In this document: positions 1 through 44,970 of the stretch, one piece after another
Numbering within the stretch: position 1 is the first letter of the stretch
How the letters are laid out: every line of letters starts with the position of its first letter
DNA from: Frankia nepalensis
Lineage (GTDB): Bacteria; Actinomycetota; Actinomycetes; Frankiales; Frankiaceae
Direction: 5' to 3'
NCBI RefSeq assembly: GCF_016786325.1
Contig: NZ_JADWYU010000111.1
Span: 1-44,970, forward strand
DNA: 44,970 bases
The notes under the pieces: generated by a model
What the model saw: the letters and a program-made list of their open reading frames with translations, nothing else
Databases searched by the model: none
Told to the model about the DNA's origin: nothing
Made by a program: the position numbers and the translations under genes

Positions 1-1
1 C

Positions 2-1501
2 CGCCCCCCGGCGCCCCCCCGCCCCGCGGCCGGGCCGCCGGCGGTGGGGGGGCCCGGCGGCGAGGGCCGCGACGTCGACGTGGCCAAGGCGACCGAACCG
101 GTCCACATCGACTCCAACGACGAGATCGGCGAGACCGCGCACGCCTTCAGCCGTGTGCACAGCGTCGCGGTGCGGTTGACCGTCGAGCAGGCCGGACTGC
201 GCAGAAGTCTCAGCGACACCCTCGTCAATCTGGCCCGTCGCTCGCAGACACTGATTCATCAGCAGCTCGAGCTGATCGACGAGATGGAGCGCTCGGAGAG
301 CGACGGGACGAAACTCGCCTCGCTGTTCCGGATCGACCACATCGCGACCCGGATGCGTCGCCATACCGAGGACCTCATCGTGCTGTCCGGCGCGACGCCG
401 AGCCGCGGCTGGAGCGCGCCGTTGCCGCTGCGCGACGTGGTGCGTGGCGCGATCGCCGAGGTCGAGAGCTACTCCCGGGTCAAGGCGGTCCGGCTTCCGG
501 AGGTCGCCCTCGTCGGCCATGCCGTGGGCGACCTGCTCCACCTGCTGGCCGAGCTGATCGAGAACGGCACCAGGTTCTCGCCGCCGGACGCTCCCGTCAT
601 GATCACGGCGGGTGAGGTCGGCAAGGGCTACGTGATCGAGATCGAGGACCGCGGGCTGGGGATGACCCCGGGCGAGATGGCCCGGCACAACGAGCGGCTG
701 GACGACCCGCCGGCGTTCGACCCGTCGACCAGCGACCGGCTCGGCCTGCACGTCGTCGGGCGGCTGGCCGCCCGCCACTCGATCAGGGTCTGCCTGCGCG
801 ACTCGGTGTTCGGCGGGGTGACCGCGGTGGTGCTGGTCGGCCGCGAGCTGATCCGGCCTGTCGAGGACGTTCCCGAGGCCGAGGCCGAAACCGGCGGCAC
901 CTACACCTACACCGGCGGGACACCGGTCACCGACACCGGCGGGATACCGGTCCAGGGCGTCGTCGACGGGAAGCCGGAGGCGGCGGGTGCTGGGCCGATC
1001 GGCGGCGACCGCCGCCGCGCCTGGCCACCCTCGCCCGCGTCCCGGATACCCGCCGAGGACGGCCCGACGGGATCACGCCCACCCGGCGGCGTGGGCGGCG
1101 GACCGGCCGAGGTGGTCCCGGGCGGGTTGACCGTGGACGGCCTTCCCCGGCGGGTCCCCCGCAAGCACCTCACGGCCGAGCTGCGTCGGGAGCCGGGGGC
1201 CACGATGGGTGCTCTCCGGGTGGCGACCCCGTCGTCCGAGGCCGCCGCGCCGTCACCCGAGGAGATCCGGGCGATGCTGTCCGGCTACCAGTCCGGCTTC
1301 GACCGCGGCCGGGCCGACCCGATGGGCCATCGGGCCGCCGACGTCGGTGGCCAGGCATACGACCGCCGGCGACACCAGGCCAGCGGGCGGCAGGACGTCA
1401 ACCACCAGGACGTCAACCACCGGGACGGCGGGTCGGACGCCGAGCACACGGTCGCCGACCGCGTCCTGGACTACCCCACGAAGGCCCTCCGCCGCCTCTA
1501 G
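2..1501 (+). CDS. cvnA: Conservon sensor-kinase-like protein CvnA, 5' truncated by window edge
   Basis: The reading frame is open back to the first bases of the window, so the true start lies outside. What remains begins with a Pro/Gly-rich linker and a HAMP-like segment (motif DEIGETAHAFSRVH). A helical dimerisation region follows (NLARRSQTLIHQQLELIDEME), then an ATPase of the histidine-kinase type: N-box LLAELIENGTRFSPP, G1-like box IEDRGLGMTPGE, and a G2-like segment RLGLHVVGRLA. The last 200 residues or so are low-complexity, probably disordered, and end at a stop 31 bases before cvnB. In conservons this protein is the membrane sensor that works with CvnB, CvnC and the GTPase CvnD; phosphotransfer has not generally been shown. 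The four-gene order makes the identification firm, although the N-terminal sensor part cannot be seen. Confidence 0.87.
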   Translation, partial: RPPAPPRPAAGPPAVGGPGGEGRDVDVAKATEPVHIDSNDEIGETAHAFSRVHSVAVRLTVEQAGLRRSLSDTLVNLARRSQTLIHQQLELIDEMERSESDGTKLASLFRIDHIATRMRRHTEDLIVLSGATPSRGWSAPLPLRDVVRGAIAEVESYSRVKAVRLPEVALVGHAVGDLLHLLAELIENGTRFSPPDAPVMITAGEVGKGYVIEIEDRGLGMTPGEMARHNERLDDPPAFDPSTSDRLGLHVVGRLAARHSIRVCLRDSVFGGVTAVVLVGRELIRPVEDVPEAEAETGGTYTYTGGTPVTDTGGIPVQGVVDGKPEAAGAGPIGGDRRRAWPPSPASRIPAEDGPTGSRPPGGVGGGPAEVVPGGLTVDGLPRRVPRKHLTAELRREPGATMGALRVATPSSEAAAPSPEEIRAMLSGYQSGFDRGRADPMGHRAADVGGQAYDRRRHQASGRQDVNHQDVNHRDGGSDAEHTVADRVLDYPTKALRRL

Positions 1502-1532
1502 CGGCAGACCGTGAACGACTGCGAGGTCAGGC

Positions 1533-1955
1533 ATGACTCAACTCAGCGCGGAGGCCAGCAACCTCAACTGGCTCGTCGAGGACCTGGTCCAGCGTGTGTC
1601 GACCGTCCAGCACGCCATCGTGGTCTCCGCGGATGGCCTGCTGCTGATCCGCTCCGACGGGCTGGAGCGCTCCCGCGCCGAGCAGCTCGCGGCGGTCGGC
1701 TCCGCCTTCGCCAGCCTGTCGAAGAGTTCCGGCCGCCACTTCGACGGCGGCGACGTCGTGCAGACGATCGTGCAGATGAGCCGAAGTTTCCTGTTCGTCA
1801 ACGCCATCAGCGACGGCTCCTGCCTTGTGGTGCTCAGCTCGGCCCGCAGCGACATCGGCCTCATCGGTTATGAGATGGCGATGCTGGTGCGGCGGGTCGG
1901 GGACGTGCTCACCCCGTCGCTGCGGCACGAACTGCAGGCCGCGCTACCGCGCTGA
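1533..1955 (+). CDS. cvnB: Roadblock/LC7 domain protein CvnB
   Basis: 140 residues forming a single roadblock/LC7 domain. Typical conservon features are the opening LNWLVEDLVQRV, then HAIVVSADGLLL, the GGDVVQTIVQM strand and the closing GYEMAMLVRRVGDVL. The length is normal for the family. Roadblock proteins act as small dimers that regulate Ras-like GTPases, and here the partner is the GTPase encoded 360 bases downstream. The start ATG follows a GAGGTCAGGC ribosome-binding region. The gene sits between cvnA and cvnC with short gaps, consistent with one operon. Confidence 0.93.
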   Translation: MTQLSAEASNLNWLVEDLVQRVSTVQHAIVVSADGLLLIRSDGLERSRAEQLAAVGSAFASLSKSSGRHFDGGDVVQTIVQMSRSFLFVNAISDGSCLVVLSSARSDIGLIGYEMAMLVRRVGDVLTPSLRHELQAALPR

Positions 1956-1974
1956 GCCGGGATCGGAAACGTCG

Positions 1975-2337
1975 ATGGCGCCATGGCGTGGACGCCCCCA
2001 CGGATTCGTGGTCCGTCCCTACATTCTGACCGGAGGACGCACCGAGCCCTCCCACCGGGAACTGGCACTCGAGACCCTGGTGTCGGCGACGACCAGCGGC
2101 ATCGAAGCCATCCGGATGCTCGAGCACGAAGAGGCCGCCATCGTCCGGCTATGCGAGACGTACCAGTCGGTTGCGGAGATCGCCGCCCACGTCGGCATAC
2201 CGCTCGGTGTCGCGCGGGTCCTCGTGTCCGACCTGGCGAGCGCGGGACACGTCCGGCTGCACCGGCCACCGACGACCAGTGAACGGCCCGACGGCCAGCT
2301 TCTGAGAAGGGTTCTCCATGGTCTCCGCTCCGCGTGA
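1975..2337 (+). CDS. cvnC: DUF742 protein CvnC
   Basis: 120 residues. The start at ATG 1975 was chosen because it lies just upstream of the DUF742 hallmark FVVRPYILTGGRTEP and only 19 bases after the cvnB stop; an earlier in-frame start would overlap cvnB deeply. The middle contains a helix-turn-helix-like stretch (SVAEIAAHVGIPLGVARVLVSDLA) followed by the usual strand GHVRLHRPP. DUF742 proteins are the third component of conservons and are thought to link the sensor complex to the GTPase. The 3' end overlaps the cvnD start by 20 bases, which suggests translational coupling. Confidence 0.92.
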   Translation: MAPWRGRPHGFVVRPYILTGGRTEPSHRELALETLVSATTSGIEAIRMLEHEEAAIVRLCETYQSVAEIAAHVGIPLGVARVLVSDLASAGHVRLHRPPTTSERPDGQLLRRVLHGLRSA

Positions 2338-2923
2338 CCTCGCCGCGGTCCCGCTGCCCGTCAAGATTCTCGTCTCTGGCGGGTTCGGCGTCGGCAAGAC
2401 GACGTTCGTCTGCGCGGTGAGCGAGATCGAGCCACTCACCACCGAGGCGATGCTCACCACCGCCAGCATCGGCGTCGACGACACCGAATACCTGCCGGAC
2501 AAGACGACCACCACAGTGGCGATGGATTTCGGCCGGATGACCCTCCCGACCGGGCTGGTGCTCTACCTGTTCGGCACGCCGGGACAGGGCCGCTTCTGGT
2601 TCATGTGGGACGACCTGTCGTACGGGGCGGTGGGCGCGGTCGTGCTCGCCGACACCCGCAGGCTGGCCGACTCCTTTCCCGCCATCGACTACTTCGAGGA
2701 CCGGGACGTGCCGTTCCTCGTCGCGGTGAACTGTTTCGACGGGCGGGCCAGCCATACCGCCACCTCCGTCCGGGATGCGCTGACGCTGTCGATCGCCGTG
2801 CCCGTGGTGCTGTGCGACGCCCGGGATCCCGCCGCGGTGAAGAGCACCCTCGTCCAGCTCGTCGAGCACGCGATCAAGCTTTCCGACGCCGCCGAGAACC
2901 TCTCCGTCCCGCTGCGCCGCTGA
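2318..2923 (+). CDS. cvnD: Ras-like GTPase CvnD
   Basis: 201 residues with the motif order of a small GTPase: P-loop SGGFGVGKTTFV near residues 19-30, the switch-II/G3 region LFGTPGQGRF near residue 85, a G4-like motif VNCFD in place of NKxD, and a G5-like CDAR. The length fits CvnD proteins. These GTPases close the conservon signalling unit, which in Streptomyces affects development and secondary metabolism. The gene overlaps cvnC by 20 bases, and a 145-base gap separates it from the next gene, so the operon probably ends here. Confidence 0.93.
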   Translation: MVSAPRDLAAVPLPVKILVSGGFGVGKTTFVCAVSEIEPLTTEAMLTTASIGVDDTEYLPDKTTTTVAMDFGRMTLPTGLVLYLFGTPGQGRFWFMWDDLSYGAVGAVVLADTRRLADSFPAIDYFEDRDVPFLVAVNCFDGRASHTATSVRDALTLSIAVPVVLCDARDPAAVKSTLVQLVEHAIKLSDAAENLSVPLRR

Positions 2924-3068
2924 GCCGGCGGCCGCGCTTGCGCCGCTGGGGCGGTCGCTGCTCTGCTGATGCTCTCGTCGTGCTCACCGGTCGGGTCAGC
3001 GCGCAAGCGCGCGGCGGATGCGGTCGGGACCCGACCGTGCCGTCCCTTCTTGTGAAGGAGCTGTCGCC

Positions 3069-3530
3069 GTGCCGTTGCTGGAGCCTGAGCTCACCTTTGC
3101 CTTCGAGGCGCGTGTCGAGATCGCCGAGCCGGTGCAGGTCACGCACGGACCTGACGAGGAGTTGCGGTTCATTCCGATCACCGGCGGCACGGTCACCGGC
3201 CCACGGCTGAACGGTGAGGTACTGCCCTACGGCGGGGACTGGGCGACGACGCGGCGCGGGGAAACGGAGCTGGACGCCCGATACCTGGTGCGGGCCGACG
3301 ACGGCGGGATCATCGACGTCCACAACCGTGGCATCGGGTATGTCAGCCCCGAGGCGATGGAACGGCTGCGGGCCGGCGAGCCGCTGGATGAGACCAACTT
3401 CTACTTCCGGACCTCGCCGGTGTTCCGGACCGGCGCCCCCGCCCACGCCTGGCTGACCTCGACGGTGTTCATCGGCATGGCCCGCCGGGAGGACGGCATG
3501 GTCTGCATCCGCTTCTTCGCGCTGAGCTGA
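3069..3530 (+). CDS. DUF3237 family protein
   Basis: 153 residues from GTG 3069, chosen because a GAAGGAG ribosome-binding site lies 9 bases upstream; a longer frame exists but lacks such a site. The sequence shows the DUF3237 pattern: an initial strand FAFEARVEI, then RFIPITGGTVTGPRLNGEVLP, a GGDW turn, DARYLVRADDGGIIDVHNRG and the closing FYFRTSPVF...WLTSTVFIGMARR. Members are small beta-barrel proteins of unknown biochemical role found widely in actinobacteria. The gene stands alone downstream of the conservon and marks the edge of the GC-rich flank before the accessory region. Confidence 0.87.
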   Translation: MPLLEPELTFAFEARVEIAEPVQVTHGPDEELRFIPITGGTVTGPRLNGEVLPYGGDWATTRRGETELDARYLVRADDGGIIDVHNRGIGYVSPEAMERLRAGEPLDETNFYFRTSPVFRTGAPAHAWLTSTVFIGMARREDGMVCIRFFALS

Positions 3531-3566
3531 CGTCCGGCGCTCGCCGGCCGCGAGCCGATCCGAACG

Positions 3567-4133
3567 TCACCCCCGGTGTTCACCTGCCGATAACGTAGAT
3601 CTTGTTGCGATCTGGAGATCTGGCAGAGATTCGGCTGGGCGCTCCAGCAGGTAGACGAGGTTGTGGGTGCGCTGGACCTTGTAGCGAAGGGTGAAACCCT
3701 GGTTCTCGTAGTAGCGGACCAGCGCGGGGTGAAGGCAGCCGCGGCGGACCCAGCGGCGGCCCTCGCGATGGGCACGGTCGACGGCCCACAGGGCGATGAG
3801 GGCTCCAGGCTGAACGGCGCGATAGGTCGGGTCGGTTGCCGTCGTGTAGAGGTAGTGGGCCGGCTCGGCAAGTTCCTCGGCGGTCCAGCCCCAGGGCGGG
3901 GCGCTGTCCAGGATGGTGGTACAGCCGATCACTGTGCGATCGTCATGGACGAGCAGCCACTTCGTGCCGTCGGGGTTGTCGGCCTGACCGGCGAGGTCGC
4001 CGACGCTCGCCCGCCAGGTGGGCAACCCGCGCTCCTCAAGCCATTCGCACCGCGCGAGCAGCATCCTGGTCACCGCCGGGATGTCATCACTGGTCGCGGG
4101 CCGCATCGCGAGTTCGAGGCCACCGGCGGTCAT
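3567..4133 (-). CDS. GNAT-family N-acetyltransferase
   Basis: 188 residues with GNAT architecture: an N-terminal strand-helix unit (LAMRPATSDDIPAVTRMLLARCEWLEERG), the central strand WLLVHDDRTVIGCTTI, an acetyl-CoA-binding region around AVQPGALIALWAVDRAHREGRRW in which the usual R/Q-x-x-G-x-G/A loop is loosely kept, and the closing LVRYYENQGFTLRYKV, the typical GNAT helix-strand end. The substrate cannot be told. The ATG overlaps the stop of the upstream minus-strand gene by four bases (ATGA), so the two are probably translated from one message. Confidence 0.82.
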   Translation of the reverse strand: MTAGGLELAMRPATSDDIPAVTRMLLARCEWLEERGLPTWRASVGDLAGQADNPDGTKWLLVHDDRTVIGCTTILDSAPPWGWTAEELAEPAHYLYTTATDPTYRAVQPGALIALWAVDRAHREGRRWVRRGCLHPALVRYYENQGFTLRYKVQRTHNLVYLLERPAESLPDLQIATRSTLSAGEHRG

Positions 4134-4600
4134 AGGAAGGCCCTCGCGGCGAGGTCCAGGTGGATGACCTGGAGCAGCTTCGCGTCTTCATCCTCGCGGT
4201 AGGAGCCAGGTCCGATCCGGTCGACGGCCGTGCGCAGGGCATCCGGGTCGACGAGGCCTGCGTCAAAAAGGGCTGAGCCTTCGCGGAACATCCGCTCGAA
4301 CACCGGACGGGCGTGATAGACGATCGCGTGCTCGACGACCTCCGCGAATGACTCCCGCTCGACCGGTTGAGTCACGTCACTGGAGAGTCCGAGCGACGTG
4401 AGGCGTCGTCGCTGCAACTGCTTGAGCATCCTCCAGTCGAACGGAAGCCACTCGCCAAGCCTGACCATCCCTGGATGGCGGACTGGTCTCTCCGCGATCC
4501 AGCGCGCGACGGTAGACCGATCGACGCCAAGCCGTACCGCTTGGCAGAGCCCTCTACCCTCCGTCGAGTCGCCAGCCCAGCGCGCTCGGGGGATGTTCAC
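4130..4600 (-). CDS. Unrecognised protein with HTH-like N-terminus; C-terminus resembles the tail of asparagine-synthase-like proteins
   Basis: I do not recognise this gene with certainty. GTG 4600 is preferred as start because an AGGGAG ribosome-binding site lies just upstream; ATG 4645 has none. The 156-residue product contains LCQAVRLGVDRSTVARWI (about residues 18-35), which reads like a helix-turn-helix. The C-terminal SALFDAGLVDPDALRTAVDR followed by LLQVIHLDLAARAF (about residues 109-155) resembles the end of asparagine-synthase-like lasso-peptide cyclases. It could be a remnant of such an enzyme or a small regulator. It overlaps the GNAT gene by four bases. Composition is less GC-rich than the flanking genes, as in the adjacent restriction locus. 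Confidence 0.5.
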   Translation of the reverse strand: MNIPRARWAGDSTEGRGLCQAVRLGVDRSTVARWIAERPVRHPGMVRLGEWLPFDWRMLKQLQRRRLTSLGLSSDVTQPVERESFAEVVEHAIVYHARPVFERMFREGSALFDAGLVDPDALRTAVDRIGPGSYREDEDAKLLQVIHLDLAARAFL

Positions 4601-4719
4601 ATCGTCGCTCCCTGTACTAAGTCGGATGCCCTTGGTAAGGGTCATCGTTGGTACGTCGCGGTTATCCAACTTGCGCGCTTCCCTCTGCGTCGCCGGATGG
4701 GTGCGGTAGGTTGTGGCGC

Positions 4720-5616
4720 ATGGCTCCGGCTGGGGACTTTAAGGCAGAATTTCGGCTCAGCATCACACGGGCGATGGCTACGCAACTCGCGGAGACTCTC
4801 GACCATCTTGAGCCGGTCCATCTCACCACCGCGAACCTCGCCAGACTTGAGCCGCGTCCGGGTGTCTATGAGCTGTATCTCCTCGGTGACAGGGTCTATG
4901 TCGGCAAAGCGGACCGTTCTCTGCCGGAAAGACTTGAAAAGCATCGGATTAAGCTGTCAGGTCGCTATGGTATCGACATCAGGGACGTCGCTTTCAGGTG
5001 TCTATACGTCGAGGAGGACCTCGAAGCCGCCGCGCCGGAAAAGATGTTGATCTCAGAGTACAGGCGCCGCGACCCGAATCGTCGTATTGTCTGGAACACG
5101 AACGGATTCGGCAACAACGACCCTGGGCGTAACCGTGACGACTCTCTGGTCAAGGTTGCGCATTTTGACGCCAAATATCCTATTGACTTGAACGCATCAC
5201 TTCCCGCGCTGGGCGCGGGTATTCGCGAGATGCGAGCCTATCTCGAAAGTGTCAAATTTGCCCTTCCCTTCACCTTTCGATATGACAAGTCCCCGGCCAC
5301 CAAGAGGGATCTATCGAGTTCTTCGGTCGAGTTGCGCGGTGGCCCGCTGACTCCGCGAGAATTAATGTGGGAGGCGATCAGAGGACTGCCAACCGGGTGG
5401 CAGGCCACGGCGCTTCCAGGTTACCTGATTCTATACAGGGAGAATCGTCGGTACGGCAGCGCGCTGGCGGTTTGGCGAAAGGAAGACGGCGAGGTAGCGG
5501 AGAAAAGGCTCGATGCCATGTATGCCGAGGACGGAGATTCTGAGGGTGCTAGCAGCGTCTATAGTGATCTCCAACTCCATTTTGAACCGCTGACCCTAGA
5601 AGAAGGAACCGAATGA
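4720..5616 (+). CDS. GIY-YIG restriction endonuclease, Eco29kI-related, with C-terminal extension
   Basis: 298 residues from ATG 4720. The core carries the GIY-YIG signature as PGVYELYLLGDRVYVGKAD (GVY at 48-50, YVG at 60-62). Next come Arg71 and His75 in RLEKHRIKLSGR, Glu107 in AAAPEKMLI and the WNTNGFGNNDPGRNRDD motif after residue 125, which is typical of the Eco29kI nuclease family. The tail after about residue 150 is longer than in Eco29kI (about 214 residues in total) and may help DNA recognition. Role (inference): type II cleavage partner of the methyltransferase 198 bases downstream on the same strand. The DNA is clearly lower in GC than the chromosome, as expected for a transferred locus. 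The enzyme is divergent from the second Eco29kI-like gene in this locus. Confidence 0.82.
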   Translation: MAPAGDFKAEFRLSITRAMATQLAETLDHLEPVHLTTANLARLEPRPGVYELYLLGDRVYVGKADRSLPERLEKHRIKLSGRYGIDIRDVAFRCLYVEEDLEAAAPEKMLISEYRRRDPNRRIVWNTNGFGNNDPGRNRDDSLVKVAHFDAKYPIDLNASLPALGAGIREMRAYLESVKFALPFTFRYDKSPATKRDLSSSSVELRGGPLTPRELMWEAIRGLPTGWQATALPGYLILYRENRRYGSALAVWRKEDGEVAEKRLDAMYAEDGDSEGASSVYSDLQLHFEPLTLEEGTE

Positions 5617-5632
5617 TTGCTTGCGGTTCGAT

Positions 5633-5682
5633 AAAGTCAAGAGCGCCCATCGGCGGTCGAGTGCGAGAGAGTTCTTGACTTT
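5633..5682 (+). terminator. Inverted repeat after the restriction gene (terminator or operator)
   Basis: AAAGTCAAGA at 5633-5642 is exactly complementary to TCTTGACTTT at 5673-5682, with a 30-base loop, beginning 16 bases after the endonuclease stop. No clear T-run follows. The site lies 130 bases before the methyltransferase start, so it may end the first transcript or be a regulator binding site controlling the methyltransferase. Confidence 0.4.
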
Positions 5683-5814
5683 GCCGAACTTTGCCGTCTA
5701 AACACCGAGTGGCGGGATCGTCGCGGTAAGGCGTCAGTATCGCCACGGTCACAGATTGCGCTTACCCGGCGTGTCAGTCAAGTCTCGTCGGAGGCTCGCG
5801 GTAAGCTCCGAGGC

Positions 5815-7065
5815 ATGACGGTCGAGTTCGCTCCTAGCGGTGAGTGCTTGCCTCTGCCCTGGGACGCTGGCGGTCTCCCAGCAAAGGAGAGTACGTCGCT
5901 TGAGTTGTTCAGCGGGGGTGGTGGTCTCGCGGAGGCCATGCATGCCGTAGGGTTTCGGCACCTTCTGGTTAACGAGTACGATCGTCGGGCTTGCGAGACG
6001 CTCCGGCTGAACCGAGCCGTTGATCTCGATGATGTGGATGGGGATCCCGAACGCCACAAAGGTGCATGGCCTATTGTGGAAGGTGACGTTCATAAGGTTT
6101 CGTTCGAGCGCTGGGCGGGGCGGGTAGACGTCGTTGCCGGAGGCGTTCCGTGTCAACCTTGGTCGCTGGGCGGCGTTCATCGAGGTTATGAAGACCCTCG
6201 TAACCTATGGCCGGAATTCGCGCGAGCCGTCCGAGAGACTCACCCGCGGGCATTCCTCGCGGAGAACGTCCGCGGCCTGCTTAGACCGAGCTTTGCCGAC
6301 TACTGGCGTTACACGCTCCGATGCCTGCGGATGCCGTACCTCGAGAAACATGAGGGCGAGGACTGGAGCGATCATAATTCCCGCCTTGAGAAGGAAGGGA
6401 AGGCGAGGAGTTTTAACCCCGCCGAGCGTTATTCGGTGAGCGTGCATCCTGTGAACGCCGCTGACTACGGCGTCCCGCAGGTTCGTCAGCGTGTTTTCAC
6501 CATCGGTGTCCGGGCGGACCTAGGCGTTGAGTTCGAGTGGCGGCCTCCTACTCATAGCGAGTCCGCGCTTCTACGAGCTCAGGCGACTGGCGAGTACTGG
6601 GAGGGCCACGGTCTAAAACCCCGACCGTCGGTTCGTCAATCCTCAGGTGAAGGCGATCCGGAACTCGCTCCATGGAGAACTCTCCGGGACGCGATTGAGG
6701 GATTGCCGGAGCCGCTTGGGCATAAGAAGGAATACCCGGGATGGATTCATCACTTTGGCTGGGACGGCGCTCGCGAATACCCGGGACATACTCCCAACCA
6801 TCTAGACCTGCCCGCGAAGACTGTTAAGGCGGGCGTTCACGGAGTTCCTGGCGGCGAGACGGTTCTTCGTCGTGATGACGGCACCATCCGCTACATGACC
6901 GTTCGTGAGGTTGCCCGCGTCATGACATTCCCCGATGACTGGCATCTAGCCGGACCGCGCGGCGAGCAGATGCGCCAGTTGGGTAACGCTGTCCCGGTCG
7001 ATTTGGGCAAGATAGCCGCCAACGCGGTTGCCAAGGCACTCCGGTCTAGCTTGAGGGTTACGTGA
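5815..7065 (+). CDS. DNA (cytosine-5-)-methyltransferase of a type II system
   Basis: 416 residues with the C5-methyltransferase motifs in order: motif I LELFSGGGGLAEA (about 29-41, SAM binding), motif IV VPCQPWS with catalytic Cys113, motif VI AENVRGLL (149-156), motif VIII-like VNAADYGVPQVRQRVFTIG, a variable target-recognition region of about 100 residues, and motifs IX-X near the C-terminus (YMTVREVARVMTFPDDW and RQLGNAVPVDLG). It would methylate cytosine in the recognition site of the linked nuclease and so protect host DNA. The site itself cannot be read from sequence. Its stop overlaps the vsr start by four bases. GC content is well below that of the flanking chromosome. The GAGG upstream of ATG 5815 is unusually close to the start. 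Confidence 0.95.
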   Translation: MTVEFAPSGECLPLPWDAGGLPAKESTSLELFSGGGGLAEAMHAVGFRHLLVNEYDRRACETLRLNRAVDLDDVDGDPERHKGAWPIVEGDVHKVSFERWAGRVDVVAGGVPCQPWSLGGVHRGYEDPRNLWPEFARAVRETHPRAFLAENVRGLLRPSFADYWRYTLRCLRMPYLEKHEGEDWSDHNSRLEKEGKARSFNPAERYSVSVHPVNAADYGVPQVRQRVFTIGVRADLGVEFEWRPPTHSESALLRAQATGEYWEGHGLKPRPSVRQSSGEGDPELAPWRTLRDAIEGLPEPLGHKKEYPGWIHHFGWDGAREYPGHTPNHLDLPAKTVKAGVHGVPGGETVLRRDDGTIRYMTVREVARVMTFPDDWHLAGPRGEQMRQLGNAVPVDLGKIAANAVAKALRSSLRVT

Positions 7066-7550
7066 CCAACGGACTGACGCCGACCGGCCGGCCCCAACGC
7101 CGGCTAGGCAAGCGAGACCCGGCCGTTACGAGCAAGATGATGTCCAAGATCCGAAGCAAGGACAGTAAAGCCGAGTTAGCTCTCCGTCGCGCGCTGCATG
7201 CGAAGCGTATGCGTTACCGCATCCATGCCAAGGATGTGCCTGGCTGCCCTGACATCGTGGTCCGGTCGCGAAAGCTCGCCGTTTTCGTCGACGGCGATCT
7301 TTGGCATGGCAACCCCGATGAAGTCCGGCGCCGCGGTCGCGACTCCCTTGAGGACCTCTTCCCTACACGAACTGAGTGGTGGATAGCAAAGATCGAGCGC
7401 AACAAGGAACGTGATCGAGAGGTCAATGGGCAGCTTAAGTCGATGGGCTGGACCGTGATCCGCCTCTGGGAGCATGACGTGCTCTCGGATCCAGAGGCAG
7501 CCGCGAACCTGGTCATCGAGATTGACTCCCAGACCCGTTTCGATAAGTGA
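7062..7550 (+). CDS. vsr: Very short patch repair endonuclease (Vsr type)
   Basis: 162 residues. Family features are SKMMSKIRSKDSKAELALRRAL, RYRIHAKDVPGCPDIVV with the catalytic Asp64, AVFVDGDLWHG with His82, and the C-terminal NGQLKSMGWTVIRLWEHDV. Vsr nicks next to T:G mismatches arising by deamination of 5-methylcytosine, so its place directly behind a C5-methyltransferase is logical; the GTG start overlaps the methyltransferase stop (GTGA). Compared with E. coli Vsr, the structural zinc cysteines appear replaced (GD for GC in the FVDGDLWHG segment, WEH for WEC near the end), suggesting loss of the zinc site. Confidence 0.9.
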   Translation: MTNGLTPTGRPQRRLGKRDPAVTSKMMSKIRSKDSKAELALRRALHAKRMRYRIHAKDVPGCPDIVVRSRKLAVFVDGDLWHGNPDEVRRRGRDSLEDLFPTRTEWWIAKIERNKERDREVNGQLKSMGWTVIRLWEHDVLSDPEAAANLVIEIDSQTRFDK

Positions 7551-7699
7551 TGCCTCTCTGTGGCGGTCGTGGCTGCGGTCAGGATGCTCTAACGTTGGCT
7601 ACAGCGTATTCCTCGCCCGATGGAGTGTGGCCATATATCTAGAGCGATGGGCGATATATTCGCTGGTCGGCCAGTTCCATTGAGCATAAAAATTCGGCG

Positions 7700-8317
7700 C
7701 TAGATTCCGTCCGGGCTGACCTGTTCTTTGATTCTCGTCCGCACTTCTTCGGCGAGGATCTCCCGGCTACGCTTGTCCTCGCCGTACGAGCGAGATCTTC
7801 CTGGGTGCACAGTGTCCCACTTGGTCCGTTGGCCTTGGCGGGTAGATGACCCCTGCTCATTGCTGCCGAAACCCGTCAGAACACTGTTCCAGACTGGAGT
7901 ATAGTTAACTCGGAGCGCATTTTCTCCGAGCCTGATATGCACATCGGGGAGAAGGAGCCGCCGAACTCCAAACTCGGTTATAGGCAGGTCGGCAGTGCTG
8001 CTAATCGACTTGTGGTGGATCTTTATCCTCGCGTGTAGTGGAGCTGTCGATCTCGTGCCCAGCCCCGTCGCGCTGTTGTGTGACATCGCGCTTCCTACGT
8101 AGAGCGGTATGGAAGTACCCGCTAGCGGTAGGTAGAGATCAACGCTAGAACCCAGGTAATATATCGCGTAAAGACCCGCGCCTTCGAATCGAGCTGGTGA
8201 GTTCTGGTCGAATCGGTGAACCTCTTGAGACTCGAAATGCCAGCAGATGTAAGCCGCGAGGCTCTCGGTTGACAGCGGATCCCAATGGATGGGTGCGGGC
8301 CAAGATTTATCATCCAT
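7700..8317 (-). CDS. Eco29kI-type GIY-YIG restriction endonuclease
   Basis: 205 residues, close to the 214 of R.Eco29kI. The active-site pattern is complete: GLYAIYYLG (Tyr50), PLYVGSA (Tyr73), ARIKIHHKSI (Arg97, His101), Glu132 in RLGENAL and Asn144 in PVWN. Downstream motifs TGFGSNEQG, RQGQRTKWD and HPGR also match the family. It is convergent with vsr, 149 bases away, on the opposite strand. It is more canonical than the endonuclease at 4720-5616, so this locus has two Eco29kI-family nucleases around one methyltransferase. Composition is low in GC for this genome. Function as a type II nuclease is inferred from family membership; both could be active, or one may be a later acquisition. Confidence 0.85.
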   Translation of the reverse strand: MDDKSWPAPIHWDPLSTESLAAYICWHFESQEVHRFDQNSPARFEGAGLYAIYYLGSSVDLYLPLAGTSIPLYVGSAMSHNSATGLGTRSTAPLHARIKIHHKSISSTADLPITEFGVRRLLLPDVHIRLGENALRVNYTPVWNSVLTGFGSNEQGSSTRQGQRTKWDTVHPGRSRSYGEDKRSREILAEEVRTRIKEQVSPDGI

Positions 8318-8740
8318 GAAATTCGGTTTCTGGAAGGATTATCGGCTATAGATTGCGTGCGACGTGAGCTGGAAGCGCGTGAGTACAACTCTACCACGAC
8401 GCCGGTTGGACGGGTTGCTGGCGGCCAGGTGTTGCTCCTTCGAGGCTTCGTGTCAACTCCCCGGAATCGTAGACTCGGCCGATGGCCCGCAGATTGTTCG
8501 GCGCTGATTATCTTGGCGGGCGAGTGGATATCTCGCTGATCTAGCTGACGTACTCGACGCGCGATCGCCCAAGCCGCCGAGGAAAATATTACTGTCGATA
8601 GGGTGGTCCGGGCGGCAACCGTTGACCGGTCCCGGAAGATCGGCCACTAAAAGCTCCATCGTGTTGGGCGTGCCGACGGGCATTTTACGCGCCTTCCTTG
8701 ACTAGCCGAGTCGAGATGGCGACGCCGGCCGCCATAGTTT
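8318..8740. other. Gene-free stretch between the second endonuclease and the DUF4276 gene
   Basis: About 420 bases of lower-GC DNA with only short frames that look like no known family. It presumably holds the promoter of the minus-strand endonuclease, but no clear hexamers can be assigned. Gene debris at a mosaic junction is possible. Confidence 0.4.
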
Positions 8741-9331
8741 TCACACTTTGCTCGCACGATGTCGGTAGTTTCCCGTGACGGTGCCTCTGTGATTCCGGGC
8801 GGCGCCATGCTCGCCGCGAAGTCGGCGGCATGGAGCCGGTTCCACTTGTGGCTTGTAGGCATGTCCGTCTGTCCGGTGAGCGCTGAGCCAGCCTTTGCAG
8901 TCGCGGCGCCTTTCCGGGTCCGCGGGCGTCGTCAGGTCGGTGCGGAGGCCGCGGCGGCCGGCGAGCGACGCGGCCGCCGCTAGGAACCAGGCCTCGAACT
9001 CGCGATTGGCAATCACCACGGAAACCCGCCGGTCGGGACGACATATCTGCGATCGGGCGAGCAATGACGGGCCGAGGGCCGCCGGGCAGTCGTCGTCTGC
9101 ATCGAGCAGCACCAAGACGCCGTCCGCTTGGTCGACCTGCTCGGCGACGACGGCCAGCACCGATTCAAGCCCGTCCTTGCCGACGACGGTGGGCCGACTG
9201 ACTCGGTGCGGACGTGGCAGTTCGAGCCACACCTCGGGTGCCAGTTCCGCGGCGATCCGACGGAGCAGCACGGGGACAGCCGCGACCTCGCCTTGTCCTT
9301 CGACGATGGTCGCGATCCTGAGCGGGGTCAT
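8741..9331 (-). CDS. DUF4276 family (TOPRIM-like) protein, C-terminus probably frameshifted
   Basis: 196 residues. The N-terminal part matches DUF4276: RIATIVEGQGEVAAVPVLLRR with the acidic EGxxE start of a TOPRIM-like fold, VLVLLDADDDCP with clustered aspartates, and VVIANREFEAWFLAAAASLAGRRGL. After CKGWLSAHR...YKPQVEP (about residue 165) the family pattern is lost and the sequence becomes Arg/His-rich. Another frame over the same bases gives AADFAASMAP, reminiscent of the expected helix, which suggests a frameshift. The gene follows the AAA ATPase by 13 bases on the same strand. Such ATPase/TOPRIM-like pairs resemble OLD- or PARIS-type anti-phage modules, with this subunit as the putative nuclease. 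Function is inferred. Confidence 0.7.
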   Translation of the reverse strand: MTPLRIATIVEGQGEVAAVPVLLRRIAAELAPEVWLELPRPHRVSRPTVVGKDGLESVLAVVAEQVDQADGVLVLLDADDDCPAALGPSLLARSQICRPDRRVSVVIANREFEAWFLAAAASLAGRRGLRTDLTTPADPERRRDCKGWLSAHRTDGHAYKPQVEPAPCRRLRGEHGAARNHRGTVTGNYRHRASKV

Positions 9332-9344
9332 GGGCTCAGCCGCC

Positions 9345-10562
9345 TTATCGTGCGCTCGGGCCCCCGCCGGTCGGTGCTGCTGGCATCAGCTGGCCGGCGC
9401 GGTGGAGCTGGCTGATGGTCATGAGCTGCTTGGCGACGATCGCCTGGCCGGCGGAGTCGACCTCGCCGACGCGGGTGACGCCGTCGACGCTGGCCACAGC
9501 CCGGATGTGGTCGAGCCGGACATACTCGTTGTCCAGCAGGTCCGAGCTCTGGCTGGTGACGATCACCTGGGTGTGCCGCGCGGCGTCGTCAAGCGCCTCA
9601 TAGAGGCCACCGACCGCCGCGGGGTGCAGCGCCTTCTCCGGCTCCTCGATGCCGAGCAGCGACACCTGGCCGGTGAAGACCGGCTGTTGGAAGAGCGCGG
9701 CGAGCACGCCCGTGGCGCGCAGCGTCCCCTCGGACAGGGACTCCCGCGGGACGATGTCGACCTCTTCGACGGCCTCACCGTGCCGGAAACGGGCCTCGAC
9801 GGTCGAGTACCGGCCCTCCCGCCGCTCGTCCATCCCGACCGCCCCTGGCACCAGCCCGGCGAGGTATGCGTCCAGCCGCTCCTTGCCCGCCCGGTCCGCG
9901 GTCGCCATGGCGTCGAGAACCTGGCCCAGGTGCCCGCCGGACGGGCCGAGCTCGGACCGTCGGCCGGTGCCCTCCTCCAAGGCGCGTAGCGCGTCCGCTT
10001 CAAGGTCATAGAAGCGCATGGCAAGCAACGACTCCTCGACGGCGGCGAACCGGTCGTCCCGAGTCGCCTCGGCCGGCAAGCGCAGCCGCGCACGGGGACG
10101 GCCTGGAGTGTCGGCCCATCCGTCCGCTGAGCCGACCCGGCAACGCTCCCGCAGCACAGCCAGCGACATCCCCGGGTCGTCTCCCCGGCCGATGGCGAAG
10201 CCGTAGGTTGCCTCGACCGCCTCGCCGCCCTCGCTCAGCGGGGGCAGGAGCAGGTCGAGAACGATCTCGAACGATTCGGCCTGGCCGTCGCGGCCGCGCC
10301 GCAGCAGCGCGTCCAAGCCGCCACGGTCCTCGACTGCTCGCACCGGCGAGGTCCGCACCGCGTCCGCGACGAACCGCAGAGCATCCAGCAGGTTCGACTT
10401 CCCGGAGGCGTTGAACCCGACCACGACGGTCAGCGGGCCGAGGGCTAGGTCGCAGTCGGCGATAGAGCGGAAGTCCCGCACCCGCAGCCGTGGCACGAAG
10501 GGCACCGGCCTCGCCGGTGAACGCACGGTTCCCCGACCACCCCCGCCCCGTGGGCCGGTCAT
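9345..10562 (-). CDS. AAA family ATPase (AAA_21 type), partner of the DUF4276 gene
   Basis: 405 residues from ATG 10562; earlier in-frame starts add only low-complexity sequence. It has an SMC/RecF-like layout: LRVRDFRSIADCDLALGPLTVVVG leading into Walker A GFNASGKSN (49-57), a long middle region, the signature-like ESLSEGTLRATGVLAALF, Walker B LLGIEEPEKALHP, and VIVTSQSSDLLD as D-loop/H-loop region. This matches the family of ATPases found next to DUF4276 or other TOPRIM genes. It probably senses a trigger and controls the nuclease subunit encoded just downstream (inference). GC content is high here, unlike the restriction locus. Confidence 0.87.
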   Translation of the reverse strand: MTGPRGGGGRGTVRSPARPVPFVPRLRVRDFRSIADCDLALGPLTVVVGFNASGKSNLLDALRFVADAVRTSPVRAVEDRGGLDALLRRGRDGQAESFEIVLDLLLPPLSEGGEAVEATYGFAIGRGDDPGMSLAVLRERCRVGSADGWADTPGRPRARLRLPAEATRDDRFAAVEESLLAMRFYDLEADALRALEEGTGRRSELGPSGGHLGQVLDAMATADRAGKERLDAYLAGLVPGAVGMDERREGRYSTVEARFRHGEAVEEVDIVPRESLSEGTLRATGVLAALFQQPVFTGQVSLLGIEEPEKALHPAAVGGLYEALDDAARHTQVIVTSQSSDLLDNEYVRLDHIRAVASVDGVTRVGEVDSAGQAIVAKQLMTISQLHRAGQLMPAAPTGGGPSAR

Positions 10563-11154
10563 ACGTCCACCCGCCCTGCGCCGGGTCGCGTATGACGCGC
10601 TCCGGCGGTCCGGGTCCGTCGCGGCCTCATCGCACCTCCTGGGCCAATCTTGGCGCAGGAGCCGACCCGAGTAGGGCAATCGCGACGCGCGGCCTCCCGG
10701 AGGGATCCGGCGACAGCCCGCCACCCAGTCGGGTGGGATCCCGACGTCTGTATCAGTCATGTGCGAACTCCCAGGCCCCTCGTCTCAAGGAACGCCACAC
10801 TGACGACTCCGTCACTGTCTGGTACGACAGTACCTGGTGTGGGCCCTCTTGATCAGCAGGAGTCCGCCGACGCCGGTGTCTGTCGACGCTGAGCCTGGTC
10901 ACCTGCCGTCGGGGTTGGCTCGTCGCAGACGAAGGCGGGCGCCGCCCGGAGCCCGCCGGCCCTGTGTAATCCGCCCGTGTTCGCCAGCTACGTCGCAGGC
11001 CTGTGGACCTTCCGCGCGGCCGCGTCGGGGAATCCGGCGAGAGAACGGCGGACCGGAGTCGCCCGCCGTCACGCGGCCAGCATGGTGCCGGCCCTCGCCC
11101 GGTGGAAGTGCGGGCGGGACCGCGCCGATCTACGCGGCTGGTTCTAACCGAGCG
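10563..11154. other. Gene-free stretch upstream of the AAA ATPase
   Basis: About 590 bases between the ATPase start and the end of the HNH gene. No convincing coding region was seen on either strand. It contains a palindromic site at 10814-10831, described separately. Confidence 0.5.
10814..10831. promoter_or_regulatory. Palindromic operator-like site
   Basis: ACTGTC and GACAGT form exact 6-base arms around TGGTAC. The overlapping GGTAC-GACA-GTACC adds a second symmetry. The shape is like TetR-family operators. It lies about 250 bases upstream of the ATPase start in gene-free DNA; no TetR gene is nearby. Confidence 0.35.
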
Positions 11155-12135
11155 TCAGACAGCCTCGGGGTCGGAAGCGGCGAGGTTAAGCCGGTGCCAC
11201 GTGAGGTACCGGATGGCTGGACGCGTCGCCCGTTCGGGCAGGATGAGCGTCTCAGCGAGCATCGGCGGGGTGAAGGCCGCCGCCAGGATCGGGTTCGCGG
11301 CCATCGAAGATCGCAGCGCCGGCGAGATCCCGATGATCAGGTTGTCCTCTACGTGCAGCAGTCCGGTGTCGAACGCGGCATCGTGGTTCGGGCACGCGGC
11401 GAGACCATTCGCGACATCGACGCGCTCCGCGTTGGTCGATGCTCGCCAGGGCTTGATGTGCGAAGCACGCAAAAGCCTCCTGCCGGCGAGCCCTGGCCCT
11501 GGCGAGAAGCCGCAGAAGGCGCACCGGTAGCCGTAGTTGATCAGGACACTCCGCGCGAACTTGAACTGCCCTATACGGACCGCGACCTCGCGAGTGGCCT
11601 GCGTTGTCTTGTCCCCGGTGTCCGTGGCGCCACTCGTCTGCGTGCTCTCGTTGGCCGCCTGGGCGATCTCTGTGTCTGACACCTGGCTCTGGTCGAGAAT
11701 GGCCAACTCGGAGCCAATGAAGTCGGGGAGGTCAAGCTCGGAGACTCCGTGAGCCCGCGCCGACTCGAGGATCCTCTGATAGAGGCTTTCCGCCAAGCCC
11801 CGGTCGGTGAGCAGGTTTGTCGAGACCGCCACCTCGTACTTGGCGCCATGCGCCCAGGCGCCACTGAGGTTCGACATCTTCGAGAGAACCGAGCTGGGCG
11901 GGCGGCGGAAGAGTACGGCAAGTTCAGGAACCGGTGTTGGGGCCTTGTGCGCGGTCGTGCTGCCGTACCGGCTCGCGTTCACGACTAGTGACCCGAAAAA
12001 GCAGAGCAGTGCCTCGATCGGGGTGAAGTCTTCTTGCCTCTTTCCTGGAGGCAGCGGCGACCGTGCCAGGATCTGCGCCCATTGCTCGTCCACGGCCTCG
12101 TTTGAGAGCTCAAGGTAGTCGCCGAGCGTGCGCAT
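11155..12135 (-). CDS. HNH endonuclease
   Basis: 326 residues. The C-terminal half carries an HNH_2-type nuclease: YRCAFCGFSPGPGLAGRR with a CxxC pair, LLRASHIKPWR with the catalytic His, ERVDVANGLAACPNHDAAFDTGLL with the Asn and second His, then the LIIGISPAL strand. This arrangement is common in HNH restriction-type nucleases of defence regions. The N-terminal 170 residues are helical and unassigned and could be the DNA-binding part. On the coding strand TATACT lies 6 bases before the ATG, so the transcript may be leaderless. No methyltransferase is adjacent, so it could act alone on modified or foreign DNA; this is inference. Confidence 0.87.
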   Translation of the reverse strand: MRTLGDYLELSNEAVDEQWAQILARSPLPPGKRQEDFTPIEALLCFFGSLVVNASRYGSTTAHKAPTPVPELAVLFRRPPSSVLSKMSNLSGAWAHGAKYEVAVSTNLLTDRGLAESLYQRILESARAHGVSELDLPDFIGSELAILDQSQVSDTEIAQAANESTQTSGATDTGDKTTQATREVAVRIGQFKFARSVLINYGYRCAFCGFSPGPGLAGRRLLRASHIKPWRASTNAERVDVANGLAACPNHDAAFDTGLLHVEDNLIIGISPALRSSMAANPILAAAFTPPMLAETLILPERATRPAIRYLTWHRLNLAASDPEAV

Positions 12136-12409
12136 GCCCGAAGTATAGGAGCCGTAAGCGCTCGTCGAGCGCTCGCGGTGGCGATACCTTCCCTAGTTCG
12201 CGATCTGCCGACGGTAGATTTGCTTGGGTCACCTACCCGCCCCGTCAACCCGTCAACACTCGGCTGCCGTTAACGACGCGGCGGGTGGTGGCGGACGGCC
12301 GGTCCCGGTGGCGGTCCGAGGCGGTCAGGGCTGGGCTTTCACCATCGACTTGAAACGTGCGGAGATTCTGCAACGGCGATCTTGGAGGATGGTTCCGCTG
12401 GTCAGCCGC

Positions 12410-13789
12410 TCAGATGGTGGCGGCTGGGGGTAGCGCTTCGCGGGCGGGTAGCTGGTCGCCGAGGTCGCGGACGGCGGGGAGCCGTGCCCAGTCCGACTTG
12501 GTTACGAGGTGGCGGTAGAGGGCGGCGGCGCGGTTCGCGGTCCTGCCATGATCGTTGTTTCTGGCCACCGTTAGGGCGTCCCGCAGGGCGGCGGCTGCCT
12601 GCTCAGGCTCAGGCTCAGGACGACGGAGGAAGGCCCGGGCGAGCGCGAGATGGCTCCCCGCGAGTTGGAGATGGCGCCCGGTTCGGCTGAGTAGGGCAAG
12701 AGAGCGGTGAGCGTGGCGCTCGGCAGCGTCTCCTCGTCCCAGGTAGCCGAGTGCCAGGGCGCAGTACGCCTCATACGCTTCTTCGTCGCTGGGGGCGGGT
12801 CCGGGTAGCTGTTCTCCAGTCCAGACGTTGTCGCGCATGGTCCGCAGGGCGGCGAGAGCGCCGTCCGCGTCGCCGGTCTGGGCCAGCGATCGGGCCATCT
12901 GACTGGCGAGGCTGGGCAGGACGTAAGGGTGGGCGGCGGGCAGGGCGTGGCGAGCGATGGCCGCGGCCGCCGTGAACTGGCCGGCGAAGAACGCGAGCGC
13001 TGCCCGCACGTCGGCGACGGAACCGGCGAGCAGGGTGTCCCCGGCGGCCTCGGCATGCTGGCCAGCGAGCACGAGGAATGTGAGGGCGGTCCCCTCGTCC
13101 CCCTTCTCATGGGCAAGGCGTCCGCGATAGTAGGCGTACCACCCTGAAAGACGTTCGAGATCCCGCCGGCCGGCGCCGGACACGCAGGTCTCCAACAGGG
13201 TCTCGGCGCGGTTCCACGCTTGCTCGATCGGGTCCAGGAGCGTGCCCAGAGGCGTCACGTCGTAGAGCGTCACAAGTTGGTGAATGCCGTGCTCAAGCTG
13301 GGCGAGGGTGAGCGGGTCAGGCGCGGACGCGGCAATTGCCCGGGAGATGCCCGCGGCTCGGTCCATTGGGCTGATGACGGCTCCGGTCGCGGTGAGCAGA
13401 ACACCAGCGCTGAGAAGGTCGCGGCGGTGCGTCGGGCTCACCTCCTCGTCCGGGGCGATCGGCGTGTGTCCATCGTCACCCGTCGAGGGAAGTGGAGCCA
13501 TCCCGTGTGGTGTGGTGCGGGCTGGGTCACGCCGTGGCGGAGTGTCTGGAGGGCCGAGCAGGGCGAGGGCGTCGGTGTCGAACATGGCTTCGAGGACGCG
13601 GCGGGACACCGGGTAGGGCTGGGTGGCCAGGGTGCCGGCGAGCCAGCGTTTGGCCTGGCGGTCGGTGATGCCGTAGGTGTCGGCGCCGATGGCCGCGGCG
13701 GTTTTGGTGAAGGCGCGACAGAACTGGTCGACGGTCCAGCCGCGTTGCGCGACGAGAGACGCCAGCAGGGTTCGGGGCGCGGAACTCAT
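12410..13789 (-). CDS. HTH/TPR-type transcriptional regulator
   Basis: 459 residues. The first 60 form a putative DNA-binding region (LLASLVAQRGWTVDQFCRAF, then YGITDRQAKRWLAG). A linker with RRDLLSAGVLLTATGAV follows, a segment common in actinobacterial TPR regulators. From about residue 150 to the end there are tetratricopeptide-like helical pairs, for example GWYAYYRGRLAHEKGDEGTA and YCALALGYLGRGDAAERHA. Such proteins are often regulators in Streptomyces and relatives. It is transcribed away from the two small genes at 14084 and 14569, with a 294-base shared upstream region carrying direct repeats. No partner signal gene was recognised. Confidence 0.75.
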   Translation of the reverse strand: MSSAPRTLLASLVAQRGWTVDQFCRAFTKTAAAIGADTYGITDRQAKRWLAGTLATQPYPVSRRVLEAMFDTDALALLGPPDTPPRRDPARTTPHGMAPLPSTGDDGHTPIAPDEEVSPTHRRDLLSAGVLLTATGAVISPMDRAAGISRAIAASAPDPLTLAQLEHGIHQLVTLYDVTPLGTLLDPIEQAWNRAETLLETCVSGAGRRDLERLSGWYAYYRGRLAHEKGDEGTALTFLVLAGQHAEAAGDTLLAGSVADVRAALAFFAGQFTAAAAIARHALPAAHPYVLPSLASQMARSLAQTGDADGALAALRTMRDNVWTGEQLPGPAPSDEEAYEAYCALALGYLGRGDAAERHAHRSLALLSRTGRHLQLAGSHLALARAFLRRPEPEPEQAAAALRDALTVARNNDHGRTANRAAALYRHLVTKSDWARLPAVRDLGDQLPAREALPPAATI

Positions 13790-13890
13790 CGTGACGGCGT
13801 CCTCGCGGCGGGTCGGTGTTCTTTCTGATGATCCACCGGCGGTGGTGGACTGTCGTGGGTGGGCCGGTGTCCGCGCGTGAGATGTCCCTC

Positions 13891-13938
13891 GAAGGTCCTG
13901 GAGAAGTCACCCAAGAAGTCCCTCGGGAAGTCTTGGCG
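13891..13938. repeat. Four 12-base direct repeats in a divergent promoter region
   Basis: GAAGGTC at 13891 is followed by GAAGTC at 13903, 13915 and 13927, at an exact 12-base spacing, in the region between the TPR regulator and the gene at 14084. The even phasing suggests a multi-site operator, possibly for the divergent regulator itself. Confidence 0.45.
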
Positions 13939-14083
13939 GTCTTCGGCGACGTCTGACAGTTCCCGCCGGCCGTCACTGGCAGATTCGATCCATTAGCGGA
14001 CAGTTGCCGTGCCGGCCGGGTCGCCGATGGCCGGGGCTGCGTCCGTCCGGATGTGGTCAGGCGCTTCGGGCGGGAGGTCCGTG

Positions 14084-14572
14084 ATGACGGCGGTGAGGAT
14101 CGACCTGGAGGACGGCGGCGGGCTCGGTCCGTTGCCAGTGGATCTCGGGCCGGTACGGCTGCCGCGTCGGGCCGGGGTGTTGCTGGATGCCTACCCGTGG
14201 CCGGATTTCGTTCCGGCGGGCCGGTATCCGGCCGACGGCGCAGCGCGGGCGCTGGCCGGGTCGGGGACGGCGCGGGTGCTGGTGGCGTGCCCGGCGTTGG
14301 TGTCGCCGGGGCGGTCGATGCTGGCGTTGGCGGTCGGGCGGTTACTGCTGGTCGCCCGGGAGATGGCCGGGGCCGGTCCGCTGCCGGTGCTGATGTGCGC
14401 GGTCCGGCCGCGTTGCCCGTGGGAGTCCGGCGGGGTGGTGGTGCCGCATCCGGTGACGGTGTCGACCCGGGAGGGCGTGCAGCACCGGGTGGTCTGGGAG
14501 ATCACCGACGACGAGCAGGTTCCCGACCTGTTGGCCAGTCTGCGGCGAATGGCACCGTCGGTGGCCGCATGA
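14084..14572 (+). CDS. Hypothetical protein, first of a coupled pair
   Basis: 162 residues from ATG 14084, six bases after GGAGG. I do not recognise a family. The sequence has VRLPRRAGVLLDAYPWPDF, a hydrophobic core ARVLVACPALVSPGRSMLALAVGRLLLVAREMAG, then PVLMCAVRPRCPWESG and an acidic, helical end TDDEQVPDLLASLRRM. It looks like a compact soluble protein. The stop overlaps the next start (ATGA), so the two proteins are probably made in fixed ratio. The divergent neighbour is a TPR-type regulator, which may control the pair. Confidence 0.6.
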   Translation: MTAVRIDLEDGGGLGPLPVDLGPVRLPRRAGVLLDAYPWPDFVPAGRYPADGAARALAGSGTARVLVACPALVSPGRSMLALAVGRLLLVAREMAGAGPLPVLMCAVRPRCPWESGGVVVPHPVTVSTREGVQHRVVWEITDDEQVPDLLASLRRMAPSVAA

Positions 14573-14844
14573 GACCCGTGGCACTGCCAGCGGCGGCATC
14601 CCATGCCACACCCGACGGGCAGGGCGCCCCGGATGACGCGCTGGTGGCCACGGTGACGCTATCGCCGGGGCGCAGTCCGGCCGAGCTGGCGGCGGATCTC
14701 GCGGCACTTCCGGCGGAGTTCGTGTTCGTCGAGGCGTTCGGGGATCTGAGTCCGGTGTTGGTGTTCGGCCGGGCGGGTGTGGCGCTGCCTCGGCGGGCCG
14801 TCGAAGCAGCGGTGGTGGCGACGCTGACCGGCTGGGACGGATGA
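14569..14844 (+). CDS. Hypothetical small protein, second of a coupled pair
   Basis: 91 residues from an ATG that overlaps the preceding stop by four bases. No family is recognised. After a short flexible start it reads ALVATVTLSPGRSPAELAADLAALPAEFVFVEAFGDL, then VLVFGRAGVALPRRAVEAAVVATL, which suggests a small alpha/beta fold. It ends 89 bases before the convergent thymidylate-kinase-like gene. Its tight coupling to the previous gene is the only clue to function. Confidence 0.55.
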   Translation: MRPVALPAAASHATPDGQGAPDDALVATVTLSPGRSPAELAADLAALPAEFVFVEAFGDLSPVLVFGRAGVALPRRAVEAAVVATLTGWDG

Positions 14845-14933
14845 TCACGCGGCCCGCCGGGGCCGCCGAGCACGGGCCATAGAGCGCCTCGACAAACAGG
14901 CCCGGGCGCCAATGCCGCTATTCGGATTCGGTA

Positions 14934-15533
14934 TCAAGAGGTGCCGTTGAGGTGCTTCCGGAGGGCGGTCGCCACCTCCTGCTGAGGGCCGGAGGCGTCT
15001 ATCACCGCGAAGCCGTCGAACTCGGGGAGGGAACGGTAGGCAGAGTCGTAGGCAGCCAGGTGGACGGGGTCCTCCAGGTCGCGACCTCGGGCCTCGACGC
15101 GGCGGGCGGCCTCGTCGGCGGGGACGGCCAGGTAGAAGGTGATGTCCGGCCGGGGAAACGCGGCGTACAGGGCGCGGGCGATCCGCTCGCCCCGGTCGCC
15201 GCGGGCACGCATCACGGCGTACTGGCAGTAGGTATAGCGGTCCATCACGGCGACCCGCCTGGTGACGACTGCGAGCAGAATCGCGCGGGCGATCGTGACC
15301 CAGCGGAACACCGTCTCGGTGACCGCGCGGCCGTCGCGGCCGAGCAGGTGCCCGCTGTCGCGCAAGCCGAGCCGGTGCGCCACCCTGTTGACGATGCGCC
15401 GCCCGGCGGCGTTCTTGAAGTACAGCGCGGGCGTCCCGGTCGTGGTCAGCTCGTCGGCCAACCAACGCGCGAGCGTCGTCTTCCCAGCTCCATCGACCCC
15501 CGTCAAGATGATCAATTTTGGTATCAGGCGCAC
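14934..15533 (-). CDS. Thymidylate-kinase-like P-loop protein, copy 1
   Basis: 199 residues. The P-loop is LTGVDGAGKTTLARWLADEL (9-28). A kinase DR(Y) motif occurs in VAVMDRYTYCQYA, and a lid-type region DEAARRVEARGRDLED with adjacent arginines follows FPRPDITFYLAVPA. This is the dTMP-kinase/deoxynucleoside-kinase fold, but with a long insert after residue 40 (FKNAAGRRIVNRVAHRLG), so the substrate may not be dTMP. GTG 15533 was chosen because the start and the bases before it align with the paralog at 18890-19531: both genes have GATACCGTC followed by GGC just before the start. The two copies are 3.4 kb apart on the same strand. Confidence 0.8.
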   Translation of the reverse strand: MRLIPKLIILTGVDGAGKTTLARWLADELTTTGTPALYFKNAAGRRIVNRVAHRLGLRDSGHLLGRDGRAVTETVFRWVTIARAILLAVVTRRVAVMDRYTYCQYAVMRARGDRGERIARALYAAFPRPDITFYLAVPADEAARRVEARGRDLEDPVHLAAYDSAYRSLPEFDGFAVIDASGPQQEVATALRKHLNGTS

Positions 15534-15690
15534 GCCTGACGGTATCTGTTACAGCTTTGTAGAGTTTGCGCCGGCCCCACGAGGAGGCGCCGTGGTCCGC
15601 CAGCTACGGCGGCGAACTGGATGAGGTGGCCTCGACGTCGCGCGGGTCAACGCCGAATGTCGAGGCCCTGCCAGTGGTCTGGCGTGAACG

Positions 15691-16368
15691 TCAGCTCTCG
15701 CAGCCGATGCCGTCGCCGTCAGCGTCAAGTTTGAAGGGATCGGGCTGGCGGACCTGTAGCGGTCCTGCCGCGTAGTACGGGCCGTTACCGGAGCCGCCTT
15801 CACAGTCGTAGTCTTCGGCGTCGGACCGGAGGCACTGGTCCGGATACGAGGGGTGGCAGTTCGCCGGCGGCGGCGCGGCCGCTGGAGGTGGCGCGGCGGG
15901 CGGCGGGGCGGCTGTAGTCCGCGGAGCCACGGGCGCGGGCGGTGGTGGCGCGACGGTCGTCTGCGGCGCGGCGGCGGGCGTGGGAGGCCGCGTGGTGGTG
16001 GGTTTGGCCCGCTGAGCGAACGTCGTCGGAGAGGATGTCGCGGCCGGCGGCTCGCTCTCGGACGCGCTAGGCGTCGGGCTGACGGCATTCGTGACCGTTG
16101 CCAACGGAGTCACCCGCGCGGTCGTCGTGGCGGGGACGGGCGGTATGTCGGTTCTCTGAATCTGGTCGGCGCCGGACGCGCCAGCGCTGGCTTCGACGCC
16201 GCAGCCGGAAAGCCCGAACGCCAGGGCTCCGGCCGACATGACGGCGACAAAAGCATGGGTGGAATGGCGGAGCCGCCCCGGACGAACACGCCGCCGGGAA
16301 TCGGTCGGATCTGGCTCGTCAGTGGAACGGATCTGCCCGTCGATTGCCGCTGATGCGACATTTCGCAT
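15691..16368 (-). CDS. Secreted lipoprotein with C-terminal excalibur domain
   Basis: 225 residues. An Arg-rich start precedes a hydrophobic segment AFVAVMSAGALAFGLSGC whose LSGC is a lipobox, with lipidated Cys56. A long Pro/Ala/Thr-rich linker spans about residues 60-175. The C-terminal 50 residues contain CHPSYPDQCLRSDAEDYDCEGGSG and FKLDADGDGIGCES, the excalibur calcium-binding signature DxDxDGxxCE. Such proteins are anchored outside the membrane with the domain extended through the cell wall. The start ATG follows a GGGGGAC ribosome-binding site. Its role is unknown. Confidence 0.85.
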   Translation of the reverse strand: MRNVASAAIDGQIRSTDEPDPTDSRRRVRPGRLRHSTHAFVAVMSAGALAFGLSGCGVEASAGASGADQIQRTDIPPVPATTTARVTPLATVTNAVSPTPSASESEPPAATSSPTTFAQRAKPTTTRPPTPAAAPQTTVAPPPPAPVAPRTTAAPPPAAPPPAAAPPPANCHPSYPDQCLRSDAEDYDCEGGSGNGPYYAAGPLQVRQPDPFKLDADGDGIGCES

Positions 16369-16686
16369 TGCGTCCCCCAGTTATGCGAGATGGCCAAGAT
16401 AACGGGATGCCCGGCTCGCTGAGTGGAGGTTCGAGTGTCGTGGCCGTTATTGTTGGGATGGCGTCATTTCGATGTCCCGCTGTCGTCGCGTCACGGCGCA
16501 TGTCCGTCCAGAAATAGAAGAAGTGGCGAGACCAGCCAATGCGCGGACCATTCGGGCAATAAGTTGCATTAATAGCGGCGATCCGGAGCGGGATCGTCGG
16601 GCCCAGGGGCGGCGCGACGTCCGTGACCACGCCGTCTCGGCGAGTCTGAGGTTTCTCCCGTCCCCAACGTTGCCGCCGCCGGATCG
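16369..16686. other. Gene-free stretch between the lipoprotein and the truncated NERD-kinase gene
   Basis: About 320 bases, less GC-rich than the surroundings and without a kinase-like continuation in any frame. It contains the promoter region of the lipoprotein gene. The missing 3' part of the NERD-kinase gene may have been deleted here. Confidence 0.45.
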
Positions 16687-18390
16687 CTATGTCGGTCTTG
16701 CGTCATCCCGGGGGGCTGTCGTGTCCGGCTGTCCGCTCCGGGTCGCCGGGCTGTCGGAACGGGTGACGCGATGGAGCGCGGTGCGCAGCAGGTCCGTCGG
16801 GCGAGGATGGTCGCGCGGGTCGGCGGATCCGGCGGAGTCGCGCCGCAGCCGGCCAACCAGGCCGGGTGCGTTCGCGGACTTGAGTGTGCGATATCGGGAG
16901 CGGGCGCGGTCGACCACGAGACGGGTGGTAGCGGCGGCGCCGTCGCCGAGGCGGCGCACCGTGTCGTACCGGTCGGCTCGCGCGCCGGCCGCCGGGTCGG
17001 GCCCGGTCGTCTCGGCCAGGTACGCGGCCAGCAGGTCCGCGACCTGTCGGGCCTCGGGACGGTCGTTCGCGTTCATGGCCAACGCCGTGTCCAGGGCGTG
17101 GCGAACCTTGTCTGGCAGGGATGGGGACGCCTGAGGCGCCACCGGCGGGTCGGACTGGTGAATCTCCCACCAGGAGAGCAGGCAGAGCGCCAGCGAGTAG
17201 ACGTCCGACGGGTTGCCGGCGGCGTGCGCCGTGCGGCGGCATTCCGGCGCCCGGTAGAGCTGGCCCTCGTGGTCGGCGTCGTCGGCGTCGTGCACGGTGC
17301 CGACGTCGGCGTCGGCGATTTTGGCGATGAGGAAGTCGGAGAACGTCACGCGGTTGGTTTCCGGGTCCATCCACACCCTGCTCGGGTGCAGCGCCCGGTG
17401 GGTGATGCCTTCCGCGTGGATGTCGGCGAGGCCGGCGTAGGAGTCGGCGGCCACGGCGGTGAAGGTCTCGAGCGACGGCTGCACGCGGGCCCGGATCAGG
17501 TTTCCCAGCGTGAACAGCGTCGGTTCTGGCGGGTGCATCGGTACGACCCACATCCGCTCGTAGTCGACGCCGAAGTACGGGTCGACGGCGAAGACCCTGC
17601 GTAGCGGTGCAAGCCGCCGCATTGCGTGGTACTCGCGCAACAGCGGGTTGTCGTTCGCTCGGAGTTCCTCCGCGGTCAGGCCCTGGCGCTCAAGCGTGAG
17701 CAGCACCCTGATCGAGCCGTCATGGTGCCGGCCGACGTAGCGGCGCCCGCGCGGCGTGGGGTCGAGCCTGGTCACGATTTCGTAGGGCCCGAGCTTCTTC
17801 GGGGTCGCCGGGCGCCTGGACAGCCCGGTGACATGAGTCAGGACGCGGTCGTGGAACGGCGCGAAGTTGAACTGACCGGCGACGAACTCGTCGATCTCGT
17901 AGAGGGCCTGCTCGCAGCCGTCCAGATAGACGACATGGCGCTCGACGCGCGGATCGTCGACGCTGACCCGGACATCGGGCGAGGAGAGCACTACCAGCGC
18001 GTAGACCAGGTGAGGCGGGGCCTCCCGGGCCGGGACCGCCTGCTTGAGCGCGTTGCGCAGGGCCCGGTTGTGGTGCGTGAGGCCGCCGGCCAGGATGCGG
18101 GCGGCGCCCACCGCCTGGTTGATCGGGTTACCACGCTCCTCGCGGGTCGCGCGGTCGTACCAGAAGACATCGTTGCCGGTCAGGTCGCCGTGCCAGGACT
18201 TCTCCTCGATCACGGTGACACTGTTCGGCCCGATCACGATGAAGTCGGTGTCGCGCGTTCCCGAGCTGTGCACCAACTGCCGGCCGCAGACGACCGTCCA
18301 CCGCTCGTCCAGGTGGTCACGCAGGTAGCGGGCGGTGGCCTCCTCGCCAGGCCCGCCCCACTGGCCGTGGCGAACGATCGTCGCCCCCAT
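16687..18390 (-). CDS. NERD nuclease-like domain fused to a pseudokinase; PglW/MAD6-like, C-terminally truncated
   Basis: 567 residues from ATG 18390, which has GAGGGACGG upstream. Residues 1-130 are a NERD domain: EEATARYLRDHL, then DTDFIVIGP (Asp49) and VTVIEEKSW (Glu62-Lys64) retain a PD-(D/E)xK-like pattern. Residues about 200-460 have a protein-kinase fold (GPYEIVTRL, RALHPSRVW, SDFLIAKI, YRAPECRR, SDVYSLALCLLSWW), but the HRD Asp is Ala333 and DFG is DFL, so it should be a pseudokinase. Residues 473-506 begin a second kinase N-lobe (RYDTVRRLGDGAAATTRLV, Lys504), then the protein turns low-complexity and ends. Full PglW- or MAD6-type phage-defence kinases are far longer. Likely a remnant or a reduced variant. 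Confidence 0.8.
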   Translation of the reverse strand: MGATIVRHGQWGGPGEEATARYLRDHLDERWTVVCGRQLVHSSGTRDTDFIVIGPNSVTVIEEKSWHGDLTGNDVFWYDRATREERGNPINQAVGAARILAGGLTHHNRALRNALKQAVPAREAPPHLVYALVVLSSPDVRVSVDDPRVERHVVYLDGCEQALYEIDEFVAGQFNFAPFHDRVLTHVTGLSRRPATPKKLGPYEIVTRLDPTPRGRRYVGRHHDGSIRVLLTLERQGLTAEELRANDNPLLREYHAMRRLAPLRRVFAVDPYFGVDYERMWVVPMHPPEPTLFTLGNLIRARVQPSLETFTAVAADSYAGLADIHAEGITHRALHPSRVWMDPETNRVTFSDFLIAKIADADVGTVHDADDADHEGQLYRAPECRRTAHAAGNPSDVYSLALCLLSWWEIHQSDPPVAPQASPSLPDKVRHALDTALAMNANDRPEARQVADLLAAYLAETTGPDPAAGARADRYDTVRRLGDGAAATTRLVVDRARSRYRTLKSANAPGLVGRLRRDSAGSADPRDHPRPTDLLRTALHRVTRSDSPATRSGQPDTTAPRDDARPT

Positions 18391-18889
18391 GCGCCCGTCC
18401 CTCGCCATCCCGGATGTCCCGCCACCCGGCCCCCCGCGGCGAACAGCCACCCGCGACAGCGCGGCTGGCGGCCCTTCCCGGGGCACGGGTCGGGAGTGAT
18501 CGATCCTGTTGCGGACGTTGTTGTACCCGCTGTCTCGTCAGGTCACGACAGGGTCGCACACCCTAACCGGGCGCAACCCCATAGGTAAGCCTAAGTGAGC
18601 GGATCCGCATCTATCGGGCGCCGGGCAGGACCGGCTGGGCCGCTGGGGACCACCATGTCCTGACGGATCGCCGGGCCCGACGGATCGCCGCCCTCCCGGT
18701 CGACTGGCCGGAAGAGTGGCGATCAGCTGCCCGGGCGGACCAGGTGGTGCGGCGGGCGCCTGGCCGGTGAGGGTCTGGACGTAGGTGATGCCGGCGGGAA
18801 GCCGTTCCAACTTCTCGGAAGGGTCCTTGTCGGCCCGGGTGCGCGGGCAGTCCGCGGCCTCGCGGGACAGGGGAAGCCGGCCCGGCGGG
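18391..18889. other. Gene-free stretch upstream of the NERD-pseudokinase gene
   Basis: About 500 bases with no convincing gene; short frames are Pro/Arg-rich and featureless. It contains an IdeR/DtxR-like half site at 18581-18599. Confidence 0.45.
18581..18599. promoter_or_regulatory. Possible IdeR/DtxR (iron box) half site
   Basis: ATAGGTAAGCCTAAGTGAG matches the left part and centre of the actinobacterial iron-box pattern TWAGGTWAGSCTWACCTWA but fails in the right arm. It lies about 190 bases upstream of the NERD-pseudokinase start. Weak call. Confidence 0.25.
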
Positions 18890-19531
18890 CTACCGACCCG
18901 CTAGCACCGCCAACACGGCGGCGCCGACTTCCTTGGCCGAGCCGGACGCGTCGACAACGATGAAACTCGCGAACTCGGGGAGCGAGCGGTAGCTGACGTC
19001 AAAGCTGGCCAGGTAGGCGGGCTCTTCCAGATCGCGCCCGCGCGCCGCGACTCGCCGGGCGGCCTCGTCGGCCTCGACCGCCAGATAGAAGGTGACATCC
19101 GGTCGCGGAAACACGCCATACAGGCGGCGTACCAGGCGCTCGGGCTGCCGGCCGGCATTCCCGGCCGCCCGCCCGATGGCACCGGCCAGGCCGTCGTCGC
19201 GGGCTCGTATGAGGGCGTACTGGCAGTAGGCGTAGCGGTCCAGGACGGCAACCCGTCGGGTCAGCGTCGAGAGCGCGACGGCGCGGGCGAGCGCGATCCA
19301 GCGAATGGACGCCTCAACCGCCAGATAGCCGCGCCAGCCCAGCAGATGCCGACCGTCGCGTCGCCCCAGCCTCCGCGCCAGCGGATCGATCAGCGGCCGC
19401 CCGCCGCCGTTCTCGAAATAGCGGGCTCTCGTCCCCGCCGCGGACAGCTCCTGGGCGAGCCACTTTGCCGCGGTCGTCTTCCCCGAACCGTCGACGCCCA
19501 CGAGCGCGATCATCTGGGGTCGCATCCGCAT
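18890..19531 (-). CDS. Thymidylate-kinase-like P-loop protein, copy 2
   Basis: 213 residues from ATG 19531, the start that aligns with copy 1 (MRMRPQMIALVG here, MRLIPKLIILTG there). P-loop ALVGVDGSGKTTAAKWLAQEL, VAVLDRYAYCQYALIRARDD with the DR motif, and FPRPDVTFYLAVEADEAARRVAARGRDLEE match copy 1 almost throughout. A 15-residue insert after the DR segment (AIGRAAGNAGRQPER) is absent from copy 1. The family is nucleotide or deoxynucleoside kinase-like; the substrate is unknown. The paralogs flank the excalibur lipoprotein and NERD-pseudokinase genes, so the block may have arisen by duplication or by insertion between duplicated genes. Confidence 0.8.
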   Translation of the reverse strand: MRMRPQMIALVGVDGSGKTTAAKWLAQELSAAGTRARYFENGGGRPLIDPLARRLGRRDGRHLLGWRGYLAVEASIRWIALARAVALSTLTRRVAVLDRYAYCQYALIRARDDGLAGAIGRAAGNAGRQPERLVRRLYGVFPRPDVTFYLAVEADEAARRVAARGRDLEEPAYLASFDVSYRSLPEFASFIVVDASGSAKEVGAAVLAVLAGR

Positions 19532-19616
19532 GCCCGACGGTATCCACCCGGACCAGCTTCGCGAGGAGCGTGCCAGCCGGCGGTGCCTCCCCGCGGACGG
19601 ACACAGGTCTACGCCC

Positions 19617-21854
19617 TCAGTTCTGCGTGGCGGTGACGGCTGGCCCTTCCCCGGCCTCGTTCCTGGCCGTGACCGTGTGGGAGCAGTTGAGCGAGAGACG
19701 GTCCAGCCGCAGGACGGTGCTGGTGGTGACCTGGTCATCCCCGAAGGCCGGGCAACTGGACCGGAACACGTACACAAGGTGGCCGCCGCCGGGGTTCTCG
19801 GGCGGAGACCAGCTGTACTGCGCGACCGGCGTGCCGTCGGGGTTGTTCGGCGGCCGTGCCTGGGCGGCGGTGAAGTTCCTGACCGGTCCGGGGAGAACGC
19901 AGCCGCGGGCCGTGACCGGGGCGGAGGGAGCGGACGTGCCGCCCGGGCCGACGGCGACGGCCGTGACGGTGACCAGCGGACAGTCGGCGACGGCGACGGC
20001 GAGGCTGCCCGGCGCGGTGAGTGTGCGCGTCCGGCCGTCGGACAGGCTGATCTCGTAGCGGGTGACCGGGCCGCCGCTGGTCGGGACGGACACCGCGATC
20101 TCGACGGCGTCCGCCCTGGGGCGCACCTCCACCTGGGGCACGGCGGGCGCGATCGCTAGTTCCTCCTCGGCCACCACCTCGTAGCCGAAGCCGTGCGCCT
20201 GTTCGCTCCAGGACCATGCGAGCGTGCGCCGGACGAGAGTTCCCCGCTCGGCGGGCTTCAGGTAGTCGATGGTGGTGAGCAGCTTGCCTCCGTCGATGCG
20301 GAAGGGGTCGTCGGCGAACCCGGCGCCTGTCTGGCCGTCGATCGTAGGCGGCTGGATCGTGTCGACCAGGTTGGGTCCATCCCGATAGACCTGGATGATC
20401 GACGTTTCGGCGCTGCCGGCGAGGTTCTGGCAGCGGATAAGGATCGCGGCCTCCGCCGCGGTCGGCCCGCCGACCAGTTCACCGACGGCGACCGCGGCCG
20501 CCGAGATCCGGAAGCGGCCGGCGCCCGCGGCGGTACCGCTGGTACCGGCGGTTCCGCTGCCAGCGGTACCCGCGGTACCAACGCCGGTACCGGAACCGCC
20601 GGAACCGGCACCAGCGGCACCGGCAGCATCGGAGCCGGAGCCGGAGCCGGAGCCGGCGCCAGCGCCAGTGCCGGCGGCGTTACCGCCACCCGGCCCCGCG
20701 GTACCGGCGCCGCCACCTGGCGAGCCGGTGGGGCTGGGCGAAGGGTTCCGCGCCGAGTTTCCCGCGGGGCTCGCGGTGGGGCTGGCCGTCGGACTCGCGG
20801 TCGGGTTCCCGGGCGAGGCCGTCGTCGAGGCCAGGGCCGGGGCCGATGTCGACGCCGGGGTCGAGGCCGCGGGCGGGAGCGCACCGGGGAAGCCACCGGT
20901 CGCCGTCGCCTCACCGCCGCCGTCGGCGAGGGTGACCGGGATCGGGTCGCCGCCGGCGGCGCAGGAGACCTCGAGCGTGGTGTTACGCCAGTCGGCGCTG
21001 CTTGCCGGCACGAAGTCCCGGTCGTCCGGGCCGGTCGAGCCAGTCGGTCGGGTGAACGCGTTTCCGCTGGTCAGATCGACGACGACCAGAATGTCGATCC
21101 GGATGGTGGACGGGGCGACCTGAATCACGGATTGCGAGCTGAAACCGGCCCACGGCCGTCCTTCCAGCGGAGATGTCCGAAGCGCGGTGGTGTCGACCAT
21201 CGGCCGGGTCAGCAGGTGTCCGTCGGAGCACCTGACCGCCGGCGCGCCGAACCTATCGACGAAAACCGCCGTGCCGGCCTGCAGCACCGACGCGGAACTT
21301 GTCACCTTCCCGCCCCTGAACCCGTGGTTGGTCACCAGCGTGTCCTCACGCAGCACCAACGACGTCAGCGAGGCCACATACGAGTCGAGGTCGGCCGGAC
21401 TGCTCCCAAGAGCGCCTGTCCACGCGTCCAGCGCGCCAGGCCGCTCCTTGAGGAAGGAGACCAGTTTTTCCTGGTCACAGGCCGCCCGCTGTCGGGAGCC
21501 GCCGTACAGCCCGGCGACCTCGGCTGATACCTCGCCCCCAGTCCGGGGTAGGGCCGCCATCGCTGACCCAGACGGGTCCGGGCCGGCCACGAGTCCAACG
21601 CCGCCATGGGTGGGGGAGAGGGGGGCATCGGTGCCAACAGCCGGTATGAACGCGTCCGCCGTCGGCCGGCCGGCCGGCTCCAGCAGGATCACCACCTCGT
21701 GGCCGCCGCCGCGCGCCACCGTCAGTGTCACGGCGCCGGCCGCGCCAGCCAGCGCGGTGACGGTCACGAGGACAGCGATCAGCCGCGACCGTCCGGTGAA
21801 CGGCCGCTTCCAGCGACGCGCGGGTGCCCCCACGCTGGGCTCCTCCATACCCAT
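19617..21854 (-). CDS. DUF6777 membrane-anchored extracellular protein with fibronectin-like C-terminus
   Basis: 745 residues from ATG 21854 (MGMEEPS). A basic N-terminus is followed by one membrane segment (LIAVLVTVTALAGAAGAVTLTV). The next 270 residues match DUF6777: VAGLYGGSRQRAACDQEKLVSFL, TLVTNHGFRGGKVTSSASVLQAGTAVFVD and VRCSDGHLL. A 150-residue Ala/Ser/Thr/Gly/Pro low-complexity linker follows, with repeated AGTGAG- and TASPTASP-like units. The C-terminal part has fibronectin-III-like strands (PQVEVRPRADAVEIAVSVP, GPVTRYEISLSDG, VTARNEAGEGPAV). The protein is probably fixed in the membrane with the rest outside. Function unknown. Confidence 0.82.
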   Translation of the reverse strand: MGMEEPSVGAPARRWKRPFTGRSRLIAVLVTVTALAGAAGAVTLTVARGGGHEVVILLEPAGRPTADAFIPAVGTDAPLSPTHGGVGLVAGPDPSGSAMAALPRTGGEVSAEVAGLYGGSRQRAACDQEKLVSFLKERPGALDAWTGALGSSPADLDSYVASLTSLVLREDTLVTNHGFRGGKVTSSASVLQAGTAVFVDRFGAPAVRCSDGHLLTRPMVDTTALRTSPLEGRPWAGFSSQSVIQVAPSTIRIDILVVVDLTSGNAFTRPTGSTGPDDRDFVPASSADWRNTTLEVSCAAGGDPIPVTLADGGGEATATGGFPGALPPAASTPASTSAPALASTTASPGNPTASPTASPTASPAGNSARNPSPSPTGSPGGGAGTAGPGGGNAAGTGAGAGSGSGSGSDAAGAAGAGSGGSGTGVGTAGTAGSGTAGTSGTAAGAGRFRISAAAVAVGELVGGPTAAEAAILIRCQNLAGSAETSIIQVYRDGPNLVDTIQPPTIDGQTGAGFADDPFRIDGGKLLTTIDYLKPAERGTLVRRTLAWSWSEQAHGFGYEVVAEEELAIAPAVPQVEVRPRADAVEIAVSVPTSGGPVTRYEISLSDGRTRTLTAPGSLAVAVADCPLVTVTAVAVGPGGTSAPSAPVTARGCVLPGPVRNFTAAQARPPNNPDGTPVAQYSWSPPENPGGGHLVYVFRSSCPAFGDDQVTTSTVLRLDRLSLNCSHTVTARNEAGEGPAVTATQN

Positions 21855-22096
21855 ATGTCGCAGTCTGCCGGCAAAGCCGGTTCCGGCGAACCTGCCGCGC
21901 CGGCAGCCGGGCCTGTCGCGCCGCCATTGGGACCGCGGTGCCACCGCCACGGGAGCGCCGACGCTCCCGCTACCGGCGGTCGACGGCCCAGGCGGCGGAT
22001 CGGAAACGGACCGGGCGACGGGCGAGACGGCGGCCAGGCGATCGGCAAACCCGAATATTTACTCCGCACACCGATGAAAAGAGGAGACGATTTACC

Positions 22097-23104
22097 ATGT
22101 ATGCCGCCGTCGCGACCGCGGCCCACGCGCCGCTGTCCATCGCCCAGCGCGAGGCGCCGACTCCCGGGCCCGGTGAGGTACTGGTTCGGGTCACCGCCTG
22201 CGGCGTGTGTTTCACCGACCTCAACCTGCTCCGCGGGCATTTCCCGTTCGCCCGCTTTCCGGTGGTTCCCGGCCACGAGGTCACCGGGGTCGTGGCCGCG
22301 GCCGGGGCGGGCGTCGACTGGCCGGCCGTGGGCACGGCGGTCGGCGCGCAGTTCCTCCACGACTCGTGCGGGCACTGCGACTACTGCGTGCGCGGCGACC
22401 AGATCCTCTGCCCGGCCAAGCGGATCACCGGTGTCGTCGTCGACGGCGGGTACGCCGAGTACGCCGTGTTCAAGGCGGGCTTCGTCACTCCGTTGCCGGA
22501 CGGGCTGGACCCCGTCGCGGCGGCCCCGCTGATGTGCGCCGGAATCACGGCGTTCAACGGGTTGCGCCAGGGCGGGATCCGCGCCGGTTCCCGCGTCGCG
22601 GTGCTCGGTCCTGGCGGGATCGGCGCGCTGGCCGTCCGGTACGCCGTGGCGATGGGCGCGCGCGTCGCCGTCATCGGCCGTTCCCGGCGCGCGGAGAAGG
22701 CGATGCTGGACCTGGGCGCGGAACGCTACGTGTCGACCGACGACACCGACCCGGCGGCGGCTCTCAAGGCCTGGGACGGCGGCGCCGACCTGGTACTCAA
22801 CGCGGCGCCTTCGACGGCCGCCGCGGTCGCGGCCTTCGGCGGGCTCGCGCCGGACGGCACGCTCGTGCTCTGTGGGTACGACAACACCCCGCTCGCCCTG
22901 CCGACCCAGCCGATGGTGCTCAACCGGCTGCGCGTGCTGGCGAATCCCTCCGGCTCACCGCACGACCTGCGCGACACCCTGGCGTTCTCGGCCGCCCACG
23001 CGATCCTCCCCGACGTCACGCCGATCACGCTCGACGAGGCGCCCGGGACCCTGGAGGCGATGGCCTCCGGTGGAGTCGCCGGCCGGCGGGTCATCACCTT
23101 CTGA
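22097..23104 (+). CDS. Zinc-dependent alcohol dehydrogenase family protein
   Basis: 335 residues from ATG 22097 behind AGAGGAGACG, a strong ribosome-binding site. The GroES-like part has the catalytic zinc ligand in TACGVCFTDL, the GHEVTGVVAAAG motif and the structural zinc loop CGHCDYCVRGDQILC. The Rossmann part has VAVLGPGGIGALAVRYAVAMG and GADLVLNAAP. This is the MDR alcohol dehydrogenase family, using NAD(P) with an alcohol or aldehyde of unknown identity. An earlier in-frame start would overlap the divergent DUF6777 gene and lacks a ribosome-binding site. AATATTTACT upstream may be part of the promoter. Confidence 0.92.
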   Translation: MYAAVATAAHAPLSIAQREAPTPGPGEVLVRVTACGVCFTDLNLLRGHFPFARFPVVPGHEVTGVVAAAGAGVDWPAVGTAVGAQFLHDSCGHCDYCVRGDQILCPAKRITGVVVDGGYAEYAVFKAGFVTPLPDGLDPVAAAPLMCAGITAFNGLRQGGIRAGSRVAVLGPGGIGALAVRYAVAMGARVAVIGRSRRAEKAMLDLGAERYVSTDDTDPAAALKAWDGGADLVLNAAPSTAAAVAAFGGLAPDGTLVLCGYDNTPLALPTQPMVLNRLRVLANPSGSPHDLRDTLAFSAAHAILPDVTPITLDEAPGTLEAMASGGVAGRRVITF

Positions 23105-23112
23105 CGACCTTC

Positions 23113-23150
23113 CGGCGACCGGCGACCGGCGACCGGCGACCGGAGACCGG
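23113..23150. repeat. Tandem 7-base repeat after the dehydrogenase stop
   Basis: GGCGACC is repeated four times and followed by a variant GGAGACC, starting nine bases after the stop. It lies between convergent genes and is probably a slippage repeat without function. Confidence 0.7.
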
Positions 23151-23166
23151 CGGCGGCCGGGTCGAC

Positions 23167-24054
23167 TCAGGCCCGGCGCCGGGCGCGGTCGCGCCGCCAG
23201 TCGCGCAGGGGCGGCATGACGTGGCGGAGAACGGGGCGGGTCAGCTCGTAGGCCACGACCCCGAGCTTGAGCGGGACCCGTTCCAGAGGGCGGTAGTCGT
23301 CCGCCGGAACGACGCGCGCGGCCAGGTCGGGGCGGAGCTGGCGGAGATAGCGACGCGCGCGAGCGGCGTGCACCGGGTCCGACACGATTTTGATCGTCTT
23401 TGCTGACTCGAGATACGGCAGCGTGAACGCGAGATTCTGCCGCGTCGTTCGCGCCTCGGTCTCCAGGACGATGCGTTCCGGGGGGACGCCCAGCACCTCG
23501 CGCGCGTAGCGCGCCATCGTCTCGGCCTCCGCGACCGCCGCCCCTCGCGTCGCCGCGCCGGTGAAGACCAGCAGGCTGCCGGCGCCGCGGGCCCCGACCG
23601 CGCTGTCGGCCCCGTCGACCGTGCCGCTGGCCCCGTCGGCTGTGCCGCTGGCCCCGTCGGCCGTGCCGCTGGCTCCGCTGGCCGTGCCGCTCGCCTCGTT
23701 GATCGAGTCGCTGGCTTGGTCGACCGCGCCGTCTGTTCCGTCGACCGCGCCGTGGGTCCCGTCGGCCATGCCGCGGGCCGACCGTACGGCGATCTCCGTC
23801 CGCCATCGCTGCAGGGGGTGCGGCTGCCCGTCCCGGGCTGTCGGGTATCCCAGCACGACCAGCACCTCCGCCCAGCTGACTGGCGGCGGGATCGCGTTGG
23901 TCTCCGCGCCGGCTTCCGCCTCGACGGCCGCCAGGAGCCGGGCGCGGGACCGCCGGGAAAGATGGCGGCGGGACGCGGCCCAGTGCATGAGCTCGGCGCC
24001 GGCCAGCGGCGCGACCGCGACAGCGGCGACCACGCCGACCAGCGTCATCCACAT
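23167..24054 (-). CDS. DUF218 (YdcF-like) membrane-associated protein with an inserted repeat tract
   Basis: 295 residues from ATG 24054. It starts with a membrane segment (MWMTLVGVVAAVAVAPLAGA). The DUF218 core follows: EVLVVLGYPTARDG, then LLVFTGAATRG, SEAE-like AEAETMARYARE, GVPPERIVLETEARTTRQNL, and KIVSDPVHAARARRYL. DUF218 proteins include SanA/YdcF types linked to envelope functions. Between the two halves (about residues 96-153) there is a low-complexity insert built on ASGTADG units that is not part of the family. The segment LETEARTT has replaced the usual LE-x-S-x-N-T pattern. Confidence 0.85.
   Translation of the reverse strand: MWMTLVGVVAAVAVAPLAGAELMHWAASRRHLSRRSRARLLAAVEAEAGAETNAIPPPVSWAEVLVVLGYPTARDGQPHPLQRWRTEIAVRSARGMADGTHGAVDGTDGAVDQASDSINEASGTASGASGTADGASGTADGASGTVDGADSAVGARGAGSLLVFTGAATRGAAVAEAETMARYAREVLGVPPERIVLETEARTTRQNLAFTLPYLESAKTIKIVSDPVHAARARRYLRQLRPDLAARVVPADDYRPLERVPLKLGVVAYELTRPVLRHVMPPLRDWRRDRARRRA
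23596..23769. repeat. In-frame tandem repeat inside the DUF218 gene
   Basis: On the coding strand 21-base units encode ASGTADG (three close copies), with degenerate versions on both sides such as DGTDGAVDQ. The tract keeps the frame, so it adds a flexible loop of about 58 residues to the protein. Confidence 0.75.
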
Positions 24055-24411
24055 GCCGCCATCATCCTCGGCGCGCGCGGCCGACCGCCCGCGACCGAAT
24101 CCACCGGTTCTTCGGCCGTCATCGACGTCCGCCCTCGACTGTCGTCGTCCCCCGCCGCGGAAGTATTTCGAAGTATTCCGAAGGCCGCGTGGGCGGCCGG
24201 GCGGCCGCGGCCACCGGTGACTCACCGTGGCACCAACCGTCCCGGGGCCGGTTGGGGGAGCCGAGCGTAACCAGCAGGCCTGTCACCACGCGCACCAGAC
24301 CGGCGCCGACAACAGTCGGAAAGAATCGTCAAGGTAAGTGGGTGGCGCCGCTGCGCGACCATTTTTCGCGCGGCAACCGCGGCTTGTTCCCGGAATTCCG
24401 CCCGGATTACC

Positions 24412-24425
24412 GTGACGCTCGTCAC
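24412..24425. promoter_or_regulatory. Candidate Crp/cAMP-receptor-type binding site
   Basis: GTGACGCTCGTCAC is a 5-base inverted repeat with a 4-base centre and fits the actinobacterial Crp pattern GTG-N6-GNCAC exactly. It lies about 150 bases before the riboswitch. In mycobacteria and Streptomyces, Crp regulates rpfA, a comparable cell-wall lytic gene. Confidence 0.5.
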
Positions 24426-24565
24426 ACGCGGCGGTTGGCAAACACTATCCGGCAACCTGTTCCACGGAGCGTGACAGATCCTTCCCGAGGAAGCGCAGGT
24501 CAGCGGCTTGTTGCCACGCCGAGTAATTGGTTACGGTTGCTCCGCTCGTAACAAAGCACTGGTTC

Positions 24566-24770
24566 GGACGCCGAGTTCTGCCCCCGGTCCGGTGCCCCTC
24601 CGAGATACGCCAGGGCAGAAGTGGGGGAACCATGTTCCTCCGGGCCCGCGCAGTTTCCGCGCGGCCCTTGGGGTTAAGTCGGCTCCCGTCCCGCGTATTC
24701 CCCATGCGCGCGGCCGGCGGGCCGGCCGGGCTTCCCGGCCCGAACCCGACAGCTAACCTCACAGGCGTGC
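24566..24770 (+). promoter_or_regulatory. ydaO-yuaA type c-di-AMP riboswitch
   Basis: The conserved elements occur in order: P1 left strand ACGCC (24568-24572) running into CCGAGTTCTGCCC; P2 pairing TTCTGCCC (24576-24583) with GGGCAGAA (24613-24620); GGGGGAACCA (24622-24631); GGGGTTAAG (24670); and the most diagnostic block CGAACCCGACAGCTAACCTC (24741-24760), followed by AGGCGT, which closes P1 at 24764-24768. This class binds c-di-AMP and usually turns off expression. It ends 20 bases before the start of a secreted cell-wall hydrolase, the standard target in actinobacteria. A GGGAAAG ribosome-binding site lies just after P1, so control could be at translation. Confidence 0.92.
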
Positions 24771-24789
24771 GGGAAAGATTTTTCGCAGA

Positions 24790-25539
24790 ATGGGTCGTCA
24801 CCGCAAGCACAGCGTTTCCCGTCGCCGGGGCTCGGCGTTTGTCGCCGCCAGCGTCATCACCGCCTCCGCCGGCGCCGCCGCGCTGGCCGGCGCAGCCCCC
24901 GCCAGCGCGGCCTCCTCCAATGTCGTCTCCGACGCGGCCATCGCGTCCTACGCCAACAACGCCGGCCTTTCCGGCTGCCGCGGCCTCGGCACCGCCACCT
25001 GGGTCGCGATCGCGCTCGCCGAGTCCGCCGGCAACCGCAACGCCCACGCCACCGTCGGCGAGGACTCCCGCGGCCTCTGGCAGATCAACATGCGGGCGCA
25101 CTCCAGCTGGGTCGGCAGCCGCAACCTCTACGACCCGGCGACCAACGCCTGGGCCGCGGCCCAGGTCTGCAAGAGCTCGGGCCCGAACGCCTGGACCACC
25201 TACACCAAGGGCTCCTACCGGCAGTACATGGCGCGCGGCAACGCCGCCGCGGCCGCGGCCGGCAGCACCGCGGTCACCACCGCGTCGAACGCCGTCGCGA
25301 AGTCGGTCCCGGTCTCCAACTCGACCGCCTGGTACCTGTCGCGGGCGGCCTACCACGGCGTCTACCTGGACGGGACCCGCAAGCTGCAGCAGAAGCTCGC
25401 CGACCTCGGCTACACGATCGCCGTCGACGGCTACTTCGGCCCGCAGACCGACAGCGTCGTCCGCGCCTACCAGAGCACCCACGGCCTGCTGGTCGACGGC
25501 GTCGTCGGCCCGAAGACGCACGACTCCCTGTTCGGCTAG
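24790..25539 (+). CDS. Secreted lysozyme-like transglycosylase with peptidoglycan-binding domain
   Basis: 249 residues. A signal peptide (basic MGRHRKHSVSRRR, hydrophobic core, cleavage near APASAAS, about residue 41) is followed by a lytic-transglycosylase-like domain. ATWVAIALAESAGNRNAH carries the probable catalytic Glu, then EDSRGLWQINMRAHSSWV and ATNAWAAAQVCKSSG follow. An Ala-rich linker leads to a PG_binding_1 domain at the C-terminus (KLQQKLADLGYTIAVDGYFGPQT...AYQSTHGLLVDGVVGPKT). It should cleave peptidoglycan outside the cell during growth or germination, like Rpf-type enzymes. The c-di-AMP riboswitch upstream supports this. Confidence 0.93.
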   Translation: MGRHRKHSVSRRRGSAFVAASVITASAGAAALAGAAPASAASSNVVSDAAIASYANNAGLSGCRGLGTATWVAIALAESAGNRNAHATVGEDSRGLWQINMRAHSSWVGSRNLYDPATNAWAAAQVCKSSGPNAWTTYTKGSYRQYMARGNAAAAAAGSTAVTTASNAVAKSVPVSNSTAWYLSRAAYHGVYLDGTRKLQQKLADLGYTIAVDGYFGPQTDSVVRAYQSTHGLLVDGVVGPKTHDSLFG

Positions 25540-25555
25540 TCCGCCGGGTTCGGCT

Positions 25556-25612
25556 GGCCCGCGCGTCACCGTCCGCCCCGCCACCAGGCGACCGGACGGT
25601 GACCGGCGGGCC
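25556..25612 (+). terminator. Long hairpin after the hydrolase gene
   Basis: GGCCCGC plus GTCACCGTCCG (25556-25575) pair with CGGACGGTGAC plus GCGGGCC (25593-25612), leaving a 2x2 internal mismatch and a 17-base loop. It begins 16 bases after the stop codon. Probably the first of two tandem terminators. Confidence 0.65.
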
Positions 25613-25671
25613 CAGCCCGCCGGCCGCGAGCACTCCCGCGCTCCATCCCCCCTCCCGGGGCGCGGGAGTTC

Positions 25672-25711
25672 GAACCGCCCTGGCCTCCCTCCTGTCGGGC
25701 CAGGGCGGTTC
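25672..25711 (+). terminator. Rho-independent terminator
   Basis: GAACCGCCCTGGCC (25672-25685) pairs perfectly with GGCCAGGGCGGTTC (25698-25711) around a 12-base loop, followed by ATTGTTT. The hairpin lies between the hydrolase and the convergent membrane-protein gene and may serve both. Confidence 0.8.
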
Positions 25712-25824
25712 ATTGTTTCGTCAGTTGTTCCGCTCATTGTTCTGAGCGAGTGCGCGCCCCATGGCCAGCGCTTCTGGCCAGTGCCCGATGACGGCGCCGT
25801 GGGTCAGCCGGGTCAGGCCCCAGG

Positions 25825-26892
25825 TCAGGTCGAGGTCGTGTCCGGCCGCGTCAGGTGGATCCACGCGCGCTCGTCCTCAGCCGGTATCGAGTCATAGCGG
25901 AGGGTGAGGTTTCCCTCGTCGTCGAGGGTCAGCGTGATGTCCTCGTCGCTGCAGGAGCTGCCGGGATCCGCCTGCTCGTGGACGTGGACGGCCGACGGGT
26001 CGACCGAGAGCAGCGTGACCTCCTCGACGCAGTAGCCGTCGTAGATGGTCGAGCCGACGACGTCGCCGACGTCGCCCTCCGTCAGCTCGAGTATCACCAG
26101 CACGTCGCCGTGCAGGCCGGCCCAGACGCCGACGTACTCGTCCGGCACCCCCGAGCCGCTGGCGTCGCTCGTCGGCCCGCCGGCCCCGGGTGCCTGGCCG
26201 TCCGGGGTGACGGTGGCCTGGCTCAGCCCGGGCGGCGCGGCGGTGGGGCCGGAGTCGTCGTCCGCCAGCCTGACGAGACCGAAGATGCCGGCGCCGAGAA
26301 CGAGCACGCCCGCCACGGCGAGCACGGGCACCAGCCACCCGGGCCGCGCGCGCCGCGGCTGGCCGCCGGCTGGCGGGTACTGGCTCGCCCACGGGTGCTG
26401 CCGCTGGTCCTGGCCGGCCGGCGGGTATCCCGGCTGCCAGCCGGTCGGCGCGGGCTGCCAGGGGCTCGACGACTGCTGCCAGCCCGTCGGAGGGTTGGGC
26501 TGCGCCGTGCCGGGAGCCGGCCAGGGCGTGGGTGTCGGCCCCGGGACCGGTGTCTGCCACGGCGCGGGCGTCTGCGTCTGCTGCCAGCCCGTCGCGGGAT
26601 TGGGCTCGGCCGTGCCGGGAGCCTGCCAGGGCATGGGCGTCGGCCCCGGGACCGGTATCTGCCATGGCGCGGGCGTCTGTCCCTGTTGCCAGGCCGTCGG
26701 AGTCGGAGGGCCGGACAGCCCCGCGCCAGGAGCCTGCCAGAGCGCGGGGGGCGGCTCCGTGGGCGGCGGTGGGAACTGGTACCCCTGGTATGGGTCCGCC
26801 GGTGGGTGCTGCTGGCCCGGGTCCCCCGGCTGCTGCCCACTCGCCGGTTGGTTCTGCCCCGAGAAGCCCCCAGGGGGATCTCCCATACCCAT
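25825..26892 (-). CDS. Single-pass membrane protein with Pro/Gln-rich cytoplasmic part and conserved extracytoplasmic domain (paralog A)
   Basis: 355 residues. Residues 1-180 are Pro/Gln/Trp-rich and contain two nearly identical 35-residue units (72-106 and 107-141). A membrane segment WLVPVLAVAGVLVLGAGIFGLV spans about 186-207. After a Gly/Ser/Pro linker, residues 252-349 form a compact domain: YVGVWAGLHGDVLVILEL, DVGDVVGSTIYDGYCVEEVTL, VHVHEQADPGSSCSDEDITLTL, LTLRYDS. Two cysteines (288 and 314) are conserved in the paralogs at 27193 and 31119 and may form a disulfide. No named family is recognised. Disordered Pro-rich tails of this kind are often phosphorylated or bind partners, but nothing here proves that. 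Confidence 0.8.
   Translation of the reverse strand: MGMGDPPGGFSGQNQPASGQQPGDPGQQHPPADPYQGYQFPPPPTEPPPALWQAPGAGLSGPPTPTAWQQGQTPAPWQIPVPGPTPMPWQAPGTAEPNPATGWQQTQTPAPWQTPVPGPTPTPWPAPGTAQPNPPTGWQQSSSPWQPAPTGWQPGYPPAGQDQRQHPWASQYPPAGGQPRRARPGWLVPVLAVAGVLVLGAGIFGLVRLADDDSGPTAAPPGLSQATVTPDGQAPGAGGPTSDASGSGVPDEYVGVWAGLHGDVLVILELTEGDVGDVVGSTIYDGYCVEEVTLLSVDPSAVHVHEQADPGSSCSDEDITLTLDDEGNLTLRYDSIPAEDERAWIHLTRPDTTST
26470..26679. repeat. Two 105-base tandem repeats within the membrane-protein gene
   Basis: Each unit encodes 35 residues starting QTPAPWQ and ending PNP-TGWQQ; they differ in only a few residues. The copies lie directly side by side, so a recent in-frame duplication is likely. Confidence 0.8.
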
Positions 26893-27192
26893 GCGGACAA
26901 GTCTGCCCGGATCGTCGGCATGTGCTTTGCCGGCGGACGAAGTTGTTCCAGGTGTGGCCGAGCCTTGGGGCCAGGGCCTTTCGCCGAAGGGGCTCGCGAG
27001 GGGCCTAGGCGGCGCCCGTGTCCGGCCTCGCCCGCGGCCCGCGGTAGATCGACATGCGGGCGGCTCGCCGGGAGCCAGGGCTTACGTGGTCAGGGCCTTG
27101 GCCCTGGCCACGGCTGTTCCGCCGGGCCGTTCCGCCGGGCCGTTCCGTCGGCGCTGGCCACGGCCATTCCGTCGCGTCGGGACGGCCGGGGG
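26893..27192. other. Spacer between two paralogous membrane-protein genes
   Basis: 300 bases with no convincing gene. It includes short tandem units of TTCCGCCGGGCCG near 27117-27150. It contains the promoter region of paralog A. Confidence 0.5.
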
Positions 27193-28131
27193 TCAGGCCG
27201 TGGTCTGGCCCACGCGGCGGAACTCGATCCACGCGCGGGGGTCGTTCGGGTCGTACGAGTCGTAGCGCAGGGTGAGTGTTCCATCGCGGTTGAGCGTCAG
27301 GGTGATGTCCGCGTCGCTGCAGGGGTCGCCGGGATCCGCCTTCTCGAAGACATGGACGGACGACGCGTCGACGCTGGTCAGCGTCAGCGTCTCGACGCAG
27401 TAGCCCTCGTAGGTCGTCGTGCCCACGACGTCGTCGACCGTGCCCTGGCGGAGCTCGAGGATCACGGGGACGTCGCCGTGCGGGCCGGCCCAGGTACCGA
27501 GGTACTCCTCCGGGATGGAGCTGCCCGCGTCGGGAATGGTCGGCGGGTTGCTGGGAACCGTCGCCGGCTGGCTCGGGGGCGGCGCCTGGCCGCCGGGGAT
27601 CAAGGCGGTAACGCTCGGAGTGGCCCGCGAGAAGGTCGCGGTGGAGTCGTCGTCGTCGTCGGTCAGCCGCACGACGCCGAAGATGGCCGCGCCGAGCACG
27701 AGCACGCTGGCGATCACGATCACCGGCACCAGCCACGCGGGCCGCGGCCGTGACGGCGGTCCCCCGCCGGGCTGCTGGTACTGGCCCGGCCACGGCTGCT
27801 GCTGGCCGGGCGGGGGGTACCCCTGCTGCCACGGGGCCGGCTGCTGCTGCCAGCCCGCCGGCGCGCCCGGCGACGGATAGGGCGTGGGCGCCTGGTACGG
27901 AGCGGGCGTCTCGTATGGAGCAGGCGTCTGGTACGGAGGAGGCGCCTGGTACGGAGCGGGTGTCTGGGGCTGGCCCGGTGACGGGTACGGAGCGGGTGTC
28001 TGGGGCTGGCCTGGTGACGGGTACGGGTAGCCCTGGTACGGGTCCGCCGGCGGGTACTGCTGGCCCTGGCCCGAGTCGCCTGGCGGCTGGTTCTGACCCG
28101 AGTAGCCACCGTACGGATCTCCCGTTCCCAT
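27193..28131 (-). CDS. Single-pass membrane protein with Pro/Gln/Tyr-rich cytoplasmic part and conserved extracytoplasmic domain (paralog B)
   Basis: 312 residues from ATG 28131, which gives MGTGDPYGGYSGQNQPP, matching the start of paralog A. The cytoplasmic half is rich in PYQTPAPY-like units. The membrane segment is WLVPVIVIASVLVLGAAIFGVV, then DDDDDSTA. The extracytoplasmic domain closely follows paralog A: YLGTWAGPHGDVPVILEL, TVDDVVGTTTYEGYCVETLTL, VHVFEKADPGDPCSDADITLTL and LTLRYDSYD. The two genes are adjacent, in the same direction and share the whole plan, so they arose by tandem duplication. Function unknown; surface sensing or envelope association is only a possibility. Confidence 0.8.
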   Translation of the reverse strand: MGTGDPYGGYSGQNQPPGDSGQGQQYPPADPYQGYPYPSPGQPQTPAPYPSPGQPQTPAPYQAPPPYQTPAPYETPAPYQAPTPYPSPGAPAGWQQQPAPWQQGYPPPGQQQPWPGQYQQPGGGPPSRPRPAWLVPVIVIASVLVLGAAIFGVVRLTDDDDDSTATFSRATPSVTALIPGGQAPPPSQPATVPSNPPTIPDAGSSIPEEYLGTWAGPHGDVPVILELRQGTVDDVVGTTTYEGYCVETLTLTSVDASSVHVFEKADPGDPCSDADITLTLNRDGTLTLRYDSYDPNDPRAWIEFRRVGQTTA

Positions 28132-28487
28132 ACCGCGAGTCTGCCCGGAATGCCCCTGAATGGTGAGCCCGGCGGCGATGTTGTCGCACCAATGACAGAG
28201 CCTTGATTTCAGGCCCTCCACCAGAAGTGGCCCACGAGAGACCGGACCGTCCCACCAGCGCCCCGAGATGTCCTGACGCCGGCCCGAAACAGGGCACCTC
28301 GGGCGTCCTGCCGGGCATCAGAGCCAGGAAAGAGCGCCGGCCGGCGCGCTGATGTCGGACAGGACGCTCCATCACGTCTGAGCGGACGCGCCGTCATGTC
28401 GGACGGGTGACGCGGCACGGCGGGCGTGCGGACTGGGCCGGCCCGGCGGCCCGGTTCGGCCAGGCCGGGCCCGGCCGAACCGAGGCG
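28132..28487. other. Gene-free stretch with repeat fragments
   Basis: 356 bases between paralog B and the helicase end. It contains GTCGGACAGGACG (28354-28366), also present in inverted orientation near 44616-44628, and several GTCCTGAC-like words. Probably part of a dispersed extragenic repeat family. No gene seen. Confidence 0.5.
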
Positions 28488-31061
28488 TCAGAGCTGGTCG
28501 ACGGCGGTGATGGTCAGGACCGCGGTGCCCTGCTCGTCGGAGGCGGCGAGATCCACTTCGGCGCTGATGCCCCAGTCGTGATCGCCGGCGGGGTCGTCGA
28601 AGATCTGGCGGAGCTGCCAGGTGCCGGGCTGGGTGGTGGTGTCGACGATGAGCATCTTCGGGCCCCGGGCGTCGGGGCCGGTCCCGATCTCGTCGTGCTC
28701 CGCGAAGTACTCGTCGAGCGCGTCCTTCCACGCCTCCGCGTCCCAGCCCGACTCGGCGTCGAGCTCGCCGAGGTCGTACCAGCGGCGCAGCGCCGCGAGC
28801 TCGACGCGGCGGAACAGCGCGTTGCGGACGAGGACGCGAAACGCCCGGACGTTGCGGGTGACCGCCGGCGGCTTCTCGGTGAGGCGGTCGCCGTGCTCGA
28901 TCGCGGCGGCCTCCGCGAGATCCGCCCGGCTGGGGTCGCGCAGCCGCTCCCACTCGTCGAGCAGGCTCGAGTCGACCTGGCGGACCAGCTCGCCGAGCCA
29001 TTCGATCAGGTCGGACAGCTCCTCGGTGCGGGCCGCGTCGGGCACGGTCTGGCGCAGCGCCTTGTAGGCGTCGGCCAGGTAGCGCAGCAGCAGGCCCTCG
29101 GAACGGGTCAGGCCATAGAACTGGACGTACTCGGCGAAGGTCATCGCCCGCTCGTACATGTCGCGCACGACCGTCTTCGGCGACAGCTCGTAGTCGTCGA
29201 CCCAGGGATGCCCGCGCCGGTAGATCTCCAGCGCCCCGGTGAGCAGCTCGTCGAGCGGCTTCGGGTAGGTGACCTCGGCGAGCGCCTCCATCCGGTCGTC
29301 GTACTCCATGCCCTCGGCCTTCATCGCCGCGACCGCCTCGCCGCGCGCCTTGAACTGCTGCGCGGACAGCACCTGGCGCGGGTTGTCGAGCGTCGACTCG
29401 ATGACCGACAGCACGTCGAGCGGGTAGTCCGGCGCCTCCCGGTCGAGCAGCTCCAGCGCGCCGAGCGCGAACGGCGAGAGCGGCTGGTTCAGCGCGAAGT
29501 CGAACTGCAGGTCGCCGGTGAGCCTGATGGAGCGGCCCTCCGCGTCCGGCTCGTCGAGCTTCTCGACGACGCCGGCGGCGAGCAGCGCGCGGTAGATCGC
29601 GATCGCCCGGCGGATGTGGCGGCGCTGGGCGGCGAGGGCCTCGTGGTTCTCGGTGAGCAGGTGGCGCATCGCGGTGAACGCGTCGCCGGGCCGGGAGATG
29701 ACGTTCAGAAGCATGGAGTGGGTGACCACGAAATGCGAGGTCAGCGGCTCCGGCTCCGCGACGATGAGCCGCTCGTAGGTCGGCTGCCCCCAGCCGACCT
29801 GGCCCTCCGGCGGCTTCCTGCGCACGACCTTGCGGCGCTTCTTCGGGTCGTCGCCGGCCTTCGCGAGCGCCTTCTCGTTCTCGATGACGTGCTCGGGCGC
29901 CTGCGCGACGACGTAGCCGGCGGTGTCGTAACCCGCGCGGCCGGCGCGGCCGGCGATCTGGTGGAACTCGCGGGCCGTCAGGATCCGGTTCCTGGTCCCG
30001 TCGTACTTCGACAACGACGTGAACATGACCGTGCGGATCGGCACGTTGATGCCGACGCCGAGGGTGTCCGTCCCGCAGATGACCTTCAGCAGCCCGGCCT
30101 GGGCGAGCACCTCGACGAGCCGGCGGTACTTCGGCAGCATCCCCGCGTGGTGCACGCCGATCCCATGGCGGACCAGGCGGGACAGCGTCTTGCCGAACCC
30201 CGAGGTGAACCGGAAGCCACCGATCGCCTTGGCGATCTCCTCTTTCTCGGCCTTCGTCGAGACGTTGATGCTCATCAGCGCCTGCGCCCGTTCCAACGCC
30301 GACGCCTGCGTGAAATGGACGATGTAGACGGGAGCCTGGTGGGTGGACAGCAGCTCCTCGATCGTCTCCTGCAGCGTCGTCATGACGTAGGAGAAGTAGA
30401 GCGGGACCGGCCGGTCGGCGGACCGCACGACCGCGGTCGGGCGGCCGGTGCGCCGGGTCAGGTCCTCCTCGAACCGGGTGACGTCGCCGAGCGTCGCCGA
30501 CATCAGGACGAACTGGGCCCGCGACAGCTCGATGAGCGGCACCTGCCAGGCCCAGCCGCGGGCCGGGTCGGCGTAGAAGTGGAACTCGTCCATCACGACC
30601 TGGCCGACGTCGGCCGCCGCGCCCTCGCGCAGCGCCAGGTTCGCCAGGATCTCGGCCGTGCAGCAGATGATCGGGGCCTGCTCGTTGACCCCCGCGTCGC
30701 CGGTGATCATTCCGACGTTGTCGGGCCCGAAGATCTCGATCAGCGCGAAGAACTTCTCCGAGACCAGCGCCTTGATCGGGGCGGTGTAGAAGGTGCGCCG
30801 CCCGGTCGCGAGCGCGGCGAAATGCGCCCCGGCCGCCACCATGCTCTTGCCCGAACCGGTGGGCGTGGACAGGATGACGTTCGCCCCGGAGACGACCTCG
30901 ATCAGCGCCTCCTGCTGGTGGGGGTAGAGGCGCAGCTCCCGCTCGGCCGCCCATTCCTCGAAGGTCGCGTAGATCGCGTCCTCGTCGAGCGGGTCAAGGC
31001 GGGCAGCCGCGAGCCCCCCGGGTGGCAGGGCGTCGGTCAGATCCGTCATCGCGAGCGTCAT
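28488..31061 (-). CDS. DEAD/DEAH-box (Ski2-like) RNA helicase with DUF3516 C-terminus
   Basis: 857 residues. Helicase motifs appear in order: a Q-like LRLYPHQQEAL, Walker A STPTGSGKSM (65-74), TAPIKALVSEKF (motif Ia), VVMDEFHFYADPARG with the DEFH box (158-161), LMSATLGD (motif III), a second RecA domain with GTDTLGVGINVPIRTV (motif V) and HQIAGRAGRAGYDT (motif VI). The remaining 450 residues match the DUF3516 extension found in actinobacterial Ski2-like helicases. It probably unwinds structured RNA during processing or decay. ATG 31061 has AGGATC upstream. The protein ends at 28488 with a plain stop, so it is intact. Neighbouring genes give no operon context. Confidence 0.93.
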   Translation of the reverse strand: MTLAMTDLTDALPPGGLAAARLDPLDEDAIYATFEEWAAERELRLYPHQQEALIEVVSGANVILSTPTGSGKSMVAAGAHFAALATGRRTFYTAPIKALVSEKFFALIEIFGPDNVGMITGDAGVNEQAPIICCTAEILANLALREGAAADVGQVVMDEFHFYADPARGWAWQVPLIELSRAQFVLMSATLGDVTRFEEDLTRRTGRPTAVVRSADRPVPLYFSYVMTTLQETIEELLSTHQAPVYIVHFTQASALERAQALMSINVSTKAEKEEIAKAIGGFRFTSGFGKTLSRLVRHGIGVHHAGMLPKYRRLVEVLAQAGLLKVICGTDTLGVGINVPIRTVMFTSLSKYDGTRNRILTAREFHQIAGRAGRAGYDTAGYVVAQAPEHVIENEKALAKAGDDPKKRRKVVRRKPPEGQVGWGQPTYERLIVAEPEPLTSHFVVTHSMLLNVISRPGDAFTAMRHLLTENHEALAAQRRHIRRAIAIYRALLAAGVVEKLDEPDAEGRSIRLTGDLQFDFALNQPLSPFALGALELLDREAPDYPLDVLSVIESTLDNPRQVLSAQQFKARGEAVAAMKAEGMEYDDRMEALAEVTYPKPLDELLTGALEIYRRGHPWVDDYELSPKTVVRDMYERAMTFAEYVQFYGLTRSEGLLLRYLADAYKALRQTVPDAARTEELSDLIEWLGELVRQVDSSLLDEWERLRDPSRADLAEAAAIEHGDRLTEKPPAVTRNVRAFRVLVRNALFRRVELAALRRWYDLGELDAESGWDAEAWKDALDEYFAEHDEIGTGPDARGPKMLIVDTTTQPGTWQLRQIFDDPAGDHDWGISAEVDLAASDEQGTAVLTITAVDQL

Positions 31062-31118
31062 CGTGGTTTAGATCCTGCCTGACGCCGGGCCTTCCTGGCA
31101 GCCCGGCCCGGCGGCCGG

Positions 31119-31622
31119 TCAGTCCTGGCGGACCAGGGTGACGGGCGCGGCTTCTCGAACGGAGTACTCGAGGGTGAGCTTGTCCGAGTGGTCGAACGAC
31201 ATGCGGATGTCCGAGGCGTAGCAGTCGGAGCCGTCGGCTGGCTCCTCCTCGTGGACGACGACCTGGGGGCCGACGGCGCTGAGCGTGAGCCGCTGGGTGC
31301 AGTAGCCCTCGTAGGTCGTGCTGCCGACGACGTCTCCGACCCGCCCGTCCGTGATCCTCACCGTCATCACGACGCCGGTGATGTCGCCGCCGCTCATGCC
31401 CGTCCAGGTCCCGACGAAGGCGGCCGGCATCGTCCGGGTGTCCCGCGCCGCGGACAGGCCGGCCGTCCGCGTCAGCAGCAACCCGGCGCCGACGCCGCCC
31501 CCGGTCACGGCGAGCAGCCCAGCCAGGACCGCCGCGACCCAGACGTACCAGGGACGGCGGGCGACACCGGGGCGGCCCGACAGCACCGGGGTGGGCGGGA
31601 CGTGTCCGGAAGGTCCTGCCAT
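31119..31622 (-). CDS. Small membrane protein with the same extracytoplasmic domain (paralog C)
   Basis: 167 residues from ATG 31622. A short cytoplasmic start (MAGPSGHVPPTPVLSG...) replaces the long Pro-rich half of paralogs A and B. The membrane segment is WYVWVAAVLAGLLAVTGGGVGAGLLL. The domain aligns with the others: FVGTWTGMSGGDITGVVMTV, RVGDVVGSTTYEGYCTQRLTL, VVVHEEEPADGSDCYASDIRM, LTLEYSV, with both cysteines kept. It stands between the helicase and a PstS-like gene, 3 kb from its relatives. This compact version shows that the domain, rather than the Pro-rich tail, is the conserved unit. Confidence 0.78.
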   Translation of the reverse strand: MAGPSGHVPPTPVLSGRPGVARRPWYVWVAAVLAGLLAVTGGGVGAGLLLTRTAGLSAARDTRTMPAAFVGTWTGMSGGDITGVVMTVRITDGRVGDVVGSTTYEGYCTQRLTLSAVGPQVVVHEEEPADGSDCYASDIRMSFDHSDKLTLEYSVREAAPVTLVRQD

Positions 31623-31794
31623 AAGCACCCGAACAGTGTGCCAGCGCGCCCAGGACGCACGGCGCCCGACCGACCGCGCGGCCGGATGGTGCCCGGCCGG
31701 CGGCCACGCGGCCGAATGGCCCCGGACCGGCCGTCGGCGGGCCTGCCGGGGGTGGCCGCCGGGATCGGCCCCGGTAGGCCCGGGGCCGCGCCCG

Positions 31795-33300
31795 TCAGGG
31801 GCGGAGCTTGCAGAGGCTGTCCGTGTAGTTCTTGTCGCGGTCGAGGCAGGGGACGAAGCCCGCGCCGCGGAGCAGGTTCTTCGCGGTGTCGCTGGTGGAG
31901 TACTCCAGGAACGCCGAGAGCAACTGGTCGCCGGCCGGCGTGCCGTAGGTGTAGAAGATCTCGACCTCCCAGAACGGGTACAGGCCGCGTTCGACGGTGC
32001 TCAGGTCCGCCGCCCACTCGCCGAGCTTCACCTCGTCGATCTCGGCGTACGGCGCGGCGGCGCCGTGCTGGGCGTAGCCGATCGCGCCGGGGGTTCTGGC
32101 GACCTGGGCCAGTAGTTCCGCCTCGCTGTTGATCTCGCAGCGGACGGTGGCGGCCGCGGGGTCGCGGTTGCGAGTGCGGCAGTCGTCGGACGAGAGCCTG
32201 GGCTCGAGACTGCCGTCGAGCACCTTGCGCTCGAAGACCTCGCGAGTGCCGGACTCGGAGCCCCGCGAGACCAGGATGATCTGCTGGTCCGCCCCGCCGA
32301 CGTCCCGCCAGTTCGTGACGCGCCCGGCGTAGACGTCGCGGAGCTGCTCGACGGTGAGGGACCGGATCCCGGTCGACTGGTTCACGACGACGGAGAACAG
32401 CGCCACCGCGACCGGGCGGGGGACGAGCGCTTCGAGCCGCTCGGGGGCTGGGCCGTCCGACATGGCGAGCCGGTTCGCCGCCGCGTCCGGGTTGTCCGCG
32501 CCCGCGTTGGCGACGCCGCGCACGCCGGCGATGCTGCCCGTGCCGGTGACGGTGATCTTCGTGTCGTCACAGATCCGGCTGTACTCGCTGGCGACGGTCT
32601 TCATCACCGGGGCGAAGGCGCTGGAGCCCTCGACCTGGAGCTGCCCCGGCAGGCAGCGGACGGCGGCCGTGGTCGAGCCGGGCCGGCCGTTGACGATCAT
32701 CAGGCCGATGAGCATGCCGGCGAGCAGCAGCGAGACGCCGCCGAAGATGAGGCCGCGATTGCGGCGGCGGTCGGTGTCCCGCTCGACCCGGCCGCCGCGG
32801 ATGAACCCGTCGACCCGGACGTCGGACCCTTCCCCGCTCAGCAGCACGAGCAGCTTGAACCGGTCGCGCCGGTTCAGCGGCACGGCCGGTAGCTCGACCT
32901 TCTCGCCGTCGATGGTCGGCCCCGGGCTGCGCAGGATCATGTCGCGCAGCACCGGCGGGCTGGGCTCGATGACCTCGACCCCAACGACCGTCCGCCCCGG
33001 GAACGTGATCGTGAGGGGGGACGCGACATCGGCGCGGGTCACGTCCTGCCGGCCGGCGTTCTTGACCCGCAGCAGCGCGAGGCTGCCGTCCGGCACCACC
33101 GCCCCGGCGCGGCGCACCTCCAGGTCGACCATGCCGGCGACCGGCTGCGGCGTCACGCCGATCTTGGTGTTGAGGTGCACCCGGTAGGTGACCCGCCGGC
33201 GCTGCCCCACGTAGCGGTTGAGGAGCCAGCCGATCAGGGCCCCGGTCAGCCCAAGCGCGGAGAGAAACGTGTCCAGGTTGTTGCTGATGGCCTCGAGCAC
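31795..33300 (-). CDS. Membrane-anchored PstS-like periplasmic-binding-fold protein
   Basis: 501 residues from GTG 33300, with AGGAG ten bases upstream. The first segment FLSALGLTGALIGWLLNRYVG is a possible membrane anchor; residues 40-185 form a beta-rich region of unknown family. A second membrane segment (GLIFGGVSLLLAGMLIGLMIVNG) lies near 195-217. The C-terminal 280 residues have the phosphate-binding-protein fold: LQVEGSSAFAPVMKTVASEY, TGTGSIAGVRGVAN, RSLTVEQLRDVYAGRVTNWRDVGG, LVSRGSESGTREVF and GAIGYAQHG. Classical PstS is a lipoprotein with ABC partners; none are here. It may be a sensor rather than a transporter part. Confidence 0.8.
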   Translation of the reverse strand: MLEAISNNLDTFLSALGLTGALIGWLLNRYVGQRRRVTYRVHLNTKIGVTPQPVAGMVDLEVRRAGAVVPDGSLALLRVKNAGRQDVTRADVASPLTITFPGRTVVGVEVIEPSPPVLRDMILRSPGPTIDGEKVELPAVPLNRRDRFKLLVLLSGEGSDVRVDGFIRGGRVERDTDRRRNRGLIFGGVSLLLAGMLIGLMIVNGRPGSTTAAVRCLPGQLQVEGSSAFAPVMKTVASEYSRICDDTKITVTGTGSIAGVRGVANAGADNPDAAANRLAMSDGPAPERLEALVPRPVAVALFSVVVNQSTGIRSLTVEQLRDVYAGRVTNWRDVGGADQQIILVSRGSESGTREVFERKVLDGSLEPRLSSDDCRTRNRDPAAATVRCEINSEAELLAQVARTPGAIGYAQHGAAAPYAEIDEVKLGEWAADLSTVERGLYPFWEVEIFYTYGTPAGDQLLSAFLEYSTSDTAKNLLRGAGFVPCLDRDKNYTDSLCKLRP

Positions 33301-33696
33301 CCGGCGACTGCTCCTACCCGTGAGTCGAGCACCCTCCGCGGCGAACCCGGCGCGGAACGACGCGATTCGCCCAGAAACTACCTAACCCACCCGATTGGAG
33401 ATCGCGATCCTTGCTTACAGTTCACCGACTGTTTACGGAAAGTCCCGGGTGGGCTGGATCGAGGGCACGGGACTGGCGGAACCAGATCCGTGGGGCCAGC
33501 GCCGCGACCGCCAATGTCCGCCCACTTCGCATGATCGCCGTTTGTGCCCCTCCGGGGTCGTGATGAGGCCCTGTTCACGACCCCCAGAGGGCAGAAACAG
33601 CGATCATGCCGAGCGGGCGGACATTGGCGAGGCCTAGATCGGTGGAACCAGGTCGGTGGGGTCGGGTCGGCGGGGCCGGAGTCGCCGGCGGCGGCG
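33301..33696. other. Gene-free stretch with a long inverted repeat
   Basis: 396 bases between the PstS-like gene and the permease gene. Besides the inverted repeat at 33509-33629, the words GGAACCAGATCCGTGGGG and GGAACCAGGTCGGTGGGG lie on either side of it as imperfect direct repeats. No gene seen. Confidence 0.6.
33509..33629. repeat. 121-base imperfect inverted repeat, member of a dispersed family
   Basis: Left arm CGCCAATGTCCGCCCACTTC... pairs with the right arm ending GGGCGGACATTGGCG; about 55 bases per arm with roughly eight mismatches, centred near 33569. The inner part CATGATCGC[C/T]GTTTCTGCCCTCTGGG recurs at 44842, so the element is repeated in the genome. Confidence 0.75.
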
Positions 33697-34533
33697 TCAG
33701 TCGGCCGGGCGGGGGGTGCCGAGGGGGAAGGTGAGCGCGCGGGTGGCGCGGCGGGCGACCAGGGCGGCGACCACGACGGCGGCGACCACCGCGAGCATGC
33801 CGACCGGATACGCGGGCTCGGGGACCCAGCCGAAACCACGGCCGCCGAACGGCAGCCCCGCGAGGTCGCGCATCAGCAGGAGCTCGGCCACGGCCGCCGG
33901 AACGACCGCGGGCGGGATGAGCACGACGAAGTCGTCCGACCCGAGCACCCCGCGCGCGATGCCGATCAGCCAGCCGGAGGCGAAGTAGGCGGCGAACAGC
34001 GCCAGATACCCGGCGCCGAGGCGGGCGTAGCCGGCGGCGCCGTCGAGGTCCTGCCCGTCCCGCAGGTCGTGCCGCCAGCCGAGGCCGTCGAAGGCCAGCC
34101 CCTCCAGCCCGTAGCCGACGGTGATGAAGAGGCTGCCCGCGAGCGCGAGCACGACCATCGCGACGGCCGAGGCGGAGGCCAGCCGGGCGCGGGTGGCGCC
34201 GTTGCCGACCAGCATCGGACCGAACGTCGTCGTCATCGTCACCCCGGCGGCCAGCAGGATCCAGCGCTGCCAGCCGGCGACGGCGCGCTGCCAGAGGCTG
34301 TGGTCCAGCGAGCCGTCCGTCGCGGCGAGGACGCCGAGCACGATCGCGAAGATGACGGCGACGACCAGCCACAGCACGCCCATCCACATCAGGCTGCCGA
34401 CGGAGGTGATCGCCCCGGTGTTGCCCAGGGACGGCCGGCCGCCGCTGGCGCGGCCGGCCCGCGGCGCCGGCTCGACGGCGGCCCCGGCCCCGGACTGGGA
34501 TCCGGACTCGGTGGAGCGCGCGAAGTCGGTCAC
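33697..34533 (-). CDS. ABC transporter permease-type membrane protein
   Basis: 278 residues with a polar Ala/Gly-rich start and about six membrane segments, for example SLMWMGVLWLVVAVIFAIVLGV, WILLAAGVTMTTTFGPMLV, AVAMVVLALAGSLFITVGYG, YLALFAAYFASGWLIGIARG and PVGMLAVVAAVVVAALVARR. No sequence family was recognised, but its GTG start overlaps the stop of the ABC ATPase gene by four bases (GTGA), so it is almost certainly the membrane half of that transporter. The substrate is unknown; small two-gene systems of this design in actinobacteria often export drugs, peptides or lipids. Confidence 0.78.
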   Translation of the reverse strand: MTDFARSTESGSQSGAGAAVEPAPRAGRASGGRPSLGNTGAITSVGSLMWMGVLWLVVAVIFAIVLGVLAATDGSLDHSLWQRAVAGWQRWILLAAGVTMTTTFGPMLVGNGATRARLASASAVAMVVLALAGSLFITVGYGLEGLAFDGLGWRHDLRDGQDLDGAAGYARLGAGYLALFAAYFASGWLIGIARGVLGSDDFVVLIPPAVVPAAVAELLLMRDLAGLPFGGRGFGWVPEPAYPVGMLAVVAAVVVAALVARRATRALTFPLGTPRPAD

Positions 34534-35528
34534 GGTGCGGCCTCCCGCTGGTCGTCGCTGGACAGATGGGCGACAAAGTCACGCAGTGGCACCGGGCCGA
34601 CGTCGAGCCCGGCCCGGTCCGCCTCGGCCAGGCGGTCCTCGGGAACCGGCTCGGCCAGCACGACGGACCGCAGCCTGCCGACACGCCGGTCGGCCAGGAC
34701 GGCCGTGCCGGCGCCGCCCCCGGTACCGCCGCCCCCGGTATCGCCGCTCCCGATGCCGCCTCCGCCCTCGGCGTCCAGGACCCGCGCGCCGAACGTCTCG
34801 GCGACGAACGCGGCGACGGCGTCGGCCGGGCCGGTGATCTCCGAGCCGAGGGAGCGCAGCCGGGCGGCCGGAGCGGCGGCGAGCAGCCGGCCGCGCCGCA
34901 GCACCAGCACGTCGTCGACGAGGCTGGCGGTCTCGTCCGCCTCGTCGGCCGCGGCGCCCGCGAGGACGACCGTCCGTGGCCACCGGTCCAGGTCGGCCCG
35001 AAGCTCGTCGTAGAAGATCTGCCGGGACGGCGGGTCGAGGGCGAGGTGCGGCTCGTCGAAGAGGGTCAGCGGCGCCCGGGACGCCAGCGCGATCGTCACC
35101 GCCAGCCTGGCCCGCCGGCCGCGGGCCAGCGCGTCGACCTTCTGCTCGCGCGGAACCTCGAACCGCTCGAGCAGCGCCTCGGCGTAGGCCGGGTCCCAGT
35201 TCGGGCGCAGCATCTCGGCGATCTCGAGCACCTCGCGGACCTTCGTCGACGCCTCGATCCCGATCCCGCCGCCCTCGTCGACGAGGCAGGTCCCGCTCAT
35301 CAGCCGCGCGTTCTCGTACGGGTCCTCGCCGTCGACGCGCACCGTCCCGCCCGACGGCCGCCGGTAGGCGGCGAGGACGGCGAGCAACGTCGACTTGCCC
35401 GCCCCGTCCCGGCCGAACAGCCCACAGATCCGGCCCGGCGCGACGCTGAACGTGACGTCGTCGATCGCCGCCGCCGTGCCGCCCCGATGCCGGACGGTAA
35501 GCCCAGCAATGTCGATTCCATACGCCAT
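34530..35528 (-). CDS. ABC transporter ATP-binding protein with extended C-terminus
   Basis: 332 residues from ATG 35528; GTG 35537 is an alternative. Walker A is FGRDGAGKSTLLAVL. The signature is ALARGRRARLAVTIALAS, lacking the usual LSGGQ and close to the LSRGxR form of small exporter ATPases. Walker B is LTLFDEPHLALD, and the H-loop region is atypical (VVLAGAAADEADETASLVD). The C-terminal 100 residues contain a Gly-rich tract (GGGGIGSGDTGGGGTGGG). It powers the membrane protein encoded by the overlapping downstream gene. Confidence 0.87.
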   Translation of the reverse strand: MAYGIDIAGLTVRHRGGTAAAIDDVTFSVAPGRICGLFGRDGAGKSTLLAVLAAYRRPSGGTVRVDGEDPYENARLMSGTCLVDEGGGIGIEASTKVREVLEIAEMLRPNWDPAYAEALLERFEVPREQKVDALARGRRARLAVTIALASRAPLTLFDEPHLALDPPSRQIFYDELRADLDRWPRTVVLAGAAADEADETASLVDDVLVLRRGRLLAAAPAARLRSLGSEITGPADAVAAFVAETFGARVLDAEGGGGIGSGDTGGGGTGGGAGTAVLADRRVGRLRSVVLAEPVPEDRLAEADRAGLDVGPVPLRDFVAHLSSDDQREAAP

Positions 35529-35631
35529 GGCCGGCACTATCCGCCCGCCACCTGGCTGTCCGCGACGGCCAAACGGCTGTGGCCGCCCACCCTTGGTCGA
35601 TCCTTCTGGCCAGCCACCAGGCGGGCGCTGG

Positions 35632-36423
35632 TCATCCGTCGGCGTCGAGGCCGGCGTCGTGGGTGAGCAGGGCGATCTGCACCCGGTTGTCCGCGTCCAG
35701 GCGGGTGAGCAGCTTCGAGACGTAGGACTTCACCGTCGCGACGCTCATGTAGAGCTCGGCGGCGATCTGCGCGTTCGACAGGCCGCGGCCGACGGCGAGC
35801 GCGACCTCACGTTCCCGCTCGCTGAGCCGGTCGAGCAGCTCGCGGGCGCGCACCTGGCGCGGAGCCGGTGCCGGCCCCGCCGGTTCGACGGCCGCTGTGG
35901 GTGCCGAGTCCGGCGCGGCCGCGGCGACGCGGTCCATCAGGCGACGGATCACGGCGGGCGACAGGATCGGGTCGCCGGCGGCCACTCGCGTCACGGCACG
36001 CACGATCTCGGCTGGTGGGGTGTCCTTGAGCAGGAAGCCGCTCGCTCCGGCCCGCAGCGCGCGCAGCACGTGCTCGTCGGCGTCGAACGTGGTCAGAATG
36101 ACGATCTCGGGTGGCTCGGCGCGGCCGCGCAGCAGCTCGGTCGCCGCCAGGCCGTCCACCCGGGGCATCCTGATGTCCATCAGCACGACGTCCGGAGCGC
36201 ACGCGTCGACGGCCGCCACGGCCTCGTCGCCGTCGCCGGCCTCGCCGACGACGATCGCCGTGCCGTCCGCCACGCCGAACATCATCACGAGCGCGGCGCG
36301 GACGAGTGGATCGTCGTCGACCACCAGCACCCGAACGGGCACGGCGTCCGCGCCGCCCACACCGTTCGCGCCGCCCGTACCGCCCGTACCGCCCGTACCG
36401 TTCGCGGCGCCGGCGCCGGTCAC
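35632..36423 (-). CDS. NarL/LuxR-family response regulator
   Basis: 263 residues from GTG 36423, chosen because it overlaps the kinase stop (GTGA) and has GGGAGGGAC eight bases upstream. A Gly/Thr-rich leader (GTGGTGGTGG) precedes the receiver domain VRVLVVDDDPLVRAAL with phospho-acceptor Asp83 in VVLMDIRMPRVDG, the conserved Thr in VILTTFDADEHV and Lys in GFLLKDTPP. The C-terminal LuxR helix-turn-helix reads RLSEREREVALAVGRGLSNAQIAAELYMSVATVKSYVSKLL. It is the output partner of the kinase at 36420-37988 and should bind DNA when phosphorylated. Targets unknown; the ABC transporter next to it is a reasonable candidate. Confidence 0.93.
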   Translation of the reverse strand: MTGAGAANGTGGTGGTGGANGVGGADAVPVRVLVVDDDPLVRAALVMMFGVADGTAIVVGEAGDGDEAVAAVDACAPDVVLMDIRMPRVDGLAATELLRGRAEPPEIVILTTFDADEHVLRALRAGASGFLLKDTPPAEIVRAVTRVAAGDPILSPAVIRRLMDRVAAAAPDSAPTAAVEPAGPAPAPRQVRARELLDRLSEREREVALAVGRGLSNAQIAAELYMSVATVKSYVSKLLTRLDADNRVQIALLTHDAGLDADG

Positions 36424-37988
36424 CCGGCGTCCCTCCCCGCCGTGTCCTTCTCGACCTTGACCGCCGTGTCCCTCTCGACCGCCGTACCCCTCTGGACCGC
36501 CGTGCCCTTGTCGACCGCCGTACCTCTCTGGACCGCTGTGTCCTTCTCGGCCGTCCCGCGCCTTTCGCTCGCGACGCCCTTCTCCCGCGCCGCGTCCGCG
36601 ACGTCTGCCGCGTCTGCCGCGGGCGCGCCCAGGCGACCGGCGAACTGTCGCCGGTACGCGGCGGGCGCGACCGAAGTCCCGGAGGCCGCGCCCGCCTGCT
36701 GGGCGTCCCACGGCAGCCAGGCATACAGCCGGAACTCGTCATCAGCCGTCACGCCATGCTCGAGCGCTCCGCCGGCGAGCCGGACCCGTTCGGTCAGCCC
36801 GACCAGCCCCGTCCCGCGTCGGTGCGCCCCGTCCGCCGGCCCGGCGGAGCCCGGACGCCCGGCGGGCAGCCGGTTGCGGATCTCGATGTGCAGCCCCGAC
36901 GCGGCCGCCCCGTCGACCAGCACCTTCACCGTCGCGTCCGGGGCGTGCTTGCGGGCGTTCGTCAGGCCCTCCTGCACGGTCCGGTAGCCGGCGTGCGCGG
37001 TCGACGTCGTCGCGGTGTGCGGCTCGGTCAGCTGGTAGTGCGCGCGTACCGGGATCCCGGCCCGCCGGGACTCGTCGACGAGCCCGGGAATGTCGGCCAG
37101 CGTCGGTGCCGCCACCAGCGGCATCTCGCCGTCCGTGCCCGCGTCGTCGGTCCGCAGGACGCCGATCACCTGGCGGAGGTCGCGCAGCGCCTCCTGGGCG
37201 CTCGCCCGGACCACGCCGGCCGCCTGGGCGATCTGCTCGGGCGGGGCGTCCGGGCGGTACTCCAGCGCGCCGGCGTGCAGGCCCAGCAGCGTCAGCCGGT
37301 GGCCGAGGACGTCGTGCATCTCGCGGGCGATCCGCGCGCGCTCGGCGCGCCGGGCGTCGGCGACCTGGCGGTGCCGGGTGTCCTCGGCGAGCGCCGCCCG
37401 CTCCCGCCACGAGAACACGAGCTGGCGGCGGGCCCGGACGAACATGCCCCAGCCGGTCACTCCGACCGTCATCGCCGTGCCGAGCGCCACCGACGCGAGG
37501 TAGGGAAAGCCGGGCTCCGGCCAGACCAGCGGGTAGACGAGGTTCGGCAGCCAGAAGATGCCCGCGACCGCCGCGGCCACCGGCAGCCTGCGGTGCACGG
37601 CCGTGCTGAACAGCAGGATCAGCGCCGCGACGCCCATCGACGTCGAGACCGCGCCGAGCGGGGTGAGCGCGATCGTGATCGTCGCCGGCCAGCGCCGCCG
37701 CCACCACAGCGCCACACAGGCCACGAGGCCGGACGCCAGGTCCGCGAGCCTCAGCCCCGGCGGCGCGTCCGGGTTGACCTCGATGGTCTGCGCGTACAGC
37801 GTGAGCCCGGCCAGCACGGCCAGCGCGAAGAAGATGATGTCGACGGCCCAGTCCCGCGCCGACCGGGGTGCCGGCGGCTCCTCGGCCGCGCCGGCCGGGG
37901 AGATGTCCCGCGTGAGCACGGCCGGCAGAAGCGCGCGGTACTCGAGCCGCCGGACCGCGACGCGCCCTCCGGTCGTCACCGCGCCCAT
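36420..37988 (-). CDS. NarL-type sensor histidine kinase with a repetitive C-terminal tail
   Basis: 522 residues from ATG 37988; an upstream ATG at 38039 is possible, and neither has a clear ribosome-binding site. About four to six membrane segments lie in the first 190 residues (VDIIFFALAVLAGLTLYA, LASGLVACVALWW, VAALILLFSTAV, YLASVALGTAMTVGVTGWGMFV). The HisKA_3 region ERARIAREMHDVLGHRLTLL carries His225. The ATPase includes TVQEGLTNARKHAP and GTGLVGLTERVRLAGG. The last 50 residues contain six-residue repeats of the type TAVQRG/TAVDKG, which are outside the catalytic domain. Overlaps its response regulator by four bases. Confidence 0.92.
   Translation of the reverse strand: MGAVTTGGRVAVRRLEYRALLPAVLTRDISPAGAAEEPPAPRSARDWAVDIIFFALAVLAGLTLYAQTIEVNPDAPPGLRLADLASGLVACVALWWRRRWPATITIALTPLGAVSTSMGVAALILLFSTAVHRRLPVAAAVAGIFWLPNLVYPLVWPEPGFPYLASVALGTAMTVGVTGWGMFVRARRQLVFSWRERAALAEDTRHRQVADARRAERARIAREMHDVLGHRLTLLGLHAGALEYRPDAPPEQIAQAAGVVRASAQEALRDLRQVIGVLRTDDAGTDGEMPLVAAPTLADIPGLVDESRRAGIPVRAHYQLTEPHTATTSTAHAGYRTVQEGLTNARKHAPDATVKVLVDGAAASGLHIEIRNRLPAGRPGSAGPADGAHRRGTGLVGLTERVRLAGGALEHGVTADDEFRLYAWLPWDAQQAGAASGTSVAPAAYRRQFAGRLGAPAADAADVADAAREKGVASERRGTAEKDTAVQRGTAVDKGTAVQRGTAVERDTAVKVEKDTAGRDAG
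36460..36549. repeat. Five 18-base tandem repeats at the 3' end of the kinase gene
   Basis: Units starting ACCGCCGTGTCCCTCTCG (plus strand) repeat five times without gaps. They encode TAV-x-x-G/D hexapeptides in the tail of the kinase and run to just before the response-regulator start. Confidence 0.85.
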
Positions 37989-38087
37989 ATCGGCAGGGTA
38001 CGTATCTCCCGCCCTGACCGAAACCATCCAAGGACGCATCCAAAGTCGACGCGGCGACGGGGGCGGCGGGTTGGTCGGCGCCGGAGG

Positions 38088-38858
38088 TCAGGGCTGGAAG
38101 CGGTAGCCCATGCCGGGTTCGGTCAGCAGGTGGCGGGGCCGGGAGGGGTCGTCCTCCAGCTTCTGGCGCAGCCGGTTCAGGTAGGTGCGCAGGTAGTGGG
38201 TCTCGGTCTCGTAGTTGGCGCCCCAGACCTCGGTGAGCAGCTGGCGCTGGCTGACGAGCTTGCCCGGGTGGCTGAGCAGCACCCGCAGCAGGCCCCACTC
38301 GGTCTTCGTCAGGTGGATCTCCTCGCCCGGCTCGCCCGACTGGTCCGGCTCGGCCGGCTGGTCCGGCGGCGCCGGGTAGCCGTCCCCGGCCGCCGGGCCG
38401 GCGGTGTCGGTGAGGGGCGCGGGGGCACGGGTGGCGCGGTGGGCGGCGAGGTCGACCGTGACGCGGCCGAGGCGGACGACCGGGCTGGCCGCCTGCTCGC
38501 CGGTGCGGCGGGCGACGGCGCGCAGCCGGGCGAGCAACTCGTCGATGCCGAACGGCTTGGTGATGTAGTCGTCGGCGCCGGCGTCGAGGGCGCCGACCTT
38601 GTCGCGGCTCTCGGCCCGGCCGGAGAGCACCACGATGGGCACCCTGGTCCAGCCGCGCAGACCCTGGATGACCTCGACGCCGTCCAGGTCCGGCAGGCCG
38701 AGGTCGAGGATCACGATGTCCGGCCGGGTCGCCGCGGCGGCGGTCAGCGCGCCCGCCCCGGTGTCGGCGACGACGACCTCGTAGCCCCGCGCCCGCAGGT
38801 TGATGCGCATCGCCCGCAGGATCTGCGGCTCGTCGTCGACGATCAGCACCTTGGTCAT
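38088..38858 (-). CDS. kdpE: KdpE response regulator
   Basis: 256 residues of the OmpR/KdpE class. Receiver: KVLIVDDEPQILRAM, phospho-acceptor Asp52 in IVILDLGLPDLDG, VPIVVLSGR, GADDYITKPFG. Winged-helix output: IHLTKTEWGLLRVLLSHPGKLVSQRQLLTEVWG, then the KdpE-typical ETHYLRTYLNRLRQKLEDDPSRPRHLLTEPGMGYRF. The linker between them is expanded with a Pro/Asp/Glu-rich tract. The start overlaps the kdpD stop by four bases (ATGA). In known systems KdpE activates kdpFABC under potassium limitation. Confidence 0.95.
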   Translation of the reverse strand: MTKVLIVDDEPQILRAMRINLRARGYEVVVADTGAGALTAAAATRPDIVILDLGLPDLDGVEVIQGLRGWTRVPIVVLSGRAESRDKVGALDAGADDYITKPFGIDELLARLRAVARRTGEQAASPVVRLGRVTVDLAAHRATRAPAPLTDTAGPAAGDGYPAPPDQPAEPDQSGEPGEEIHLTKTEWGLLRVLLSHPGKLVSQRQLLTEVWGANYETETHYLRTYLNRLRQKLEDDPSRPRHLLTEPGMGYRFQP

Positions 38859-41821
38859 CGAGGGTCCTCCGGCCCGTCGGCGCTCCGTGGGCCCGCGGCT
38901 CGGCCGTTTGGCGGGGCGTCGTTACCGAGTGATATCCCGCCGGCGGCGCCGCTACCGTCGGCTTCCGGCCCTTCCTGGCCGCCGTCCGGCGGGGGCGGCC
39001 CGGTCGCCGGACCGGCGGCCTCCTGGCCGGGCGTGGCCGCGTCCCGCTGGTGGGCGGGCAGGTCGATGACCATCGTCAGGCCGCCGCCGGGGGTGTCCTC
39101 GGGGGTGAGCGTGCCGTCCATCGCCTCGATGAGGCCCCGGGAGAGCGCGAGGCCGAGGCCCGTCCCGGCGGTGTTGTCCCGGTCGCCGAGCCGCTGGAAC
39201 GGCTGGAAGATCGCGTCCCGGTCGGCCTGGGGCACGCCGGGGCCGTGGTCGATGACCCGGATCTGGACGCGGCCGCCCAGCGCGCTCGTGGTGACCAGCG
39301 GCGGCGACTTCGCGGGCGAGAACCGGATCGCGTTCGCGACCACGTTGGCGACGACCCGCTCCAGCAGCACCGGGTCCGCGCGCACCGCGGGGACGTCGGG
39401 CTCCGCGCCCGCCTGGCCGGCCAGCCAGCCGGGCTCCCGGCCGGCCTCCTCGCCGGGCTCCTGATCGGCTTCCTGGCCGGCTTCCTGGCCGGCGGCCCCG
39501 CCGCCGATCCGGACCCCGGTCGCGTCCGGGCCGAGGCCGTCGAGCGCGAGCGCGACGACGTCCTCGACGTGGACCGCCCGCGGGAACACCGACAGCACGC
39601 CGGCCTGCAGCCGGCTCATGTCCAGCAGGTTCTCCACCAGCCTCGTCAGCCGGTCCAGCGACTCGTCGGCGGTGGCGACCAGCTCGGCCCGCTCCTCGGC
39701 CGACCAGGTGACGTCCCGCGCGCGCAGCCCCGTGACGGCCGCCTTCGCGGCGGCCAGCGGCGCGCGCAGGTCGTGGCTGACGGCCCTGAGCAGCGCCGAC
39801 CGCACCCGGTCCACCTCGGCGAGCGGCCTGACGGAGGCCGCCTGTTCGGACAGCCGATGGCGCTCGGCGGCGGCCGTCGCCTGCGCGGCGAAGGCGGCCA
39901 GCAGCCGCCGGTCCTCGGCCCGCACCGGCCGCCCGCGCAGGACGAGCGTGAACCGGGGGCCCGCCGGCACCTCGACGTCGCCCTCGGACGGCCGGGCGCA
40001 CGGCCGCGTCCCGACCGCGGCGACCACCTCCCAGCGCTCCCGCCCGGGCACCGCCGGGGCGGCCGGCGTCGCGGGCGTCGCGGGCGCGGCCGGCTCAACC
40101 CTGGCGCGCGCGGCGCCGGCCGCGGCGGGCGGTGGGGCGGGTGGCGCGGCGGCCTCCTCGCCGGGGGAGAGCGCCTCCAGCAGCGTCACCGACGTCATCC
40201 CGAAGCCCTCGCGGACGCGTTCCAGGATCGCGGGCAGCGGATGCTCGCTGGCCAGCACCGTGCCGGCCAGCGTGGCCAGCGTCTCGGCCTCGGCGCTGGC
40301 CTTGGCGGCCTGGGCGGAGCGCCGGCGGGCCAGGTCGACGACCCGGCTGACGGCCACGGCGATCGCGACGAACGCGACCAGGGCGAACGTGTTGTTGTGC
40401 TCGGCGATCGTCCATCGGTGGATCGGCGCCGTGAAGAAGTAGTTGAGCAACAGCGACGCGGCGACCGCCGTCGCCAGCGCGGGCCAGATCCCGCCGACCA
40501 GCGCGACCGCGACGACGACGAGCAGGTACAGCAGCGTGTCGCTGGTCAGGTTCAGCGTCGTCCGGTTCGCGACCGCCAGCGCCGTGAGCGCGGCCAGCGC
40601 GACCGCCGCGACCGCGAACCCGGTCAGCCGCCGGCCGAGCGGGAGCCCGCCGCGGCCGGCGCGGCCGCCAGGGCCGCCGCCGGGGCCGGTCGCGCGGCCC
40701 TCCCCGCCGCGGGCGCTCGACTCCTCGTGGGTGACGAGATGGACGTCGATCGAGCCGGAGCGGGCGGTCGTCGTCACGCCGACGCCGCGGCTGAACAGCT
40801 GCGCGAACCGGCCGCGCCGGCTCGCGCCGAGGACGAGCTGGGTGGCGTTCTCCGCGCGGGCGAAGTCGAGCAGCGCCGCCGGGACGTCGTCGCCGAGGAC
40901 CAGGTGGTAGGTGCCGCCGAGGCTTTCGATGAGGGCGCGCTGGCGGGCCAGCGCCGCCGGGTCCGCGCCGCTGACCAGCCCGTCCGGGCGGCTGACGTGC
41001 ACGGCCAGCAGGTCGCCCCCGCCGTGGCGCGCCACGATCCGGGCCGCGCGGCGGATCAGCGTGTCGCCCTCCGGCCCGCCGGTGAGCGCGACGACGACCC
41101 GCTCCCTGGCCTCCCAGGTGGCGGTGATGCCGTGCGCCGCCCGGTAGCGGTCGAGCTGCTCCTCGACCTTGCCCGCGACCCAGAGCAGCGCCAGCTCGCG
41201 CAGCGCGGTCAGGTTGCCGACCCGGAAGTAGTTCGCCAGCGCCGCGTCGACCTTGTCGGCGGCGTAGACGTTGCCGTGCGCCATCCGCCGGCGCAGCGCC
41301 TCGGGGGCCATGTCCACGACCTCGACCTGGTCCGCGGCCCGGACGACCGCGTCCGGGATCGTCTCGCGCTGCGGCACCCCGGTGATCGTCGTGACGACGT
41401 CGTTCATCGACTCGAGGTGCTGGATGTTGAGGGTCGTGACCACGTCGACGCCGGCGTCGAGCAGTTCCTCGACGTCCTGCCACCGCTTGGCGTTGCGCGA
41501 GCCGGGAACGTTGGTGTGCGCGTACTCGTCGACGAGCGCGAGCGCCGGCGCGCGGGCCAGGACCGCGTCGACGTCCATCTCGGTGAACCGGGCGCCCCGG
41601 TGGAACAGGACCCGCCGGGGGACGATCTCGAAACCCTCGGTCAGCTCGGCGGTGAGCCGGCGCCCATGGGTCTCGACCAGCGCGATGACCGTGTCGGTGC
41701 CGCGCCCGGCCCGGCGGCAGCCCTCCGACAGCATCGCGTACGTCTTGCCAACCCCGGGCGCCGCGCCCAGGTAGATCCGCAACCGCCCGCGCCGCGCCCC
41801 TTCGGCGTTTTCCGTTGTCAT
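38855..41821 (-). CDS. kdpD: KdpD sensor histidine kinase
   Basis: 988 residues. N-terminal KdpD domain with Walker A YLGAAPGVGKTYAM (17-30) and LALVDEYAHTNVPGSRN. A Usp-like domain follows (about 240-365; VVVALTGGPEGDTLIRRAARI). Membrane helices are at about 400-495 (DUF4118, including LLLNYFFTAPIHRWTIAEHNN), then a GAF-like segment to about 655. HisKA has His683 in LLRAVSHDLRAPLAAAK, and the ATPase has NVVANAIRFSP, IDHGPGVP and TAGTGLGLALSRGLI. An acidic QEAGQEADQEPGEEAG insert lies between HisKA and the N-box (about 772-800). In E. coli it senses potassium or turgor. It overlaps kdpE and is 354 bases downstream of the permease gene. Confidence 0.95.
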   Translation of the reverse strand: MTTENAEGARRGRLRIYLGAAPGVGKTYAMLSEGCRRAGRGTDTVIALVETHGRRLTAELTEGFEIVPRRVLFHRGARFTEMDVDAVLARAPALALVDEYAHTNVPGSRNAKRWQDVEELLDAGVDVVTTLNIQHLESMNDVVTTITGVPQRETIPDAVVRAADQVEVVDMAPEALRRRMAHGNVYAADKVDAALANYFRVGNLTALRELALLWVAGKVEEQLDRYRAAHGITATWEARERVVVALTGGPEGDTLIRRAARIVARHGGGDLLAVHVSRPDGLVSGADPAALARQRALIESLGGTYHLVLGDDVPAALLDFARAENATQLVLGASRRGRFAQLFSRGVGVTTTARSGSIDVHLVTHEESSARGGEGRATGPGGGPGGRAGRGGLPLGRRLTGFAVAAVALAALTALAVANRTTLNLTSDTLLYLLVVVAVALVGGIWPALATAVAASLLLNYFFTAPIHRWTIAEHNNTFALVAFVAIAVAVSRVVDLARRRSAQAAKASAEAETLATLAGTVLASEHPLPAILERVREGFGMTSVTLLEALSPGEEAAAPPAPPPAAAGAARARVEPAAPATPATPAAPAVPGRERWEVVAAVGTRPCARPSEGDVEVPAGPRFTLVLRGRPVRAEDRRLLAAFAAQATAAAERHRLSEQAASVRPLAEVDRVRSALLRAVSHDLRAPLAAAKAAVTGLRARDVTWSAEERAELVATADESLDRLTRLVENLLDMSRLQAGVLSVFPRAVHVEDVVALALDGLGPDATGVRIGGGAAGQEAGQEADQEPGEEAGREPGWLAGQAGAEPDVPAVRADPVLLERVVANVVANAIRFSPAKSPPLVTTSALGGRVQIRVIDHGPGVPQADRDAIFQPFQRLGDRDNTAGTGLGLALSRGLIEAMDGTLTPEDTPGGGLTMVIDLPAHQRDAATPGQEAAGPATGPPPPDGGQEGPEADGSGAAGGISLGNDAPPNGRAAGPRSADGPEDPR

Positions 41822-42175
41822 CTGACCGCTCGTCTCGTCATGTTCGCTCTGTTGGGTGAAGCGGGTGGGTGAGGCGGGTGCCAGGCGTGGCGTGTCCCGT
41901 CAGCCGGCCGTGTCCCGTCAGCCGGCCGTGTCCCGTCGGCCGGCCGTGTCCCGTCGGCCGGCCGTTTCCCATTGGTTTCGAGGTCTGGCGTTGGCCGACC
42001 ACGTGGGGCGATGGACATCGCTGGTGGCTGGCCGGTCCTGGGATCGGTCCCTGGGTTGTGGTGCCAGACGAGGGGGTTTTCGGCACCACAGCGTCTGGGA
42101 TCATGGTCGAACTCCCCACAGGTCATGACCAGCCGCCCGTCGGGGCCGCCCCGCGCACCGGTCATGAGGTTCCCT
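41822..42175. other. Gene-free stretch upstream of kdpD with an 18-base tandem repeat
   Basis: 354 bases between the permease stop and the kdpD start. Apart from the tandem repeat at 41891-41962 no gene or clear promoter was seen. It must hold the kdpD promoter unless the genes are read through from the permease. Confidence 0.55.
41891..41962. repeat. Four tandem copies of an 18-base unit upstream of kdpD
   Basis: CGTGTCCCGTCAGCCGGC occurs twice and CGTGTCCCGTCGGCCGGC twice, head to tail, followed by a partial degenerate fifth copy. They lie 70-140 bases before the kdpD start, so a regulatory role is possible. Confidence 0.85.
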
Positions 42176-44371
42176 CTAGCCGACGTGGACGGCGGGGCGC
42201 CGGGCCCGGTCCGGCTCGGCCTCGCGCAGCACCTCGCGGGTGATCGGCGCGACCTCCCCGACGCCGAAGACCAGGAAGCGCAGCAGGTTCGTGAACGGGT
42301 TGCCCTCCGTCCACTCGAAGTAGACATGTGGGCGCGCTCCGGTGAGGTCGCGCAGGTGCAGCAGCAGGGCGGCGATCGCGTTCGGGACCGACGTCGCGGT
42401 CAGCCGCAGCACGCGGTAGCCGTGCCGGTCGACGCCGGCGACGTCGAGCGCGCTCTCGAACTCGGACGCGTCGCTGATCGTCACCTCGACGAACAGCAAC
42501 GGGTCGCCGGCCGGGATGTGCACGTCGCGGCGGACCTGTGCCTCCTTGTCCCGGTACTCGGCCGCGTCCCCGGTGTCCGGCTCGTTCGCGACCAGCCGCA
42601 GGTCGCCGCGGTGGCCGCCGGTCTCGTAGCCGGCGCGCCGGCTGAGCAGGGCGGCGTCGGCGATGAACCGGCGGGCCGTGTCGTCGAGCCGGACCTCGGT
42701 GACCCGCAGCTCGAACGCCCGTACGGCGCGGGAGACGAACGACACGAGCATGATCGCGAAGATGAAGATCGAGGCGATGATCAGGCCGTCGGGCCGTTCG
42801 ATGACGTTGTCGACGGTCGTGTAGACGAAGATGGCGGTGATCAACCCGAAGATGACCATCCGTCGGGTGTGCCGGCGTCCCTCCTCATCCCGGCGCATGC
42901 CGGACAGGGTGACCGCGAGCGACGCCGACGTGATGAGGACGAGCACCCCGGTCGCGTAGGCCGCGCCCTGCTTGTCGACGCTGGCATCGAAGATCCAGGT
43001 GATGAGGAGGCCGACGGAGACGAAAACCAGGACGAGCGGACGGACCGCCCGCGCCCAGTGCGGGGCCATGCCGTAGCGGGGCAGGTAGCGCGGGACCAGG
43101 TTGAGCAGCCCGGCCATCGCCGACGCGCCCGCGAACCAGAGGATCAGGATGGTGCTCAGGTCGTAGACGGTGCCGAAGCCGTTGCCCAGCAGGTCGTGGG
43201 CCAAGTAGGCGAGCGCCCGGCCGTTGGCCGGCCCGCCCGGCTCGAACGCGTCCTCGGGAATCAGCCAGACCGAGGCGAGGCTGCTGCCCAGCAGGAACAC
43301 GCTCATGATCAGTGCCGCGGTGGTGAGCAGCCGGCGGGCGTCGCGGATCCGGCCGAGCGGGCGTTCCTCGGTGTCCGTCGGGTCGCCCTTGATCAGTGGC
43401 ATCACGGCGACGCCGGTCTCGAAGCCGGACAGGCCCAGCGCCAGCTTCGGGAAGATGATGAGCGCGACGCCGACGAGCAGGAACGGGTTCGGATGCTCGT
43501 TGACGAGGAGCTGGCGCCAGTCCTCGATGACGTGCGGCTCGCTCGCTACCTGCGCGAACGCGACGATGAGGATCGTCGCGTTCAACGACAGGTAGACCAC
43601 GACGAGGACGACGGCGATGCCGACCGCCTCCGTGAAGCCGCGCAGGAACACCGCTCCCAGCAGCCCGACCAGCACCAGCGTGATGATCAGTGACTGGCCG
43701 TGCAGGAAGCCCGGCGTATAGGGGTTCTCGACGATGTGAGCCGTCGCGTCCGCCGCCGACAGCGTGATCGTGATGATGAAGTCCGTGGCGGCGAAGCCGA
43801 GCAGCGCGAGCACCAGCAGCTTGCCGGACCACCACGGCAGGAGGCGTTCCAGCATGGCGATCGAACCCTCGCCGTGCGGGCTTTCCCGCGCCACCCGCCG
43901 ATACACCGGCAGCGCGCCGAACAGCGTGACCAGCACGAGCACCAGCGTCGCGATCGGGCTGACCATGCCGGCGGCGAGCACCGCGATGCCGGGCTGGTAG
44001 CCCAGGGTCGAGAAGTAGTCGACGCCGGTCAGGCACATGACCCGCCACCAGGAGTGCCGCCGGTGCTCCTCGGCCGGCTGGGCGTGCGGGCCCGCGTGCC
44101 GCCGCGACTGCTCCGACAGGCCCTGCAGCAGCCAGACCCGAAGGGCACGCCGACACTGGCCCGCGCGCGTCAGGTGCTCGACCGCCGCCGCGTCCTCGGG
44201 GGGAGCGGCCGGCGCCGCCCGGCCTTCCGGCGCGTCCGGCGGGTCACGGGGGTCCGGCCGGTCACGAGGGTCCGGCCGGTCGCGCGGGTCCGGCGGGTCG
44301 GGTGGGCCGTCCCCTTCCGGCGCGCGGTTCGTTTCCGGCGCGTCCTTGGGAGCACTCGGCCGCGCCGTCAC
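42176..44371 (-). CDS. APC-superfamily permease, possible potassium/cation or amino acid transporter
   Basis: 731 residues from GTG 44371, supported by GGAGG five bases upstream. The first 65 residues are Pro/Asp-rich ([20 protein letters not shown]), then a cytoplasmic helical stretch. About 12 membrane segments follow from [21 protein letters not shown], with [54 protein letters not shown] and [15 protein letters not shown]. The 150-residue C-terminal cytoplasmic domain ([20 protein letters not shown]... [19 protein letters not shown]) belongs to the same permease group. I could not place it with KUP or KimA. The kdpDE genes next to it suggest potassium, but this is inference. Confidence 0.8.
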
Positions 44372-44467
44372 GGATACCTCCGTCGCAAGTCCAACACCCT
44401 GGCCGAGCCTGGCCGGGCGTCCTGGACCGTTCCGTCTGATCCCGTGACCGCGGCCGTGTCACATCGT

Positions 44468-44519
44468 GGGGGCGCCAACAAGCGTCGGAGATCCTTCTTG
44501 ACGCTTTGTTGACGCCCCC
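44468..44519. promoter_or_regulatory. 52-base hairpin upstream of the permease gene
   Basis: GGGGGCGCCAACAAGCGTC and GACGCTTTGTTGACGCCCCC pair over about 19 bases with one mismatch and one bulge around a 13-base loop. The word TTGACGC occurs twice within it. It begins 97 bases upstream of the permease start, so it may be an operator or leader structure. Confidence 0.55.
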
Positions 44520-44557
44520 TACCCGGCCACATGCCGCTTACGCTCGCCGAGGCGCGC

Positions 44558-44593
44558 CGGCGTGTCCTGACGGCGCGCCGTCAGGACACGCCG
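44558..44593. repeat. Perfect 36-base palindrome
   Basis: Arms CGGCGTGTCCTGACGGCG and CGCCGTCAGGACACGCCG are exact reverse complements with no spacer. It is non-coding and lies between the permease hairpin and another inverted repeat. Confidence 0.85.
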
Positions 44594-44642
44594 CCCGCGC
44601 GTGCGGCGGCGCGCTCGTCCTGTCCGACGTCCCGGGGAACCG

Positions 44643-44695
44643 TGTCAGGCGCCAGAGCCACGACCGGCACCGTTTCGTGACCCTGGCGTCTGACA
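44643..44695. repeat. Inverted repeat
   Basis: TGTCAGGCGCCAG (44643-44655) pairs with CTGGCGTCTGACA (44683-44695), 12 of 13 positions, with a nested CACG/CGTG stem inside the loop. Confidence 0.65.
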
Positions 44696-44841
44696 GAACG
44701 CCGGGGATCCCTCGGGGGGGGGCGCCACGACGCGGGAGCGGGGTGGCGGGGGGCGCCGCTCTGCCCTGGCCGTCGACCGGGCGGGTATTGCCCGCGGGCA
44801 GCTCCAGCCAGTGCCGGCCCCCGCCCTGTCCCGGCGCCGGT

Positions 44842-44911
44842 CATGATCGCCGTTTCTGCCCTCTGGGAGTTGTTGACAGGCGCTGTTCACGACTCTGGAA
44901 CGGAAATGAAC
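44842..44911. repeat. Second copy of the 33509-33629 repeat, degenerate
   Basis: CATGATCGCCGTTTCTGCCC and the following CTCTGGG match the arm of the inverted repeat at 33509-33629 almost exactly. CTGTTCACGACTCTGGAACG on the right is a decayed opposite arm. Confidence 0.65.
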
Positions 44912-44970
44912 GTAACTATGGGCGCGCCAGAATGACCCCAGTGGCCCTTGCCCGCTCGGACGTGGGTGTG

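Follow-up and report, generated by a model that had tools for sequence, protein, structure and literature searches.

In the textbook picture, a type II restriction-modification system pairs a single nuclease with a single methylase. BbvCI, Bpu10I, BslI and BsuM are heteromeric or multi-gene type II nucleases, with more than one nuclease gene per system, and in these the nuclease parts are needed together. In the Eco29kI system of Escherichia coli plasmid pECO29 (NC_001537), one GIY-YIG nuclease is accompanied by a C5-cytosine methylase, and no Vsr was found. R.Eco29kI cleaves CCGC/GG (PMC10855626), and its catalytic residues Y49, R104, H108, E142 and N154 have been mutated (PMC1952068). The DraI system of Deinococcus radiodurans (R.DraR1/M.DraR1) also targets CCGCGG with a nuclease of the Eco29kI family, one gene of which is listed on the plasmid; its methylase is an m4C enzyme lying apart, and it has no V element (PMC10855626). 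Vsr, C5 methylase and GIY-YIG nuclease occur together in plasmid cassettes of Rhizobium (NC_012858), Methylocaldum (NZ_OX458334) and Ruegeria (NZ_CP102414).

A REBASE survey of CCGCGG systems counts 439 nucleases, 361 methylases and 310 m5C systems, some of which carry V, C or H elements, and classes the unassigned enzymes mostly as orphans (PMC10855626). The sections consulted contain no description of a system with two nucleases. In the open-licence literature, searches for two nucleases sharing one methylase and for the SacII genes turned up no such system. One abstract that mentions "two REase genes" concerns two separate systems.

The locus described here comes from Frankia nepalensis and lies in a window (the whole stretch of DNA that was analysed) of 44,970 nucleotides. 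It consists of four genes between positions 4720 and 8317, and all four frames are intact:

L, positions 4720 to 5616, plus strand: the left GIY-YIG nuclease, 298 aa, with an Eco29kI-like core (about residues 10-154) and an extra C-terminal alpha/beta domain (about residues 155-270).
M, positions 5815 to 7065, plus strand: a C5-cytosine DNA methyltransferase, 416 aa.
V, positions 7062 to 7550, plus strand: a T:G mismatch endonuclease of the very-short-patch (Vsr) type, 162 aa, sharing 4 bp with the end of M.
R, positions 7700 to 8317, minus strand: the right nuclease, of the Eco29kI GIY-YIG family, 205 aa, convergent with V.

The ATG at 4720 was picked as the start of L from alignment to the annotated starts of plasmid relatives; the alternative is a TTG frame. 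M scores 173.4 bits against PF00145 (cut-off 22) and 137.5 bits against TIGR00675 (cut-off 100.65), and V scores 118.8 bits against TIGR00632 (cut-off 97.85) and 78.1 bits against PF03852 (cut-off 27). GC content is 56-61% in the four genes and 71% in the window, a foreign composition common to all four. M is the sole PF00145 gene found in the host genome, an assembly of 398 contigs in which a miss is possible. The locus therefore departs from the orthodox type II pattern, with two intact nuclease genes and one C5 methylase found.

Like the Eco29kI system, the locus combines an Eco29kI-family GIY-YIG nuclease with the same kind of C5 methylase, and it adds a Vsr and a divergent second nuclease, L. 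The plasmid cassettes contain the same three families with an L-type nuclease, but no R was present in the stretches fetched and their V-M-L order is unlike that of the window. DraI shares the R family of nuclease and differs from the window in the methylase and the V element.

R matches the RE_Eco29kI profile (PF09517) with 115.5 bits, against a Pfam cut-off of 30.8, and is recognisably homologous to R.Eco29kI (E 3.4e-18). Its catalytic residues Y50, R97, H101, E132 and N144 are invariant in an alignment of eight sequences, and its modelled fold (built from 25 rows; pLDDT 87.1) has R.Eco29kI as best PDB match (Foldseek E 1.5e-13, TM 0.76 to 3nic_A). By all of these measures R is an ordinary Eco29kI-family enzyme. 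L sits at the 30.8-bit threshold of the same profile, with 30.7 bits for the TTG frame and 30.9 bits from ATG 4720, and scores 17.5 bits against the GIY-YIG Pfam model, under its cut-off of 22.6. In the L-family structure alignment, which holds 52 of the 64 rows first listed (L076 was left out for a stop in its stretch and 11 others for brevity), 50 rows match PF09517 at E <= 0.001. The catalytic residues of L (Y50, R71, H75, E107 and N126) are invariant in the L-family alignments. Profile-profile alignment joins L to R over L residues 10-154 (hhalign probability 98.9, E 2.2e-17) with about 26% identity in the aligned core, and the modelled L fold also has R.Eco29kI as its best PDB match. The C-terminal domain is modelled with high confidence to about residue 270, and its conserved positions recur through the L family. 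Profiles and models together indicate that L is a distant Eco29kI relative carrying an additional C-terminal domain. A sequence-only reading of this DNA had described two different Eco29kI-family GIY-YIG nucleases flanking one C5-methyltransferase/Vsr pair, the left one with an extra C-terminal domain, and had proposed structure prediction and alignment as a check; frames, profiles and folds agree with that description.

No L member of known biochemistry was found in our searches. The L protein gave chance-level matches to PDB sequences (best E 0.14) and had no relative among the phage records and viral contigs searched. In an even sample of 396 phylum genomes it matched its own genome and one other gene, at E 4.6e-4, which is an R gene (genome G205). 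A PF09517 match over the cut-off was found in five genomes of that sample, the window's genome included, and in none of 14 control genomes.

Scanning a single genome from each species yielded 171 relatives of L. The best 80 of these were kept and, with the window, make up 81 loci, among them one fragment (L125) and two altered long frames (L133 and L134). R lies within 1.5 kb of L, M or V in 33 of the 81 (the window and the best 80 of 171 relatives) and further off in two (L082 and L085). No R was present in the stretch examined for the remaining 46; several of these stretches are short, and Frankia canadensis (L067) is tallied here because its R falls just beyond the stretch. Both M and V are present in all 33 two-nuclease loci, which come from Actinomycetota and one myxobacterium. 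These loci show ten gene orders and therefore no single fixed operon. At L094 and L097, L is accompanied by two R genes. No V was seen in 5 of the 78 L loci having an M. Among frames of at least 90 aa within 5 kb, no fifth conserved neighbour gene was found (the largest group covers 9 of 81 loci).

We also counted both nucleases in 392 Streptomyces genomes, a sample not selected by the neighbours of L, some genomes of which overlap with the 80 loci. With thresholds of 280 bits for L and at least 90 bits for R, each nuclease was found in 18 genomes and both were found in 10, where 0.83 would be expected (Fisher p 8e-11, with genomes treated as independent). Weaker matches, and six long frames resembling L (189-231 bits), were not tallied as L. 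The searches scored the best first-look candidates per genome, up to six for L and up to nine for R, and "not found" is not equivalent to absent. In nine of the ten genomes with both nucleases R is within 4 kb of L, and in the tenth it is about 9 kb away. Nine of the ten also have R no more than about 1.2 kb from L, M or V, with a single M gene found there, which in L222 spans two frames. On these grounds, general defence-gene clustering was rejected as the cause of the pairing. Eight of the 18 L genomes had no R found, and all eight carry M and V. Among the eight genomes with R only, M and V are present in five, a contig end cuts one, and there is no M in the stretch for two (L214 and L215).

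The second nuclease is thus common but dispensable, as 46 of the 81 L loci and 8 of the 18 L-bearing Streptomyces genomes have no R found. Chance frames were ruled out by conservation in other genomes, intact catalytic residues and purifying selection in relatives. The pairing of L with R looks like a maintained design, not an accident. Conserved co-occurrence had been put forward at the outset as support for a functional two-nuclease system, and both surveys provide it (33 of 81 loci; 10 Streptomyces genomes against 0.83 expected).

Closely similar methylases serve L alone or R alone. The M of L216 (genome G607; M, V and R, no L found) is 90% identical overall, and 89% identical in the target-recognition region, to the M of L086, an S. 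radiopugnans locus with M, V and L and no R found. Other cross-partner identities are 85% (L210/L110) and 74% (L051/L009). In an M tree of 105 distinct rows of 111, made by a quick search and with some long branches, the partner labels are interspersed, and well-supported branches force at least 13, 8 and 9 changes for L, both nucleases and R, respectively. Because closely similar methylases occur with either nuclease alone, one methylase probably protects against either nuclease. L216 and L086 probably represent a natural nuclease swap, in which much the same M guards against R in one genome and L in the other. These comparisons support the suggestion, made in the sequence-only reading, that the two nucleases share one protected site. 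Protection by M against both nucleases is no proof that their sites are identical, as overlap between the sites would suffice.

The site of the window system is probably CCGCGG, judging by similarity to M.Eco29kI and R.Eco29kI; it is the likely site since R.Eco29kI cuts CCGC/GG. Window M resembles M.Eco29kI (L055) to about the same degree inside and outside its recognition region, with identities of 46% and 43%, respectively, in one alignment and 43% and 46% in another. The ratio of recognition-region to core identity separates poorly, at 0.65-0.96 for controls and 0.86-1.13 for the family. Better evidence is therefore the conserved block GHTxxxxDxPxKTxKAGxHGVPGGE, which is common to window M and M.Eco29kI and absent from 12 control C5 methylases of relatives.

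A second methyltransferase matching one of the nucleases would have spoken against this arrangement. Neither another C5 methylase nor a DraR1-like m4C methylase was found in the host, with the possibility of a missed gene in the 398-contig assembly. Three PF01555 places on another contig of the host genome bear no real likeness to the Deinococcus plasmid methylase used for comparison, which is taken to be M.DraR1 by position (best match 33 residues, E 0.93). In genome G094, R adjoins a protein 49% identical to that Deinococcus methylase, and on this likeness R-type nucleases can apparently pair with an m4C methylase elsewhere.

We consider it probable that L and R are each competent on their own and that one protected site, probably CCGCGG, serves both, as parts of a modular type II system. 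M would methylate a cytosine in one palindromic site, and V would repair the T:G mismatches that arise from deaminated methylcytosine, limiting mutation there. L and R would each cut the same unmethylated site and each be blocked by M, and each would have a full catalytic site and need no help from its counterpart. Beside M, usually with V, the nuclease position holds L, R, both, or additional R copies. A second nuclease could join safely since the resident methylase already protects the site, and would then be kept by selection. Having two may pay as insurance if one nuclease is lost or inhibited, by offering different modes of cleavage, or through stronger post-segregational retention. In this account, the CCGCGG site, cleavage by both nucleases, their independent action and the benefit of having two are what we infer.

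Alternatively, R (or L) might be a passenger, left over from a restriction-modification system whose methylase was lost, tolerated because of the resident M and without a selected role. Several genomes are consistent with such an origin. One is G486 (L218), whose intact R shares 86% identity with R from an M-V-R locus and lies beside a remnant of the first 64 M residues, about 9 kb from a complete L-M-V set. In Frankia canadensis (G397), a solo R is separated from V by about 7.5 kb and from L by 9.8 kb, and G754 has two R genes, a broken one next to L and an intact one on the opposite side. G486 shows one route by which nucleases meet, and loss of a nuclease's own methylase would presumably be survivable if another of the same specificity were present. 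However, decay would be expected of a passenger, and all six active-site residues (Y, Y, R, H, E and N) are preserved in 33 of 33 L copies and 35 of 35 R copies from the 33 two-nuclease loci. Five of these six residues are those mutated in R.Eco29kI (PMC1952068). A tight linkage inherited within clades also argues against a passenger; for example, 12 rows of one R clade are all two-nuclease loci.

Selection on the two nucleases points the same way, as omega is low for both. Nine pairs of related loci with an L dS of about 0.2-1.5 give omega values of 0.06-0.26 (L) and 0.09-0.20 (R), comparable to those of M and V; the three closest pairs (dS up to 0.05) give 0.05-0.41 (L) and 0.14-0.33 (R), based on a small number of changes. 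These pairs share some members, their frames were compared stop to stop, and they represent related loci, not the window itself. The window locus has no close relative, and its only omega pair (with L119) is saturated (dS >2 or undefined). L and R are thus under purifying selection in the related pairs tested, and both nucleases look functional. Altered or broken copies occur outside the 33 loci (the L125 fragment, L133, L134 and L052), and broken R copies exist in G754, G090, G345/L239 and L052. The sequence-only reading had asked whether one frame is non-functional in relatives; with active sites intact in all copies from the two-nuclease loci, a generally dead nuclease was rejected for both L and R. 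A lost methyltransferase, also raised there, is a plausible origin of some pairs such as that of G486, but a passenger without a selected role is an unlikely explanation.

The trees indicate that L and R joined, or parted, more than once. In the R tree, window R falls in a clade of ten (support 100/99) composed of seven two-nuclease loci (window included), the R-only loci L216 and L217, and L085, where R is 7 kb from L. This tree excludes duplicates, the fragmented R genes of L052 and L239, and copies scoring below 100 bits (the broken R in L219). In the L tree, window L groups with the L-only loci L056, L061 and L062, and the two-nuclease label needs at least seven changes, counts that cannot tell gain from loss. 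The L tree is a quick search of stop-to-stop frames, which lengthens some branches, and was made without L125 and duplicates.

L and R might also read different but overlapping sequences, such as a shorter site within a longer one, with M protecting the union. Their identity of only about 26% in the core fits this idea, and the extra C-terminal domain of L could add or alter sequence reading. However, the M recognition region is about equally conserved with L, R or both as partner, and an L-only M and an R-only M can be as similar as those of L086 and L216. We therefore regard overlapping sites as improbable.

The sequence-only reading had further raised the possibility of a heteromer. L and R may assemble, or be able to assemble, into one heteromeric restriction enzyme that is selected as a complex. 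The conserved pairing and the Eco29kI-like core common to both would suit such a complex, and oligomeric state varies in the family, with R.Eco29kI and R.DraR1 being dimers and R.Cfr42I a tetramer (PMC10855626). On the other hand, M-V-L is found without R in 8 of 18 L genomes, and M-V-R without L in 5 of the 8 genomes with R only. L also has partners from very different R clades, and all 33 loci checked retain the active sites of both nucleases. We thus give a heteromer of this kind little credence. Equally doubtful is a facultative heterodimer or mixed tetramer on the palindromic site, in which each nuclease is active alone and the two together have a third cleavage mode. Such a mode might act on hemimethylated or two-site DNA, or withstand phage inhibitors directed at a single subunit, and the pair would amount to a restriction enzyme with interchangeable subunits behind one methylase. 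The obligate form is unlikely because the two genes are not always together and each nuclease occurs alone beside the same kind of M, with V, which also sets them apart from BbvCI, Bpu10I, BslI and BsuM.

Under the preferred reading of two separately competent nucleases, a CCGCGG-type family in actinobacteria repeatedly keeps two same-fold nucleases behind one methylase and one Vsr. This points to methylases as a possible safe harbour in which additional nucleases can settle, and the reason a cell keeps two cutters for one site becomes testable. One two-nuclease locus was found in Streptomyces achromogenes, the species after which the reagent enzyme SacII (CCGCGG) is named. SacII could therefore be L, R or a mixture of both.

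The nuclease slot around the methyltransferase and Vsr genes varies in content between genomes. At L213 (G536:C60, positions 2520-6641), two copies of the right-hand, Eco29kI-family nuclease R share one pair of C5-methyltransferase (M) and Vsr endonuclease (V) genes, without the left-hand nuclease L. Four further loci (L094, L097, L226 and L227) combine L and two R genes with a single M-V pair. As many as three nucleases can thus occupy the slot. Nuclease genes also turn over: at L219 (G754:C1), an R copy (positions 5719-6255) adjoining L is broken by an internal TGA, and a second, intact R lies on the far side of M-V from it.

Some R genes stand in other surroundings. At L218 (G486:C8, positions 13792-14978), an intact R adjoins what is left of a methylase, 64 residues in all, and a full L-M-V set lies about 9 kb away; this R is a nuclease that has survived the loss of its own methylase. 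R is likewise present at L214 (G572) and L215 (G589), where no C5 methylase was found within the stretch examined, and both copies fall in one clade with the third nuclease of L094 and L097. At L236 (G094:C27, positions 3556-5505), R neighbours a protein with 49% identity to the Deinococcus methylase taken, by its position, as M.DraR1. L236 is apparently a further member of the rare m4C CCGCGG system of M.DraR1 type.

Other frames depart from the usual form. An L-like domain lies within long frames of about 520-690 aa at L133 and L134 and in genomes G784, G454, G751, G509, G672 and G477. In the L133 and L134 frames two or three catalytic residues differ, and neither M nor V was found in the neighbourhood of these two loci. 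Long frames of this type are possibly repurposed nucleases. On a Streptomyces diastatochromogenes contig (L114/L222), M is split over two frames and both nucleases are intact; the split is either genuine or a sequencing error.

The residue following the YIG glycine is S in the window R (7700-8317) and K in R.Eco29kI; among the 35 R copies examined in two-nuclease loci, this position holds K in 18, Q in 10, R in 5 and S in 2. The Vsr frames of two related Frankia-group genomes (L043, 2178-3017; L044, about 2951-3925) exceed the window V in length and carry an N-terminal extension. L, M, V and R are all present in Streptomyces achromogenes NRRL B-2120 (L105, 6789-10801), the species after which SacII is named.

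Two gene rows in the window were recorded.

Window 8741-12135, adjoining the cassette: a DUF4276-like protein (30.0 bits, slightly below the cut-off) and an AAA_21 ATPase, followed by an HNH_2 protein
Window 44-2923: a sensor ATPase, a roadblock protein and a small ATP/GTP-binding protein, consecutive

The former genes may be part of a small defence island. The latter row resembles an actinobacterial conservon.
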